Part shown: piece after piece, positions 1 through 64,000 of the stretch | Position numbering within the stretch: position 1 is the stretch's first letter | Layout of the letters: each line of letters begins with the position of its first letter | Assembly (NCBI RefSeq): GCF_016307205.1 | Contig: NZ_JAEIJD010000002.1 | Location: 1-64,000 of the forward strand | Direction of reading: 5' to 3' | DNA from: Pontibaca salina | GTDB lineage: Bacteria > Pseudomonadota > Alphaproteobacteria > Rhodobacterales > Rhodobacteraceae | Length of the DNA stretch: 64,000 bases | The notes under the pieces: generated by a model | What the model was told of the DNA's origin: nothing | The model's database searches: none | Seen by the model: the letters and a program-made list of their open reading frames with translations, nothing else | Made by a program: the position numbers and the translations under genes

Positions 1-97
1 TCTGTTCTTCTGTGTATCTTGATCGCTTCATTGTCCGTCCCTTCGTTGGGCCAGACTCTAATTCCAGATGGAGGAAAAATCCCGTGGCAGGTCACGA

Positions 98-424
98 TCA
101 CTCGTCGTCGTCGTCCTTGGAAACATCCGCAATTTCTTCAAGCGAGACGTCGTCGTCGTCATCATCTTCAAGCAGATCATCGTCCAGATCGACATCCGTT
201 GTGTCGTCATCGTCCAGAACGGCATCATCGTCCTCTGCGGCGGCCGTCTTGGCCTTAAGCGTGGCCGCATCTTCGGCGTCAGCCGCGATCATGCGGTTTT
301 TGCTAATGTCCAGTTCCACAACCTCGCCTGTGTAGGGGCTGACGATTGGGTTTTTGTTCAGGTCGTAAAACCGTTTGCCGGTGGTCGGGCATACGCGTTT
401 GACGCCCCATTCTTCCTTGGGCAT
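98..424 (-). CDS. FYDLN-acid family protein (TIGR02300-like)
   Basis: A 108-residue protein with a conserved N-terminal block (KEEWGVKRVCPTTGKRFYDLN) giving the FYDLN signature, followed by a C-terminal half dominated by runs of Asp and Glu. I start it at the ATG at 424 because GAGGGG lies 7 bases upstream; the longer in-frame extension has no such site. The N-terminal part, with Cys-Pro-Thr-Thr-Gly-Lys, resembles a degenerate zinc-ribbon or small nucleic-acid-binding fold, but the function of this alphaproteobacterial family is not known. The acidic tail is encoded by GAC/GAT-rich sequence, which produces a poly-Ser frame on the opposite strand. Recognition of the family is firm; its role is open. 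Confidence 0.9.
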   Translation of the reverse strand: MPKEEWGVKRVCPTTGKRFYDLNKNPIVSPYTGEVVELDISKNRMIAADAEDAATLKAKTAAAEDDDAVLDDDDTTDVDLDDDLLEDDDDDDVSLEEIADVSKDDDDE

Positions 425-491
425 GTGAATCCCCTCAAATAAAGCGTGAGTCATATCGACGATTCTGGTCACGTGCCATATGAGTTTGGCA

Positions 492-510
492 CTGTCAAAG
501 GCTTTGACAG
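492..510. promoter_or_regulatory. 19-bp perfect palindrome in a divergent intergenic region
   Basis: The sequence ctgtcaaag-g-ctttgacag has two perfect 9-base arms around one base. It sits 15 bases before the start of the metallopeptidase gene and 67 bases before the start of the divergent FYDLN gene. A second inverted repeat (gtgcca, 473-478, with tggcac, 487-492) abuts it. The arms carry ttgaca-like strings, so it may be an operator or overlap divergent promoters. No regulator can be named from this sequence. Confidence 0.5.
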
Positions 511-525
511 CGATTGGGAGCTAGA

Positions 526-1215
526 ATGGGTAGACATTGCCTGCCGGGGCGACCGCCGGTGCCTTTGATTCTGCGTCGCTCCGCACGGGCACGGCAGATC
601 AATCTGCGCATTTCGCAGCTTGACGGTCGCGTGACGCTGACCCTGCCGCACCGGGTCGCCGAGGCCGAAGCACTGGCATTTGCCCGCAGCAAGGAAAGCT
701 GGATCCGGGGGCATCTGGCACAGCGTCTCGACAACGTGATCGTGGCGGCGGGGACCACAATCCCCGTGGAAGGCGTGCCGCGCCGGATTGTCGCAGCGTC
801 CGGGCGCGGTGTCGTTTTGGCCCCCGATCGCATCGCTGTACCTGACGACGCGGTTGGCGCGAGATTGCAGTCATGGCTACGCGCGCTGGCACGTGACCGA
901 CTGGCTGCAGCGTCAGATCATTACGCTGCCGCACTGGGGCGACAATACAGCCGGATCACGCTCCGTGACACGCGGTCGCGGTGGGGTTCGTGTTCGGCGC
1001 AAGGGGCGTTGATGTATTCGTGGCGGCTGATTTTAGCGCCAGCCAGCATCCTGCGCTATGTTGCGGCGCATGAGGTTGCACATCTAGCCCAGATGAATCA
1101 CTCACCCGCGTTCTGGGACACAGTCAAGCGTCTGCACGGCCCTTGGGAGGAGCAACGCAAGTGGCTGCGCGATCACGGTCATAGCCTTCACCGGTACCGG
1201 TTTCAGACAGATTAA
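526..1215 (+). CDS. YgjP-like zinc metallopeptidase (M48/SprT-like)
   Basis: A 229-residue protein of the YgjP-like/DUF45 metallopeptidase family. The zinc-binding motif HEVAH is followed by NHSPAFW, the typical third-ligand region, and upstream lies the family block TRSRWGSCS. The ATG at 526 is preferred over the in-frame TTG at 514 because gggag lies 5 bases before it and the protein then begins MGRHCLPGRPPVPL, with basic residues close behind. Substrates of this family are not established; members look cytoplasmic, with no signal peptide here. It lies 20 bases before a GntR regulator on the same strand, so the two may be co-transcribed. Confidence 0.88.
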   Translation: MGRHCLPGRPPVPLILRRSARARQINLRISQLDGRVTLTLPHRVAEAEALAFARSKESWIRGHLAQRLDNVIVAAGTTIPVEGVPRRIVAASGRGVVLAPDRIAVPDDAVGARLQSWLRALARDRLAAASDHYAAALGRQYSRITLRDTRSRWGSCSAQGALMYSWRLILAPASILRYVAAHEVAHLAQMNHSPAFWDTVKRLHGPWEEQRKWLRDHGHSLHRYRFQTD

Positions 1216-1234
1216 TTGCAGGACAGGCACCAGA

Positions 1235-1879
1235 ATGACCCAACGCCCCGTTGATATCGTCACCGCCGCCCATGAAAGGGTTTACCGCGCCTTGCGCACG
1301 CGAATTATGCATGGCGAAATCGAGCCGGGACAGGCACTGACATTACGCGGAATTGGCCGCGATTTTGGTGTTTCGATGACACCAGCGCGCGAAGCTGTGC
1401 GCCGTCTGGTGGCCGAGGGGGCGCTGTTCCTGTCCAGTTCGGGGCGGGTTTCAACGCCAGAGTTGAACAATGACCGAATTGAGGAATTGGCCGCGTTGCG
1501 TGCGCTGCTTGAAGTTGAACTGGCCAGCCGGGCCTTGCCGCGTGCCCATATTGCGCTGATTCACCGTATGATCGCGATTGATGGCACCGTGGCAGACGCC
1601 GCAGCCAGCCGCGATGCGGTCGGCTATATCCGCGCCAATCTTGAGTTCCACCGCACACTCTACTTGCGCGCACAGGCACCCGCGATGCTGGCCATGGCCG
1701 AAACCGTCTGGCTGCAACTGGGGCCGACTATGCGCGCGCTTTATGGCCGATTGCGACGAACTGATTCGCCGCGTTATCACAAGCTGATCATTGCTGCGCT
1801 GAAAGCGGGAGATGAGCCGGGGCTGCGTTTGGCCGTGCGCACGGATGTGACGCAGGGATTGCGTTTTATCACCAGCTGA
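1235..1879 (+). CDS. GntR-family transcriptional regulator (FCD type)
   Basis: A 214-residue regulator. An N-terminal winged helix-turn-helix (about residues 12-72, with ALRTRIMHGEIEPGQ and the VSMTPAREAVRRL recognition region) is typical of GntR proteins, and the C-terminal half is helical like the FCD ligand-binding domain of FadR-type members. The ligand and targets cannot be told from sequence. It follows the metallopeptidase gene at 20 bases and is convergent with accA about 200 bases downstream, so the regulated gene may be elsewhere. Confidence 0.88.
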   Translation: MTQRPVDIVTAAHERVYRALRTRIMHGEIEPGQALTLRGIGRDFGVSMTPAREAVRRLVAEGALFLSSSGRVSTPELNNDRIEELAALRALLEVELASRALPRAHIALIHRMIAIDGTVADAAASRDAVGYIRANLEFHRTLYLRAQAPAMLAMAETVWLQLGPTMRALYGRLRRTDSPRYHKLIIAALKAGDEPGLRLAVRTDVTQGLRFITS

Positions 1880-2078
1880 TCATGCGGCGTTATCGCTTCC
1901 AAACCGGATTAGCACCGTGGGCTAATAAGCCGCATGAGGTGACCGCGGATTGGGACATGGCCGGGCGCGACCATGCCATCGCCCGGCGACCGAACGTTCC
2001 TGCGCGCCTGTACGGATGCGGAGTCTCCATCACGGCGGACTCATTCTGCTGGCTGCCGCTGCGGATCTGGCGAAGGGA

Positions 2079-3041
2079 TCAGGCCGTGAGTCCCTTGCTG
2101 CCCATGTCGAGAAATTTCTGCCGCCGCTGTTTTACCAACGTCGCGCCATCTTCGTTTCGAAGCTCTTCCAACATGTCGGCAATAGTTTGACCGACCGCAT
2201 CGATCGCGGTTTCCGGTCCCCGATGGGCGCCGCCGCGCGGTTCGGGAATGATCTGGTCGATGACACCCAACTTTTTCAGATCCTGCGCGGTGAGGCGCAT
2301 GGCCTCGGCGGCTTCGCGCATCTTTTCTGCGTCCTTCCACAGGATCGACGCGCAGCCCTCGGGGGTGATCACCGAATAAATCGAATGTTCCAGCATCGCG
2401 ACCCGGTCGGCACTTGCGAAAGCCACGGCTCCACCCGACCCTCCTTCACCGATGATGATGCTGATCAAGGGCACCTGAATTTGCAGACACGCCTCGGTTG
2501 AGCGCGCGATGGCTTCGGACTGGCCGCGTTCCTCGGCCCCTTTGCCGGGATAGGCGCCGGGCGTGTCCACCAAGGTGATGACCGGTAGCTTAAAACGCCC
2601 GGCAAGGTTCAACAGGCGAACCGCCTTGCGGTATCCTTCGGGACGGGACATGCCGAAATTGCGCTCGATTCGCGATTTCGTATCGCTGCCCTTTTCGTGG
2701 CCGATCACCATGACAGGCTGACCATTAAACCGCGCCAGTCCACCCATAACAGCCAGGTCGTCGGCAAAGTTCCGATCTCCTGCCAGTGGCGTGAAATCCG
2801 TGAACAACCGGTCAATATAAGCCCCGCAATGAGGCCGCTCTGGGTGGCGGGCGACTTGGCATTTGCGCCAAGGCGTGAGGTTCTTGTAAAGATTGTCGAG
2901 CAGCGTTTTGGCTTTGGCGTCCAGCGCGGCGGCCTCGTCAGCGACGTTCATGCCTTCGTTGCTGCGCGCCAGCATGCGCAGTTCTTCTGCCTTGCCTTCG
3001 ATCACGGCCAGGGGTTTTTCGAAATCCAGGTATTGTGTCAT
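2079..3041 (-). CDS. accA: Acetyl-CoA carboxylase carboxyltransferase subunit alpha
   Basis: A 320-residue protein that with AccD transfers the carboxyl group from carboxybiotin to acetyl-CoA, giving malonyl-CoA for fatty acid synthesis. Visible family blocks are the N-terminal [58 protein letters not shown] and IGEGGSGGA. Length matches the family (about 315-320). I start at MTQYLDFEK (3041) because the upstream 16-residue extension is not part of the family. No other acc gene is in the window, which is common in Alphaproteobacteria. Confidence 0.97.
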
Positions 3042-3376
3042 TATCCGCTCCGCCGATTTGGCGGGGTTATGCCGCCCTAACGCGGCCAATGCAATGTCAA
3101 CGCGCCAGAATGAACGTCATTGATCCCCAAGCTATCGTTGATCGCCTGTCTGTCACCTTGTTTGGCATGTACCTCAAAGCTCAGACAGCGGATCAGGCGA
3201 TCGGAAAAGACGGGGTGCCCCTAATTCCGCGAGGCTCGGCTAACAACAAGAGGCAAGCGGTTCGACCTTTGCCTCAGCCCAACATAAGTGACGTGCTGGG
3301 CAATAGCTGCAGTCTCGCACAGTCGCAGCCCCTTCCAAAAGGCAAGGGCAGATCATAGCTTGGGTGCGTATATGGG
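3042..3376. other. Gene-free interval between accA and mcl1
   Basis: I see no convincing gene in these 335 bases. They contain accA's upstream region and the far downstream side of mcl1. The notable structure is a perfect 9-base inverted repeat, gatcgcctg (3140-3148) with caggcgatc (3194-3202), with an overlapping inner pair ctgtctg/cagacag (3146-3152 with 3182-3188). It could fold in a transcript leaving either strand. Confidence 0.5.
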
Positions 3377-4333
3377 TTATTCGTCGATCATCTCTGATTG
3401 CCGCACGATTACCTCAGCCTGTTTGATCGAAGCGATATCCACCAGCCGACCCTTGTAGACGGTCGCGCCTTGGCCCTTGGCCGTGGCTTCTTCCATAGCA
3501 GCAAGGATCTCGCGCGCTTCGGCGACGGCCTCGGCCGAGGGGGTGAAGACCTCATTCGCAAGGGCGATTTGCTTGGGGTGGATCGCCCATTTTCCAACCA
3601 TACCCAATGTCGCCGAGCGCAGCGCCTGCGCTCGGAATCCTTCGTCATCGCTGAAATCGCCAAAAGGCCCATCGACTGGCAGAACCCCATGGGTGCGACA
3701 GGCGGCGACGATGGCAGCCTGCGCCCAGTGCCACGGATCGGACCAGTGTTTCTGACCTTCATGCAGCATATAATAGTTTTCTTGGGTACCGCCGATCCCA
3801 GTTGTCGCCATGCCCATGGAAGCGGCAAAATCGGCGGCACCAAGGCTCATCGCCTGCAGGCGGGGCGAAGCGGCGGCGATTTCCTCGACATGGGCGATGC
3901 CGGCGGCGGATTCGATGATGACCTCGAAGCCGATTTTCTTGTCGCGGCCCGTGGCAGTCTCGATCGCGGTGACCAGCGCATCGACGGCATAGATATCGGC
4001 GGCGCAGCCGACCTTGGGAATCATGATCTGGTCCAGCCGCTCGTCAGCTTGCTCGAGCAGATCAACCACATCTCGATACCACCACGGCGTATCCAGCCCG
4101 TTGATACGGACCGAAAGCGTCTTGTTGCCCCAATTGACGGCACCGGTTGCCTTGATGATATTCGCCCGCGCCGTGTCCTTGTCAGATGGCGAGACTGAAT
4201 CTTCGAGATCGAGGTTGATAACGTCCGCCTCGCTAGCCGCCATTTTCTCGAACAGACGCTCATTGGAGCCGGGCCCGAAAAGCTGGCAGCGGTTGGGGCG
4301 GGCAGGGGGCGTGGGTTGCGGGCGGAAGCTCAT
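3377..4333 (-). CDS. mcl1: L-malyl-CoA / beta-methylmalyl-CoA lyase
   Basis: A 318-residue CitE-like lyase. The enzyme reversibly cleaves malyl-CoA to acetyl-CoA and glyoxylate, and beta-methylmalyl-CoA to propionyl-CoA and glyoxylate, a step of the ethylmalonyl-CoA pathway. The sequence closely resembles the Rhodobacter enzyme as I remember it, including RPNRCQLFGPGS near the N terminus, VINLDLEDSV, the FEVIIESAAGI metal-binding region and KWAIHPKQ towards the C terminus. Length is normal. It is divergent from dgcN with a 185-base intergenic region that should hold both promoters. It fits an organism assimilating C2 units without the glyoxylate shunt, though other pathway genes are not in this window. 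Confidence 0.95.
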   Translation of the reverse strand: MSFRPQPTPPARPNRCQLFGPGSNERLFEKMAASEADVINLDLEDSVSPSDKDTARANIIKATGAVNWGNKTLSVRINGLDTPWWYRDVVDLLEQADERLDQIMIPKVGCAADIYAVDALVTAIETATGRDKKIGFEVIIESAAGIAHVEEIAAASPRLQAMSLGAADFAASMGMATTGIGGTQENYYMLHEGQKHWSDPWHWAQAAIVAACRTHGVLPVDGPFGDFSDDEGFRAQALRSATLGMVGKWAIHPKQIALANEVFTPSAEAVAEAREILAAMEEATAKGQGATVYKGRLVDIASIKQAEVIVRQSEMIDE

Positions 4334-4518
4334 GGTGCAGATACCTCGCGAAGTAAGGATGTTGCGCTTTGTGACATCTAGGGGTTATGAAATTACCCTT
4401 GGATTTGCAAGGCTATATAAGCAGGTGGAGCAATCATCCGGTGGCGATGAGGTAAAATGACCCTGCGTGGATCGCGCGGATTTGCTAGGCTGACGTAGAA
4501 TCACAGGAGCGCGGTGGC

Positions 4519-5520
4519 ATGATCCAGACCCCCTATCTGCTGTTTCTGGGCGATGCGCCGGACCAATTGGCGGCCAAGGTGGCACAGGGCATCGCTGACT
4601 GGCGGCCCGAAAGCGCGGTGGGGCAGTTCCGCATGGCCGGGTGCAAGGCGGATGCCGGGCTGAGCGACATGTCATTGGCCGAAGCGCGCGAGGCCGGAGC
4701 GCGTACGCTTGTGATCGGCGTCGCCAACCGAGGCGGCACGATCAGTGAGGCTTGGAAAAAGGTTCTGATCGAGGCACTTGGCATGGGCTTTGATTTGGCG
4801 TCGGGGCTGCACAGCCTGTTGCGCAAGGAAAACGATTTGGTTCGCGCGGCGACAGATCATGGCAGGACGTTACATGACGTGCGCGTGCCTGCGGTTTCCT
4901 ACCCCATCGCCAATGGGGTTCGGCGCAGCGGCAAGCGGGTGCTGGCTGTGGGCACAGATTGTTCGATTGGAAAGATGTATACTGCGCTGGCACTGGAGCA
5001 AGGGATGCGCAGGCGGGGCATGAAATGCACTTTTCGTGCCAGCGGGCAGACCGGCATACTGATCGCTGGCCGCGGTGTGCCACTGGATGCGGTGGTGGCC
5101 GATTTCATGGCCGGCGCAGTGGAGTGGTTGACGCCTGAGAATGACTCTGATCACTGGGACATCATCGAGGGGCAGGGCAGCCTGTTTCATGTTTCGTATT
5201 CCGGCGTGACGCTGGCGTTGCTTCATGGCGGGCAGCCCGATGCGTTGATCCTGAGCCACGAGCCGACCCGTACCCATATGCGCGGCCTGCCGGACTATAT
5301 GCTGCCCAGCCTAGAAACGTTGCGCGATATTGCTCTGCCGTTGGCCCGGGTCGCCAATCCTGTTTGCGAGGTCGTGGGAATCGCGGTGAATACCCGGGCG
5401 ATGGACGACGACATGGCAAAGGATTACCTTGCCGGCGTAGAGCGGCGCATGGGCTTGCCTGCGATTGATCCTTATCGTCACGGGGCCGACCGGCTGGTGG
5501 ATGCGCTGGCAAGCTTGTGA
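4519..5520 (+). CDS. dgcN: D-glutamate N-acetyltransferase DgcN-like (DUF1611)
   Basis: A 333-residue DUF1611 protein. The C-terminal half has a P-loop-like motif (VGTDCSIGKMYTA, about residues 150-162), followed by FRASGQTGILIAGRGVPLDAV. Members paired with a DgcA-type racemase have been described as the N-acetylating enzyme of a marine D-glutamate catabolic route. The ATG at 4519 follows AGGAG at 8-9 bases. The next gene is DgcA-like and the third is a D-amino acid aminotransferase, which supports a D-amino acid role. The acetyltransferase activity is inferred from that known pairing; the alternative is an uncharacterised DUF1611 NTP-binding protein. Confidence 0.85.
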   Translation: MIQTPYLLFLGDAPDQLAAKVAQGIADWRPESAVGQFRMAGCKADAGLSDMSLAEAREAGARTLVIGVANRGGTISEAWKKVLIEALGMGFDLASGLHSLLRKENDLVRAATDHGRTLHDVRVPAVSYPIANGVRRSGKRVLAVGTDCSIGKMYTALALEQGMRRRGMKCTFRASGQTGILIAGRGVPLDAVVADFMAGAVEWLTPENDSDHWDIIEGQGSLFHVSYSGVTLALLHGGQPDALILSHEPTRTHMRGLPDYMLPSLETLRDIALPLARVANPVCEVVGIAVNTRAMDDDMAKDYLAGVERRMGLPAIDPYRHGADRLVDALASL

Positions 5521-5551
5521 TCGACTGATGGCGCAAAATGAGAGCGCGGGA

Positions 5552-5584
5552 GCCTCCGGCGGGGATATTTTCGCAAGAAGAAGG
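5552..5584 (+). repeat. Rhodobacterial intergenic motif, copy A
   Basis: This copy reads gcctccggcggggatattt followed by tcgcaagaagaagg. The same core recurs at 11587-11621 (inverted), 11653-11684 and 18476-18508. It lies between dgcN and dgcA, ending 15 bases before the dgcA start, so it is transcribed as part of the intercistronic region. As I recall it is widespread in Rhodobacteraceae intergenic DNA; its function is not known to me. Confidence 0.75.
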
Positions 5585-5599
5585 ATGAGGTCCGTGAAA

Positions 5600-6559
5600 A
5601 TGACGGTTGAGCGCAATGTCTTTCGGCTGGCGCAGGCGTTTACTATTTCGCGCGGATCGCGGCGCCAAGCACAGGTCTTAACCGTGCGATTATGCTATGG
5701 CGATCTGTGTGGCTGGGGCGAATGCGTGCCCTATGCGCGCTATGGTGAGACGCTGGAGTCGGTCGCGCTGCAGATCGACGGGTTGCCGGCGCAGTTTGAT
5801 CGCCAGAGCTTGCGTGACTTGCTGCCTGCCGGGGCGGCGCGCAATGCGGCGGATTGTGCGCTGTGGGATTTGGAAGCCAAGCGCACCGGCCGGCGGGTCT
5901 GGGAGCTGGCAGGGCTGGGGGCGCCGGGGCCAGAGATCACGGCCTATACCCTGTCGCTGGACTCGCCCGACGCGATGCGGGCACAGGCGGCCAAACATGC
6001 CCACCGCCCGTTGCTGAAGATCAAGCTGGGCACACCCGAGGATATGCCCCGGCTGGAAGCGGTGCGGGAAGGCGCCCCGGAGGCGCGTATCATTGTGGAT
6101 GCCAATGAGGGATGGAGCGCTGGTGATTACGCGGATCTGGCACCCCATTTGTTGCGACTTGGCGTTGAACTTGTCGAGCAGCCTCTGCCGGCGGGGCAGG
6201 ACGATGCGCTGGCCCAGATGGCGCGACCGGTGCCGGTTTGCGCTGATGAAAGTTGCCATGACCGGGCAAGTTTGCCGGGGCTGAAAGGCAAATACGACAT
6301 GGTGAACATCAAGCTCGACAAGGCGGGCGGATTGACCGAGGCATTGGCCCTGCGGGATGCGGCGCGCGCCCAAGGCTTTGGGGTCATGGTCGGGTGCATG
6401 GTTGGCAGTTCGCTGGCGATGGCCCCGGCGGTGCTGGTCGCGCAAGGGGCGGTGGTGACCGATCTTGACGGCCCGCTTCTATTGGCGGAAGACCGCGAAA
6501 ACGCTTTGACATTCGACGAGAACGGCGTGCATCCCCCGGATGCAGCATTGTGGGGATGA
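5600..6559 (+). CDS. dgcA: N-acetyl-D-glutamate racemase DgcA-like (enolase superfamily)
   Basis: A 319-residue enolase-superfamily protein of the dipeptide-epimerase (muconate lactonizing) subgroup. The KxK motif appears as LLKIKLG, metal ligands as VDAN, VEQPLP and ADES, and the opposite-face lysine as MVNIKLDKAGG. It is therefore expected to abstract and return an alpha proton, as in epimerases and racemases. Beside dgcN the best assignment is racemisation of N-acetyl-D-glutamate; an Ala-Glu type dipeptide epimerase is the main alternative. The ATG at 5600 is chosen because GAGG lies 9 bases upstream and the protein then begins MTVERNVFRLAQAF. It is followed 4 bases later by the aminotransferase gene. 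Confidence 0.87.
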   Translation: MTVERNVFRLAQAFTISRGSRRQAQVLTVRLCYGDLCGWGECVPYARYGETLESVALQIDGLPAQFDRQSLRDLLPAGAARNAADCALWDLEAKRTGRRVWELAGLGAPGPEITAYTLSLDSPDAMRAQAAKHAHRPLLKIKLGTPEDMPRLEAVREGAPEARIIVDANEGWSAGDYADLAPHLLRLGVELVEQPLPAGQDDALAQMARPVPVCADESCHDRASLPGLKGKYDMVNIKLDKAGGLTEALALRDAARAQGFGVMVGCMVGSSLAMAPAVLVAQGAVVTDLDGPLLLAEDRENALTFDENGVHPPDAALWG

Positions 6560-6563
6560 TAGG

Positions 6564-7427
6564 ATGCACACAGCTTATGTAAACGGGACCTATCTGCCAG
6601 AGGCCGAGGCAAAGGTCTCGATTTTCGACCGCGGGTTTCTGATGGCGGATGGCGTTTACGAAGTGACCAGCGTGCTGGACGGCAAGCTGGTAGATTTTGA
6701 CGGCCATATTGCGCGGCTAGAGCGCTCATTGGCGGCGCTCGACATTGTCAAACCGGTGACAAAGGACGAGCTGTTGCAGATCCACCGCGAACTGGTGGCG
6801 CGCAATGGGATCGACGAAGGGCTGGTCTATTTGCAGATCACGCGCGGTGGTGCGCCAGGTGATCGTGATTTTGCCTTTCCCGATCCGGGAACCACCCCGC
6901 CGACGCTGGTTCTGTTTACCCAATCCAAACCCGGACTGGCCGACAATCCGGCCGCGCAGACGGGCATCCGGATCATCAGCATCGACGATATCCGCTGGGG
7001 ACGGCGTGATATCAAGACGGTGCAACTCCTTTATCCCAGCATGGGCAAGATGATGGCGAAAAGTGCCGGGGCGGATGATGCCTGGATGGTCGAAGACGGC
7101 TATGTGACCGAAGGGACCAGCAACAACGCCTATATCGTGCAAGGCAACCAAATTATCACCCGCCCGCCCTCCAGCGAGATCCTGAGCGGGATCACCCGCA
7201 CGGCGGTGCTGCGATTTGCCGAGGAAGCGCAGATGGAAGTGGCGGAGCGCAAGTTCACGCTGGAGGAGGCGAAGGCAGCAGATGAGGCATTTGTCACCTC
7301 GGCCACGACCTTTGTCATGCCAGTGGTCCAGATTGATGATGTCGCGCTGGGCGCTGGCACTCCGGGGCCCGTGGCACAGCGGTTGCGCAAGATCTATATT
7401 GAGGAAAGCCTCAAGACCGCTATCTGA
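6564..7427 (+). CDS. dat: D-amino-acid transaminase (class IV aminotransferase)
   Basis: A 287-residue fold-type IV PLP aminotransferase. N-terminal VNGTYLPEAEAKVSIFDRGFLMADGVYEV is typical of D-amino acid and branched-chain class IV enzymes, the PLP lysine lies in DIKTVQLLYPSMGK, and EGTSNNAYIV is the cofactor-phosphate region. The ATG at 6564 starts 4 bases after dgcA and within its RBS range (ggggatgatagg). The D-amino acid preference is inferred partly from the operon with dgcN and dgcA: D-glutamate is the usual donor of this enzyme, so the module could interconvert D-Glu, other D-amino acids and L-Glu. A branched-chain aminotransferase is less likely. Confidence 0.9.
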   Translation: MHTAYVNGTYLPEAEAKVSIFDRGFLMADGVYEVTSVLDGKLVDFDGHIARLERSLAALDIVKPVTKDELLQIHRELVARNGIDEGLVYLQITRGGAPGDRDFAFPDPGTTPPTLVLFTQSKPGLADNPAAQTGIRIISIDDIRWGRRDIKTVQLLYPSMGKMMAKSAGADDAWMVEDGYVTEGTSNNAYIVQGNQIITRPPSSEILSGITRTAVLRFAEEAQMEVAERKFTLEEAKAADEAFVTSATTFVMPVVQIDDVALGAGTPGPVAQRLRKIYIEESLKTAI

Positions 7428-7548
7428 TATGGACCGATTTTTTTGGTGCGGGTCAGCCGCATCGTCTAAAAAACTGGCTCTTCGTTAAATAGGGGCCAGA
7501 GGCCACTTGACCCCAGGCGCGTTGTAAAATAAAGACCGGGTTCTGTGA

Positions 7549-7622
7549 GCGGGCGTTGTGTAGTGGTAAGACCTTAGCCTTCCAAGCTAATGACGCGGGT
7601 TCGATTCCCGCCGCCCGCTCCA
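7549..7622 (+). tRNA. tRNA-Gly (anticodon TCC)
   Basis: A 74-base tRNA with encoded CCA. The acceptor stem is GCGGGCG (7549-7555) with CGCCCGC, the anticodon stem ttagc/gctaa closes the loop cttccaa giving anticodon TCC, and the T arm reads gcgggTTCGATTcccgc. CCA is at 7620-7622. No integrase or attachment-site duplication is visible downstream. Confidence 0.97.
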
Positions 7623-7745
7623 GAAACCCCGGATCCCATGATCACCGGCTTTTAAAGCCATAATGCAGCGCTTGACCCCGCCGCGCTGCATTGCGATTAA
7701 GCATCGCCAAAGACCGCGCTGCGGCGATACTAAAGGATTCCCCGA

Positions 7746-9557
7746 ATGGCACGTTCCCCCCAGCCGCCTGCTGCGCTTCCCGGCAAGACAGAAGAGCGCG
7801 AGAAGTCGCGCCAAATCGGCAATCTGGCTGCGTTGTGGCCGTTTTTGCGCCCCTATAACGGATTGATGTTGGCGGCGGTGCTGGCACTGGTATTGGCGGC
7901 ATGTGTGTCGCTGACATTGCCACTGGCGGTGCGCCGGGTGGTCGATAACTTCCGCACCGATGACGCGGCGTTGCTGAACCAGTATTTTGTGGGCGCGTTG
8001 GTCATTGCCGCACTTTTGGCCCTGGGAACAGGGCTGCGCTACGCGTTGGTCACGAAGCTGGGGGAACGGGTCGTGGCCGATATTCGCAAGGCCGTTTTTG
8101 ACCGCATGGTCGGGATGAGCCCCGAGTTCTTCGAGACGATCATGACCGGCGAAGTGCTGAGCCGGATCACCACCGATACCACATTGATTCAATCGGTTCT
8201 GGGCTCGTCGATCTCCATCGCATTGCGCAACGCGCTGCTGTTTTTGGGCGGGTTGGCCCTGATGCTGCTGACCTCGGCCAAATTGACCGGGTTGGTGCTG
8301 CTGATCGTGCCGGTGGTCGTGGTGCCGATTCTGTTTCTGGGCCGCCGGTTGCGGGTGCTCAGCCGGGAAAATCAGGACTGGATAGCTGCGTCTTCGGGCA
8401 ATGCCTCGGAATCGCTGACCGCAGTGCAAACGGTTCAGGCCTTCACCCATGAAGCCGCCAGCCGGGTTCAGTTCGGGAACATGATTGAGACCTCGTACCA
8501 GGTCTCGCAGCGTCGTATCCGCACCCGGGCAATCATGACGGTGATCGTGATTTTTCTGGTGTTTTCTGGCATTGTCGGCGTGTTGTGGATGGGCGCGCGC
8601 GATGTGCGTGCGGACACCATGTCGGAAGGTGCGCTGATCCAGTTCGTGATCTATGCGGTTCTTGTCGCCGGATCGGTGGCCGCCTTGTCCGAAATCTGGG
8701 GCGAATTGCAGCGCGCAGCAGGGGCCACCGAACGGTTGGTCGAGCTTTTGCACGCCAACGACTATGTGCGCGATCCGAAACAGCCGATCGCACTGCCCCG
8801 CCCGGTGCGCGGCGAGATCGCCTTTCGCAACGTGTCTTTCCGCTATCCGGCCCGTCCAGAGGTCGCGGCGTTGCAAGATGTGACGCTTAGCATCACGCCC
8901 GGGGAAACGGTGGCCTTTGTCGGACCATCGGGCGCGGGGAAGACCACAATCATCCAGTTGATCCAGCGGTTTTATGACGCTGACGAGGGAAAAATCTTGC
9001 TGGATGATATCGCCCTGTCCGACATGGCGCGCGAAGATTTCCGCAAAGCGATCGCCCTTGTACCGCAAGACCCGGTCATCTTTGCAGCCAGTGCGCGCGA
9101 CAATATCCGGTTCGGTCGCCTTGATGCCAGTGATGAAGAGGTCGAACAGGCCGCCCGCGCAGCCGCTGCCCATGACTTCATCATGGATCTGCCACAGGGC
9201 TATGATAGCTTTGTCGGAGAACGTGGCGTGATGCTCTCGGGGGGGCAGAGACAGCGAATCGCCATTGCTCGGGCGATCTTGCGCGATGCGCCGGTGCTGC
9301 TGCTGGACGAGGCCACCAGCGCGCTGGATGCCGAAAGTGAACGCGCGGTACAAGCGGCCGTGGACAAGCTTAGCGCGGGACGTACGACATTGATCGTGGC
9401 GCACCGTCTGGCAACCGTGAAAAAAGCCGATCGCATTGTGGTTCTGGATCAGGGCCGCATCGTTGCCACCGGTCCCCATGACCAGCTGGTTGCCGAGGGC
9501 GGTCTCTATGCGCGGTTGGCGCGGTTGCAGTTCACCGACGGGATCGCTGCCGAATAA
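7746..9557 (+). CDS. ABC exporter, fused permease-ATPase (ABCB/MsbA type)
   Basis: A 603-residue half-transporter expected to act as a homodimer. The N-terminal membrane domain (about residues 30-320) has six hydrophobic segments; the nucleotide-binding domain follows with Walker A GPSGAGKTT near residue 393, Q-loop PQDPV, signature LSGGQRQRIAIARA, Walker B VLLLDEATSALD and the switch-region AHRL. Start at 7746 has aagga 9 bases before it. The substrate is unknown; lipid or drug export is typical of this subfamily. It is not obviously co-transcribed with the acyl-CoA synthetase, which starts 112 bases on. The long opposite-strand frame over this gene is an artefact. Confidence 0.92.
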   Translation: MARSPQPPAALPGKTEEREKSRQIGNLAALWPFLRPYNGLMLAAVLALVLAACVSLTLPLAVRRVVDNFRTDDAALLNQYFVGALVIAALLALGTGLRYALVTKLGERVVADIRKAVFDRMVGMSPEFFETIMTGEVLSRITTDTTLIQSVLGSSISIALRNALLFLGGLALMLLTSAKLTGLVLLIVPVVVVPILFLGRRLRVLSRENQDWIAASSGNASESLTAVQTVQAFTHEAASRVQFGNMIETSYQVSQRRIRTRAIMTVIVIFLVFSGIVGVLWMGARDVRADTMSEGALIQFVIYAVLVAGSVAALSEIWGELQRAAGATERLVELLHANDYVRDPKQPIALPRPVRGEIAFRNVSFRYPARPEVAALQDVTLSITPGETVAFVGPSGAGKTTIIQLIQRFYDADEGKILLDDIALSDMAREDFRKAIALVPQDPVIFAASARDNIRFGRLDASDEEVEQAARAAAAHDFIMDLPQGYDSFVGERGVMLSGGQRQRIAIARAILRDAPVLLLDEATSALDAESERAVQAAVDKLSAGRTTLIVAHRLATVKKADRIVVLDQGRIVATGPHDQLVAEGGLYARLARLQFTDGIAAE

Positions 9558-9669
9558 GACAACTTGGGTGTTCGCGACCCGGCAGCGGCTTGCGAACACA
9601 ACGTTTTCCGCCCATCCTGACCTCAATGAAGATGCCCCGAAATGGGTATGAGAGGAAGGGGAGCACGCG

Positions 9670-11547
9670 ATGTCATTTGCAAACCGGGCAGATCGCGATG
9701 CGATTGAGAATGAAATGCCATGGTCGAGACGTGATGTGCCGGTTACGCTTCACCAAATGCTGTCGCGCACCGCGCGCAACTTTCCCGAGTACAATGCCAC
9801 CAGTTTCCAGCTTCTGTCCGGGCCCCAGGACAAGGCTGAGACACTGACCTGGCGCGATCTTCTCGCCCGCGTCAATCAGGCTGCCAACCTATTCCGCTCG
9901 CTCGGCGTGGGTGAAAAGGATGTGGTGGCTTGCGTGCTGCCCAATTGCAGCGAAGCCGGTATAACCATTCTCGCCGGCGCAGTTGCCGGAATCGTGAATC
10001 CGATCAATCCGCTTCTGGACCAAGAACAGATTGCATCGATCCTGCGCGAGACCGGCGCGAAAGTCGTGGTCACCTTGAAAGCTTTCCCCAAGACGGATGT
10101 GGCACAAAAGACCGCCGCGGCGATTGCTGGTGCACCCGGGGTCAAGACCGTGCTTGAGGTTGATCTCAACCGCTATCTCACGCCGCCCAAGTCCTGGCTG
10201 GTGCCGCTGATCCGCCCCAAGCTGCAAAGGGCGACAGCGTCATACAAGGATTTCAACGCCGAACTCGCCCGTCAGCCGACGGAATTGACCTTCGCAGATG
10301 AAGCCCAGGATCGGGTCGCATTTCATTTCCACACCGGCGGTACAACCGGGATGCCCAAGGTGGCACAGCATACCTATGGCGGTGTGATCTATAACGCGTG
10401 GATCGGCGGCGAGTTACTGCTGTCAGCCGAGGACAACATCATGTGCCCGCTGCCTTTGTTTCATGTCTTCGCGTGCCATGTGATCTTTATGGCAGCGGTC
10501 TATTGCGGGGCGCATGTGGTGTTTCCGACCCCTGCAGGCTATCGCGGCGACGGCGTGTTCGACAATTTCTGGAAGCTTAACGAGCGCTGGAAGATCAGCT
10601 TTATCATCACGGTACCGACGGCCATCGCCGCCAGCATGCAGCGCCCGGTTGATGCCGACCTATCGACAGTGAAAAAGGCCTTTTCCGGCTCGGCTCCGCT
10701 GCCGCTGGAACTCTTCAAACGCTTTGAAAAGGCCTCGGGTGTCACGATTATCGAGGGCTATGGTCTGACCGAGGCGACTTGCCTTGTCGCCTGTAATCCG
10801 GTCGAGGGCGTGAAGAAGATCGGCTCGGTCGGCATTCCGTTCCCCTATACAGATGTGAAAATTATCAAATCGACAGAAACCGGCCCCGTCGAGGCCGATG
10901 TGGATCAGATCGGTGAAATCTGCCTGACCAATCCCGGTGTAAATTCCGGCAGCGTCTACACTGAAGCCGAGAAGAACCGCGATCTTTTCCATGACGGCAT
11001 TTATCTGCGCACGGGAGATCTGGGCCGGATCGACCCTGACGGCTATCTCTGGATTACCGGTCGGGCCAAGGATCTCATCATTCGCGGCGGCCACAATATC
11101 GACCCTGCCGAGATCGAAGAGGCGCTTTTACAACATGAGGCGGTGGCCTTTGCTGGCGCGATCGGCCAGCCCGACGCCCATTCCGGCGAATTGCCCTGCG
11201 CCTATGTCGAACTGGTCCACGGTGCCGTGGTCACTCCCGGCGACCTGATGGAACATTGCAAGGCCCATGTTCATGAGCGGGCGGCGCAACCGAAACATGT
11301 GGAGATCATGGCAGAGCTGCCCAAGACAGCTGTCGGCAAGGTCTTTAAACCCGCGCTGCGCAAACTGGCAATCACCCGCGTCTATAACGACGCTTTGGAG
11401 ACTGCGGGGCTGGCGGCGCGCGTGGTTTCGGTCATCGACGACAAGAAGCGCGGGCTGGTCGCGCAATTGCGCCGCAATGGATCGGACGAGGGGGCGGTCG
11501 CCCAGGCGTTGAGTGACTTCACCCGACCCTGGGATTGGGAAGCCTGA
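9670..11547 (+). CDS. Acyl-CoA synthetase (AMP-forming)
   Basis: A 625-residue member of the ANL superfamily, activating a carboxylic acid to its acyl-AMP and then to the CoA thioester. Motifs in order are the P-loop HTGGTTGMPK (about 218-227), EGYGLTEAT, RTGDLGRID, GRAKDLIIRGGHNIDPAEIE and the C-terminal PKTAVGKVFK carrying the catalytic lysine. It is rather long for the family, with an extended linker around residues 155-205 and at the C terminus. A purine-rich gaggaagggg precedes the start. Chain-length specificity cannot be read. A two-copy inverted motif follows at 11587-11684, separating it from the convergent ABC operon. Confidence 0.92.
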   Translation: MSFANRADRDAIENEMPWSRRDVPVTLHQMLSRTARNFPEYNATSFQLLSGPQDKAETLTWRDLLARVNQAANLFRSLGVGEKDVVACVLPNCSEAGITILAGAVAGIVNPINPLLDQEQIASILRETGAKVVVTLKAFPKTDVAQKTAAAIAGAPGVKTVLEVDLNRYLTPPKSWLVPLIRPKLQRATASYKDFNAELARQPTELTFADEAQDRVAFHFHTGGTTGMPKVAQHTYGGVIYNAWIGGELLLSAEDNIMCPLPLFHVFACHVIFMAAVYCGAHVVFPTPAGYRGDGVFDNFWKLNERWKISFIITVPTAIAASMQRPVDADLSTVKKAFSGSAPLPLELFKRFEKASGVTIIEGYGLTEATCLVACNPVEGVKKIGSVGIPFPYTDVKIIKSTETGPVEADVDQIGEICLTNPGVNSGSVYTEAEKNRDLFHDGIYLRTGDLGRIDPDGYLWITGRAKDLIIRGGHNIDPAEIEEALLQHEAVAFAGAIGQPDAHSGELPCAYVELVHGAVVTPGDLMEHCKAHVHERAAQPKHVEIMAELPKTAVGKVFKPALRKLAITRVYNDALETAGLAARVVSVIDDKKRGLVAQLRRNGSDEGAVAQALSDFTRPWDWEA

Positions 11548-11586
11548 ACGCCGTTCGGGCGAGAGGCGCGGAAACTAAAAAGTCGC

Positions 11587-11684
11587 GTTTCTTTCTGGTT
11601 CAAAATACCCCCGCCGGAGGCATCGAAGCTCTCACCCTCAAAGAGATTTTGAGCCTCCGTTGGGGATATTTCGGGCAAGAAGAA
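11587..11684. repeat. Inverted pair of the rhodobacterial intergenic motif (copies B and C)
   Basis: Copy B (11587-11621, reverse orientation) reads tttctttctggttcaaaata followed by cccccgccggaggc. Copy C (11653-11684, forward) reads gcctccgttggggatattt followed by cgggcaagaagaa. The two can pair into a long hairpin, and between them lies the small inverted repeat ctcaaagagattttgag. The pair fills the gap between the convergent acyl-CoA synthetase and ABC ATPase genes, so a bidirectional terminator is the simplest reading. Confidence 0.7.
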
Positions 11685-11690
11685 CCGTTT

Positions 11691-13331
11691 TCAGTTTCCG
11701 GCGCTGGTCATCCGGCGTGTTTCGATCACCTCTTCCAGCCAGCCCAATTTCATCTCGGGGACCGAAGACAACAGCAGGTCGGTATAGTCGTCGAAGGGCG
11801 GCGACAGGACGGTAGATTTGGCACCGTAGCGTTGTACGCGACCCTGATACATCACCGCGATGGAATCTGCGATGGCGCGCACCGTGGCGATATCATGGGT
11901 AATGAAAAGATAGGCGACGTCCTCTCTTTTCTGGAGATTCAGAAGCAGTTTCAGGATGCCGTCCGCGACCAGTGGGTCAAGCGCGCTGGTCACTTCGTCG
12001 CAAATGATGAGCTTGGGTTTGGCCGCCAGCGCCCGAGCGATGCAGACACGTTGTTTCTGACCGCCGGAAAGCTCTGCGGGATAGCGGTCAAGAAACCCAT
12101 CTCCCATTTCGATCTCGTCGAGAAGTTCTTTGACCCGTTTCTTCTTTTCGGCGCCTTTCAGGCCGAAATAGAACTCGAGCGGGCGACCGATGATCGTGCC
12201 GACCGTATGGCGCGGGTTCATCGCCACATCAGCCATCTGATAAATCATTTGCAATTCGCGCAGATCCTCGCGCGTCCGACCGGCGAGCGTCGGCGACAGG
12301 GTGCGCCCCGAAAATTCGATCATCCCGTCACGGGGTGGTAAGAGGCCCGTAATCACCCGCGCCAGCGTGGATTTTCCCGACCCGCTTTCGCCAACCACAG
12401 CCAGTGTCTGACCAGGATGCACATCCACGCTGACATCGTGTAAAACGTCGAAATTGGTGCCGCGATAGCGCGCGGTGACATTTTGAACGCTGAGCAGCGG
12501 CTCATTGGTGGGGGGCTTTTCCTCGTGGCTTATGGAGCGGACCGAGACCAGCGCACGAGTGTATTCCTCTTGTGGCGCGTTGATGATCTGTTCGGTGCTG
12601 CCGTATTCTACCTTCTCGCCCATGCGCAGAACCATGATATCATCGGCCACTTGCGCCACCACGGCCAGATCGTGGGTGATATAGATCGCGGCCACGCCGG
12701 TATCGGCAATCGCCTCCTTGATTGCTTTCAGCACGTCGATCTGAGTGGTCACGTCCAGTGCTGTGGTGGGTTCGTCGAACACCACCAGATCGGGCTGTGG
12801 GCACAGCGCCATCGCGGTCATCGCCCGTTGCAACTGGCCGCCCGACACTTGGTGCGGATAGCGCTCGCCGATGGTTTCAGGATCGGGCAAGCCCAGCTTG
12901 TCGAACAGGGAAACAGCGCGCTTTTCAGCCTCGGAGCGGGAGAATTTGCCATGGCGGACCGAGGCTTCGATCACCTGTTCCATGATCTTCTTGGCCGGAT
13001 TGAACGAAGCCGCCGCAGATTGCGAGACATAGGTTACCTCGGAACCGCGCAGGCGGCGCAGTTCGCGGGGGCTACCAGACAGGATGTCGCGCCCATTAAT
13101 CCAAACTTCACCGCCAGAAATTTCGACGCCGCCGCGGCCATAGCCCATCGCAGCCAGACCAATGGTTGATTTACCTGCTCCGCTTTCACCGATCAGGCCC
13201 AAGACCTTGCCCTTTTCAAGATCTAAGGAAACGCCATGGACGATTTCGATCCATTTCGGCGGCTCGCCCGGCGGATAGGCAGTCGCGCCAATTTTTAGAT
13301 CACGGACCTTCAGAAACGTGTCCTCGGTCAA
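11691..13331 (-). CDS. Peptide/nickel-type ABC transporter, fused double ATPase
   Basis: A 546-residue protein holding two complete Opp/Dpp-family ATPase domains in tandem, equivalent to DppD plus DppF. The first domain has Walker [10 protein letters not shown], signature VSGGQLQRA and Walker [13 protein letters not shown]; the second has [18 protein letters not shown] and [11 protein letters not shown]. The start is a TTG at 13331: GGAGG lies 6 bases upstream and TTGA overlaps the stop of the preceding permease gene. It energises uptake by the permease pair encoded just upstream. The substrate of the importer is not evident; oligopeptides, nickel or glycosides are all possible in this family. 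Confidence 0.93.
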
Positions 13332-14143
13332 CCGCGGCCTCCTTTCAGGCTGGTGGTCCGGTTCAGCACCCAGTCGGCCACCAGATTGACCGAAATCGCC
13401 AGCGTTGCGATGGCGATGGCTGGGATCAGCGCGGCCGGGATACCGTAAACGATGCCGTCCTTGTTTTCCTTGACGATGCCACCCCAATCCGCCTGCGGCG
13501 GTTGTACGCCGAGGCCCAGAAATGACAGTGTCGAGACGAACAGCACTGCGAAGATGAAGCGCAGTCCCATTTCCGCTATCAGCGGCGACAGCGCGTTGGG
13601 AAGAATCTCGCGGAAGATCACCCAGATCCGCCCCTCGCCGCGCAATTTGGCGGCTTCGACAAAATCCATCACGTTGATGTCTACCGCCACAGCACGGGCC
13701 AGACGATAGACGCGGGTGGAATCCAGCAGCCCCATAACCAGGATCAGGATCGGGATCGTGACCGGCATCACCGAAAGAATCACCAGGGCAAAAATCAGTG
13801 TCGGGATCGACATGATCAGGTCGATGAAGCGGCTAAGGAACTGATCCACCCAGCCACCGATCACTGCTGCGATCAGTCCTAACACCGAGCCGGTGAGAAA
13901 ACTAAGCAATGTGGCGGCTGTGGCGATGAAAATGGTCGTACGCCCACCATAGATCATCCGGCTGAGCAGGTCGCGTCCAATACTGTCAGTGCCCAGCCAG
14001 TGTCGTGACGACGATGGCTCCCACACGTCGCCGACAATCTGGGCCATCCCGTATGGGGCAAGCAGCGGCGCAAAAATGGCGGCAAGGAAATAAAGGCCGG
14101 TGAACAACAGCCCAAGCATGGCGGCAACGGGGATGTTCTTCAT
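13328..14143 (-). CDS. Peptide/nickel-type ABC transporter permease (DppC-like)
   Basis: A 271-residue inner-membrane permease with the N-terminal OppC-like segment, the HWLGTDSIGRDLLSRMIYGGR block and five to six hydrophobic segments; the EAAKLRGEG loop contacts the ATPase. I start at MKNIPVAAMLG (14143), which has ggagg 7 bases upstream, not at the longer in-frame start. Its TGA overlaps the TTG start of the ATPase gene, indicating translational coupling. It forms the channel together with the DppB-like partner. Confidence 0.92.
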   Translation of the reverse strand: MKNIPVAAMLGLLFTGLYFLAAIFAPLLAPYGMAQIVGDVWEPSSSRHWLGTDSIGRDLLSRMIYGGRTTIFIATAATLLSFLTGSVLGLIAAVIGGWVDQFLSRFIDLIMSIPTLIFALVILSVMPVTIPILILVMGLLDSTRVYRLARAVAVDINVMDFVEAAKLRGEGRIWVIFREILPNALSPLIAEMGLRFIFAVLFVSTLSFLGLGVQPPQADWGGIVKENKDGIVYGIPAALIPAIAIATLAISVNLVADWVLNRTTSLKGGRG

Positions 14144-14228
14144 CAGAAATCCTCCGGGAGGAGGGGATGTGCGCTTACAGCCGGAAAGCGGTCCAGCCTG
14201 CACGCATTGATTTTAGATAATGATGGGG

Positions 14229-15185
14229 TCATCTTGGGTGCCTCAGCCGCGGATTGGCAAGGATGGATACGATGTCGGCGATCATGTTCAGCCCGATATA
14301 GACGGCCGCAAAGATCAAACCACAGGCTTGGACCACGGGAACATCGCGCTTACTAACGTGATCGACCAGATATTGGCCCATGCCGGGATAGACGAAAACC
14401 ACCTCAACCACGACCACGCCGACCACCAGATAGGCGAGGTTCAGCATCACCACGTTGACCACGGGCGCAATCGCATTCGGGAAGGCATGTTTGCGGATCA
14501 CATCGAATGTGGTCAAGCCCTTCAACTCGGCGGTTTCCACATAGGCCGATTGCATGACGTTCAGAATCGCCGCGCGGGTCATGCGCATCATGTGCGCCAG
14601 GATCACCAGTGTCAGCACCGCTGCCGGCAGGACGATTGCGTCTAGCTTTTGCCAAAAGCTCATGCTGTCATAGATGGTCGAAACCGAGGGAAACCAGCGC
14701 CACTTTACCGCGAAGAAATAGATCAGCACGTAGCCCAGAAAGAACTCGGGCAGGGAGATCGAGGCCAGCGTAAATCCGGAAATCAATTTGTCCGGCCAGC
14801 GGTCGCGGTAGCGTACGGCGAGCAGGCCGAGGAAGATCGCCAGCGGAACCGCAACAAGTGCTGCCCAGAATGCCAGAAACAGCGTATTGCCCAGCCGCGC
14901 GCCGATTTGCGTGGCAATGTCGCGCTGGTTGGACAGTGAGGAACCTAGATCGCCCTGCAATACGCCGCGGAGCCACTGGAAATAGCGCTGCCAAGCTGGA
15001 TCGTTTAGCCCCATTTCTTCGCGTAGATTGGCCAGCGATTGTGGTGTTGCGGACTGTCCTAAAATGGCCTGCGCCACATCTCCGGGCAGAATTAGCGTGC
15101 CGACGAAGATCAGGATTGAAGTCGCGAAAAGCAACAACACGCCCAGCGCAATGCGCTGGGCGATAAGGATCACGACGGGATGCAT
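14229..15185 (-). CDS. Peptide/nickel-type ABC transporter permease (DppB-like)
   Basis: A 318-residue permease beginning MHPVVILIAQRIALGV, with the typical first transmembrane helix, a periplasmic loop (DPAWQRYFQWLRGVLQGDLGSSL) and the cytoplasmic ETAELKGLTTFDVIRKHAFPNAI loop that docks the ATPase. It starts one base after the binding-protein stop, and 85 bases separate it from the DppC-like gene. Membrane topology and order within the operon are those of a standard Dpp/Opp importer. Confidence 0.93.
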   Translation of the reverse strand: MHPVVILIAQRIALGVLLLFATSILIFVGTLILPGDVAQAILGQSATPQSLANLREEMGLNDPAWQRYFQWLRGVLQGDLGSSLSNQRDIATQIGARLGNTLFLAFWAALVAVPLAIFLGLLAVRYRDRWPDKLISGFTLASISLPEFFLGYVLIYFFAVKWRWFPSVSTIYDSMSFWQKLDAIVLPAAVLTLVILAHMMRMTRAAILNVMQSAYVETAELKGLTTFDVIRKHAFPNAIAPVVNVVMLNLAYLVVGVVVVEVVFVYPGMGQYLVDHVSKRDVPVVQACGLIFAAVYIGLNMIADIVSILANPRLRHPR

Positions 15186-15186
15186 T

Positions 15187-16773
15187 TCAGGCCATCCAGC
15201 AGAACACTGCTGCGGAATGGTTCATCATGTCGGCGTTGGGGTGGGGGCGCCAGCCGGCGATGCGCTCAGAACGCGCGTCGAGGAAGTCATTGAACATGGG
15301 CATGATCAGCCCGCCTTCGTCGCGTACGATCATACCCATCTGGTTGTAGATTTCGGTGCGCTTTTCATCATTCAGCGTGGCGCGGGCCTCAAGGAGTAGC
15401 TTATCAAACTTTTCATTGTCAAAACGGGTGTCGTTCCAGTCTGCGGAGGACAGATAGGCAGTGGAATACATCTGGTCCTGTGTCGGACGTCCGCTCCAGT
15501 AAGAGGCGCAGAACGGTTGTTTGTTCCAGACTTCGGACCAATAACCGTCTCCCGGCTCGCGCTTGAGCTCAAGTGGAATTCCAGCTTGGCGCGCGGTCTG
15601 CTGATAAAGCTGCGCCGCTTCGACCGCGCCGGGAAAGGCGACGTCCGACACGCGAAGGATAATTGGCCGACCATCGTGGCCGGATTTCTTGTAATGTTCG
15701 GCGGCCTTTTCCAGGTCGAATTCGCGCTGGGGCAGGCTGCCGTCAAACAGTGGATAGGTGGCGTTTACAGGGATGTCATTGCCGACCGTGCCATAGCCAC
15801 GCAGAATCTTGTCGACCATGTCTTCGCGGTCGACCGCGTATTTCAGTGCTAGGCGCAGATCATTATTATCGAATGGGGCCGTGTCCACCATCATCACAAA
15901 CACGTTCTGGCCGCGTCCTTGCGTGCGCTCAAGCACCATGCCGGGGGCGCGATCCAGCAGATCGGCCAGCTTGGGCCCAATTAGGTTGGCCATATCGACC
16001 TGCCCCGATTGCAGCGCGGAAATACGGGCGGTCGGGTCATTGATCACCAGCACTTCGGTGCTGTCAAAATGGCCGCGCGAATCGTCCCAGTAATCTTCGA
16101 AGCGCTCCATCATATGTCGCACACCGGGTTCGTTGACGACGATACGATAAGGGCCCGACATGATGCCACTGGCCGGGTTTTCAATCCCGCCGCCCGGCTG
16201 GATGCGCAGATGGGGGTCGGTCATCAGATAGGGCAGGTCGGCGTTCGGCTCGTGCAGCGTGACCTCGAACAGATCGCCCTCGGCGCGCATGGATTCGATG
16301 CCTTTCATCAGGCCCAACGCGCCTGAGGTCGCCTTTTCATCGGAATGGCGCTGCATCGTCTTCAGCACATCTTCTGCGCTTAGCGTGCTGCCGTCATGAA
16401 ACTGAATCCCGTCGCGGATCTTGAAAGACCAGACCTTGGCATCGGGTGTCGAACTGATTTCTTCGGCGACGCGGGGGGTCAGCCCGCCATCGAAATCCAC
16501 TTCGGCCAGAGTCTCTCCGATCTGGGCGATCACGTTATAAGGGGCTTGGCTGAGGGTCAGGGCCGGGTCCAACGAGTTCGAGCTTTCGCCACCACCAAGT
16601 CCCATTTTCAGGTGGCCGCCCTTCTGGGGGTCTTGGGCATAAGCTGCATTTGCAAGGATTCCGCTGGCGACCGAGGCAGATACCCCCAATGCCGCAGCCC
16701 GACCCATGAATTCGCGCCTGCTCATCCTGCCGCCAGTCACGTCAGCCGCATAATGGTCAATCCGCTTTTTCAT
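15187..16773 (-). CDS. Extracellular solute-binding protein, family 5 (DppA/OppA-like), Tat signal
   Basis: A 528-residue periplasmic binding protein and first gene of the importer operon. The N terminus carries a twin-arginine signal, SRREFM at about residues 18-23, then a hydrophobic stretch ending ANAAYA-Q, so export in folded form is predicted. Family-5 features include SNSLDPALTLSQAPYNV and WSFKIRDGIQFHDGSTLSAEDVL. GGGGGA lies 8 bases before the ATG. No substrate can be assigned; the sequence looks like the large family of binding proteins annotated for peptides. Confidence 0.92.
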   Translation of the reverse strand: MKKRIDHYAADVTGGRMSRREFMGRAAALGVSASVASGILANAAYAQDPQKGGHLKMGLGGGESSNSLDPALTLSQAPYNVIAQIGETLAEVDFDGGLTPRVAEEISSTPDAKVWSFKIRDGIQFHDGSTLSAEDVLKTMQRHSDEKATSGALGLMKGIESMRAEGDLFEVTLHEPNADLPYLMTDPHLRIQPGGGIENPASGIMSGPYRIVVNEPGVRHMMERFEDYWDDSRGHFDSTEVLVINDPTARISALQSGQVDMANLIGPKLADLLDRAPGMVLERTQGRGQNVFVMMVDTAPFDNNDLRLALKYAVDREDMVDKILRGYGTVGNDIPVNATYPLFDGSLPQREFDLEKAAEHYKKSGHDGRPIILRVSDVAFPGAVEAAQLYQQTARQAGIPLELKREPGDGYWSEVWNKQPFCASYWSGRPTQDQMYSTAYLSSADWNDTRFDNEKFDKLLLEARATLNDEKRTEIYNQMGMIVRDEGGLIMPMFNDFLDARSERIAGWRPHPNADMMNHSAAVFCWMA

Positions 16774-16889
16774 ACCAGTTTCCCCCTTGGTGTTTTTGTT
16801 TTCGCGCTTCTAGACGAAGCGTTACGCATTTCACACAACCTGGCAACCTTTTATCCCACCTAGCTTAATTGCGAGGCGTGCCAGCTGCG

Positions 16890-17327
16890 TCAAACGTCGA
16901 CACTTAGCGTAACCGGACCATCGTTTACAAGCGACACTGCCATATCAGCGCCGAAACGCCCGGTTTGCACCGGTATACCAAGCCCCGCGAGAGCCTCGGC
17001 AAAGCGGTTATACAGGCGCTCGCCTTCGTCTGGAGAGGCGGCAGCGGAAAACCCGGGGCGGTTGCCGCGCGATGTGTCGGCCGCCAAAGTGAACTGGCTG
17101 ATCACCAGAGCTGCGCCGCCGATATCAAGGATCGATCGGTTCATTTTTCCCTGTTCGTCGCGAAAGATACGCAGCTTGGAAACCTTCGCCGCCAGCTGTT
17201 CGGCCTGGGCGTCAGTATCTCCCTTCATCGCGCAGACCAGTAGCAAAAGACCCTCGTCGATACTGCCGATGGTTTCATTGTTCACATCGACACTGGCACG
17301 GGTCACACGTTGGATCAGGGCGCGCAT
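16890..17327 (-). CDS. dtd: D-aminoacyl-tRNA deacylase
   Basis: A 145-residue DTD enzyme that hydrolyses D-aminoacyl-tRNA (and Gly-tRNA-Ala) as a proofreading step. The two signature stretches [17 protein letters not shown] and VNDGPVT (cross-subunit Gly-cisPro motif) are intact, and the length is standard. It starts 23 bases after the zinc-ribbon gene and is probably the last cistron of the operon running from 22834. Its position behind envelope genes may be simple co-transcription; the nearby D-amino acid module at 4.5-7.4 kb is on the other strand. Confidence 0.96.
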
Positions 17328-17350
17328 CTGGAAGCCTCATTCATTGTTGT

Positions 17351-18466
17351 TTACTGGTTTATGGCAACGAAATAACCGACGATTCCGGCGGCAATCAGCC
17401 CCATAATCACCGCGATTGCGATCTTGATGGCGGACCAGGGCCGCTCGCCCTGAACCCGGCCGGATTCGCCGTTGACCACGAAGCGATAGGTCCGGCCGCG
17501 ATATTTGTAAGCCGCCAACCAGACCGGCAATAAAACATGTTTGAACGTTACGTCGGTCACGTCGGTCTTGATATCATGGATGCGCTGGCGATCGCCGCCG
17601 ATGTCGAATCGTACGTCGCGTTCTATGACGCGCGCCATATGGGCGCGCGCCTCGGCGAAGCCGTCGGAAAGGTCGACAGTATAGCCTTCGGCGTGAAATC
17701 CGGCCAGGTATTGCGGCTGGTAGGGCTGCAGTGCGCCCAGATCCCAAGGCTGCAGCGCGTCAGTATAGGCTTTCGGCAGGCTTTGCGAGGCCAGCACCAG
17801 CACATCGTCGAAAAACCGCGCGACGCGGCCTGATACGCGGTTCCAGCGCACTTTGGCCACGCGTTTTTGCACGCGCTTGCCGTCACGCATGACAGTGCGC
17901 GTGGCGTAATAGACCGTGCCGCGTTCGCCGCGATAGCGCGATTGCGTATCCGCATCGAAAGTCCAGTAGGGCACATAGATCCCCTGCATCCGCCGCCCCT
18001 TGCGGGCATATTTGCGCAACCCGTTCGGGGCGAACCACAGGCTGCCCAGCCAGTCGGTCATGGCCTTGCGGGCGCTGCGTTCGTCCACGGAAAACGGCAG
18101 AACTCCACGCGGTTTAATCTGCCTTTGCGCGCCGGTGTCTGTGACGATGGGGGTGGCGCAGAACGGGCATTCGGTGGCGTGGCTGTCGGGTGCGAATTCG
18201 ATCTGCGCCCCGCAATTGGGGCAAGACAGCGCGCGGATTTCCTCAAATTCCTGTGCGGGCAGGTGATGGGCTAGGGCGGCTTCGAAATCCTGTTCTTTCA
18301 GCGCAGTGCCCAGCCATGGAGACGACGCGACAGGTTCTTCATGGCCGCAATGGTCACAGTGCAGCACATCACGGGCCGGGTCGAACCGGTAATCGGCCCC
18401 GCAGTTTTCGCAGGGAAAGCGGTGCTCGATCGGCGCGGGTGGCAGCGCTGGGCTGGCGTCGGACAT
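17351..18466 (-). CDS. Zinc-ribbon membrane protein (TFIIB-type zinc finger family)
   Basis: A 371-residue protein with an N-terminal zinc ribbon (CENCGADY...CDHCGHEE, about residues 18-43), a second pair (CPNCGAQ...CPFCATP, about 78-104), a central beta-rich region with YVPYWTFDADTQSRYRGERG, and one C-terminal transmembrane helix (IAIAVIMGLIAAGIVGYFVA). Annotation pipelines often call this family primosomal protein N'-like, which I do not accept because no helicase motifs exist. I place the start at 18466; the ATG at 18475 would be only one base from GGAGG. It resembles, as I remember it, the YdjG type that in Bacillus is encoded with PspA and an SPFH protein. Its SD lies inside motif copy D. 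Confidence 0.82.
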   Translation of the reverse strand: MSDASPALPPAPIEHRFPCENCGADYRFDPARDVLHCDHCGHEEPVASSPWLGTALKEQDFEAALAHHLPAQEFEEIRALSCPNCGAQIEFAPDSHATECPFCATPIVTDTGAQRQIKPRGVLPFSVDERSARKAMTDWLGSLWFAPNGLRKYARKGRRMQGIYVPYWTFDADTQSRYRGERGTVYYATRTVMRDGKRVQKRVAKVRWNRVSGRVARFFDDVLVLASQSLPKAYTDALQPWDLGALQPYQPQYLAGFHAEGYTVDLSDGFAEARAHMARVIERDVRFDIGGDRQRIHDIKTDVTDVTFKHVLLPVWLAAYKYRGRTYRFVVNGESGRVQGERPWSAIKIAIAVIMGLIAAGIVGYFVAINQ

Positions 18467-18475
18467 TGATTTCAT

Positions 18476-18508
18476 GCCTCCGGCGGGGATATTTTGCGCA
18501 AGAAGAAA
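18476..18508 (+). repeat. Rhodobacterial intergenic motif, copy D
   Basis: This copy reads gcctccggcggggatattt followed by tgcgcaagaagaaa on the + strand. It occupies the 45-base gap between the SPFH gene and the zinc-ribbon gene, both read from the other strand, so in the mRNA it appears reversed and its ggagg falls where the downstream gene needs a ribosome binding site. Confidence 0.75.
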
Positions 18509-18511
18509 TGC

Positions 18512-19624
18512 TCAAGGGGCAGGTGGTGGCGGCGGTGGCATTACCGTAAATAACTGGGCAAGCTCATCGACCTCGCCCGCGCGCAGCCAGCCATCTTGCC
18601 CTGGCGTCCAGACATGGGTTTCACGGCTGAGCGAACCGTCTGCAGCCATGCGTCCAAGATCGGCCCGCGAAAATGGCCCGCGAGACTGCCCCTGTTCGGC
18701 GATGTGCCAGACCCGCTCGACCGGCGGCGGCGGTGGTGGCGTGGGCTGGGTCGGGACTGTACCCCACGGCCCCGGCTGTGCCATCTGCGCGCCCATCGCC
18801 ATGCCCATACCAGCCCCCAGCCCTGCGGCCATGCCGCCACCAGCGGGATTGCGCGCGGCGGTGCTCATCGCTTCGGCGGCGGAATATTGGGTGAATTTGC
18901 CAAGGTCGCCGGCCAGCCCCATCGAGGAGCGCTTGTCCAGAGCCTCTTCGACGGCGCTTGGCAGCGAGATGTTCTCGATATAGAGTTCGGGCGTGCCGAC
19001 GCCATATTCTTCCAGTGTGGGTGCGATTTGCGTCGCGATCAGCTTGCCCAGATCTGCGGTGTTGGCGGCCATGTCCAGAACCGGAATACCCGACGCGGCA
19101 ATGGTGCGAGAAAACTCCTGCACGATGATATTGCGCAGTTGGAAGCTGATCTCGTCCATGGTGAATTCACCATCGGTGCCGACGATTTCCGACAGAAAAC
19201 GCGCCGGATCGGTCACCCGTACCGAATAGGTGCCAAAGGCGCGGATGCGCACCGGTCCAAATTCGGGATCGCGGCAGATGATCGGGTTCTTGGTGCCCCA
19301 TTTCAGATCGTTGAAACGGGTGGTATTGACGAAATAGATTTCCGATTTGAACGGGCTGCGAAACCCGTGATCCCAGTGCTGAAGTGAGGTCATCACCGGC
19401 ATGTTGTTGGTTTCGAGCATGTAAAGTCCGGGGGTGAAGACATCAGCGGTCTGGCCTTCGTGTACGAAAACGGCAGCCTGACCTTCACGCACGGTCAATT
19501 TGGCGCCATATTTGATTTCATGGCCTTCACGCTGAAAGCGCCAGACCATGGTATCGCGGGTGTCATCGGTCCAGTGGATAACGTCGATGAACTGTCCCGA
19601 GAGAAAATCAAAGATACCCATCAT
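18512..19624 (-). CDS. SPFH-domain protein with C-terminal GYF-like domain
   Basis: A 370-residue protein. Residues about 1-265 form an SPFH/virion-core-protein-like domain starting MMGIFDFLSGQFIDVIHW, with FRSPFKSEIYFVNTTRFNDLKWGT and a predicted helical segment ending in LGKFTQYSAAEAM. A Gly/Met/Pro-rich linker with a run of Pro leads to a C-terminal GYF_2-like module (VWHIAEQGQSRGPFSRADLG...WTPGQDGWLRAGE, about 308-355). SPFH proteins oligomerise on membranes. GGAAAGGA lies 5 bases before the start. Neighbours (TelA-like, XpaC-like, zinc-ribbon) match membrane-stress operons, so a scaffold role at the inner membrane is inferred. Confidence 0.86.
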   Translation of the reverse strand: MMGIFDFLSGQFIDVIHWTDDTRDTMVWRFQREGHEIKYGAKLTVREGQAAVFVHEGQTADVFTPGLYMLETNNMPVMTSLQHWDHGFRSPFKSEIYFVNTTRFNDLKWGTKNPIICRDPEFGPVRIRAFGTYSVRVTDPARFLSEIVGTDGEFTMDEISFQLRNIIVQEFSRTIAASGIPVLDMAANTADLGKLIATQIAPTLEEYGVGTPELYIENISLPSAVEEALDKRSSMGLAGDLGKFTQYSAAEAMSTAARNPAGGGMAAGLGAGMGMAMGAQMAQPGPWGTVPTQPTPPPPPPVERVWHIAEQGQSRGPFSRADLGRMAADGSLSRETHVWTPGQDGWLRAGEVDELAQLFTVMPPPPPPAP

Positions 19625-19647
19625 TCAGTTCCTTTCCCATGCCGGTG

Positions 19648-20613
19648 TCACAGTTCCATGCCCATCAGTTCATGTGCGATGGCGAGAGCAATCGGGCGCG
19701 CCTCATCCGCGGTCATGCCTTGTTTCAGGCGGGGATCATAGAGAAGTTTCAGCAGCAATTCATCATGTCTGGTCAACAGCGCGAATTCGTTATCATCGTT
19801 GAAGATCGAAGGGCGCGCCGCCGCACTGTCATTGGGCAGTCCCAGACCCTGCGCGATCTCTTCGTGGATGCAGGAAAGGCGCACGAGATCGGGGTGTTCG
19901 GCGCGGATCAATGCGATGGCGCGCGAATAATTGTGGGGATCTTGTGCCGAGGACACCGCGACGACCATGCAATAAAACGAGCGCGGCAGATGTCGGAACA
20001 GGCCAAGTTCGACCCGGCTGATATCGGGGACAAGTTGGTTCAGACGACGCAGCAATTGCTCGTTGTCATCGTCGCCCGCCACAAAAACGTGGAAATTGCC
20101 GCCGCTGCGGACCCCGGTGATGGAATGGCCGGTGACACGGGAAAGGCGGCTGGCATATTCATTAATTGCGGCCTGATCGCGCCGCCGCTGGTCGAGCGGA
20201 ACGCTGGAGCCAAACTCGGCACTGATGCGCACCGGCTGTGACCATCGGTTGAGCCCGCCGCTGGCACCTCCGGCCCGCAGCCCGCCGCCGCGGGTATATT
20301 CATCGAAAAACGCGATATTCTCGAAGTTGCGCACCAGATCCTCGGGCGAAAACGGCGTGTCCGGCCCTCCGCCATCGGTGCGCAACAGGCCCTGAACCAG
20401 TAAATCGTCCTGAATGCGGATGTAATAGTCTTGAAGATCGCTGCTTTGAGCCGAGCGCGGGGTGACCACCGGTTGCACCGCTTTTGCCAAACCGCCGGGG
20501 CGGTTGGGGGGCACCACCGAGGCCGGAGGCTGTGGCGCGGTGCAGGCGGTCAGGGTGACAGCACCTGCCGCCGACAATGTTGCGGTACAAAGCCGCAGAA
20601 AGTTACGACCCAT
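19648..20613 (-). CDS. DUF2927 lipoprotein
   Basis: A 321-residue predicted lipoprotein: MGRNFLRLCTATLSAAGAV followed by a lipobox LTAC with the acylated Cys near residue 24, then a Pro-rich linker. The C-terminal part carries the DUF2927 features SCIHEEIAQGLGLPNDS and SIFNDDNEFALLTRHDELLLKLLYDP. HEEIA looks metalloprotease-like, but the second His of HExxH is absent, so I do not claim activity. The start is uncertain: a GTG at 20625, 5 bases after the TelA-like stop, is an alternative. It belongs to the XpaC-TelA-SPFH operon and would place one component in the periplasm. Confidence 0.83.
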   Translation of the reverse strand: MGRNFLRLCTATLSAAGAVTLTACTAPQPPASVVPPNRPGGLAKAVQPVVTPRSAQSSDLQDYYIRIQDDLLVQGLLRTDGGGPDTPFSPEDLVRNFENIAFFDEYTRGGGLRAGGASGGLNRWSQPVRISAEFGSSVPLDQRRRDQAAINEYASRLSRVTGHSITGVRSGGNFHVFVAGDDDNEQLLRRLNQLVPDISRVELGLFRHLPRSFYCMVVAVSSAQDPHNYSRAIALIRAEHPDLVRLSCIHEEIAQGLGLPNDSAAARPSIFNDDNEFALLTRHDELLLKLLYDPRLKQGMTADEARPIALAIAHELMGMEL

Positions 20614-20630
20614 TTCCAAAGCCACCCACC

Positions 20631-21821
20631 CTAACGGGGGACTGCGGTTGCCGCAGTGTCACCGGTACCGTGGTTGCGGGCCTTGGCCGATGCCAGCGTA
20701 TCGCGCAGCTCGGCCTCCAGCTTTTGCAGTTCGGCTTCGGCTTGGGCGCGGCGGGCCTTGCCCTCGTCGGCGATCTGCAGGCTTTCCTCGATCGTGCCGA
20801 TCAGATCGGCATTGGCCTGTTTAACCGCCTCTATATCGAACACACCGCGCTCCATTTCCTGCCGGATTATCTTGTTGCTATCGCGCAGATTGGCTGCGTT
20901 CTTCGTCAACAGTTCGTTGGTCAGGTCGCTGGCCTCGCGCACTGCACCTGCCGCTTCGGCACTGCGCTGGATAGTGACCGCTTGGGCCAGCTGGGTTTCC
21001 CAAAGCGGCACCGTGTTCACCAAGGTCGAGTTGATCTTGGTCACCAATGATTTGTCGTTTTCTTGGACCAAGCGGATACTGGGCAGCGATTGCATGGTAA
21101 CCTGCCGGGTCAGTTTCAGATCATGGACCCGGCGCTCCAGATCATCGCGCGCGGCGCGCAGATCGCGCAGCTCCTGCGCCTTCATCACCTGATCGTCCTC
21201 GGCGGCCTGATCGACTTCAGCCGCTTTGACGGGGATGGTCTCGCTGTCCAACTGGTGCAGCTTTTCTTCGCCCGCGGCGATGTAAAGCGCCAGTTCGTCG
21301 TAGAATTCCAGCGTCTTTTCATACAGCAGGTCGAGAGATTTGATATCTTTCAGCAGCCTGTGCTCGTGTTTCAGTAAATCATCGGTAACGCTGTCGATTT
21401 GGCCTTGCACCTCTTCAAAGCGGGCAGTGAATTTGGCCAGCGGAGTCGCGCGGCCGATCAGCTTTTCCCACCACGACCGCTGGCGGCGGATGTCCAGTTC
21501 GCTGACTGAAAAGCCCCGGATCGTGGTGACGATGCCGCGCAGCGAATCGCCTGCGGGACCGACATCTTTATTGCGGACATCGGCCAGCATGGCTTGGCTG
21601 ATCTGTTGTAACTCGCTCTGCGCGCGCGCGCCGAAACCGACGATGGAACCGGTGTCGCTCATGTCGATTTCGTCGATACGTCGGCGGATTTCCGCGCTCA
21701 TCGAGGCATCGGCTTGTTCCAGCGACACAATTTCGGGTGATGGGTCGGACAGGGTGGCGGTGGTTACCTGCTCGACCTCGGCTGCGGTTTGCTGGGCCTT
21801 GCTGCGCACATCGTCAGACAT
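20631..21821 (-). CDS. Toxic anion resistance protein, TelA family
   Basis: A 396-residue, almost entirely helical and charged protein of the TelA/KlaA family, linked genetically to resistance to tellurite and to some antimicrobial compounds. Recognisable blocks are FSVSELDIRRQRSWWEKLIGRATPL, the central coiled coil (KSLDLLYEKTLEFYDELALYIAAGEEKLHQL) and LVTKINSTLVNTVPLWETQLAQAVTIQR. The start is the ATG at 21821 (agga upstream); an in-frame TTG precedes it. It follows the XpaC-like gene at 35 bases. XpaC-TelA pairs are common in many bacteria, and the biochemical role is not settled. Confidence 0.92.
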   Translation of the reverse strand: MSDDVRSKAQQTAAEVEQVTTATLSDPSPEIVSLEQADASMSAEIRRRIDEIDMSDTGSIVGFGARAQSELQQISQAMLADVRNKDVGPAGDSLRGIVTTIRGFSVSELDIRRQRSWWEKLIGRATPLAKFTARFEEVQGQIDSVTDDLLKHEHRLLKDIKSLDLLYEKTLEFYDELALYIAAGEEKLHQLDSETIPVKAAEVDQAAEDDQVMKAQELRDLRAARDDLERRVHDLKLTRQVTMQSLPSIRLVQENDKSLVTKINSTLVNTVPLWETQLAQAVTIQRSAEAAGAVREASDLTNELLTKNAANLRDSNKIIRQEMERGVFDIEAVKQANADLIGTIEESLQIADEGKARRAQAEAELQKLEAELRDTLASAKARNHGTGDTAATAVPR

Positions 21822-21856
21822 CAATGGAAATCCTTGTTACTGGAGCGGTTGTAAAT

Positions 21857-22741
21857 TTACTGTGGGCGCACGCCTTCACGTTTCAGGCGGTCGCGCAGCA
21901 CATCGATCTCGATGGTCAGGTCACTGCGGTCCTCAAGCAGCATTTTGCGGGTCCGGGCGGCGAAATTCTGTTCCAAATCATCAAGTAGGGCAAGATAATC
22001 CTCGCGTGCCTTGGCATCGCGACTGCGCGCATAGATATTCGCAAACCGCGCTGTCGCGTCGCGTGCCCCCATCAGATATACGGTCATGTATTTACGTGCG
22101 CCGGTCAGGTCGCGGGGGTCTTCTTCAACCGTGCGGAACAGATCGCGTGCGGTAGCCTGAAAGCGCTCGACCCGAGCGCTCATCCGGCGGTCATTTGCGC
22201 GGGCGATTTCCCGGGTCATATCGGCCAGATAGGTCTCGCCCTCGTCCACCGCGCGCGAGACGCGGGATTGCTGGAAATCGTCGACGCCAGGTGCGCCCTT
22301 GCTTGTCAGCGGGTCGAGACCGAAGGCGACCAAATGCAAGGCTCCCGCGACTAGACCATAAAGCGCCGCCCCCAGTGTGCCGCCGTCGGGCTGGGCCAGA
22401 ATCCCCGCCCCCACACCGAGCGCGGCCAACACCGCCGCCGCGATCTTGCGCGGAAAGGCCGGGCGGCGGGCCACTTTGCGCGCGTCATAAGCAGCTTGCG
22501 CACGCAGCCCGTCGCGCAACAGCCACGCCCCAAGGCCCAACAGTGCCGCGCCCAAAACACCAAAGCCAAGCCCGACCGGGCCTTTAAACAGCGACAGGAA
22601 GAATAGTAGGATCGGCGGAACGAACAGCAGGTTCGAGGCAAATCCGATCGGGTCGACCTGCGCGCCGTCAAAACTGTTCTTTGCTGTGGGGGCGACATCG
22701 TCGGTTTCGGGGCTGTATTTGCCGCCATAACGCTGCGCCAT
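21857..22741 (-). CDS. XpaC-like membrane protein (5-bromo-4-chloroindolyl phosphate hydrolysis family)
   Basis: A 294-residue protein with an N-terminal membrane region (two segments around residues 35-75 and further hydrophobic stretches at 95-150) and a C-terminal cytoplasmic helical domain (EARYDAR-like helices, IYARSRDAKAREDYLALLDDLEQNF). It resembles XpaC proteins found next to TelA. The name comes from a phenotype in Bacillus and does not describe a proven enzyme activity. It starts 3 bases after the stop of a 29-codon membrane microprotein gene, so the two are very likely translationally coupled. Confidence 0.85.
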   Translation of the reverse strand: MAQRYGGKYSPETDDVAPTAKNSFDGAQVDPIGFASNLLFVPPILLFFLSLFKGPVGLGFGVLGAALLGLGAWLLRDGLRAQAAYDARKVARRPAFPRKIAAAVLAALGVGAGILAQPDGGTLGAALYGLVAGALHLVAFGLDPLTSKGAPGVDDFQQSRVSRAVDEGETYLADMTREIARANDRRMSARVERFQATARDLFRTVEEDPRDLTGARKYMTVYLMGARDATARFANIYARSRDAKAREDYLALLDDLEQNFAARTRKMLLEDRSDLTIEIDVLRDRLKREGVRPQ

Positions 22742-22744
22742 GGC

Positions 22745-22834
22745 CTAAAGCCCCCCCAGCCACCCGGTCGCCACGCCGAGCAGCAGGACGATCAGCCCTG
22801 CATAAGCGATTCTCTGAACCGTGCGTCCTGACAT
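22745..22834 (-). CDS. 29-residue single-span membrane microprotein
   Basis: A short reading frame encodes MSGRTVQRIAYAGLIVLLLG followed by VATGWLGGL and TAG. It has a basic N terminus (two Arg) and one hydrophobic helix, about residues 10-27, predicting an N-in single-span inner-membrane peptide. A good ribosome binding site, aaaggg, lies 5 bases before the ATG, and the stop is only 3 bases before the XpaC-like start, so it looks like the first cistron of the operon. I do not recognise a family; the assignment rests on frame, RBS, spacing and hydrophobicity. Confidence 0.68.
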   Translation of the reverse strand: MSGRTVQRIAYAGLIVLLLGVATGWLGGL

Positions 22835-22930
22835 GATGGCCCTTTCGCTGGTTCGCTAAAGGGAATCTAGGCGATGCAGGGCGCGCTTGCCAGAGAGAAG
22901 CGACATAGGAGGCAAATCATACAGTATGGA

Positions 22931-23752
<822 letters not shown>

Positions 23753-23814
23753 GACCCTGCGATAGCGTATCAGCGCGGCTTGCGAAAGATGCAGATGCGG
23801 GGCAGATAGCGGCG

Positions 23815-24273
23815 ATGGTATTCAAGTCGTATATGCAGGAAGCGTTGGAGCAAGCCCGTGCGGCAGGCGCACGCGGCGAGGTGCCGGTTGGGGCGGTGAT
23901 CGTTGCGCCCGATGGCACCGTGGTTGCATCGGGCGGAAATCGCACCCGCGAACTGAGCGACCCAACCGCCCATGCCGAGATTGTCGCGATTCGCGCCGCC
24001 TGTGCCGCCGCCGGGTCCGAACGTCTGGTCGGCTATGATCTGTATGTCACGCTGGAGCCTTGCGCCATGTGTGCCGCCGCCATCGCCGCCGCACGTGTCG
24101 CGCGGTTGTATTACGGTGCCGGCGATCCGAAGTCGGGTGGCGTGGCGCATGGCGCGCGGGTGCTGTCGCATCCTCAGGCCCATCACCGCCCCGAAATCTA
24201 TGACGGGATTTCCGCGCAAGAATCCGAAACCTTACTGCGAGAGTTTTTCCGCGACAGGCGTATCATGGACTGA
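23815..24273 (+). CDS. tadA: tRNA adenosine(34) deaminase
   Basis: A 152-residue cytidine-deaminase-fold enzyme converting A34 to inosine in tRNA-Arg(ACG). Zinc and catalytic residues are His53-Ala-Glu55 and PCAMC with Cys83 and Cys86, all intact. The following VARLYYGAGDPKSGGV block fits TadA rather than free-nucleoside deaminases. It is divergent from rluB. Its stop is 6 bases from the end of the convergent YigZ-like gene. Confidence 0.93.
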   Translation: MVFKSYMQEALEQARAAGARGEVPVGAVIVAPDGTVVASGGNRTRELSDPTAHAEIVAIRAACAAAGSERLVGYDLYVTLEPCAMCAAAIAAARVARLYYGAGDPKSGGVAHGARVLSHPQAHHRPEIYDGISAQESETLLREFFRDRRIMD

Positions 24274-24278
24274 AGCGC

Positions 24279-24641
24279 CTATGCTTTGCCCTGAGCAAGT
24301 TCGTCCAGATAGATCCGCACCGCGGTCTGCACGTGGCGAAAGCGGTCGCCGCCAAGATTCTTGCCCCCAAACCAGCGGCTCACAACGATGATATGGTTGT
24401 GCAATTCTTCGCGTTCCAGCATCCGCAAAATCACCTGACCGGCGCCGCTTTCTCCGTCGTCGTTCTTGATCGGGCCGTCATCGGTCAACAGCCCCCATGA
24501 ATTATGCGTTGCTTTCGCAAATTTCTTGCGGCGTTTCAGTTGGGCAAGAAATTTCTTGGCCTCCTTGTCTGACCGGCACGGGCCGCCGGCAACGGCATAT
24601 TTGGACCCGCGGTCGCTGATGATATTCTCAAGCAAAAGCAT
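24279..24641 (-). CDS. YigZ/IMPACT N-terminal domain protein (UPF0029), single-domain
   Basis: A 120-residue protein consisting only of the IMPACT-N/YigZ N-terminal fold: KATHNSWGL, DDGESGAGQ and IIVVSRWFGGKNLGGDR are the hallmarks. The usual bacterial YigZ is about 200 residues with a second C-terminal domain, which is missing here; the sequence ends cleanly, so this is a short family variant rather than an obvious truncation. The function is unknown; IMPACT in eukaryotes modulates the Gcn2 pathway. It has weak RBS evidence before the ATG at 24641. Confidence 0.83.
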   Translation of the reverse strand: MLLLENIISDRGSKYAVAGGPCRSDKEAKKFLAQLKRRKKFAKATHNSWGLLTDDGPIKNDDGESGAGQVILRMLEREELHNHIIVVSRWFGGKNLGGDRFRHVQTAVRIYLDELAQGKA

Positions 24642-24690
24642 ATCTATCAGCTAGCGAGACGATGACGCGGTTGCAAGGCGCCGAGGCTTG

Positions 24691-25383
24691 TCAAAAACTG
24701 ATGGGTTTCATCACCTGCGGCTCGATAATGTTGACGTCGGGCAGGGCGGTGATCAATTCCTCGGCGGATTGGGCCAGCAGCGGGAAAGTCCGGTAATGGC
24801 TGGGAATGATCGTCTTAAAGTCAAACCAGCGTTTGGCGACATAGGCGACCTTGGCCATGTCCATTGTGAAATGTCCGCCGGCGCACAGGATGCCGATATC
24901 GGGTTTGTAATAGTCGGCAAACCATTCCATGTCGGCCATGATATCGGTGTCGCCGCTATGATAGATCATGTGCCCTTCGGCGGCGATCATATAGCCCACT
25001 TCAGAGCCGCCGGGACGCAGGCCGTCATCGGTCTGGAAGGTCGAGGAATGTTCCGCATTCACCATCGAAATCTGCACTCCGCCGACGTCGATCGTGCCGC
25101 CTTTGTTGAAGCCGATGGTTTCGATGCCTTCGGTTTCTGCCCAAAGATTCATGATATCGAACTGCCCCAGAACCGGCACATTGTGTTTTTTGGCCAGCGA
25201 CAGAACGTCGCCGGAATGGTCAAAATGGGCATGGGTCAGCAGGATGTGCGTGGCCCCCTCCACGGCCGCCTCGTGCTGATCTTCCGGCAGCATCGGGTTG
25301 CCGGTCAGCCAGGGATCGATGAGGATGACCAGATTACCGGTTTCAAGGCGAAAGCCGGCATGGCCAAGCCAGATGAGCTTCAT
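24691..25383 (-). CDS. UPF0173 metal-dependent hydrolase (metallo-beta-lactamase fold)
   Basis: A 230-residue protein beginning MKLIWLGHAGFRLETGN, with the metal-binding signature THAHFDHSGD, further ligands in the HSGDTD and SHYRTFP regions, and no signal peptide. It matches UPF0173, single-domain metallo-beta-lactamase hydrolases of unknown substrate. The start at 25383 has GGAGG 7 bases before it. The much longer in-frame frame upstream runs antisense to gatC and is rejected. It is divergent from gatC across 159 bases. Confidence 0.92.
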   Translation of the reverse strand: MKLIWLGHAGFRLETGNLVILIDPWLTGNPMLPEDQHEAAVEGATHILLTHAHFDHSGDVLSLAKKHNVPVLGQFDIMNLWAETEGIETIGFNKGGTIDVGGVQISMVNAEHSSTFQTDDGLRPGGSEVGYMIAAEGHMIYHSGDTDIMADMEWFADYYKPDIGILCAGGHFTMDMAKVAYVAKRWFDFKTIIPSHYRTFPLLAQSAEELITALPDVNIIEPQVMKPISF

Positions 25384-25542
25384 ATCAAATCCTCCGAGAG
25401 TTTGTGAAACAGGTAACATAGCGGGCCGGAAATGCAACCTTGGGGTGCAAAGCTGGACCATGTCCGGCACCGAACCGAGCCAAGACTTGCGGGTCGCGCG
25501 GCAGGACGATAAATGCGCAACAACGCTAGAAGGAAAGTCTCC

Positions 25543-25830
25543 ATGTCGATTGACCAAACCACCGCCGCACGGATTGCCAAGCTGGCCCGTATTAAGGTTG
25601 AAGAGGACGCGCTGCCGGAGCTGGCGGAAGAGTTCAATGCCATCCTCGGCTTTATCGAACAACTGAACGAGGTCGATGTCGAAGGGGTCGAGCCGATGAC
25701 CTCGGTCACGCCGCAGCGGTTGAAGCAACGCGCCGATGAGGTAACGGATGGCAATCAGCAGGCGGCAATCCTCGCCAACGCGCCCGATGCGCGTGAAGGT
25801 TTCTTTGCCGTGCCGAAGGTGATGGAATGA
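25543..25830 (+). CDS. gatC: Glutamyl-tRNA(Gln)/Asp-tRNA(Asn) amidotransferase subunit C
   Basis: A 95-residue GatC, which stabilises the GatCAB complex that amidates misacylated Glu-tRNA(Gln) and Asp-tRNA(Asn). Diagnostic features are [12 protein letters not shown] at the N terminus and the extended [12 protein letters not shown] and [12 protein letters not shown] segments that wrap GatA. I start at MSIDQTT (25543), with agaagga upstream, instead of the track-extended version. Its TGA overlaps the gatA ATG as ATGA. gatB is not in the window. Confidence 0.95.
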
Positions 25831-27317
25831 TGGACGAGCTGAACAAACTGAGTCTTGCCGAAGCGCGCGATGCATTGAAGCGCGGCGATGTCACATCGGT
25901 CGAACTGACAGAATCTTGTCTAGGTGCTATCGAAGGGTCCGGAGCGCTGAATGCGTTCGTTCACAAGACGCCCGAAATCGCGATGGAACGCGCACGTGCC
26001 GCCGATGAGCGTTTGCAGACAGGCGACGCGCCAGCGATGTGCGGCTTGCCCATCGGGATCAAGGATCTGTTCTGCACCAAAGGTGTGCCGGGGCAGGCGG
26101 GCAGCCGAATCCTGCAGGGGTTTGTGCCGGAATATGAATCCACGGTCACGCAGAACCTGGCCGATGCCGGGGCGGTGATGCTGGGCAAGCTGAACATGGA
26201 CGAATTCGCTATGGGCAGCTCGAATGAAACCAGCGTCTATGGCAACGCGGTCAACCCTTGGCGGCGCTCGGGCGACGATGCGCAATTGACGCCGGGCGGG
26301 TCGTCCGGTGGGTCAGCGGCGGCAGTCGCCGCCGATCTGTGTCTTGCTGCGACCGGCACCGATACCGGCGGCTCGATCCGCCAACCGGCGGCCTTTACCG
26401 GGACCGTTGGCGTCAAGCCGACCTATGGGCGTTGCTCGCGCTGGGGGATCGTGGCATTTGCGTGCAGTCTCGATCAGGCCGGGCCGATGACGAAATCGGT
26501 GCGCGACAGTGCGATCATGCTGGGAGCGATGGCTGGTCACGACCCCAAGGACAGCACCAGTGCCGATCTGGCGGTGCCAGATTTCGAGGGGATGCTGACC
26601 GGCGACATCAAGGGCAAGACCATCGGCATCCCACGTGAGTACCGCATGGAGGGTATGCCCGCCGAGATCGAAAAGCTGTGGTCGGATGGTGCCGACATGC
26701 TGCGCGACGCGGGCGCGAAGATCGTCGATATCTCGCTGCCGCACACCAAATATGCGCTGCCCGTCTACTATGTGCTGGCTCCGGCCGAGGCGTCGTCGAA
26801 TCTGGCGCGCTATGATGGAGTGCGCTATGGGCATCGGGCGAAACTGGCACAGGGCGACGGTATCAACGAGATGTATGAAAAGACGCGCGCAGAGGGGTTC
26901 GGCCACGAGGTGCAGCGCCGCGCGATGATCGGCACCTATGTGCTGAGTGCTGGGTTTTATGACGCCTATTACAACCGCGCTCGCAAGGTGCGTACCTTGA
27001 TCAAGCGCGATTTTGAAACCGTGTTCGCGGATGGCGTCGATGCGATTCTGGCACCTGCGACGCCTTCGGCGGCTTTTGGTCTGGGCGAGATGAAAGACGC
27101 GGATCCGGTGCAGATGTATCTCAACGACGTGTTCACCGTGACGGTGAATCTGGCCGGGCTGCCGGGGGTTACAGTGCCGACGGGGCTTGACGGGCAGGGG
27201 CTGCCGCTGGGTCTGCAAGTGATCGGGCGGCCTTGGGAAGAGGGCGAAATGCTGAATGCCGCTTTCGCGCTGGAGCGCGCCGCTGGTTTTGTAGCCAAGC
27301 CGGAGAAATGGTGGTAA
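25827..27317 (+). CDS. gatA: Glutamyl-tRNA(Gln)/Asp-tRNA(Asn) amidotransferase subunit A
   Basis: A 496-residue amidase-signature enzyme that releases ammonia from glutamine for the GatB site. The Ser-cisSer-Lys triad is visible: Lys79 in GIKDLFC, Ser in [10 protein letters not shown] (about 159-163) and nucleophile Ser183 in [10 protein letters not shown]. Length and motifs are standard. It overlaps gatC by four bases, so the two are translationally coupled. Together with gatC it indicates that this organism uses the indirect route to Gln-tRNA or Asn-tRNA. Confidence 0.97.
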
Positions 27318-27356
27318 TTTCACGTGCGCAACAACGATTGAAACAGGAACATTCCG

Positions 27357-28136
27357 ATGCGTGCAGCGATTTGCGTTTTTGCCATGGCGCTTGCAGGTGC
27401 CTGTGCCCCACAAACCCCGAATGATGCGTGGTGGGGCGGCTCTGCCGACCGCGCACGCGAAAGCGAGTTGCGTGGGGAATTGGCTGGCGCGAATCGGCTG
27501 ACTCGTCCCGCCGAAGTGTCTCAGCAATCACTGGATCCGGCCACAGGGGCGGCCTATGCTCCGGGTCCGGCGAACAGCGCCTCTGACATCGCAGCCCAAA
27601 CCGCCGCGGCTTTGGAAGCCAGTTCCGACAAGGACGATGGCGCGGATGAGGGGCCGTCGCATATCAGCCCGCCCAACCCGATCGAAACCGGTGAGCCACT
27701 TTCCGCGATGCCCGACAATTCCTCCCCGGCTGCCGTAAATCAGTTCGGAATTTCCAGCGAAAACGATTTCGTCGCGGTGTCGGCACGGCAAAGCATTGAA
27801 AGCGACGCCGAGCGGATTGCGCGCAATCGGGCGCAATATCAGGTGGTGCAGCCTACTGAGTTGCCGCCGCGTCCGAGCGAGGGGCGGCCCAATATCGTCA
27901 GCTATGCGCTTAGCACGACTCACGCTCCCGGAACCAAGGTTTACAATCGTTCGCCGATCAAACTGGGGGCGCGGAGCGAACGCCGCTGCGCCGCCTATCC
28001 GTCACCTGATCAGGCCCAGATCGCATTTCTGGCAAAGGGCGGACCGAAACGCGACCGGCTGGGACTGGATCCGGATGGTGACGGGTTCGCTTGCGGCTGG
28101 GATCCATCGCCGTTCCGGAATTCGGTGCGGAACTAA
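27357..28136 (+). CDS. Hypothetical lipoprotein with C-terminal Excalibur-like motif
   Basis: A 259-residue predicted lipoprotein: short signal MRAAICVFAMALAGAC with lipobox LAGAC (Cys at 16). The middle, about residues 30-150, is low complexity, rich in Ala, Ser, Pro, Asp and Glu. The C terminus has ERRCAAYPSPDQAQIAFLAKGGPKRDRLGLDPDGDGFACGWDPSPFR, in which the DPDGDGFACGWDP part resembles the Excalibur calcium-binding motif; two Cys could form a disulfide. It lies 6 bases before a peptidoglycan amidase gene, suggesting a cell-envelope role. No family name can be given. Confidence 0.75.
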   Translation: MRAAICVFAMALAGACAPQTPNDAWWGGSADRARESELRGELAGANRLTRPAEVSQQSLDPATGAAYAPGPANSASDIAAQTAAALEASSDKDDGADEGPSHISPPNPIETGEPLSAMPDNSSPAAVNQFGISSENDFVAVSARQSIESDAERIARNRAQYQVVQPTELPPRPSEGRPNIVSYALSTTHAPGTKVYNRSPIKLGARSERRCAAYPSPDQAQIAFLAKGGPKRDRLGLDPDGDGFACGWDPSPFRNSVRN

Positions 28137-28142
28137 GCAGCA

Positions 28143-28805
28143 ATGCCACTGTGGCATCCGTCACCGAATTTTGGTCCGCGTCGCGACGGTTTAATCCCGC
28201 ATTTGATCGTTCTGCATTACACAGCGATGCAATCCGCCGAGGCGGCGCTGGACCGGTTGTGCGACCCCGGCAGCGAGGTCTCGGCGCATTATCTGATCGG
28301 GCGCGACGGCAAATTGTGGCAGCTGGTGGATGAGAGCCAGCGGGCCTGGCACGCAGGTGCGGGCGAATGGGCGGGTATGGATGATATCAATTCGCGCTCA
28401 ATCGGGGTGGAGTTGGACAATGCCGGAAACCATCCGTTCAGCGAGCCGCAGATAGCCACGCTGGAGGGTCTGCTGTCCGGCGTGATGGTGCGCCACAGCA
28501 TTCCACCTGCCGGTGTGATCGGGCATGCGGACATGGCCCCGGGGCGCAAGCGTGATCCCGGTCCCCGGTTCGATTGGGCCCGGCTGGCACGCAAGGGGAT
28601 GGCGCAGGCAATTGCGCCCATCTGCGGGGGCGTTGCGGATTGGCCGGCGTTTCGGGATCTGGCGCGACGGGCCGGGTTTACTGCCCCGACCAGCGATGGC
28701 GACCTGTTGGCGGTGGTACGCTGGCGGTTACGTCCCTGCGGACAGGGCGATCTGTGTGCGGCGGATATGGCCGCACTGGCGGGGTTCGTCGCGCAATGCC
28801 ATTGA
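28143..28805 (+). CDS. N-acetylmuramoyl-L-alanine amidase (Amidase_2, AmpD/AmiD-like)
   Basis: A 220-residue zinc amidase that cleaves between MurNAc and L-Ala. Zinc-ligand regions are LIVLHYTAM, the SAHYLIGRDG block and GHADMAPGRKRDPGPRFDW; the last supplies the third ligand and the catalytic basic residue. A C-terminal segment (about 155-218) resembles the small peptidoglycan-binding-like domain of AmpD/AmiD proteins. There is no signal peptide, so a cytoplasmic AmpD-type recycling role is plausible. It ends about 30 bases before the RNase P RNA gene. Confidence 0.9.
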   Translation: MPLWHPSPNFGPRRDGLIPHLIVLHYTAMQSAEAALDRLCDPGSEVSAHYLIGRDGKLWQLVDESQRAWHAGAGEWAGMDDINSRSIGVELDNAGNHPFSEPQIATLEGLLSGVMVRHSIPPAGVIGHADMAPGRKRDPGPRFDWARLARKGMAQAIAPICGGVADWPAFRDLARRAGFTAPTSDGDLLAVVRWRLRPCGQGDLCAADMAALAGFVAQCH

Positions 28806-28835
28806 CCTGCCTTGGCTTTGCGCACATATCGGACG

Positions 28836-29223
28836 GGCGCGGAGGGCTGGATGGCTGCTTGGGCAGGGGGAACCCGACCCGAGAGGAAAGTCCGGACTCC
28901 AAGAAGCAACGGTGCCGGGTAACGCCCGGGCGGGGCAACCCGACGGAAAGCGCCACAGAAAACAGACCGCCCCGGCAGGTCCGGGGTAAGGGTGAAACGG
29001 TGGGGTAAGAGCCCACCGCGCCTCTGGCAACAGCGGCGGCACGGCAAGCCCCACCGGGAGCAATGCCAAATAGGATCCTCGCGCGGGCCTTGCCCGCGAG
29101 CCCGCTCTGGTCGGGGGATCGGGTTGGCAGCTTGAGGCGCATGGCAACATGCGTCCCAGATGAATGGTCATCCAGGGGGCCTTGTGTCTCCAGACAAAAT
29201 CCGGCTTATAGGCCCTCCGCGCA
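28836..29223 (+). ncRNA. rnpB: RNase P RNA (bacterial class A)
   Basis: The catalytic RNA of RNase P, which processes the 5' ends of tRNAs. The conserved core gaggaaagtccggactcc is present near the 5' end, followed by acagaaaacagaccgcc and later agggtgaaacggtggggtaa. The P1 helix pairs gcgcggagggc (28837-28847) with gccctccgcgc (29212-29222), which sets the ends. The 3' universal region is atccggcttata. Ends are accurate to a few bases. Confidence 0.96.
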
Positions 29224-29349
29224 ATTTTGGGTCAAATGCGGGATCCGACGGGGCAAAACGTCCTTGACTTGGGCCATCACGCGGGTACAAGCGCACCCTC
29301 AAAGAGATTTTACGAAAGGCCGCTGGTCTTTCGACGCAGGAGAGAAATC

Positions 29350-29517
29350 ATGGCGAAGCCGACCACAATCAAGATCCGTCTGAACTCGTCGGCGGGAACA
29401 GGGCATTTTTATGTCACCAAGAAAAACGCACGTACGATGACCGAGAAAATGACCGTGCGCAAATATGACCCCGTTGTCCGTAAGCATGTCGAGTACAAAG
29501 AAGGTAAGATCAAGTAA
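29350..29517 (+). CDS. rpmG: 50S ribosomal protein L33
   Basis: A 55-residue L33 of the cysteine-free type: [20 protein letters not shown], then [20 protein letters not shown] and a Lys-rich end. Absence of the CxxC pairs indicates the zinc-independent form. aggaga lies 7 bases before the ATG. A GC-rich hairpin with a T run follows at 29544. Confidence 0.98.
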
Positions 29518-29543
29518 GATAGCCTATTTTACGGATCGGCATG

Positions 29544-29569
29544 GGGTCGCGCGGGGCGCGGCCCTTTTT
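29544..29569 (+). terminator. Rho-independent terminator after rpmG
   Basis: gggtcgcgc (29544-29552) and gcgcggccc (29556-29564) form a 9-pair stem with one G-T pair, followed by five T. It lies 26 bases after the rpmG stop. Confidence 0.85.
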
Positions 29570-29601
29570 GTGTTTCCGTCGTGGAATTCGCGGGCTGTCG
29601 A

Positions 29602-30477
29602 TCAGGGTGTGATCATACGCAGATTGGGCGTTTCCCGAAGTCGTATCATATCGTGCTCATAAATCTCGGTCATCTCGGCCACCAGCGCATCGTTCCAGCC
29701 CGAAAGGTTCAGGTCTTCCTCTACCTGATCTTCAAGCGCATAGGCGTCCAGCATATCCGCGATGGCGGTGCGTTCGCGCCCGATGTCCAGATTCGGATGT
29801 TGCTGGAGGTGGGCGCGAAATCGCTTCATGCCCCGGGCTGAGATGATCTGGCTTAAGAGATCATATGCGCCATTAATTTTCTCGTGTTCTGGCAAACCGG
29901 CCATTTCGGTAATGATTGCCGCCCAGATCAGCGGCATATCCTCATGGCACCAGACCGTGATGGCCACATCAGGGGCTGCCCGATGGATTCGGGCCATGGT
30001 TTCGGACCAGCGCAATTCGCGGGGATCGCGTCCCGCAAGACGGTTGTCCAGTTCGGTTTGGGTGATGCCCGGAAAGGTTACGGGCAGAAAACTGGCGGGA
30101 TTGCGAATGGCCATGAAGATTTCGATCTGGCCCGTGGGTAGTAATTGGCGCAGCTGCGCGACCCGTTCGCCGGCCAGAGGGTATAGCTGCCCGTCCCCCA
30201 AGGCGAACCGAGCGGACCCGAAAAAATGGACATTGGACAGGATCAATCGAGCGGCCTGTTCCTCATCCAGTATGGCGTCCAGCAAAACATTCCGCGAATC
30301 AGGTGCAGCAGGGGCGTGTTTTAAGGCGTCGAAAGCCTCTCGGAACAACGTGCGATACCGGCTGGGACCAGGGACAGCGACGCCTTTCTTGCAGAAACCT
30401 TCCTTGTTGCTCAGCAGGCATTTCATCAGCCGATCCCCGTCGGTGTGATGGACACCCGGATGAAAAACGATGTGCAT
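29602..30477 (-). CDS. Hypothetical protein, possibly sulfotransferase-like
   Basis: A 291-residue protein I do not firmly recognise. The start, MHIVFHPGVHHTDGDRLMKC, followed by LLSNKEGF, has the beta-strand then His/Asp-containing loop pattern seen at the nucleotide-binding end of some sulfotransferase-like proteins, and the middle has EIFMAIRNPASFLPVTF, reminiscent of the 3'-phosphate-binding region (RxP). These are weak resemblances. There is no signal peptide or membrane segment. The gene is monocistronic, convergent with rpmG and divergent from livG, and codon use looks like its neighbours. Confidence 0.7.
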   Translation of the reverse strand: MHIVFHPGVHHTDGDRLMKCLLSNKEGFCKKGVAVPGPSRYRTLFREAFDALKHAPAAPDSRNVLLDAILDEEQAARLILSNVHFFGSARFALGDGQLYPLAGERVAQLRQLLPTGQIEIFMAIRNPASFLPVTFPGITQTELDNRLAGRDPRELRWSETMARIHRAAPDVAITVWCHEDMPLIWAAIITEMAGLPEHEKINGAYDLLSQIISARGMKRFRAHLQQHPNLDIGRERTAIADMLDAYALEDQVEEDLNLSGWNDALVAEMTEIYEHDMIRLRETPNLRMITP

Positions 30478-30835
30478 CTGTGCGGTTTCGACCCTGTTTG
30501 TGCAAGTGCTTGCCGGCCCTAGCCTTTGCGCGTCGCATCGTCAATGTGGAGCCTGTAGTCAGGGCTAAAGATAGGGAAACCGCGTTGGCACGTTGACGAT
30601 GCTGGCCAATTTCGTGCGCAGCATCTGGAGTGATCACGCGATCTATCTGATGCGAAACTCGTCCGGGAGTTGCGCGTCAACGCGTTGAGGCTTACAGCGA
30701 TGCCGTGGTGCAAGTCCGCGATATAATCGCATGCGCTGAGGTCGCGCTGAGCGCCGAACACTGGAGCGAGAATCAGCCAACCTCCCTGTTGCATTTGAAA
30801 ATTTCCGCGTTCATCATGATCCGGGGAGGCGTCAC
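30478..30835. other. Gene-free interval upstream of livG
   Basis: I see no gene in these 358 bases, which separate a - strand hypothetical gene from the liv operon and should carry both promoters. One inverted repeat is present: gatgctg (30598-30604) with cagcatc (30619-30625), loop 14. The livG ribosome binding site, ggggagg, is at the right edge. Confidence 0.5.
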
Positions 30836-31648
30836 ATGCAGAAAACGGATGACGGCCAACACGCGCACAAGAAGCCGCCAGTTCTAGAAGTGCGCGATCT
30901 GGTCAAGAATTTCGGCGGGTTGCGCGCACTGAATCGTTGCTCTCTCAAGGTTGCCGAAGGAACGATCACCGGTTTGATCGGTCCCAATGGTGCCGGCAAG
31001 ACGACTTTGTTTAACGCGATCACCGGCTTTTTCCAGCCGGATTCGGGCCGTGTGCTGACCGATGGGCAGGACATCACCAGCCTGCCCCCTCATGGCGTTT
31101 TCAATCGCGGGATTTGCCGGACTTTCCAGATCCCGCGTGAACATGGCACCATGACCGTGCTGGAAAACCTAATGCTGGTCGTGCCTGATCAGGCGGGCGA
31201 ACGATTCTGGAATTGCTGGTTTCGCCCGGAACTGGTGCACAGGCAGGAACGCGAGATCCGCGACCGGGCGATGGAAGTTCTGGATTTCGTGAATCTGACG
31301 CATCTGGCTGATGAACTTGCCGGGCGGCTGTCGGGCGGACAGAAAAAGCTGTTGGAACTGGCACGCACATTGATGGCGGAGCCACGTCTGGTGCTACTGG
31401 ACGAGCCTGCCGCCGGGGTGAACCGCACGCTAATGAAACGATTGTCCGAGAACATCGAATATCTGCGGCGCGAACGCGGCATCACCTTTCTGCTGATCGA
31501 ACACGACATGGACCTTGTCATGCGGCTTTGCGATCCGGTCATCGTGATGAGCGAGGGCCGGCGCCTGATGGAAGGCCACCCCGAGGAGGTGCGCAATGAT
31601 CCACACGTGCTCGAGGCCTATCTGGGGGGGCAGTATGGCGCTGCTTGA
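30836..31648 (+). CDS. livG: Branched-chain amino acid type ABC transporter ATPase LivG
   Basis: A 270-residue ATPase. Walker A is GPNGAGKTTLFNAITGF, signature LSGGQKKLLELARTL, Walker B RLVLLDEPAAGVN, then the switch His in IEHDMD. The LivG-type insertion (ICRTFQIPREHGTMTVLENLM) is present. ggggagg lies 5 bases upstream. It heads livGFHM and overlaps livF by 14 bases. The actual substrate may be branched-chain amino acids, amides or urea-like compounds, which this family also carries. Confidence 0.94.
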   Translation: MQKTDDGQHAHKKPPVLEVRDLVKNFGGLRALNRCSLKVAEGTITGLIGPNGAGKTTLFNAITGFFQPDSGRVLTDGQDITSLPPHGVFNRGICRTFQIPREHGTMTVLENLMLVVPDQAGERFWNCWFRPELVHRQEREIRDRAMEVLDFVNLTHLADELAGRLSGGQKKLLELARTLMAEPRLVLLDEPAAGVNRTLMKRLSENIEYLRRERGITFLLIEHDMDLVMRLCDPVIVMSEGRRLMEGHPEEVRNDPHVLEAYLGGQYGAA

Positions 31649-32342
31649 CGTGCAATCCGTCACCGCTGGTTACGGTGACACCGAGATCCTGCGCGACGTT
31701 TCGATGCAAGTCCGCCGGGGCGAGATGGTCTCGATAATCGGCCCCAATGGCGCCGGTAAATCGACTTTGATGAAGACGATTTTCGGCCTCTTGCACCCGC
31801 GCGAGGGCAAGGTCTTTTTTGACGGTGACGATATTTCTGGGCTGCATCCTTATCAGATCGTGGAGCGCGGTATGTGTTATGTGCCGCAGGTATCAAACGT
31901 GTTTACCGAGCTGACTGTCGCGGAGAATCTCGAGATGGGCGCGTTTCTGGCCAAAAAGGGCGATATTTCCGCCCGCAAGGAGCGCATCTATGATTACTTC
32001 CCGCGCCTGAAAGAGCGGCGCAACCAGCGCGCCGGCAAGATGTCGGGGGGGGAGCGGCAAATGGTGGCGATGGGCAGCGCCCTGATGCTGGAACCGAAAC
32101 TGGTGCTGATGGACGAACCGTCGGCCGGGCTGTCGCCAAAGATGGTTGGTGTGATCTTCGAGCAGATCAAGAAGATCAACGATTCCGGACCCGCCATTTT
32201 GATCGTCGAGCAGAACGCGCAGCTTTCACTGCAGATGTCCGACCGGGGCTATGTTTTGGCCAGCGGCGAAAATCGGTTCGAGGGGACCGGCGAAGAACTA
32301 TTGAATGATCCCGAGGTGGGGCGGCTTTATCTGGGGGGCTGA
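31635..32342 (+). CDS. livF: Branched-chain amino acid type ABC transporter ATPase LivF
   Basis: A 235-residue ATPase starting MALLDVQSVTAGYGDTEIL at 31635, inside the end of livG. Walker A GPNGAGKSTLMKTIFGL, signature MSGGERQMVAMGSAL, Walker B KLVLMDEPSAGLSP and the switch segment IVEQNAQLSL are all canonical for LivF. A purine-rich ggggggg lies 6-12 bases before the ATG. It pairs with LivG as the ATPase heterodimer. Confidence 0.94.
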   Translation: MALLDVQSVTAGYGDTEILRDVSMQVRRGEMVSIIGPNGAGKSTLMKTIFGLLHPREGKVFFDGDDISGLHPYQIVERGMCYVPQVSNVFTELTVAENLEMGAFLAKKGDISARKERIYDYFPRLKERRNQRAGKMSGGERQMVAMGSALMLEPKLVLMDEPSAGLSPKMVGVIFEQIKKINDSGPAILIVEQNAQLSLQMSDRGYVLASGENRFEGTGEELLNDPEVGRLYLGG

Positions 32343-32381
32343 ACCGGGCGATGCGACAAAGCCGCAGGAGGAGAGGCAAGG

Positions 32382-33455
32382 ATGAGCATGCAAGACACGC
32401 CAGACGATGCGGTTGGCCGCCGACACGATGACCGCTCGCTGCGCGAGCGCATCGGAGCTGCGCTGCGCAGTCGGGTGGCGCTTGGTGTGGCGTTGCTGCT
32501 GACGCTGGTGGTGTTCTGGATCCTTGGCCAGCGCAACGGCGCATCGCTGTCGGACCTGCTGTCGCTGACCGTCTGGGGCATCATGTTGGGCGGTATTATC
32601 TCGCTCGGTGCGATTGGGCTGACGCTGGTGTACGGCGTGCTGAAGTTCCCAAACTTTGCTCATGGCGCGCTGGTTACACTGGGCGCTTACGGCGCGTTTA
32701 CCATCGCCTCATTCCTGCCGCGTGGGCCGGTGCTGTTGCCGTTTTCGTTCGGATGGGAGTTGCTCGCGGCGATGGTGTTGGCCATGCCTGCCGTATCGCT
32801 GGTGGCGCTGGTCGTCGACCGGGTACTGTTTCGCCCGCTGCGCCAGCGCGACGCATCGCTGGTGCTGCTGGCGATGGCATCGTTGGCGGCGGCATTCTTT
32901 CTGCGCAGTTCCATCTATCTGATCTGGGGTCCGGATTTTCTGTTCTACTATCCCGGACGCGCTAATCCGGCCCTGCATTTGCCGCTGGGCATCCGTATCC
33001 AAGCCGACCAGATCTTTGTTTTCGTTCTGGCGATGATCCTTGTGGCGTTGACCTGGCTCCTGTTGGAGCGCACGCGGATGGGCAAGGCGATGCGTGCCAC
33101 CGCCGACAATCCGGATCTGGCACAGGTGCGCGGTATCAATACCGAGCGCGTCATCGCCTGGACCTGGGTGTTGGGGGCCAGCCTCGCTGCGGCGGGTGGC
33201 GTAATGTATGGGTTGGCCTCGCAATTGCGTCCCGAAATGGGGTTTTGGCTGTTGCTGCCCATGTTCGCCGCCGCGATCATGGGGGGCTTGGGCAATCCAG
33301 TGGGAGCGATTGTGGGCGCAGTGATCATCGGGATTGCGCAGCAGGTTTCTTCGTCATTCATCAATCCCGCCTATGGGCCGGGGGTGGCATTTGTGCTGCT
33401 GGTGATCGTGCTGGTGCTGCAACCGCAGGGGTTGTTCGGCAAGGGAGGGGATTGA
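32382..33455 (+). CDS. livH: Branched-chain amino acid type ABC permease LivH
   Basis: A 357-residue inner-membrane permease. After a charged N-terminal leader of about 30 residues comes a first hydrophobic segment (VALGVALLLTLVVFWIL), then the LivH body with ISLGAIGLTLVYGVLKFPNF and later the NPDLAQVRGINTERVIAWTW loop and GGLGNPVGAIVGA. About nine hydrophobic segments are apparent. The extra N-terminal helix and leader are longer than in the classical LivH (about 300 residues). It ends one base before livM. Confidence 0.92.
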   Translation: MSMQDTPDDAVGRRHDDRSLRERIGAALRSRVALGVALLLTLVVFWILGQRNGASLSDLLSLTVWGIMLGGIISLGAIGLTLVYGVLKFPNFAHGALVTLGAYGAFTIASFLPRGPVLLPFSFGWELLAAMVLAMPAVSLVALVVDRVLFRPLRQRDASLVLLAMASLAAAFFLRSSIYLIWGPDFLFYYPGRANPALHLPLGIRIQADQIFVFVLAMILVALTWLLLERTRMGKAMRATADNPDLAQVRGINTERVIAWTWVLGASLAAAGGVMYGLASQLRPEMGFWLLLPMFAAAIMGGLGNPVGAIVGAVIIGIAQQVSSSFINPAYGPGVAFVLLVIVLVLQPQGLFGKGGD

Positions 33456-33456
33456 C

Positions 33457-34656
33457 ATGGAGCCGGTTGATCTTGCGCGCGCGTCATTCCTGTTTCTGCC
33501 GCTGGTATTGCTGGGGCTGCTGGTGTTTCCAGGGCGACCTGTGCTGCGGTTGCTGCTGGCGGTGGTCGCGGCCGCGATTGTTGCGCTGGTGCTGCCGCTT
33601 TGGTTACCTCGTGGCATTCTCACCTATTTGGCCTCGTTTTCGACCATGGCGGGGATCTACGCTATTCTTAGCCTTGGGCTGAACAGCCAATGGGGGCTGA
33701 CCGGGCACGTCAACTTTGGTGTCGCCGGTTTTTTTGCAGTGGGTGCCTTCACCTCGGCGCTGTTCACGACCAAGATGCCCGAAGGCGCGTTGGCGGCGTA
33801 TTCACAGCAGGCATTCGGACTGGAATGGCCGTTTCTGGCGGGCGTTCTCATGGCGGGGATCATTGCGGCGTTTGTCGGTTTTTTGATCTCGATTCCAGTG
33901 CTGAGATTACGCACGGATTTCCTCGCCATCGCCACTTTGGGCATTGCCGAGGTGATCCGGTTCATCTTTCAGAATGAACGCTGGCTGGCTAACGGTCCGC
34001 AGCCGATGCGCGGCATCCCGCGACCACTTGACTGTCTGTTTGCGGATCCGGCCTGCTCTTGGTTGCCGGCAAGGGTCGCGAACTGGCTCGCCCCACTCAG
34101 CCCGCGCGATTATGTGTTCTTTTACCTTGTCGTGGTCGCGCTGATCGTGGCGGTGGTTTATCTGGCGCTCGAACGTATCGCCCGCTCGCCTTGGGGGCGG
34201 ATGCAGCGTGCGGTGCGCGATGAAGAGAACTCTGCAGCGATGAATGGCAAGAATGTCACGTTGCGCCGCATTGAATCCTTTGTTGTAGGCAGCTTCATCA
34301 TGGGGGTCGCTGGTGCGGTCTATGCCCATTATGTTGTCAGCATCGATTACAGCCACTTCAACCCGCTGTTCGCTACCTTCATCGTCTGGGTGATGCTGAT
34401 GTTGGGGGGCAGCGGCAACAACAAAGGCGCAATCTTGGGGGCTTTTGCCGTCTGGGCGGTGTGGAGCGGAGCCGCATTTGTGATCGACATGGCCAGTCCC
34501 GCCTTGCGCGCGATCTCAGCTGATTTACCATCGCGCGGTGCCTATCTGCGCTGGATGCTGGTGGCAATCCTGCTGGGGGGGATCGTCCTGTTTCGGCCCC
34601 AAGGGATACTGCGCGAGCGTAAGAAGGTGTCGGATTTCCTTCCGAAAGACGAGTGA
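33457..34656 (+). CDS. livM: Branched-chain amino acid type ABC permease LivM
   Basis: A 399-residue permease with the LivM hallmark AGIYAILSLGLNSQWGLTGH, followed by NFGVAGFFAVGAFT. Around residues 175-205 there is a non-hydrophobic insertion (GIPRPLDCLFADPACSWLP) probably on the periplasmic side. The C-terminal part has LMLGGSGNNKGAILGA and a final LRERKKVSDFLPKDE tail. aagggagggg precedes the start. It is followed by a hairpin and by the convergent binding-protein gene. Confidence 0.92.
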   Translation: MEPVDLARASFLFLPLVLLGLLVFPGRPVLRLLLAVVAAAIVALVLPLWLPRGILTYLASFSTMAGIYAILSLGLNSQWGLTGHVNFGVAGFFAVGAFTSALFTTKMPEGALAAYSQQAFGLEWPFLAGVLMAGIIAAFVGFLISIPVLRLRTDFLAIATLGIAEVIRFIFQNERWLANGPQPMRGIPRPLDCLFADPACSWLPARVANWLAPLSPRDYVFFYLVVVALIVAVVYLALERIARSPWGRMQRAVRDEENSAAMNGKNVTLRRIESFVVGSFIMGVAGAVYAHYVVSIDYSHFNPLFATFIVWVMLMLGGSGNNKGAILGAFAVWAVWSGAAFVIDMASPALRAISADLPSRGAYLRWMLVAILLGGIVLFRPQGILRERKKVSDFLPKDE

Positions 34657-34663
34657 AAGAAAG

Positions 34664-34682
34664 GGCGCCCTAATAGGGCGCC
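34664..34682. terminator. Intergenic hairpin between convergent livM and binding-protein gene
   Basis: ggcgccc (34664-34670) and gggcgcc (34676-34682) form a perfect 7-base stem with loop taata, 7 bases after the livM stop and 27 before the end of the convergent gene. There is no T run on either side, so it is a possible bidirectional terminator without the classic tail. Confidence 0.6.
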
Positions 34683-34709
34683 GCTCCAGTTGCTTGCGAT
34701 GGTTCGGGT

Positions 34710-36056
34710 TTACTCCGAGGCGATCTGCTCCGCTGGGACGATATTAATTGTCTCGTCGCCGGTTTCGGTGAATTGCCAGATCGCGACCGGGGTTTTCACG
34801 TCACCATTTTCGTCAAAATCGACCGACCCGCCAGCACCGACATAATCAATGTCTTGCCCATCCTTGATCATTTGCAGCGCCTTGGTGATCTCTGCTTGGC
34901 TGCCGCCGATGATCGTTTCGCCGGGGGCATTGGCGATCGGGCGCAGTCGGTCGGCCAGTTCGCGCCCGGTAATCTCGGCCGGGTCGGTGATGCCATCGGC
35001 AATCGCCTTGGCCAGCGCCAGACCGATCACCATGCCTGCGTCATAAGTGGTTTCGCTGAAGGGAGGAATACGGTCATGTCCATATGCGGCCTTGTAGGCT
35101 TCAGCGAAACTTTTGTAGCTTTCCGATTCCGGGTCGGCAGAGGGCACGGTGCCGAGTTTGCCAACCAGATCTGCCCCGCCGACTGCATCTAGCACCTCGC
35201 TAGAGCGGTTGGCATCGGTAAACTGCCAATTGGTATAGTCAAAGATATCGCGGCTTTCTTTCAGGATTGCCGCAGTATGAGCGGGGTAGGTCGGCAAGAT
35301 CAAGATATCCGGATTATCCTTGAGCGCGGCCGACAGTTGTGAGCGATAGGTCGGCTGGACCTCTTCGGGATGTGCGACCTCGGCCAGAACCGTGCCGCCG
35401 CGCTTCTCAAAAGCTGCGGTAAACGCGTTCGATAGACCCTGACCATATGGATTGTTGATATAAATCGTAGCTGCTGTTGAAAATTTGTAGTCATCAATAA
35501 GGTTGCCCGCCGCTAGGTCAGCTGCAACCACGCCTTGCAGGGCATCCGAGGGACTGGTCCGGAAAAGCAGATCAGCCTCGGCATCTTCGGGCAGGATCGA
35601 AACCAGCGGCGATGTCGTACCGTTACCGACCTGAAGCACACCTGAGGGAATGGTAACCGATGTTGCAATCGCGACGGTGACGCCACTGGACCATGCGGCG
35701 ATGACCGCCGGCACGCCGTCTGCCTCGACCAGCTTGCGCGCCGCCTCAATTGCGGGGGTCGGCAAGGTGTTGGAGTCTTCCGCGATCAGCCGGGAAACGA
35801 TGGGGCCGCCAAAAACCTCTTCTGCGGCAACATTGATCTGATCGAGCGCCAGCTTGGCCGCATCGCGGTAGAATACGCCATACTCGGCACCGGAGCCGGT
35901 AAACGCCACGACCTGACCGATCGGGACTTCGGGCGGCGCTTCCTGCGCCCAGGTTGATGCGGCGAAGGACGCGCTAAGCGTCACTAGGCCTGCCGTCAAG
36001 CCAACAGAGTTCATAAACCTGCGGCGATGGGGATTATTTAATTGTTTTTTTGACAT
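34710..36056 (-). CDS. ABC transporter substrate-binding protein (LivK-like), Tat-type signal
   Basis: A 448-residue periplasmic binding protein. The N terminus MSKKQLNNPHRRRFMNSVGL carries a twin-arginine-like RRRFM followed by a hydrophobic stretch and cleavage near STWA-QEA. The body is type-I periplasmic fold: VPIGQVVAFTGSGAEYGVFYRDAAKLALDQINVA and WSSGVTVAIATSVTIPSGV. It is longer than LivJ/K (about 350). gaggaat lies 6 bases before the ATG at 36056. It faces livGFHM on the opposite strand, the likely partner, so it can be regulated separately from the membrane components. Confidence 0.9.
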   Translation of the reverse strand: MSKKQLNNPHRRRFMNSVGLTAGLVTLSASFAASTWAQEAPPEVPIGQVVAFTGSGAEYGVFYRDAAKLALDQINVAAEEVFGGPIVSRLIAEDSNTLPTPAIEAARKLVEADGVPAVIAAWSSGVTVAIATSVTIPSGVLQVGNGTTSPLVSILPEDAEADLLFRTSPSDALQGVVAADLAAGNLIDDYKFSTAATIYINNPYGQGLSNAFTAAFEKRGGTVLAEVAHPEEVQPTYRSQLSAALKDNPDILILPTYPAHTAAILKESRDIFDYTNWQFTDANRSSEVLDAVGGADLVGKLGTVPSADPESESYKSFAEAYKAAYGHDRIPPFSETTYDAGMVIGLALAKAIADGITDPAEITGRELADRLRPIANAPGETIIGGSQAEITKALQMIKDGQDIDYVGAGGSVDFDENGDVKTPVAIWQFTETGDETINIVPAEQIASE

Positions 36057-36394
36057 GTATTCCTCCTGTTGCCATGCGCAGGGTGGTGGGTTGTTCCGAC
36101 CGTTTCCTGCTACGATAACAAGGGAAGGGTAGCATAGGGTGCCGATTTGCCCCAAATGATCTTTTTCGGGAGAAAGCCAGAGGATTCCGGGAGGCCACGT
36201 GGGAAACTTGCCGACATTGCGGTAATGGTTTAAAAGAGGGGCTCGGCCTTGATAGGCTGCATTCTATACTTTGATATGCAGTAGGCGCATCGCGTGAAAA
36301 TGCGCCGCATCGGCCATAACCCAAACCCCAAACCCGTTTCGCCTGAGTACAGGTTGAAGAATCGTCGGGGGAACCTGCATCAAGGAAGACAAGC
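36057..36394. other. Divergent intergenic region before rtcB-like gene
   Basis: No gene is seen in these 338 bases between two divergently read genes. A 7-base hairpin, ggcgcat (36284-36290) with atgcgcc (36300-36306), lies about 90 bases before the rtcB-like start. ttgata (36249-36254) with tgatat 17 bases further on could be a promoter for it, but the match is moderate. Confidence 0.45.
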
Positions 36395-37588
36395 ATGAAA
36401 GAAATAATCGTCATGGGTGACGCGGAACAAGGCGCGATAAAACAGGCCGAAAACTGCCTGGTTGACGCTGAAGCGATGTTGCTGATGGCGGATAATCACA
36501 AGGGCTATGGCATGCCGGTCGGCGGTGTAGCCGTCTATAAAGATAAAATTCCTCCGGCCGGTGTGGGCTTTGATATTGCGTGCGGGAACAAGGCCGTCAA
36601 GACCGACATTAAGGTTGGCGATATCAAGCGCAGACTGGAACCTTTGGCCGAAACCATCTTTGATACACTGGCTTTCGGAGTCGGTGAGGATAACAAGATC
36701 AGGGTCGAGCATGCGCTCTTTGACGATCCGGTATGGAATGAAGTTCCATTTTTAAAAGATACACCCCGATTGAAGCGAACCGCTCGCGCGCAATTGGGAT
36801 CGATCGGCGCGGGAAATCATTATGTCGATGTCTTTGCCGATGAAAATGACGATATTTGGGTCGGTGCGCATTTCGGATCGCGTAATCTGGGTCACAGTAT
36901 CGCCTCGCATTTCATGAAACAAGCCGGGGATAATCTGAATATTATGGATCAAACTCCCCATACACTTGATGTGAACTCGCAGCTTGGCCAAGACTATATC
37001 GCCTGCATGAAATTGGCGGGACAATATGCCTATGCCGGTCGCGACTGGGTTTGTGAAACCGTGGTGGACATTTTAGGCGGGAGAATCACGGACGAGGTCC
37101 ACAATCACCACAACTATGCCTGGCTGGAAACGCATGATAACGAAGAATATTGGGTTGTGCGAAAGGGAGCCACTCCGGCCTTTCCCGATCAGCGCGGGTT
37201 TGTCGGTGCCTCAATGGGCGATGATTCCGTCATTCTGACAGGTGTGGACAACGAAGCATCGCGCAGGTTGTTCTACTCGACCATTCATGGGGCCGGGCGC
37301 GTCATGTCACGCACACAGGCGGCAGGTCGAAGGCGTAGGGTCCGCAGCCAAAGAAAAAGGTCGGACGGAACGACATATAGATTTAATGAATGGGTACATG
37401 AGGGCGGCCGCGTGGATTTCGACGCGGTACAGGACAGGCTAATAAACGAAGGGATCGTCCTGCGGGGGGGCGGCGCGGATGAGGCACCAGAAGTTTACAA
37501 GAATTTGTCCGAAGTTCTTGAGGCACATGCGGGAACCGTGAAGGTTCTTCACAGATTGCGCCCGTTGATCGTATGTATGGCGGATTAA
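36395..37588 (+). CDS. rtcB: RtcB-family RNA ligase
   Basis: A 397-residue RtcB-type protein, expected to join RNA 2',3'-cyclic or 3'-phosphate ends to 5'-OH ends using GTP and Mn. Conserved blocks are GVGFDIACGNK (metal-binding Cys), QLGSIGAGNHYVDV, VHNHHNYAW, FVGASMGDDSVI and HGAGRVMSRTQA, in which the His is the guanylylation site; all key residues are present. The gene is more AT-rich and uses codons such as AAA, GAT, ATT and AGA more than its neighbours, suggesting transfer. There is no archease, RtcA or RtcR gene nearby. It ends 31 bases before a hairpin. Confidence 0.92.
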   Translation: MKEIIVMGDAEQGAIKQAENCLVDAEAMLLMADNHKGYGMPVGGVAVYKDKIPPAGVGFDIACGNKAVKTDIKVGDIKRRLEPLAETIFDTLAFGVGEDNKIRVEHALFDDPVWNEVPFLKDTPRLKRTARAQLGSIGAGNHYVDVFADENDDIWVGAHFGSRNLGHSIASHFMKQAGDNLNIMDQTPHTLDVNSQLGQDYIACMKLAGQYAYAGRDWVCETVVDILGGRITDEVHNHHNYAWLETHDNEEYWVVRKGATPAFPDQRGFVGASMGDDSVILTGVDNEASRRLFYSTIHGAGRVMSRTQAAGRRRRVRSQRKRSDGTTYRFNEWVHEGGRVDFDAVQDRLINEGIVLRGGGADEAPEVYKNLSEVLEAHAGTVKVLHRLRPLIVCMAD

Positions 37589-37618
37589 TCAGCGACTTGC
37601 GTAAGCGGCTATGAAATG

Positions 37619-37647
37619 GCGTGTCGCCCGAAATATGGACGACACGC
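37619..37647. terminator. Bidirectional hairpin between rtcB and DUF1127 gene
   Basis: gcgtgtcg (37619-37626) and cgacacgc (37640-37647) form a perfect 8-base stem with a 13-base loop. It lies between the convergent ends of the rtcB-like gene and the DUF1127 gene, consistent with shared termination; there is no T run. Confidence 0.6.
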
Positions 37648-37661
37648 GTAGAGGTCGGAGT

Positions 37662-37931
37662 TTATCGCTGACGCGGTGACGTCAGAGACTGATCGGCTTC
37701 ATACGTTTCGATTTCGCGAATATAGTGCGGAATTTGCCCGCGCGTGATGCCAATATCGGACAGCAGATGGTCGTCAAAGCTTTGCAGAGTGGCAATCGCG
37801 CGGCGCCGTTGCCAGTTGGCGAATCCTCTGGCGAAGACGCGGCGTAGACGGCGAAATAGGCCGGGCATTGCTGGCGCAAAGATTTGCGGGTGCAACTGAC
37901 CTTGCCACTGCGGTTGTGTATGTACAGTCAT
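37662..37931 (-). CDS. DUF1127 (YjiS-like) small basic protein
   Basis: An 89-residue protein whose C-terminal half is the DUF1127 domain: RRRAIATLQSFDDHLLSDIGITRGQIPHYIREIE. It is rich in Arg, with a predicted helix-turn-helix-like hairpin. In Rhodobacter, DUF1127 proteins are stress-induced and at least one affects RNA turnover; that is background knowledge and not shown here. gaggag lies 8 bases before the ATG at 37931. It is followed by the shared hairpin at 37619. Confidence 0.9.
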   Translation of the reverse strand: MTVHTQPQWQGQLHPQIFAPAMPGLFRRLRRVFARGFANWQRRRAIATLQSFDDHLLSDIGITRGQIPHYIREIETYEADQSLTSPRQR

Positions 37932-38110
37932 GTTTTTGTCTCCTCATGTCAGAAATCAGGTGCTTTTGATCCGGTGGCGCTGCGGTAATACGGTGACAGC
38001 GACGCCGGAAAACGCTGTGTGGCGATTTCGGAGAATCCGTTGGGATTGCCTTGTTGCCAGTTTGTGCGGCGAAGGTCGCACGCACGATTGATCGGTAATT
38101 GATCAAGAAG

Positions 38111-38183
38111 ACCCCGAGGCCGACAGGGGTGTAGACGATCCCTGTCGCCCGGGGTTACATGCGGGTCAGTAGTGACCCCGCAT
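38111..38183. repeat. Two tandem hairpins (possible sRNA or terminator structures)
   Basis: The first hairpin (38111-38155) has an outer stem accccg/cggggt and an inner 8-base stem cgacaggg/ccctgtcg with an 11-base loop. The second (38159-38183) pairs atgcgggtca with tgaccccgcat, one bulged base, around a gtag tetraloop. They are 3 bases apart, upstream of the DUF1127 gene on its strand. No clear T run follows on either strand. Confidence 0.55.
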
Positions 38184-38541
38184 GGTGCATAAATTTCCTA
38201 TACAAACTGAACACGAGCATACCCTTCATATGGTCTCAATGGCTCTGAATTTCAATCCCTTGAGGCTGCTCTTTTTAGGTGGAATCGGCATGAAAACGCC
38301 TGTTTTAGCGGGCGATTGTCGCGTCGACGCTGCGGTCACCCGTTCGGGTTCGGAGGCTAGTTGACTAAAATGGTAGGGATCTTTATGGTGGCCCTATGAT
38401 GGTTCACCAATATTACTTCCGTTTTCGATTGCTGACCCGCCTCTGACCCCGGGGGGTGGCGTCAGAACGCCTGTGTCGCCTTCCGGGGCTTCCTGATAAT
38501 CCTGATGCGGAAAATAACCTTAAGGTTGTTTGGGAGGTGGC

Positions 38542-38850
38542 ATGACCATCAAGGGCCAGTCGACAAACTCAGGCTTTATCCTGCGTGATAAGATCAACTT
38601 TAGCGCTTGGACTTATAGGGCGCTCTCTCGCGATCTTGTGTCGTTCGACTCACATATGACCTATGTGGTTCAGTAGGTGTGCTGCGCGCGGCTGGTGCGG
38701 GCCGACACCGGCCTCGAAGACATCCCTGTAGCCTCTTTGTTTGGGATTACATTGATCGGACTAGGCGAACTCTAATTGTTTCGCCTGCCGTTCACCGCTG
38801 GTCTGATCTTCGAACTGGTGCTTTTTGTTGCGCCGGTCTTGGAAAGTTGA
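38542..38850 (+). pseudogene. Possible decayed small membrane-protein gene with two in-frame stops
   Basis: From an ATG at 38542 with ggagg 4 bases upstream, one frame reads 44 codons (MTIKGQSTNSGFILRDKINF...), then TAG at 38674, then directly GTG and 31 codons (...TGLEDIPVASLFGITLIGLGEL), TAA at 38773, then 24 further codons (LFRLPFTAGLIFELVLFVAP...) to TGA at 38850. The last two pieces are hydrophobic and would make about two membrane spans if joined. Continuity in one frame across two stops suggests a degraded gene; a genuine 44-residue peptide is the alternative. I do not recognise a family. Confidence 0.35.
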
Positions 38851-39131
38851 GTCACAATCCCGTGGGGATCACCCTGCGACTATGGATTTCTCTACAGGAC
38901 CACCTTTTTGTGTATACGTAGTAGAAGCTCTGTTTTCCGCGGTTCTATTACTTTCAACGCTGACACTGCTGTATGGAGTTGTACCGTGTCTTATGCATTA
39001 TTTCGCGTCATCTGTGCTGGTTGCGCTGCGATCCTGCCCCGAGCCGCTCGTGTGCGCTGTCCTCACTGTCATCATCCGATCACCCCGCGACGCCGAGTTC
39101 TATCGCGTCGTCCAATTATTAGGCATGTTGC

Positions 39132-40046
39132 ATGAGCGCAAAACAAAATCTTAGACGTCTTGTCTGGCCGGTCGTTCTGATGATCGTTGCGGTCGGGCTG
39201 CTGATTAACCGGACAGCGCTCGCTGGGCTGTTTGAAAATGGCGACCTGGTGATCCTTGCGATCACTGCATTGTCATATTTCTCAGCCGCGTGGCTGCTCA
39301 GTCGTATTGTGGCACTGGTTCTTGACCAGAACCCGATCCGCAAGCGGCGCTACCCGCGCCTATTGAAGGATCTGATCGCCGTTATTCTGTTTTTCGTGGC
39401 TTTTGCCGCGACAGGCGCGTTGTTTATGGGGCAGGGCGCCGTGGGAGCCTTGGCGGGTTCGGGTCTGGTTATCGCGATGCTGGGCTTCGCGATCCGAAAC
39501 GTGGTGGCCGACACGTTGTCGGGAATCGCGCTGGGCATCGAAGGGCCGTTCCGTATCGGCGACTGGATCGACATCGACGGGCTGGCCCGTGGCAAGGTGA
39601 TCGAGATCGGTTGGCGTACAACCCGAATTCTGACCCGCGATTCCGCCTATACGATCCTGCCGAACAGCCAAATTGCGCGCCAACGCATCATCAACTATTC
39701 CGCTCCCAAGCCGCAATACCGGGCCCAGATCGCGATTACGCTGGACCACACATTGCCAATTTCAACGGCACGTGAGTTGATGCTGGAAGCGGTGAAAAAG
39801 GCCAAGCTGATCCAGCAGGATCCATCGCCCGATGTGCGTGTTCGCTCCTATGACGAAGGCGGTATCACCTATTCCGTGCGCTACTGGCTGTCCCGGTTTG
39901 AGCGCGACGTCGACTGCCGCGATGAGGTATACAGCCTGATCGACGATGCCTTGCGTCAGGCGGGCAGTATCGTACCGCATCGCCGGATTGAACTGGTGCG
40001 CAGCGGCGCGCGCGGCAGTTCTGTAATGAAAGATGACTTCGACTGA
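39132..40046 (+). CDS. Mechanosensitive ion channel, MscS family
   Basis: A 304-residue MscS-type channel that opens on membrane tension. Three or four N-terminal hydrophobic segments (residues about 10-130) lead to the pore-lining helix GALAGSGLVIAMLGFAIRNVV, followed by the signature LGIEGPFRIGDWIDIDGLARGKVIEIGWRTTRILTRD and NSQIARQRIINYS. The C-terminal domain has the MscS alpha-beta fold. The RBS before the ATG is weak. It follows the poorly coding interval and is convergent with ctaD. Confidence 0.92.
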   Translation: MSAKQNLRRLVWPVVLMIVAVGLLINRTALAGLFENGDLVILAITALSYFSAAWLLSRIVALVLDQNPIRKRRYPRLLKDLIAVILFFVAFAATGALFMGQGAVGALAGSGLVIAMLGFAIRNVVADTLSGIALGIEGPFRIGDWIDIDGLARGKVIEIGWRTTRILTRDSAYTILPNSQIARQRIINYSAPKPQYRAQIAITLDHTLPISTARELMLEAVKKAKLIQQDPSPDVRVRSYDEGGITYSVRYWLSRFERDVDCRDEVYSLIDDALRQAGSIVPHRRIELVRSGARGSSVMKDDFD

Positions 40047-40088
40047 TTGCGCGTCAGCGCGATGGCGTATCATTACGGCCGCAGACCA

Positions 40089-41750
40089 TCAGGCCGGGTG
40101 ATGGCGCCAATCGTCGGGGTGTGGCAACTGCTCGAAAGTGTGTTCAGGGGGTGGGCTGGATAGGGTCCACTCCAGCGTATCGGCGTATTCGTTCCAGTAA
40201 TTCGCGCGGATTTCTCGTTTGCCCGCCAGCAGCGTATAGGTCACGATGCCGATAAAGAGCAGGAACGATGCGAACGACAGTAGCGCACCCCAGCTTGAGA
40301 TGTGGTTCCACAGTGCGAAGCCTTCGGGATAGTCGATGTAGCGACGTGGCATGCCCTGTCGGCCCAGAAAATGCTGTGGAAAAAAGGTCAGGTTGACCCC
40401 GATGAAGAACAGCCAAAAATGCAGCTTGCCCGCCCATTCGGGATATTGTCGGCCAGAGATCTTGGCCATCCAGTAATAAAGCCCAGCGAACAGAGCGAAT
40501 ATGGCACCAAGGCTCATCACGTAATGGAAATGGGCCACCACATAATAGGTGTCGTGATAATATCGGTCTATGGATGCCTGCGCGACGCTTACGCCGGTCA
40601 CACCTCCGATCGTAAACAGGAAGATGAACCCGGTCGCAAATAGCATTGGCGTCTTGAACTGGATCGAGCCACCCCACATGGTGGCAAGCCATGAGAAGAT
40701 CTTGATACCGGTGGGCACCGCGATCGTCACCGATGCGATCTGGAAAAAGCTCTGTTGCGGGATCGACATGCCAACAGTGAACATGTGATGCGCCCACACC
40801 GCGAACCCAAGAAAGGCAATCGCGATCAGCGCCCAGACCATTCCCAAATAGCCAAAGATCGGTTTTCTTGAGAATGTGGCAATCACGTGGCTAACGATGC
40901 CAAATCCTGGAAGGACGACGATATAAACCTCGGGATGCCCAAAAAACCAGAACAGATGCTGATAAAGGACCGGATCGCCGCCCTCGGCAGGCGTGAAAAA
41001 CCCAAACCCGAAATTGCGGTCCATGAGCAACATGGTGACGGCACCAGCCAAGGCAGGGACGGCCATAAGCAGCATCCACGCCGTGACAAAGACCGACCAG
41101 GCAAACAGCGGTACCTTGAACAGTGTCATTCCCGGTGCGCGCATGTTCAGGAACGTGGTGATCATGTTGATCGCCCCAAGTATCGAACTCGCACCCGATA
41201 GGTGCACAGCGAAAATCGCCATATCCATTGACATGCTATCATCATGTACGGAAAGCGGGGCGTAGAGGGTCCAGCCCACGCCCGCGCCGTGCGATCCGTC
41301 ACCGCCCGGTACGAAAAACGACATGACCGCCATCGATGTTCCCGCGACAAACAGCCAGTAGCTGAGGTTATTGAGCCGTGGAAACGCCATATCCGGCGCG
41401 CCGATCATCAGCGGCAGAAAGTAATTTCCAAGACCGCCAAACAGCGCCGGGATGATCACGAAGAACATCATCAGCAGGCCGTGATAGGTGACAAGGATGT
41501 TGTAGAGATGGCTATCCGGGGTGCAAGCCGTGGCTAGAATCCAAAAGCGCAGCCCCTCGGTGCAGAAAAATTGCACGCCGGGGTCCATCAACTCAAGCCG
41601 CATCAGCACGGAGAGTGCTGCCGCGATCAACCCGACGAAGGCCGCCGTAAACAGATAGAGGATGCCGATATCCTTGTGGTTCGTCGACATGAACCAGCGG
41701 GTGAAGAAATCGCGCCCTCTAGCGCTATGACCTAGTGTGGCCTCGCTCAT
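40089..41750 (-). CDS. ctaD: Cytochrome c oxidase subunit I (aa3 type)
   Basis: A 553-residue haem-copper oxidase subunit I, catalysing O2 reduction and proton pumping. HPEVYI (about 270-275, with the D-channel Glu), [14 protein letters not shown] (K-channel Lys, about residue 350) and VAHFHYVMS (haem ligands, about 404-411) are intact, as is the low-spin haem region [11 protein letters not shown] and [12 protein letters not shown]. Compared with typical rhodobacterial sequence around PTGIK, this one has [16 protein letters not shown], a slightly divergent version. Subunits II and III are not nearby; a separate ctaD is normal in this group. It is divergent from an NsrR-type regulator. Confidence 0.95.
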
Positions 41751-41887
41751 CGGTCTTCTCCTCGAACGGTGACAAGACGGCGTCGGGATGGACGACCTTG
41801 ACCCGGCGCGCGGAGTCTAACAGGTATTTTCAACGCAGATTACATGCCCTATAATAGGCTTTGTCAATATAGACTGAAGGAACGTTC

Positions 41888-42304
41888 ATGCGCTTGGCGG
41901 CTTTTACCGATTATGGACTGCGGATTCTCATGCGATTGGCGGATGCGCCCGAGCGGCGGTTTAGTACTGCTGAACTGGCCACTCAATTCAGAGTATCTCA
42001 GCATCACTTGACCAAGGTGGTACAGGATCTGGCACGCGGTGGGTTCATTACCACCCAGCGCGGCAGCGGCGGCGGCATCTCGCTGGCACGTGACAGCGAT
42101 ACCATCCGCTTGGGCGAAGTCGTGCGGTATCTTGAGCGGCGTTTCGCACTGGTCGAGTGTTTCCAAACGGATGGTGGTGAATGTGTGCTTGAACCGCGCT
42201 GTCGGCTGAAGGCGCGGTTGGCCTCGGCGCGTGAAGCTTTCTTTAAGGATCTTGACCGAAGCACCATCGCCGACTGTACTTGGCGCGACGGTGCCGCTGC
42301 CTGA
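41888..42304 (+). CDS. nsrR: Rrf2-family regulator, NsrR type
   Basis: A 138-residue Rrf2 protein with an N-terminal winged helix (MRLAAFTDYGLRILMRLADA) and three cysteines at 91, 99 and 105 in VECF...ECVLEPRC, spaced as in NsrR, where they bind a nitric-oxide-sensitive iron-sulfur cluster. gaagga lies 6 bases before the ATG. NsrR normally represses NO-detoxification genes. A truncated haemoglobin gene and ctaD lie within 2.5 kb, so they are candidate targets, but I could not identify a convincing binding site. Confidence 0.9.
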   Translation: MRLAAFTDYGLRILMRLADAPERRFSTAELATQFRVSQHHLTKVVQDLARGGFITTQRGSGGGISLARDSDTIRLGEVVRYLERRFALVECFQTDGGECVLEPRCRLKARLASAREAFFKDLDRSTIADCTWRDGAAA

Positions 42305-42330
42305 CGGAGCGCAGAAAAGGGGCGATCCCA

Positions 42331-42594
42331 ATGACCCGGATAGAAATCGCCGAGGACGTGATCGTGATCGATGCGCAGGCTGTGGCCAGCGGACTGCAGA
42401 TCGATGCCGCAGCGCTTAAACAGGGCATGCGCGATGGCTCAATCACCAGCCGTTGCGAGCGCGGCGAGGGCGAAGACGCGGGCCGGGTCCGGGTCACCTT
42501 CTTTTCGCCTGCGCGCCGAATGCGGATCACGGCAGATGACGCAGGCAATATACTCACTTGCAGTTCGGTAGGTTACACAAGGCGACCGTCTTAG
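42331..42594 (+). CDS. DUF6522 family protein
   Basis: An 87-residue small protein, MTRIEIAEDVIVIDAQAVAS..., ending CSSVGYTRRPS. It matches the small family now called DUF6522, of unknown function, commonly seen beside NsrR-type regulators in Rhodobacteraceae. It begins 26 bases after nsrR with aagggg upstream; I choose 42331 over a longer frame that would overlap nsrR. No membrane segment or signal is apparent. Two Cys are present. Confidence 0.75.
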   Translation: MTRIEIAEDVIVIDAQAVASGLQIDAAALKQGMRDGSITSRCERGEGEDAGRVRVTFFSPARRMRITADDAGNILTCSSVGYTRRPS

Positions 42595-42603
42595 CTGGGG
42601 CTG

Positions 42604-43866
42604 TCATGGATCAGGCGGTGTCCAATCCGGGGGTGAAACATTGCGTCGACGCATTCTCAGAGCGAGACCCAGCCCGACACCGACGCCGATGGCAACGGTC
42701 AGATCGGCAAACACGGTGAGCACCAGCGTTAGACCCAGGAGCACACGATCCGAAGGACGGGCGCGCAGATAGCCGCGCCATTTTTTTGGCTCGCTCATGT
42801 TCCAAGCAGTCAGGATAAGCAGCCCCGATAAGGCGGGCATTGCCAGATAGCCGGCCAGATCGGAGGCCAGTATCATGATCAGCAGGATTACCAGAGCGTG
42901 AATCAGCCCGGCCATCGGCGTTAGGCCGCCTGCGCGCACATTGGTGGCTGTGCGCGCGATGGCTCCGGTGGCGGGCAAGCCGCCGAACAGCGACGATCCG
43001 ATATTGGCGACTCCCTGTGCCAGAACTTCGGCATTGGGGCGGTGGCTGCCGACGATCATGCGATCGGCCACCATCGCTGACAGTAGCGATTCCACGCCTG
43101 CCAGAAAGGCGATGATGAACGCCGATGGCAAAAGAGCGATAATCCGCGTCAGCGAAAGGTCGGGCAGCGCGGGGCTTGGCAGGGTATTGGGCAGGGCACC
43201 AAACCGGCTGAAGATTGTATCCACCGGGAGCCCGGCCACCGCCACTATGCAAGACGTCACTGCGACCGCAACGATGAGGCCCGGGAACCGCGGCGCCAGC
43301 CGGCGAAATCCAACGATCAATACCATCGTACCCAAGCCGATGGCGGTCGCGGCCAAGCCCCATGTGGAATATGAGGCCCTCAGGCTGGCTAGCGTTTCGA
43401 GAAAGTTCGCCGGCTGCTGCGCAAAGGTGACGCCGAACAGATCTTTGATCTGACTGGTGGCAATGATCACTGCGATGCCGATGGTGAACCCGTTGACCAC
43501 AGGTTCGGGGACGTACTCAACCAAATTGCCTGCTCGCAGCCACCCCGCCACGATCAGGATCACTCCGGCCATGAAGGTCGCCAAAACCAAACCATCGTAG
43601 CCATGTTGCGCGATAATACCAAAGACGATGACGATGAACGCCCCCGTCGGCCCGCCGATCTGCACACGGCTGCCGCCCAGCAGCGAAATCAGGAACCCGC
43701 CGACAATTGCCGTGACCAACCCATCAGCCGGTTCGGCCCCGGACGCGATAGCAATCGCCAGACTAAGCGGCAATGCCACCATGGCCACCGTCAGGCCGGC
43801 AAGAAGATCGGCCAAGAATAGCTGCAGGGTGTAAGTTCGCAGGGTGGTGATCAATTTTGGTTTCAT
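42604..43866 (-). CDS. SulP-family anion transporter lacking the STAS domain
   Basis: A 420-residue SulP/SLC26-type membrane protein with VAMVALPLSLAIAIASGAEP and the QIGGPTGAFIVIVFGII segment, about 10-12 hydrophobic segments and a C-terminal DLTVAIGVGVGLGLALRMRR just where a STAS domain normally begins. Typical members are about 500-580 residues and carry a cytoplasmic STAS domain, which is missing here; the frame ends cleanly after a short Pro-rich tail. It is convergent with DUF6522. Substrate (sulfate, bicarbonate or other anion) is not identifiable. Confidence 0.9.
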   Translation of the reverse strand: MKPKLITTLRTYTLQLFLADLLAGLTVAMVALPLSLAIAIASGAEPADGLVTAIVGGFLISLLGGSRVQIGGPTGAFIVIVFGIIAQHGYDGLVLATFMAGVILIVAGWLRAGNLVEYVPEPVVNGFTIGIAVIIATSQIKDLFGVTFAQQPANFLETLASLRASYSTWGLAATAIGLGTMVLIVGFRRLAPRFPGLIVAVAVTSCIVAVAGLPVDTIFSRFGALPNTLPSPALPDLSLTRIIALLPSAFIIAFLAGVESLLSAMVADRMIVGSHRPNAEVLAQGVANIGSSLFGGLPATGAIARTATNVRAGGLTPMAGLIHALVILLIMILASDLAGYLAMPALSGLLILTAWNMSEPKKWRGYLRARPSDRVLLGLTLVLTVFADLTVAIGVGVGLGLALRMRRRNVSPPDWTPPDP

Positions 43867-43929
43867 GGCCTCAACTTAGCCATTTCGGCGGGAAGCCCGC
43901 AATGGATCACTTTGCTGCATGTTGTCAGG

Positions 43930-44394
43930 TTAACCGAGCGACGGAACTCCGTCGGGCAGGCGTTCGAACATTGCCATTTCCAGACTTCTGGCGATCCGCT
44001 CGGCGCGGATCTTCAGATAAGCTGCGGCTTCCGGCGTGGGCGCAGTATCGTTCAGCGTGTCGCGGAACAGACCAAGCCAGCGCCCGAAATCACTACGCTC
44101 GACACCGACGAGCTTTTGGTGGGCAGGCACAGGCTTACCGGAATAGAGCCCCGCATTCAGCGCGACCGAGGCCCAAAAGGCTTTCATCTGCTCCAGATGT
44201 GCGGCCCAATCATCGCCGATTTCACCGATAAAAATCGGCCCCAATCGGGCGTCAGCGCGCACACGGGAATAGAATTCATCGACCAGAAACGAAAGATAGG
44301 CCTCGTCAATGCCCTTTGCTGCCGCTGCTGCGCGGATCTGGGTCCGTTTCTTGGCGCTATGGCCATGAGCTATTGCGAATTTATTGTCCGTCAC
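43930..44394 (-). CDS. Group III truncated haemoglobin
   Basis: A 154-residue 2/2 haemoglobin. LSFLVDEFYSRVRADARLGPIFIGEIGDDWAAHLEQMKAFWASV contains the proximal region, followed by AHQKLVGVERSDFGRWLGLFRDTL with the haem-binding His. The start is taken as GTG at 44394 (ggag 7 bases upstream, protein VTDNKFAIAHGHSAKK); the longer frame to 44439 lacks such a site. Group III truncated haemoglobins are associated with microaerobic or nitrosative conditions. Its location near nsrR suggests NO control. Substrate and activity are not shown. Confidence 0.87.
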   Translation of the reverse strand: MTDNKFAIAHGHSAKKRTQIRAAAAAKGIDEAYLSFLVDEFYSRVRADARLGPIFIGEIGDDWAAHLEQMKAFWASVALNAGLYSGKPVPAHQKLVGVERSDFGRWLGLFRDTLNDTAPTPEAAAYLKIRAERIARSLEMAMFERLPDGVPSLG

Positions 44395-44728
44395 AGATTT
44401 CTCCGAACCCCTGCAGGGCCGCCGTACCATTGTGCTCACAAGCGACGGATGCGGCAGCTCGATCGCCTCGCAGGCGCATTGTTACATCGCCTGACAGGAT
44501 GGTTATCCTACGGCTACAATTGTAAGTGGCTCAATTGGTATTGTAAATGCCCCATTGGGCCGGGCGTTGTCAGCGGGCCGATGTTTCGCTGAAACCAGCG
44601 CTTGGGCCAGTTTGCGCTTTCCATTTGCGGATCCGTTGGCCACCTTGGCGCGATATTGAATCAAAAACTTGGCGCGGGGGAAACCTCGCCTACCTACTTC
44701 AGTTAGCCAACAGACAGGAGTATTTCCA
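44395..44728. other. Divergent interval between haemoglobin and osmoprotectant operon
   Basis: No gene is seen in these 334 bases, which separate divergently read genes and should hold both promoters. A perfect 10-base palindrome, tacaattgta, is at 44515-44524, and attgta recurs about 20 bases on, so a regulator site is possible. The first gene of the osmoprotectant operon has caggag about 8 bases before its ATG. Confidence 0.45.
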
Positions 44729-45637
44729 ATGACCGCCACCAGATTCATCACTGCAATCGGGCTTACGCTCGGGGTTGCGTCGATGGCGCAGGCCGATATT
44801 ACAGTGTCCTCGAAGATCGATACCGAAGGCGGCTTGCTGGGCAATGTGATTGCGCTTGCGCTGGAAGGTGCCGGGTTGCCGGTGGTGCGCCGTCTGCAAC
44901 TGGGCGGTACACAGGTGGTGCGCGAGGCGCTGCTGGCCGATCAGATCGACATCTATCCGGAATATACCGGCAATGCCGCGTATTTCTTCAACGAGGCCGA
45001 CAGCGACGCTTGGAAAGATGCCGATGCGGGCTATGCGCGGGCCAAGGAGTTGGATGCAGAGGAGAATAATATCGTCTGGCTGCAACCGGCCCCGGCCAAC
45101 AATACGTGGGCAATTGCCGTGACCGGCCCCGTGGCAGAGGAGAATGACCTCGCCACGATGAGCGATTTTGGCAAATGGGTATCGGGTGGCGGCGAGGTCA
45201 AGCTGGCGGCCTCGACCGAATTCGTCTCTTCCCCGGCGGTGCTTCCGGCAATGCAGGAAACCTATGGCTTCGAACTGGGGCAGGATCAGACCGTGATCTT
45301 GTCGGGCGGCGATACCGCAGCAACGATCCAAGCGGCGGCGCGAGGCACCTCTGGCGTCAATGCGGCGATGGTCTATGGCACCGATGGCGGGGTCGGTGCG
45401 ACCGGACTGGTGGTGATGGATGACGATAAGGGCGTGCAGCCGGTTTATGAGCCGGCTCCCATCGTGCGCGCCGAAGTGCTGGAAGAATATCCTTCGATCG
45501 CTGACGTTCTGAACCCGATTTTCGAGACACTTGACATGACCACGTTGCAAAAACTGAACGGTCGCATTCAGGTCGGCGGCGAAGGGGCCGAATCCGTCGC
45601 GCGCGATTATCTGACGCAGATCGGCGTGTTCGACTGA
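44729..45637 (+). CDS. osmF: Osmoprotectant ABC transporter binding protein (OsmF/YehZ-like)
   Basis: A 302-residue periplasmic protein beginning MTATRFITAIGLTLGVASMAQ-A, a standard Sec signal. The body is of the OpuAC/YehZ glycine-betaine type, with SSKIDTEGGLLGNVIALALE, LGGTQVVREALLADQIDIYPEYTGNAA and LAASTEFVSSPAVLPAMQE. Expected ligands are betaine-type osmolytes. The ATG at 44729 follows caggag. It heads a four-gene operon in the E. coli yehZYXW order. Confidence 0.92.
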   Translation: MTATRFITAIGLTLGVASMAQADITVSSKIDTEGGLLGNVIALALEGAGLPVVRRLQLGGTQVVREALLADQIDIYPEYTGNAAYFFNEADSDAWKDADAGYARAKELDAEENNIVWLQPAPANNTWAIAVTGPVAEENDLATMSDFGKWVSGGGEVKLAASTEFVSSPAVLPAMQETYGFELGQDQTVILSGGDTAATIQAAARGTSGVNAAMVYGTDGGVGATGLVVMDDDKGVQPVYEPAPIVRAEVLEEYPSIADVLNPIFETLDMTTLQKLNGRIQVGGEGAESVARDYLTQIGVFD

Positions 45638-45653
45638 CCCAGAGGCGGTTTTG

Positions 45654-46841
45654 ATGGCTGCATCGGATGTCTCGCCTGCTGCAGGTCTGACGGTTTCGCC
45701 CCCCGGTGTGTTGTTTGCGCTATTGGGAGCGGCCTCGCTTTGGCTGCCGTTCCTCACGCTGCGCGCGAACCGCATCGTTGCGGGCGAAGGCGCGGCACCG
45801 TGGGAGGTTGCCGACCCAATCGCCAGCACCGCTGCGCTGATCGCGATCGCGGCGGGGCTGACCCTTGGCCTGTTACCATCGCGCCCGTGGGTGCGCTTTG
45901 CCGGCAGTCTGATCGGCCTTGCCGGATTGGTCGTATTGCTGGCCCTTGGTGCAGCAACTTTGCTGAAGGGGGCCGACAATCTCGCACGGGTCTCGCCCGC
46001 CGCCGGGTTTTGGTGCTTGCTTGCGGTTATCATGCTGCTGATGGCAGATGCGATTGGCGGTCTGCGCCCCGGCCCACGGCTGCGGTTTGCGCTGCTCGCC
46101 GTGGTGCTGGCGGGGTTGGCGGTGCTGCTATGGTCGGGCGCGTTGAATGATCTGTCGCCGATGCAGGAATATCGCACCCGCGCCGCAGCGTTCCGCACCG
46201 CGACATGGCGGCATGTGGCGCTCGCGCTCGGCTCGCTGGGGGTCGCTGCCGCGATCGGCTTTCCGCTGGGTATTCTGGCATTCCGCAGGGACCGCGTGCG
46301 TGCGGTTACGCTGCCGGTGCTCAGCTTTATGCAAACAATTCCGTCGCTCGCGATGTTTGGCATCATGATCCCGATCTTGGGCTGGGTCGGTGACACGGTA
46401 CCGGGCGCGCAATCCATCGGCATCGCGGGGATCGGCTTTGCCCCGGCCTTTGTGGCTCTGCTGCTCTATTCGCTACTGCCGGTTGTCGCCAACACCGTGG
46501 CCGGACTGGGCGCAGTCCCTGCAACCAGCGTCGAAGCGGCGCGCGGCATGGGGATGACCGCGTGGCAGCGGTTCTGGACGGTCGAACTGCCGCTGGCGCT
46601 GCCGGTGATCCTTGCCGGGCTGCGTATCGTGCTGGTGCAGAATATCGGCCTTGCGGTGATCGCCGGGCTGATCGGGGGCGGCGGATTCGGGACATTTGTT
46701 TTCCAAGGCCTGAACCAGACTGCCACCGATCTGATCCTGCTGGGGGCGCTGCCTACCGTTTTGATGGCCTTGGTCGCTGCGATCCTGATGGATATCGTGG
46801 TGGAAATCGCGCAACCTACTCTAAACCGGAAATACCCATGA
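45654..46841 (+). CDS. Osmoprotectant ABC transporter permease (YehY-like)
   Basis: A 395-residue permease. The N-terminal half (to about residue 180) has additional hydrophobic segments not in the core permease; the C-terminal half is a classic OpuB-type core with GVAAAIGFPLGILAFRRDR, LSFMQTIPSLAMFG and the EAARGMGMTAWQRFWTVELPLALPVILAGLRI ATPase-docking loop. The long N-terminal extension fits YehY, which is larger than YehW. gagg precedes the ATG at 45654; the in-frame TTG at 45651 is not preferred. It overlaps the ATPase gene as ATGA. Confidence 0.9.
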   Translation: MAASDVSPAAGLTVSPPGVLFALLGAASLWLPFLTLRANRIVAGEGAAPWEVADPIASTAALIAIAAGLTLGLLPSRPWVRFAGSLIGLAGLVVLLALGAATLLKGADNLARVSPAAGFWCLLAVIMLLMADAIGGLRPGPRLRFALLAVVLAGLAVLLWSGALNDLSPMQEYRTRAAAFRTATWRHVALALGSLGVAAAIGFPLGILAFRRDRVRAVTLPVLSFMQTIPSLAMFGIMIPILGWVGDTVPGAQSIGIAGIGFAPAFVALLLYSLLPVVANTVAGLGAVPATSVEAARGMGMTAWQRFWTVELPLALPVILAGLRIVLVQNIGLAVIAGLIGGGGFGTFVFQGLNQTATDLILLGALPTVLMALVAAILMDIVVEIAQPTLNRKYP

Positions 46842-47773
46842 TCGAAATCGACCAGATCACCAAGACTTATGGCGAGATCAACGCGGTGGACGCGGTGTCC
46901 ATGCTGATCGAGACTGGGACCATCACCGTGGTTGTCGGCACATCAGGGTCGGGCAAGACGACTCTGCTGCGGATGATCAACCGCCTGGTCGAGCCCACCT
47001 CGGGCGGGGTGCGTATCAACGGCGAACCGACCGATGCCATTGCGCCCTATCTTTTGCGCCGCAGGATCGGCTATGCGATTCAGGGCCACGGCCTGTTCCC
47101 ACATCAGACAGTGGCGCGCAATATCGCGGCGGTGCCGCGCCTGCTGGACTGGCCGGCAGACCGGATCAACGCCCGCGTGGACGAGCTTCTGACCCTGTTC
47201 GGAATGGACCCGGACGAATTCCGCGACCGCTTTCCGCAAGAACTTTCGGGGGGGCAGCAACAACGGGTCGGGGTTGCCCGGGCGCTGGCCTCGCGCCCCG
47301 ATCTGCTGTTGATGGACGAACCTTTCGGCGCGCTCGACCCGATCATTCGCGCCCGCGCACAAGATGATCTGCGAGAGATACAGCGCAAGCTGGGCTCGAC
47401 CATCGTACTGGTTACCCATGACATGGACGAGGCCATCCGGCTGGGCGACCGCGTCGGGGTGATGGATGGCGGCAAGCTGGTGCAATATGGCCCGCCAGAA
47501 GAAATCGTCGAACGTCCGGCGAACGGCTTTGTCGCCAATATGGTGGGCGATGCCGAGCGCCCGATGCGGTTGTTATCGCTGATTCCGGTACGCGATCTGA
47601 CCGAAGAGGGCGCGGCGGAAGGATCGACTGTGCCCGAGACCGCAAGCCTGCGCGATGCGCTGTCGGCCTGTCTCTGGACCGGGCGCGATGCGGTGCCGGT
47701 CGAACGCGATGGCGCCCCTATTGGGCGCGTCACATTGGCCGCGATCCGCCACCGCGTTGGGCAACACCCGTGA
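46838..47773 (+). CDS. Osmoprotectant ABC transporter ATPase (YehX-like)
   Basis: A 311-residue ATPase with Walker A GTSGSGKTTLLRMINRL, signature LSGGQQQRVGVARAL, Walker B LLLMDEPFGALDP and switch THDMDEA. The C-terminal extension (about 240-311) is of the CBS/regulatory type expected for YehX/ProV-like proteins but appears partial (LRDALSACLWTGRDAVPVERDGAPIGRVTL). It begins at the ATGA overlap with the preceding permease and ends overlapping the following permease. Confidence 0.93.
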   Translation: MIEIDQITKTYGEINAVDAVSMLIETGTITVVVGTSGSGKTTLLRMINRLVEPTSGGVRINGEPTDAIAPYLLRRRIGYAIQGHGLFPHQTVARNIAAVPRLLDWPADRINARVDELLTLFGMDPDEFRDRFPQELSGGQQQRVGVARALASRPDLLLMDEPFGALDPIIRARAQDDLREIQRKLGSTIVLVTHDMDEAIRLGDRVGVMDGGKLVQYGPPEEIVERPANGFVANMVGDAERPMRLLSLIPVRDLTEEGAAEGSTVPETASLRDALSACLWTGRDAVPVERDGAPIGRVTLAAIRHRVGQHP

Positions 47774-48522
47774 GACCGGCGACAATTCTGCGGCTCGCTC
47801 TGTTGGGGCTATTACTGGCTTTGGTGCTGCGCCCGCACGCGTTCGTGTGGATGTTCAAGCCATTCGCGCCTGAGCGTGGGTCGGCAATCTATGACCGCAC
47901 CTCGCTGCTGTCGCTGGCGATGAACCATCTGGTCCTGGTGGCGGTGGCGAGCCTTGCCGCGACCGTTATCGCGGTTGCGCTGGCGATTTTTGTCACGCGT
48001 CCAGCCGGCGAAGCCTTCCGGCCATTGTCGCGCACGATTACCAATATTGGCCAATCATTTCCGCCGGTTGCGGTTCTTGCGCTGGCAGTCCCGGCGCTGG
48101 GCTTTGGCGCGCGACCGACGCTGGTGGCGTTGTTCCTCTACGGGCTGCTGCCGATTTTCGAGAATGCCCTGACCGCGCTTTCGACGCTTCCGCCGCGTAC
48201 GATGGAGGCGGCGCGCGGCATGGGGCTGAATCGTTGGCAGCGGTTGATACAGGTCGAATTGCCGCTGGCCGCGCCGGTGATCCTGGCCGGGGTCCGTGTT
48301 TCAGTCATGATCGCGCTGGGCACGGCAACCATCGGCTCGACCGTGGCGGCGCGCACACTTGGCGAGCCAATCATTGCCGGGTTGCTGACCAACAATACCG
48401 CCTTTGTCTTGCAGGGCGGGCTGATTGTCGGGTTGTTTGCGGTGCTGATCTATGATGCTTTCGTGCAGATCGAGAACCGGCTGCTGGACCGGCGCAGGCC
48501 CGCGCCGCGCAAGGCCGCCTGA
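47770..48522 (+). CDS. Osmoprotectant ABC transporter permease (YehW-like)
   Basis: A 250-residue permease starting with GTG at 47770 (GTGA overlap with the ATPase stop). Core features are VAVASLAATVIAVALAIFVTRPAGEAF, ITNIGQSFPPVAVLALAVPALGF and the EAARGMGLNRWQRLIQVELPLAAPVILAGVRV docking loop. It pairs with the YehY-like permease to form the channel. Its TGA directly abuts the end of the convergent LysR gene, giving tgatca. Confidence 0.92.
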   Translation: MRPATILRLALLGLLLALVLRPHAFVWMFKPFAPERGSAIYDRTSLLSLAMNHLVLVAVASLAATVIAVALAIFVTRPAGEAFRPLSRTITNIGQSFPPVAVLALAVPALGFGARPTLVALFLYGLLPIFENALTALSTLPPRTMEAARGMGLNRWQRLIQVELPLAAPVILAGVRVSVMIALGTATIGSTVAARTLGEPIIAGLLTNNTAFVLQGGLIVGLFAVLIYDAFVQIENRLLDRRRPAPRKAA

Positions 48523-49392
48523 TCACACATCGGCCAGTTCCAGAAATCGCTGTTCGGCCAGCGACAGGTGCCGTTCCTTGTGGCGCAATACGCGGAAACG
48601 GCGCGATGGCAGCGCGAAATCCACCCGCACAAGCCGCCCCGAGTCGATCGCGGATGCGACCACCAGCATCGACAGCACCGTTGCGCCAGCCCCGGCTTCG
48701 ACGGCGGCGAGCGCGGCCTCATTGGTGGGCAGTTCCAGCGCAATATCGAGCATCTCGATGGACAGGCGATGTTCGGCCAGCATCGCCTCGACCACCGCGC
48801 GGGTGCCAGAGCCGGATTCGCGCAGCACCCAAGGGCTGGCTTGCAAATCGCGCGGCGGATGCGTGGCCCAAGGATGGCCGGGTGCGACCACCAAAACCAT
48901 ATCGTCGCCGGACAACAGGCGAACCGAAAGGTTTGAATCCGTGATTTCCCCTTCGACAAACCCCAGATCGACGGTGGCGGCATGGACCATGCGCGCGACC
49001 TCGGCGGTGTTGCCGGTGGTCAGGTCCAAAGCAAAACCGGGATGGGCGAGGCGGAATTGATGCATCAAGGGCGGCAGCCAGTAATTCGCCACCGTCTGGC
49101 TGGCGGCAAGACGCAGCCGACCGCGTTTCAGTCCCGCCAGATCGCCCAGCAGACGCTCGGCTTGTTCGGAGCGGGCCAGAACCGCGCGCGCTTCGTCAAG
49201 GAACAGCCGTCCGGCATCGGTCAGAACGATGCGCCGCCCGACCCGGTCGAACAGGGCGACGGCATGGCGCTCCTCTAGGGCCGAAATGGCGGCGCTGACG
49301 GCGCTTTGCGTCAGGTGCAGCGCTGCCGCCGCCTGCGTGACATGTTCGCGTTCCGCAACAGCGATGAAGATGCGAAGCTGGTCAAGGGTCAT
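48523..49392 (-). CDS. LysR-family regulator
   Basis: A 289-residue LysR protein: N-terminal helix-turn-helix MTLDQLRIFIAVAEREHVTQAAAALHLTQSAVSAAISALEE, then an effector domain with RLRLAASQTVANYWLPPLM. It starts at the ATGA overlap with the yeiH gene, so it is the second cistron. In E. coli a LysR gene (yeiE) lies next to yeiH, so this pairing is conserved even though orientation differs. The inducer is not known; sulfur compounds are a guess from the partner. Confidence 0.9.
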   Translation of the reverse strand: MTLDQLRIFIAVAEREHVTQAAAALHLTQSAVSAAISALEERHAVALFDRVGRRIVLTDAGRLFLDEARAVLARSEQAERLLGDLAGLKRGRLRLAASQTVANYWLPPLMHQFRLAHPGFALDLTTGNTAEVARMVHAATVDLGFVEGEITDSNLSVRLLSGDDMVLVVAPGHPWATHPPRDLQASPWVLRESGSGTRAVVEAMLAEHRLSIEMLDIALELPTNEAALAAVEAGAGATVLSMLVVASAIDSGRLVRVDFALPSRRFRVLRHKERHLSLAEQRFLELADV

Positions 49393-50441
49393 GCCAAGAC
49401 AAGAACCAGACCGAGGCTGAAAAGGGATATGAAAACCCATGTCCCGGCCCCCAGCAGCGCGGGACGCAGCCCCTCGGCGGCCAATTTGCGCAGATCAGTT
49501 TCCAGACCCATCCCAGCCAGCGCAATGGCCAGCAGGAATTGCGTGGTGCCGGTGGTAAAGGGTGCGGTCGCCTCGGGCACCCAGCCGGTGCTGGCAAGGC
49601 CGATCATGGCGATGAAACCGAACACAAACCACGGCACGGGGGGGGCGAAACGGCTCGATTCACCACCTTGTTTGCGCAGGCGGCTTGCGGCGATCGCACC
49701 CAGCACCAGCACCATCGGCGCCAGCATCATCACCCGCGTCAGTTTGGCGATGGTGCCGATTTCACCGGAGTCCTGGCCGCGGGCATAGGCGGCGGCGACG
49801 ACTTGCGCGACTTCGTGGATCGAGGCACCGGTCCAGAGGCCGAACGAATGTGGGCCCATGTCCAGCAGCCCTCCGACCAGCGGCATCAGTACTATCGATA
49901 GCGAGCCGAAGATGGTGACGCAGGCCACCGCATAGGTCACGTCCTCATCGCGGGCACGGGTCACGGTATTGGTGGCGATCACCGCCGAGGCTCCGCAGAT
50001 CGAACTGCCCGCCGCGATCAGTTGTGTCAGCCCGGCATTGACGCGCAGGGCACGGCCCAGCCACGTGGTAAAGGCAAAGGTGGCAAGCAACGTCATGATG
50101 ATCAGCGCGATTCCGACGCCGCCCACTGCGATCACCTGTTGCGCCGTCAGTTGCAAGCCCAGCAGCACGATCCCCGCCCGCAGCACACGTTTTTGACTGA
50201 AGGCCACGCCGGGTTGGGCAAGGGCAGGGGTGCCGATCAGGTTGTTCAGTGCCATGCCGATCAGGATCGCGATGATCAGCGGGCTGAACACGTCGATACC
50301 GGGGATCAGTCGCAATCCGAAGGCGGTCGCCGCAATCAACCCGGTCAGCGCCAGACCGGGCAGAATGCTCCCGGTTGTCGCATTGGAAACGGACCCGGCG
50401 TTCAGGCCGTCCGTGTCTCTGTCGGTAGGCAAATTAGCCAT
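49389..50441 (-). CDS. YeiH-family membrane protein (putative sulfate exporter, UPF0324)
   Basis: A 350-residue integral membrane protein of the YeiH/UPF0324 family, with LALTGLIAATAFGLRLIPG, SPLIIAILIGMALNN, IAAGSSICGASAVIATNTV and the GASIHEVAQVVAAAY signature. About ten hydrophobic segments are present. Annotations call the family putative sulfate exporters; a recently proposed role is not assumed here. The start is MANLPTDRD at 50441 (gaaggg upstream), with an unstructured 25-residue leader. It overlaps the LysR gene. Confidence 0.92.
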   Translation of the reverse strand: MANLPTDRDTDGLNAGSVSNATTGSILPGLALTGLIAATAFGLRLIPGIDVFSPLIIAILIGMALNNLIGTPALAQPGVAFSQKRVLRAGIVLLGLQLTAQQVIAVGGVGIALIIMTLLATFAFTTWLGRALRVNAGLTQLIAAGSSICGASAVIATNTVTRARDEDVTYAVACVTIFGSLSIVLMPLVGGLLDMGPHSFGLWTGASIHEVAQVVAAAYARGQDSGEIGTIAKLTRVMMLAPMVLVLGAIAASRLRKQGGESSRFAPPVPWFVFGFIAMIGLASTGWVPEATAPFTTGTTQFLLAIALAGMGLETDLRKLAAEGLRPALLGAGTWVFISLFSLGLVLVLA

Positions 50442-50543
50442 TCTGGACCCTTCCGCTTGACTCAAGGGAACACCTAAAGCCACGCAATTGACAAATCCAA
50501 CTGATTGTTCCTGTCGGAACGTTCGTGTTTTTCGATGGACCTG

Positions 50544-52088
50544 TTAGAGCATCCATTCCACCGGCAGCCAGCCAATCACTGTGACGGCCACGCGACGTAG
50601 GAAGCTGCCGCCTGGCTCGTCCATCCGGGGTTGGGCGCCAGGTTTTTCGGCGCTAATCCAGATCAGATCGCGATTGCGTTTTTCAACCTTCCAAGCCAGC
50701 CCGCCGAAGCCGTTATCAAAAGCCCGGTGCATCTGACCGGCCAGCGTCCGGCTGTCGATCAAAAGCCCCATCTCGGTGTTGATCGAGGTCGAACGCGGAT
50801 CGAAGTTGAACGACCCGATGAAGATCCGTTGCTCGTCCACAGCGAAGGTTTTGGCATGTAAACTGGCCCCGGATGACCCGAACGGCCCCATCACATCGCG
50901 CGGTGCATCCAAGGCCGCCTGCCGGCGCAGTTCATACAGAGAGATATCGGCATCCAGCATGGCCTTGCGCCGCTTGGAGTAGCCCGCATGAACCGGCAGC
51001 ACGTCGGTGGCCTCCAGCGAATTGGTCAACAGCCGCACCTCGACGCCGTCGCGTACGAGCCCGGCAAAGAACTCTACGCCCGCGACTCCGGGAACGAAAT
51101 AGGGCGAGATCCCGTCGAAGCGGGTTTCCACGTTGCCCACCGCCTGCATCAGTCGCACCGCCAGCAAATCGTCGCGGGGCACCACACCTTCTCCCTTGGC
51201 GGGATCGTCGCTGATCAACAGGACATCAGTCCATTCTAGCTCAATGGTGCCCCGCGCCAGTGCCCCGACGATGTCCAAGGAGTTAAGGATGTCGCGGTAT
51301 TCTCCAATCTGGGGGTCGCCCTGAAAGCTAGCCAAACGGCTGGCAATCGGATCATCTTGTGGCGGCGCGCCGACGATCGGGGCGGCGGCATGGACTGAGC
51401 GGCTATTCCAGTAGCGGTCGAAATCCTGCGAGACCTCGGACACCACCTTCCCCACCGCCAGCGCGTCGAGATCGATGTAAAGCGGCATCAGCCCAGTGTC
51501 GAAATATTCGTTTCCGACATTGCGCCCGCCCAGAATCGTGGCGCGACTGTCTACGGTGAAGGATTTGTTGTGCATCCGCCGGTTCAGGCGGAAGAAATCG
51601 AACCCGTAGGACAGCAGCTTGAACCGGCGCAGGTTGAAGGGATTGTAGAGCCGCACCTCGGCCATCGGATGCGCATCAAGCGCCGCGATTTCTGGGTCCA
51701 GACCCGATGTGCCGTTGTCGTCTAGCAATAACCGCACCCGTACACCCCGGTTTGCCGCTCGTTTCAGCGCATCCAATAGCAACAGGCCGGTCAGGTCGTC
51801 GTGCCAGATGTAATATTGTGCGTCGATTGAAGAGACGGCAGCGTCGGCCAAGATCATCCGGGCGGCAAAGGCATCGCCACCGCTTTGCAAGGGCGCAATG
51901 CCGGTCTTGCCCTCATGCTGGCGCAACTGTGGTATCAGCGCCTCGGCCAACGGGCCGGTTTCAACAGGCGGCAGATGTGTGCCTTGCGTTTTCTCGTTCG
52001 GGGGCAGGACAAAGATGAATCGCGAGATCATGATCGTCAGCGCTATCACGAGCAGCGTTAAAGCTGTGTATCTCAGTGTGGCCATCAT
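50544..52088 (-). CDS. clsC: Phospholipase D family protein (cardiolipin synthase C-like)
   Basis: A 514-residue protein with an N-terminal membrane anchor (TALTLLVIALTIMISRFIF) and two HKD motifs: MHNKSFTVDSRATILGGRN at about 172-190 and LHAKTFAVDEQRIFIGSFNF at about 408-427. These are the catalytic motifs of the phospholipase D superfamily; spacing and length match ClsC/YmdC. It could make cardiolipin from phosphatidylglycerol and phosphatidylethanolamine, but a phospholipase role is possible. ggaaggga lies 5 bases before the ATG at 52088. No YmdB partner is adjacent. Confidence 0.9.
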   Translation of the reverse strand: MMATLRYTALTLLVIALTIMISRFIFVLPPNEKTQGTHLPPVETGPLAEALIPQLRQHEGKTGIAPLQSGGDAFAARMILADAAVSSIDAQYYIWHDDLTGLLLLDALKRAANRGVRVRLLLDDNGTSGLDPEIAALDAHPMAEVRLYNPFNLRRFKLLSYGFDFFRLNRRMHNKSFTVDSRATILGGRNVGNEYFDTGLMPLYIDLDALAVGKVVSEVSQDFDRYWNSRSVHAAAPIVGAPPQDDPIASRLASFQGDPQIGEYRDILNSLDIVGALARGTIELEWTDVLLISDDPAKGEGVVPRDDLLAVRLMQAVGNVETRFDGISPYFVPGVAGVEFFAGLVRDGVEVRLLTNSLEATDVLPVHAGYSKRRKAMLDADISLYELRRQAALDAPRDVMGPFGSSGASLHAKTFAVDEQRIFIGSFNFDPRSTSINTEMGLLIDSRTLAGQMHRAFDNGFGGLAWKVEKRNRDLIWISAEKPGAQPRMDEPGGSFLRRVAVTVIGWLPVEWML

Positions 52089-52328
52089 TGCTGTCCCTTC
52101 CCGTCGCGACATAGCCGGTTTGGGAACTTATCCTGACCCTCGTCGGGCAAGTCCAGCGGGCGATCACCCCTTCGGCTTCATGGTGAGTGCGAGGCGGGTC
52201 AAGCCGCATCACATGGGCTATCATCCCGTAACTAGGTTTGTGGATGTTTTCCGTTGCGGTCAAGCATTTATCCGGGTGGAGTGACGGCGGGCTGCGCGCA
52301 ATGCGATGCTGCAATAGGTGCCGTGATC

Positions 52329-52360
52329 GCATCGCCCGCGGACTAATGCGCGGGCGATGC
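52329..52360 (-). terminator. Strong hairpin after ppaC
   Basis: gcatcgcccgc (52329-52339) and gcgggcgatgc (52350-52360) form a perfect 11-base stem with a 10-base loop, 7 bases beyond the ppaC stop on its strand. No T run follows, but the stem is very GC-rich. Confidence 0.65.
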
Positions 52361-52367
52361 CTTGACC

Positions 52368-53288
52368 TCAGACCTTGAGGTGGGGGATGATCTGCTTCTT
52401 GCGGCTGACGACACCGGGCAGAACCACCGTGTCAGTCTCAGAACTCACCCCAAAGCTGATGTCGGCGCAGCTGCGTACCGCATCATTGGGGATCAGCAAG
52501 GTGGACTCTTCGTTCAGGATATCGACCACGAATAGCAGCACCTGGTCGACGTCATCCTCGGCAGCAACGGCGCTCATTGCCTGCATCAGGGCGTCTTTGC
52601 GTTCAAGCACGGTCTTGGGCGCAGTGGTTTCCAGAACCGAGACACGAAACTTTGTGCCAGCGACCTCATATTCCTTAGAGTCCATGCGCAGCAATTCAGC
52701 GTCGGAAAAGCGCGAAACATCGGATTTTGCCGCAAACATCTGCGCCGCGTATTCGGCCACATCCACGCCCAGATCGGCAGCCAGTTTCTCGGCCACGTCC
52801 TTGTCATGTTGGGTTGTGGTGGGCGAGCGGTAATGCAGCGTGTCGGACAAGATACATGTCAGCATCGCGCCTTTTATCGATTGCGGCATCTTGTCCATGT
52901 CCGCACCGATCAGATCGTACATGATCGTGGCGGTGCAGGCGAGTGGACGAATGGTGATGTCGATCGCGCCCTTGGTCTCAAGACCGCCGACCAGTTTATG
53001 GTGGTCGATGATAGCCTGCACGTCTGCGCCGTTAATATTGGCGGGCAATTCAGCTGGATTGTTGGTGTCGACAATCACGCAGGGCGCATCGTCAGCCACG
53101 TCCGAGATGATTTCGGGCTTGTCCAGGCCCCAATGATTCAGCATGAAGGCGGCTTCGGTATTGGGTTCACCCAGCAGCACCGGTTTTGCAGGGGTACCCT
53201 TGATTTCGCTCAGATACCACGCCCAGATCAGCGGCGAGCCGACGGAATCGGTGTCGGGGGATTTATGGCCAAAAATTTGAATCGTCAT
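52368..53288 (-). CDS. ppaC: Manganese-dependent inorganic pyrophosphatase
   Basis: A 306-residue family II pyrophosphatase hydrolysing pyrophosphate to phosphate. DHH-type motifs are visible: FGHKSPDTDSVGS at the N terminus, VDTNNPAELP, IDHHKLVGG, and at the C-terminal domain SRKKQIIPHL. Length is standard. The start at MTIQIFG (53288) excludes an upstream extension that lacks family similarity. Family II enzymes are cytoplasmic and Mn-activated. It is monocistronic and divergent from the DUF2161 gene. Confidence 0.96.
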   Translation of the reverse strand: MTIQIFGHKSPDTDSVGSPLIWAWYLSEIKGTPAKPVLLGEPNTEAAFMLNHWGLDKPEIISDVADDAPCVIVDTNNPAELPANINGADVQAIIDHHKLVGGLETKGAIDITIRPLACTATIMYDLIGADMDKMPQSIKGAMLTCILSDTLHYRSPTTTQHDKDVAEKLAADLGVDVAEYAAQMFAAKSDVSRFSDAELLRMDSKEYEVAGTKFRVSVLETTAPKTVLERKDALMQAMSAVAAEDDVDQVLLFVVDILNEESTLLIPNDAVRSCADISFGVSSETDTVVLPGVVSRKKQIIPHLKV

Positions 53289-53397
53289 GAGGATGTCCTG
53301 TATGCGGGGGCGATTTGCGCGTCTTATAGAAAAGCGGCCCGGCAATGTCACGTAAGGCGGCGGGGTAAATTGAACGCGGGGCGCCGCGTTGACTAAC

Positions 53398-54081
53398 ATG
53401 CGCGCGATGATGCGCGAACAAGATCTTTATGCACCGGTTAAGATGCTGCTGGAAGGGCAGGGCTATACTGTCAAGGGCGAGGTCGGCAGCGCCGACATCG
53501 TGGCGCGACGTGGCGATGAGCCGCCGGTAATTGTCGAGTTGAAGCTACGCTTTTCGCTGGCGTTATTCCATCAGGCGGTGGCCCGTTTGGCGATCACCGA
53601 TGTAGTTTACATTGCAGTGTGTCGGCCCGGCGGGCGCACCGCGCGGCGGACGCTGCGCGACAATCTGGCCCTGTGCCGACGTCTGGGGCTGGGGCTGATC
53701 ACTCTAAGCGCGGATGGTCGCGCAGAAGTGCAATGCGACCCAGGGCCATATGCACCGCGTAAATCGAACCCGCGACGCGCCCGGCTGCTGCGCGAATTTG
53801 AGAGGCTAAAGGGGGACCCAAATACTGGGGGATCGACGCGGCGGGGCATTGTCACGGTTTATCGTCAGGATGCGTTGGCCTGCGCGGTGCATCTGGCGCA
53901 GAACGGGGCCAGCAAAGGCGCTGATGTTGCCCGAGCCACAGGCGTTGCGCGCGCGACCCGGATCATGTCCGACAACCATTATGGCTGGTTTCAACGGGTT
54001 CGGACCGGCATCTACGACCTGACTAAATCGGGCCAGACCGGCCTTGCTTACCATGGTTGCAAGCACTTGCAGGCACGATGA
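53398..54081 (+). CDS. DUF2161 protein with PD-(D/E)XK nuclease-like fold
   Basis: A 227-residue protein of DUF2161, predicted to have a PD-(D/E)XK fold: SADIVARRGDEPPVIVELKLRFS provides Asp and the Glu-x-Lys pair (ELK). The C-terminal part (ARATGVARATRIMSDNHYGWFQRVRTGIYDLT) looks like a winged helix. No signal peptide. The role, possibly DNA handling, is unknown. The start is uncertain among ATGs at 53398, 53407 and 53410 and a TTG at 53389; none has a clear ribosome binding site. It lies just upstream of the groES promoter region. Confidence 0.78.
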   Translation: MRAMMREQDLYAPVKMLLEGQGYTVKGEVGSADIVARRGDEPPVIVELKLRFSLALFHQAVARLAITDVVYIAVCRPGGRTARRTLRDNLALCRRLGLGLITLSADGRAEVQCDPGPYAPRKSNPRRARLLREFERLKGDPNTGGSTRRGIVTVYRQDALACAVHLAQNGASKGADVARATGVARATRIMSDNHYGWFQRVRTGIYDLTKSGQTGLAYHGCKHLQAR

Positions 54082-54102
54082 AAAACTTCAGCAACATGAT
54101 AC

Positions 54103-54131
54103 TTGACAGAGAGCAAAAGGTCTCTTACCTC
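54103..54131 (+). promoter_or_regulatory. Predicted groESL promoter
   Basis: ttgaca (54103-54108), a 17-base spacer and tacctc (54126-54131) make a fair -35 with a weak -10. It lies just ahead of the CIRCE-like element. A sigma-32 type promoter overlapping the same bases (cttgac followed by tctt acct) cannot be excluded. Confidence 0.5.
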
Positions 54132-54138
54132 TGCATCG

Positions 54139-54165
54139 TTATCACTCGACTGGGTTGAGTGATAG
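54139..54165 (+). promoter_or_regulatory. CIRCE operator (HrcA site)
   Basis: ttatcactc-N9-gagtgatag is a near match to the consensus ttagcactc-N9-gagtgctaa, with arms of nine bases and the exact 9-base spacing. It lies 63 bases before groES. It indicates HrcA repression that is relieved by heat shock; hrcA itself is not in the window. Confidence 0.9.
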
Positions 54166-54227
54166 CGGCCCTTCGCTCGGCGGAGGGCCACCCAGTATCA
54201 ACCTTTGAGCTGTAAGGAGCTGCAAAG

Positions 54228-54539
54228 ATGGCATTCACACCACTTCACGACCGTGTGCTGGTCCGCCGCGTGGAAGAAGAAGAGAAAACCGCTGGCGGGC
54301 TGATCATCCCCGATAGCGCCAAGGAAAAGCCCGCCGAGGGCATCGTCGTTTCGGTCGGCGCGGGTGCGCGCAATGACAGCGGCGAGCGGATCACGCCCGA
54401 CGTCAAGGAAGGCGACCGCATCCTGTTCGGCAAATGGTCTGGCACCGAGGTTACCATCGACGGTGAAGAGATGCTGATCATGAAAGAAAGCGACATCATG
54501 GGCATCATCGGGGCTGACAAGGCTGCCAAGGCCGCCTGA
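54228..54539 (+). CDS. groES: Co-chaperonin GroES
   Basis: A 103-residue co-chaperonin that caps GroEL. Conserved features are [36 protein letters not shown] (mobile loop) and [17 protein letters not shown]. aaggagctgc precedes the ATG. The 5' region carries the CIRCE element and a stem ggccct/agggcc. It is 54 bases upstream of groEL and co-transcribed with it. Confidence 0.99.
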
Positions 54540-54569
54540 ACGCTGCCCGCTGCATGTTCCCGTAACTAA

Positions 54570-56246
<1,677 letters not shown>

Positions 56247-56308
56247 GCCGACCAGGCGTGGCAGTAAGCATCCGGCAACGGGAGCTGACCGCCACACCGC
56301 CAAAATTC

Positions 56309-56339
56309 GGGGTCGCCCTTGCCGGGCGGCCCCTTTTTT
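56309..56339 (+). terminator. Rho-independent terminator after groEL
   Basis: ggggtcgccc (56309-56318) pairs with gggcggcccc (56324-56333), 10 pairs with one G-T, loop ttgcc, followed by six T. It lies about 60 bases after the groEL stop. Confidence 0.9.
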
Positions 56340-56454
56340 GTGAGTTGAGCTGATTAGAAAAACGTGCCCGAGGTACTCACCGTTCTATAAAGTGTTGCCG
56401 GAGCGATCACTCTGCCATCTTCCCCTCACCGCGCAGAAGGTTTATCTGGCCGGC

Positions 56455-57234
56455 ATGAAGTGGCTGTTTCCGATATTTCTGCTTTGGCCCGTCGTCGCGC
56501 GGGCCGATTGCGTTGTGCTGTTGCATGGTTTGGCACGCACAGACACGTCCTTTGCCATCATGGAACAAGTCCTGGAAGCACGCGGCTATCAAGTGGTCCG
56601 GCCAAGTTATCCTTCGACCGATCTACCGATTCCCGATCTCGCCGAACAAACGCTGCCTGCCGCCGTGTCTCAGTGTCGAAGCGCGCCGGTGCATTTCGTC
56701 AGTCACTCGATGGGTGGCATCTTGATCCGGCTCTGGCTGCGCGATCAGAGCCCGGATTACTTGGGCCGGGTGGTGATGCTGGGGCCGCCCAATCAGGGCA
56801 GCCAGTTGGTTGACCGCCTTGGCGATTGGGAGGTGTTCGGCCTGTTGCACGGCCCGGCGGGCATGCAATTGGGCACCGGGCCTGAAAGTGTGCCATTGAA
56901 CCTGCCACCGGTGGATTTCCCGTTGGGGGTAATTGCCGGCACTATGTCCCTAAACCCGGTGTTTTCCTCGATGATAGATGGGCAGGATGACGGCAAGGTT
57001 TCGGTCGCCTCGACCTTTGTTGAGGGCATGACCGATCACATCACGCTACCGGTGACCCATACTTTCATGATGAACAACCCTCGCGTGATCGCAGAAGCCG
57101 TCTATTTTATCGAGAACGGACGTTTCAACCCTGACATCTCCTGGCTGGATGCGCTGTTTGGCCGTGTTAATACGAACTGTGCGCCGGGCGAAGATGAATG
57201 CTCATCAAAAGCCCGGATGGGGGGTGCGCAATGA
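56455..57234 (+). CDS. Secreted or membrane-anchored alpha/beta hydrolase
   Basis: A 259-residue protein starting [18 protein letters not shown], a Sec signal with an ARA-D cleavage site. The alpha/beta-hydrolase core has the oxyanion-hole [10 protein letters not shown] and nucleophile elbow SHSMGG with Ser85; the catalytic His is likely in VTHTFMM. It resembles lipase-like or acetyltransferase/hydrolase YpfH types, substrate unknown. It overlaps the phnM-like gene as ATGA, so the two are translationally coupled. Confidence 0.85.
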
Positions 57235-58391
57235 GTGCGCTTGCGTTGGATCTGGAGGGCGCCGAGGTCCTGCTGCCCGGTGCCGGGCTGGTGCGCACCC
57301 GGCTGTCGCTGGCTGAAGGTGTCATAACGTCCCACAGCTCTGGACGGGCGGTCGACCTGAGCGGTTATCGCATTGTACCGGGAATCGTCGATCTGCATGG
57401 TGACGGGTTCGAGCGCCACGTCGCGTCGCGCCGTGGCGCAGTGAAAGACGCTGCCGACGGGGTCATCGCAACCGAGGCGGAATTGGCCGTCAACGGGATC
57501 ACCACGGCAGTATTGGCGCAGTTCCACAGTTGGGAAGGCGGGGTGCGCAGCCCTGAATTTGCCGACCGTGTCATGCGGGCCATTGCCCGGGTGCGGGGCG
57601 ACCTTGCCACCGATCTGATCCCGCAACTACGCTTCGAGATACATTTGCTCGGGGATTACCAGCGCCTGCCGCAATTGTTGCAAGAGTGGGGGGTGCATTA
57701 TCTGGTGTTCAACGATCATCTGCCCCATGCAAGGCTGGCCGACGGGCGCAAGCCACCGCGGCTGGCCGGTCAGGCGTTGCGGGCCGGGCGCAACCCCGAG
57801 CGCCATCTGGAACTGATGCAGCGCATGCACGCGCAGCGCTCCGAGGTTCCGGCGGCGCTGGATCGGTTGACGAAAATTCTCGCCGTCCAAGGCGTTCACA
57901 TGGGCAGCCATGATGATACCACTGCGCAGGGGCGTAACGACTGGAGCGCACGCGGCGTGCGCATCTCCGAGTTCCCCGAGACTGTCGAGGCGGCGACGGC
58001 AGCGCGTGAGGGGGGCGACTCGATCATTTTGGGCGCGCCGAATGTGGTGCGGGGTGGGTCGCATAACTCCAATGTCAGCGCGCAGGATCTGATCGAACAC
58101 GGATTGTGCGACGCGCTGGCGTCGGATTATCACTATCCATCGCCCCGGCGCGCGGCGCTGCTGCTGGTAGAGCGTGGCATTTGCGATTTCGAGACAGCTT
58201 GGGGGCTGGTCTCGTCGGGTCCGGCGCAGGTGCTGGGGCTGCAGGACCGGGGCGCGTTGCTGCCGGGAATGCGCGCTGATCTTGCGATTTTGGATGCCGC
58301 AACCGGTCGTGTCGCGGCGGTGATGGCGGCCGGCACCTTCACCTATCTTTCCGGTGCCATCGGGGCGCGGTTTATGGCGGTCGGCCCCTGA
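57231..58391 (+). CDS. phnM: PhnM-like amidohydrolase (ribose methylphosphonate triphosphate diphosphatase)
   Basis: A 386-residue amidohydrolase. [19 protein letters not shown] is the PhnM metal-binding start, followed by [16 protein letters not shown] and SDYHYPSP, all characteristic of PhnM, which removes pyrophosphate from alpha-D-ribose 1-methylphosphonate 5-triphosphate in C-P lyase metabolism. No other phn gene is in the window, so the assignment of that exact reaction is weaker than the family call. Start at 57231 overlaps the hydrolase stop. Confidence 0.88.
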
Positions 58392-58401
58392 TCGCGTGGC
58401 C

Positions 58402-59325
58402 TCACACCCGGAACAGGCTCAATCCGGCCACCCCCAGCGTCAGGAAGAGCAGAACCGCCCAGAGCCGCCAGAGCATGACCACGGCGGCGTCGATCTCGTC
58501 CGGGCCAATATCGTGGCGCCCGCGATGATTGACCCAAGGCAGTGCCAGCATGGTGCCATGATAGCCGCGGGGACCGGCCAGCGCGACATCTAGCGCGCGG
58601 GCTATAGCGGCCTCGGGCCAGCCTGCATTGGGCGAGCGGTGCGCACGCGCGTCCTTGACGATGGCGGGCCACTCCCGCATCTGACCTGAAAGCGCCGCGA
58701 GGATCAGGCCGGTTAGCCGCGCCGGGATCAGGTTCAACAGGTCGTCAAGCCGTGCCGCCGCCCAACCAAAACGTTCATGGCGTGGCGTGCGATAGCCGAT
58801 CATGCTGTCGGCGGTGTTGATTGCCTTATAAATTAACATCCCCGGCAGCCCACCGACGAGGAACCAGAAGGCCGGCGCAACCACCCCGTCGGATAGGTTT
58901 TCGGCAGCGCTTTCGATCGCGGCGCGTGCCACTTGCGATGCATCCATATGTTGGCAGTCCCGGCTGACGATTCGCGTCACCATCACGCGCCCGTCACCCG
59001 TCGACAGCCGCAATCCGGCGCTCACGTCTTGCACATGCTGCACCAACGAGCGTTGTGCCAATAGCATTGCGGCGATGACTGTCTCGACCAGCGGCCCGGC
59101 AAGTGAGAGAGTCCACCCCACCGCCAGCGCTGCGCCCATCAAGACGCCCGCCGTCAAGACCCCCATAACGCGCAAATATTTGCCGCGGTTCAAGTGGCGA
59201 TCCAGCGCGGCCACCGCCCGGCCCATCAAGACCGCCGGATGCGGAGCGCGGGACCAAAGCCATCGTGGCTCGCCGAGGGCGGCGTCCAGCATAAGTGCTA
59301 TCACGAGAATCAGGGAATGTGTCAT
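58402..59325 (-). CDS. cbiB: Adenosylcobinamide-phosphate synthase
   Basis: A 307-residue inner-membrane protein (CbiB/CobD) that attaches aminopropanol phosphate to adenosylcobyric acid in B12 synthesis. [89 protein letters not shown] are diagnostic. There are about four hydrophobic segments. It is a solitary cobalamin gene here, convergent with phnM and with the stop 10 bases away. Confidence 0.95.
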
Positions 59326-59555
59326 TCGGAACTGTTGCCTGGCATTTTAAGGGTAGGCAGGGTCAAAGAGCTTGTGATGATAATCGGCACCCGCCAAGCT
59401 GGCCTGTTTCAAGCGCGTTGTCGCTGAGTTTATAAGGATTGCACACGTCTAAGATGTATCTTTCTCGCGTTTAAGGTTTGTTAACACTTTCGGCACATCA
59501 CACATAAAGGATGAGAGACGCTCAGTCGATTTCGCAATATGAGTCCGGTGGATCA

Positions 59556-59915
59556 ATGCAAGTTCTAATTGTGGAAAGCGAACCCGAACTGGGCCGCTTA
59601 TGGCAACGTCACCTTGAACGGCAAGGGGCGCAAGTCACACTTGTGCACAACCAGGAAAACGCGATTCAGGCGCTTTATAAAGGCGATTTCCAGATCATCG
59701 TTCTGGATCTGGTGCTTGAGGAGGGCAGCGCGCTGGCGGTGGCGGATTTCGCCAGCTATCGGCGCCCCGGTGCGCGGGTGATCTTTGTCACCAACACGAC
59801 CTTTTTTTCCGACGGATCGATCTTCGCCCATTTCGCCAATGCTTGCGCCTATGTCCAGAGCGAGACTCCGCCCGAAGACTTGGCCGCGATGGTCAAACAT
59901 TACGCCGCGCGCTGA
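59556..59915 (+). CDS. Receiver-only response regulator (atypical)
   Basis: A 119-residue CheY-like receiver domain alone. The phospho-acceptor is Asp51 in IIVLDLVL; the acidic pocket is Glu7/Glu9, and the switch Thr is in FVTNTT, but the conserved Lys near the end (FLxKP) is replaced in ACAYVQSETPPEDL. It is therefore likely a degenerate or signal-relay receiver. No kinase is nearby. I start at 59556 (MQVLIVESE) rather than the longer frame from 59511. It overlaps the convergent GST-like gene by 16 bases. Confidence 0.8.
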   Translation: MQVLIVESEPELGRLWQRHLERQGAQVTLVHNQENAIQALYKGDFQIIVLDLVLEEGSALAVADFASYRRPGARVIFVTNTTFFSDGSIFAHFANACAYVQSETPPEDLAAMVKHYAAR

Positions 59916-60886
59916 TCGCGCCCATGCGGCGCGTCAAAATCGATCACCGGGTTGATCGGAATGATGCGGTGTGGATTGATGGTGTCATGGCTGTGATGAT
60001 AGTGCCGCACGATATGTTGGAGATCGACGGTCTCGGCCACGCCCGGCATTTGATATAATTCCCGGGTAAAACCCCACAGATTGGGATAGTCGGTCAGCCG
60101 TTTCCGGTTGCACTTGAAATGAGTGTGATAGGCGGAATCAAACCGCACCAGCGTTGTGAACAGGCGCCAGTCGGCCTCGGTCAGGCGCGGGCCGGTCAGA
60201 TAGCGGTTTTCTGACAGGATGTGCTCGAGCCAGTCGAGACTGTCGAACAGCACATGTACTGGCGCGTCATAGGCCTCTTGCGTGGTGGCGAACCCGGCCT
60301 TGTAAACGCCGTTGTTGACGGTGTCGTAAACGCGCTCATTCACGCTTTCGATGGCGGCGCGCAGCTGGGCGGGCCAGTAATCGTCGCTATTGCCTGTGAT
60401 ATCGTCAAAGGCCGCATTGAACATGCGGATGATCTCGGAGCTTTCATTGGAAACGATGGTGTTCGTTTCCTTGTCCCACAGGACCGGTACGGTGACGCGC
60501 CCCGTCATATCGGGTTTCGCCCGCAGATAGATGTCGCGCAAATAGTTGCTTGCGTATAGGCTGTCGCCGGTTGCGCCCGGAAAATCGGTGCGGAAGGTCC
60601 AGCCCTCGCCCAGCAAATCGGGATGCACCACCGAGACCCCGATATGCTCGGCCAGCCCCTTGAGGCGGCGGCAGATCAATGTGCGATGCGCCCAGGGGCA
60701 GGCAAGACTAACGTAGAGATGATAGCGCCCCGACTCTGCGGCAAAACCGCCCGTTCCCGTTGGTCCCGGCGCGCCATCGGCAGTGATCCAGTTGCGAAAC
60801 TGCGCCTGTTCACGCTTGAAGGCGCCCCCCGTTTTTTCGGTGTTATCCAATTGGTCTTGCCATATGCCGTCGATCAGCAAACCCAT
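59900..60886 (-). CDS. Glutathionyl-hydroquinone reductase (Xi-class GST)
   Basis: A 328-residue Xi-class glutathione transferase, related to YqjG and Ecm4. The catalytic Cys lies in SLACPWAHRTLICRRLKGL; also typical are LYVSLACPWAH, VPVLWDKETNTIVSNESSEI and RFDSAYHTHFKCN. Xi enzymes reduce glutathionyl-hydroquinones using glutathione. Start 60886 has ggagg 7-8 bases upstream. It overlaps the end of the convergent receiver gene. Confidence 0.93.
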   Translation of the reverse strand: MGLLIDGIWQDQLDNTEKTGGAFKREQAQFRNWITADGAPGPTGTGGFAAESGRYHLYVSLACPWAHRTLICRRLKGLAEHIGVSVVHPDLLGEGWTFRTDFPGATGDSLYASNYLRDIYLRAKPDMTGRVTVPVLWDKETNTIVSNESSEIIRMFNAAFDDITGNSDDYWPAQLRAAIESVNERVYDTVNNGVYKAGFATTQEAYDAPVHVLFDSLDWLEHILSENRYLTGPRLTEADWRLFTTLVRFDSAYHTHFKCNRKRLTDYPNLWGFTRELYQMPGVAETVDLQHIVRHYHHSHDTINPHRIIPINPVIDFDAPHGRDQRAA

Positions 60887-61046
60887 GTCGTGCCCTCCTT
60901 TTTTGCCGTCTATGGTTGGCAAGCTAAGACAGCGTGGCACGATTGCCCAGTCTTGCGGCGCAGTGGCGCTATCATGCAAAATGGTGCTTGATTAAAACCG
61001 GAGATGCGTCACTCTTTCCTTAGTCGGCCACAGGGGAGGGTGCGAA

Positions 61047-61397
61047 ATGACGACCTATCTGCCAAAGGAATTGCAAGAGGGGCTGTGGGAGGCGCGGCTT
61101 GCGACCCTGAAGAAAACCAGCCGCCTGCGCGTGCAAGTGGGCGATGAGTTCTATCCGGTGCTGCGGCTGTGGCGCGAAGGATTCGCAGTTGAAGACGCCA
61201 CAACGCCAAAGCTGCGCGGTCTGGTCGATCTCTATGGAGGCGGCAAGCATCTATATCAGTGCCTGATCGTGGCCAGCGATGCCGAAGCTGGCGAAATGCG
61301 CTATGAATTCAAGCGCAACACCGCCATTGCTGACGCTGCCGCGCTGGATTTCTATAGCGATCCGGATGCGCCGGTAGGATTGTTGACGCACGAATAA
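61047..61397 (+). CDS. Conserved hypothetical protein
   Basis: A 116-residue soluble protein, MTTYLPKELQEGLWEARLAT..., with a beta-rich central section (RLRVQVGDEFYPVLRLWREGFAV, KLRGLVDLYGGGKHLYQCLIVA) that looks somewhat like a PilZ-type barrel but lacks the RxxxR and D/NxSxxG motifs needed for c-di-GMP binding, so I do not assign it. gggaggg lies 6 bases before the ATG, and codon use is normal. It is probably monocistronic. Confidence 0.75.
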   Translation: MTTYLPKELQEGLWEARLATLKKTSRLRVQVGDEFYPVLRLWREGFAVEDATTPKLRGLVDLYGGGKHLYQCLIVASDAEAGEMRYEFKRNTAIADAAALDFYSDPDAPVGLLTHE

Positions 61398-61412
61398 GCG
61401 CGCTGCGGCCGG

Positions 61413-62585
61413 TCATTGCAGATCTGCGAAGGCCGCGCGCAGACGCTCGGCGGCCTGTTCGACCCGCGTGCGCTGCGTGCCGATGTTAAAGCGCAGGAAC
61501 GTCTCGCCGCCGCTTCCGAAGGTGTCGCCGTGATTGGCGGCGATACCGGCATCGCGCTCGACGCGGGCGATGAACTCGGCGGGCTGCATTCCGGTGGCCG
61601 AAAAATCGACCCAGGCCAGAAAGGTCGATTCCAGCCGCATCGAGGTGAGCCCCGGAATATCTGCAATCGCCGCGTCAAAAATCTGCCGGTTGCCATCAAG
61701 ATAGTCCATCAGCGCATCAACCCATTCGGCCCCCTCTGGCGAATAGGCGGCAGTGGCCGCAATCTGGCCCAGCGTATTGGGCGCAAGACTGAGCGCGCTC
61801 ATCCGCGCAGCGAATCGTTTGCGTAGGTCCGGGTCAGGAATGATCACATTGCCGGTGTGCAATCCGGCGATGTTGAAGGTCTTGGAGGGGGCGCTGAGCA
61901 TTAACAGCCGGTCATGAACCGACGCGTCCACGTTCGTCATCGGAATATGGGTCTGCCCGGGAAAGACCAGATCATGATGGATCTCGTCCGACAGCAGAAT
62001 CAGATCATGACGGCGCGCGAAATCGGCCAGCCCCTGCAATTCGTCGCGGGTCCACACCGTTCCGCCCGGATTGTGCGGTGAGCACAGGATCACCATGCGC
62101 TCGGCTCCGGTCATTTGCGCATCGTAGGCGGCGAAATCCATCTCGTAGCGCCCGGCATTATTGACCAGCGGACATTCCACCACCTTGCGCCCTGCGCCTT
62201 TGATGACCCGGGCAAATGCATGATAAACCGGTGTAAACAGCACAATCCCATCGCCGGGATCGGTATAGGTGTCAAGGCACAAGGCAACGCCATTCACCAA
62301 TCCCGTGGTGGTGAAGATCGCCTTGGGGTCAACCTGCCAGCCATGGCGTTGCTCCATCCACCAGCAGATCGCATCGCGATAGGGGGATTCGAGGTCGGCA
62401 TAACCAAAGACCCCCAAATCAGCCTGTTGGCGCAGGGCGTCGCGCACGGTTTTGGGCGCGCGGAAATCCATGTCGGCCACCCACATGGCCAGCCCATCGT
62501 CGGGCGACACGCCGTAAAGCGCCTCCATCTTGTCCCATTTGGTGCTGTGGGTGCCGCGCCGGTCGATGGGCGTGTCGAAATCCAT
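61413..62585 (-). CDS. patB: MalY/PatB-family PLP enzyme (cystathionine beta-lyase-like)
   Basis: A 390-residue fold-type I aminotransferase-like protein. The PLP Lys is in SAPSKTFNIAGL; other marks are DGLAMWVADMDFRAPKTV, FTTTGLVNGVALCLDTYT, HNPGGTVW and LSDEIHHDLVF. This MalY/PatB subgroup has C-S beta-lyase activity, releasing pyruvate, ammonia and a thiol. ggaga precedes the ATG at 62585. It is divergent from def over 93 bases. The precise substrate is not identifiable. Confidence 0.92.
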   Translation of the reverse strand: MDFDTPIDRRGTHSTKWDKMEALYGVSPDDGLAMWVADMDFRAPKTVRDALRQQADLGVFGYADLESPYRDAICWWMEQRHGWQVDPKAIFTTTGLVNGVALCLDTYTDPGDGIVLFTPVYHAFARVIKGAGRKVVECPLVNNAGRYEMDFAAYDAQMTGAERMVILCSPHNPGGTVWTRDELQGLADFARRHDLILLSDEIHHDLVFPGQTHIPMTNVDASVHDRLLMLSAPSKTFNIAGLHTGNVIIPDPDLRKRFAARMSALSLAPNTLGQIAATAAYSPEGAEWVDALMDYLDGNRQIFDAAIADIPGLTSMRLESTFLAWVDFSATGMQPAEFIARVERDAGIAANHGDTFGSGGETFLRFNIGTQRTRVEQAAERLRAAFADLQ

Positions 62586-62678
62586 GGCAGTCTCCTTTGA
62601 TCGCGGCGCAGGCTAGCGCAATGTCAGAGCGGCGCAAGAGGCGTTGCAGCGCGCGCCGCGATCTCCTAAATCAGAGAT

Positions 62679-63197
62679 ATGAAACGCCCGATCCTAATCC
62701 ATCCCGACCCACGCCTGAAAAAGGTCTGCGCCCCCGTGGCCGATCTTGACGATGATCTGCGTCAATTGGCCGATGATATGCTGGTAACCATGTATGACGC
62801 CCCCGGCATCGGTCTGGCGGCTCCGCAGGTTGGCGTGCTGGCGCGGCTGATCGTGTTGGATTGCGTCAAGGAAGAGGGCGCGCCACCGCAGCCTATGATC
62901 ATGTTCAACCCCGAGATCACGGCAGTTTCGGAGGCGACCAACAGCTATGAAGAAGGGTGCCTGTCGATTCCTGACCAATATGCCGAGATCACCCGCCCCT
63001 CCGAGGTGGAAGTGTCTTGGATCGACCGCGACGGGAAACTGCAGAAGGCGGGGTTCGACGGCTTGTGGGCGACCTGTGTGCAGCATGAGATCGACCATCT
63101 GAACGGCAAGCTGTTCATCGATTATCTCACGCCGATGAAGCGCCAGATGATCACCCGGCGGATGCAGAAGCTGAAACGCGAAAAGGCGCGCGCCTAA
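62679..63197 (+). CDS. def: Peptide deformylase
   Basis: A 172-residue deformylase that removes the N-formyl group from nascent proteins. All three motifs are intact: GIGLAAPQVG, EGCLSIP (metal-ligand Cys) and QHEIDHLNG (two His ligands plus catalytic Glu). Length is standard. It begins an operon with the following def-like gene and fmt; the next gene starts 1 base after the stop. No strong ribosome binding site is seen. Confidence 0.98.
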   Translation: MKRPILIHPDPRLKKVCAPVADLDDDLRQLADDMLVTMYDAPGIGLAAPQVGVLARLIVLDCVKEEGAPPQPMIMFNPEITAVSEATNSYEEGCLSIPDQYAEITRPSEVEVSWIDRDGKLQKAGFDGLWATCVQHEIDHLNGKLFIDYLTPMKRQMITRRMQKLKREKARA

Positions 63198-63198
63198 G

Positions 63199-63693
63199 AT
63201 GGCGGTGCAGCCAATCCTGCGCTGGCCCGACCGGCGCTTGCGCGTTCCTGCTGGCGAAGTAGCGACGGTAGACTCTGAGGTGCGTGCGATTTGGGACGAC
63301 ATGGTCGACACGATGGAGGCTATGCCCGGCGTCGGGCTGGCGGCGCCGCAAATCGGTGTCGGATTGCGGCTGGCGGTGGTTGCGACATCTCCGGCACGCG
63401 GCGGCGCGGTGCGATTGGCCAATCCGGAGATCCTGCACGCTTCGGTCAAGTTGCGCGAACATGAAGAAGCCAGCCCGTGTTTGCCCGGTGTTTCGGCAGT
63501 GATAGAGCGCCCCCGCGCCGTTACGGTGCGCTATCTGGACGAGAGCGGCGCACCGACCGAGCGGGATTTCGTCGAGATTGAGGCCACCAGTGTTCAGCAC
63601 CAGATCGACCACTTGGCGGGGCGGATGTATTTCGACCGCCTATCCAAGGTGAAGCGCGATATGCTGCTGCGCCGGGCGCGCAAGCTATCATGA
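63199..63693 (+). CDS. Peptide deformylase-like protein lacking the catalytic Glu
   Basis: A 164-residue paralogue of the preceding deformylase. Motif 1 is intact ([10 protein letters not shown]), motif 2 is altered (ASPCLPGV instead of EGCLSVP, Cys94 kept) and motif 3 is VQHQIDH, with the His pair (134, 138) present but the catalytic Glu replaced by Gln135. The metal site may persist while hydrolysis is impaired. A second, divergent def-like gene between def and fmt is something I have seen in related organisms, so it is probably conserved. It overlaps fmt by four bases. Confidence 0.9.
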
Positions 63694-64000
63694 CCATGCG
63701 CGTGGCTTTCATGGGAACGCCCGATTTTTCGGTGCCGGTGCTGCAGGCGCTGGTCGATGCAGGGCATCAGATCGCCGCCGTCTATTGCCAGCCGCCGCGC
63801 CCGGCGGGGCGGGGAAAAAAGGACCGGCCCAGCCCGGTGCAAAAGCGCGCCGAAGAACTGGGCCTGAAGGTGCGCCATCCGGTCTCGCTGCGGGCACCCG
63901 AGGTGCAGGCGGATTTTGCCGCCCTCAACGCTGATGTCGCGGTCGTCGTCGCCTATGGGCTGATCTTGCCGCAGGCGATTCTGGACGCGCCGCGGCAGGG
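63690..64000 (+). CDS. fmt: Methionyl-tRNA formyltransferase, partial (runs off the window)
   Basis: The first 103 codons of Fmt, starting ATGA at 63690 across the def-like stop. [42 protein letters not shown] and [19 protein letters not shown] are the hallmarks of the N-terminal Rossmann domain, with [10 protein letters not shown] the folate site. Truncated only by the end of the window. It formylates Met-tRNA(fMet), the substrate later de-formylated by def. Confidence 0.97.

Follow-up and report, generated by a model that had tools for sequence, protein, structure and literature searches.

The window analysed here (a 64,000-nucleotide stretch of Pontibaca salina DNA) contains, on its minus strand, a short open reading frame of 29 codons situated immediately ahead of a gene encoding an XpaC-like protein (Table 1). 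The frame begins with an ATG at 22834-22832 and ends with a TAG at 22747-22745, leaving 3 nt (GCC) before the xpaC ATG. An initial annotation of this DNA had described the ATG, an aaaggg 5 bases ahead of it and a stop 3 bases ahead of xpaC; all were recovered, on the minus strand. Reading 22745-22834 on the forward strand does not yield the frame. As the same annotation had noted, the predicted product pairs an Arg-bearing N terminus (Arg 4 and Arg 8) with one hydrophobic helix.

Table 1. Features of the microprotein-xpaC locus and the genes that follow it
Feature	Position	Strand	Remarks
Upstream (-35-like) element CTCTCTGGCAAG	22886..22897	-	separated from the -10-like element by 15 nt; relatives show a stronger form
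-10-like element CTAGATT	22864..22870	-	part of a conserved promoter-like motif; position read from the window sequence
Shine-Dalgarno-like AAAGGG	22840..22845	-	5 nt ahead of the ATG
29-aa microprotein ORF, MSGRTVQRIAYAGLIVLLLGVATGWLGGL	22745..22834	-	coordinates include the stop; conserved, coding-biased frame
XpaC-like protein, 294 aa, proposed partner	21857..22741	-	PF10112, E 3.2e-25; four hydrophobic segments and a helical C-terminal domain (AF2)
TelA homologue	20631..21824	-	PF05816, 4.9e-106
DUF2927 protein with N-terminal lipoprotein-like signal (read by eye)	19648..20625	-	PF11150, 2.5e-62
SPFH (Band_7_1) + GYF_2 protein, YdjI-like	18512..19624	-	PF13421, 1.4e-100
Zinc-ribbon protein with C-terminal hydrophobic segment, possibly YdjG-like	17351..18475	-	weak zinc-ribbon matches; YdjG likeness inferred

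The XpaC-like gene scored 89.6 bits against PF10112 (Halogen_Hydrol), the cut-off being 29.8. The N terminus of its product (window about 22709-22741, minus strand) possesses a strongly conserved M-A-x-R-[FY]-G-G-x-[YFH]-S-P segment followed by a disordered linker. In some genomes (L013, about 530-1316; also G004, G027 and G055), a second, divergent XpaC paralogue lies directly upstream of the microprotein-xpaC pair.

Comparison of named loci revealed a recurrent gene order. TelA was present in 80/80 (79 of these were scored as same-strand and downstream), the DUF2927 gene in 79/80 and the SPFH gene in 75/80. Upstream, the motif CCCCCTAGCAAG-N15-CTANNTT was found with up to 3 mismatches in 105 of 181 regions, compared with 1/181 shuffled regions, its -10-like part most often about 37 nt before the microprotein start. 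A promoter-like motif in this position makes the microprotein the apparent first cistron. Moreover, a Shine-Dalgarno-like motif preceded 172/181 short-form starts and only 17/181 control intervals. By these comparisons, the microprotein gene heads a promoter-proximal XpaC-TelA-DUF2927-SPFH operon, and its earlier placement at the head of an XpaC-TelA operon is borne out. The SPFH/GYF_2 and zinc-ribbon genes (17351-19624, minus strand) point to a possible connection with a Psp-like (YdjI/YdjG) envelope-stress system.

A small gene under purifying selection

Across Rhodobacteraceae, 209 XpaC loci were inspected: 50 from relatives, 79 named genome loci and 80 from further genera. A single-span ORF of 24-34 aa, or a longer two-span form, was present directly upstream of xpaC in 206 of these, its end only a few bases from where xpaC begins. 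Three loci depart from this pattern. In Tateyamaria sp. ANG-S1 (L096) an M23-peptidase-like gene separates the microprotein ORF (MEPTAFQKIAFAALIALMFGVTLGLLGGL) from xpaC, and in L250 (genome G587) the two are separated by an inserted stretch carrying an oppositely oriented ORF; the microprotein frame is intact in both. In L036 (G042), the xpaC start is misplaced beside a run of N, and the genome has a match to the microprotein profile (3.8e-7) elsewhere. The two insertions are independent, and in L250 a further copy of the promoter-like motif precedes xpaC itself, at -143.

Alignment of 75 ungapped 29-codon alleles gave an in-frame dN/dS of 0.24 (pS 0.52, pN 0.18), compared with 1.4 and 2.6 in the other two forward frames. 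One reverse frame gave 0.38, as expected because its third positions coincide with variable ones. Variability was highest at third codon positions (0.53 vs 0.33 and 0.19). The initial annotation had suggested looking ahead of xpaC in relatives for a conserved frame with synonymous substitutions; the dN/dS value is a strong positive answer. The frame also stays open in the relatives inspected; the annotation had named stops or frameshifts there as evidence against it. On this comparative evidence, we consider the microprotein frame to be a genuine conserved gene under purifying selection. GC-rich DNA often contains short open frames, which speaks for a chance frame without a product; conservation across nearly 300 genera sampled, the synonymous bias, the enrichment of Shine-Dalgarno-like motifs and profile E-values reaching 1e-16 leave that reading almost no probability. 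Short of experiment, the comparative data refute it.

Two architectures exist. In 24 of the 206 loci, the ORF encodes a long form of 67-77 aa with two spans, in the order MxRL-hydrophobic-linker-microprotein (L018, L020, L021, L023, L025, L037, L108, L114, L123, L127, L128, L130, L171, L181, L189-L191, L202, L208, L209, L214, L228, L231 and L238). The long form is scattered over the XpaC tree, where the long/short state needs 12 changes, implying that the extra span has been gained or lost repeatedly. None of the 182 short-form loci was found to encode the extra N-terminal span in an upstream ORF of its own.

The window peptide had no match in Pfam or NCBIfam, nor did the interval 22600-23100 match any family in Rfam, a search that would miss RNAs outside known families. 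Among 51 relatives of the microprotein scanned, there was no NCBIfam match and the best Pfam hit was PetL (E 0.0017, 3/51 members). The microprotein likewise produced no qualifying match to the curated models of KdpF and other known small-subunit families. Thus, the earlier description of the frame as unannotated holds for the three databases checked, Pfam, NCBIfam and Rfam. The microprotein does possess a single predicted span, is conserved and is co-encoded with a partner, and by these features we classify it as a new family of a known kind, the small single-span subunits (compare KdpF). Members of 24-34 residues lie around or below the usual gene-calling cut-offs, which are 30 aa and above (PMC11796252).

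Association with XpaC

An HMM profile built from 51 members of the microprotein family was searched in 298 genera of Rhodobacteraceae. It matched in 259 of them (about 87%) at E<=1; XpaC was found in 261 of the same genera. At E<=1e-3, the profile matched in 217/261 genera with XpaC and 1/37 without, as tallied from two match tables with genomes absent from the listings inferred by subtraction. The sole match lacking XpaC came from an incomplete genome (E 5.7e-4). Eleven genera with XpaC had no microprotein match at E<=1, and some divergent copies escape the profile. In 114 of the 115 microprotein-XpaC pairs listed in both tables, the two genes share a strand and are separated by 2-17 nt; the remaining pair is that of G587. 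In these genomes, the microprotein thus goes with XpaC both in gene position and in the genera where it occurs.

Outside the family, a small hydrophobic ORF was present upstream of all five outgroup 4-span XpaC loci read (L131, L144, L145, L147 and L150, the ORF of L147 lying about 330 nt away), which span four other alphaproteobacterial families. The 2-span XpaC loci that were read yielded no such ORF, in search windows that were not identical for all loci. The outgroup loci gave no significant match to the family HMM profile. In a phylum-wide sample, this type of XpaC occurred mainly in the family of the window, and a search of plasmid and phage collections returned no annotated neighbour.

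Physical association was assessed by mean-field DCA on 206 paired microprotein-XpaC sequences (effective number, Neff, 139). The best inter-protein couplings, L29-P55, L18-V110, G13-F47 and T23-L49, rank 6, 7, 13 and 28 among intra-XpaC couplings and fall on XpaC TM1 and TM3. The same four led across pseudocounts, a gap-free subset and a nonredundant set (variants computed on full columns). For the membrane part, the top score was 7.0, compared with maxima of 6.6 (k=4) and 5.6 (k=8) upon re-pairing of near relatives and 5.0 upon random re-pairing; the k=4 margin is small, and 22 re-pairings per k limit the precision of the near-relative null. With MI-APC in place of DCA, the strongest inter-protein scores did not exceed the near-relative null, indicating that shared ancestry accounts for much of the plain covariation, which is dominated by a deep split between two microprotein types. 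The top twelve DCA couplings gave a depth mismatch of 0.34 for an N-in/C-out orientation vs 0.98 when flipped, with span boundaries and depths assigned by hand. An AF2 model of the frame read through its stop, a construct used as a co-folding device and not as a biological claim, had a mean pLDDT of 90.1, with 91-93 for the microprotein helix and below 50 for the linker; pLDDT is a local measure and silent on packing. Taken together, the couplings support a placement in which the microprotein would pack against TM1 and TM3 of XpaC, its N terminus cytoplasmic and its C terminus outside.

Interpretation and known systems

The best explanation of these data, and in our judgement a probable one, is that the microprotein is a small single-span inner-membrane subunit of XpaC, amounting to a fifth TM helix on its own polypeptide. 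It would be made just before XpaC, insert in the membrane and complete or stabilise the XpaC membrane domain. This might in turn enable XpaC and TelA, along with the SPFH protein of the downstream gene, to function in a response to envelope stress or toxic anions. Of the two roles raised in the initial annotation, regulator or subunit, the covariation favours a subunit on TM1/TM3 and disfavours a free regulator. A bolder proposal, possible if doubtful at present, is that XpaC has an inherently split membrane domain. Its fifth helix would be a separate, exchangeable microprotein (one span, or a two-span hairpin in some lineages) whose binding gates an XpaC-TelA-SPFH complex, and the pairing may extend to 4-span XpaC across Alphaproteobacteria.

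Other accounts were weighed against the XpaC-subunit reading. The microprotein might instead be a small membrane regulator acting on TelA, the SPFH protein or lipids; the TelA and SPFH genes share the operon and small single-span regulators are common. We regard this as unlikely, since the ORF accompanies XpaC of the 4-span and not the 2-span type and the couplings found, in an analysis confined to XpaC, lie on TM1/TM3. The ORF might also be a leader: its translation would chiefly serve to control xpaC through translational coupling, and its peptide would have no function. At most loci no more than about 7 nt separate its stop from the xpaC start, and the two often overlap (TGATG type); the ORF is also the first cistron after the promoter-like motif. 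Yet the amino-acid sequence is conserved at the dN/dS already given, which points to more than translation alone, the ORF survives the L096 and L250 insertions, 24 loci make the longer product and the peptide shows DCA couplings to XpaC; a leader is accordingly quite improbable. Stop-codon read-through into xpaC was rejected as a mechanism because the two frames keep no constant register, ends falling at -4, -3, -2, +1 and others.

Known short membrane toxins resemble the microprotein in size and hydrophobicity, and a type I toxin-like peptide lying beside xpaC by chance was considered on this account. The near-universal fixed linkage to xpaC, on the same strand and in the sense of the operon, the absence of the microprotein where XpaC is absent and, as regards the antisense RNA expected beside a type I toxin, the lack of any match to known Rfam families in 22600-23100 render it very improbable.

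XpaC and TelA represent stress-resistance genes that are widespread and have no established mechanism. For XpaC, no match to a solved structure was obtained either by sequence (PDB search with the XpaC profile) or by fold (Foldseek of the read-through AF2 model against the PDB, none at E<=0.001). A conserved and probably obligate partner of XpaC would offer a concrete handle, and constructs with XpaC alone would miss a helix. The passages on XpaC-TelA found in the literature make no mention of an upstream microprotein.

The core sigma-W envelope-stress regulon of Bacillus subtilis includes xpaC-yaaN, and pspA-ydjGHI also depends on sigma-W (PMC3498285). PspA is connected to the membrane by the SPFH protein YdjI together with YdjG/H (PMC8581546). 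In Listeria, disruption of lmo1967, which encodes a TelA/YaaN-like product, gave a mutant with higher sensitivity to nisin and tellurite (PMC12791056). On the strength of these precedents, the likeliest role of the microprotein is that of a structural XpaC subunit in an envelope-stress module, and by analogy the XpaC-TelA-SPFH module of this bacterium may serve in envelope stress. The B. subtilis XpaC-YaaN (TelA) system shares with the window an operon uniting xpaC and telA; that operon is listed as xpaC-yaaN, without a microprotein (PMC3498285). With PspA-YdjGHI, the window operon shares, by domain type only, a YdjI-like SPFH protein and perhaps also a membrane protein with a zinc ribbon.

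PetL, CcoQ/FixQ and CydX, small subunits of respiratory complexes, are each a single hydrophobic helix packed on a large membrane subunit, a contact likewise predicted for the microprotein. The PetL match is, however, weak and not reproducible across members, and the identified operon genes include no cytochrome genes. KdpF, of the KdpFABC K+ pump, is a protein of about 29 residues with one span, encoded by the first gene of its operon and adjoining the gene of the membrane subunit that it stabilises. Whereas the partner of KdpF is a P-type ATPase complex and the proposed partner of the microprotein, which has no Pfam or NCBIfam match to any such family, is XpaC, the two small proteins share their size, single span, first-gene position and adjacency to the partner.
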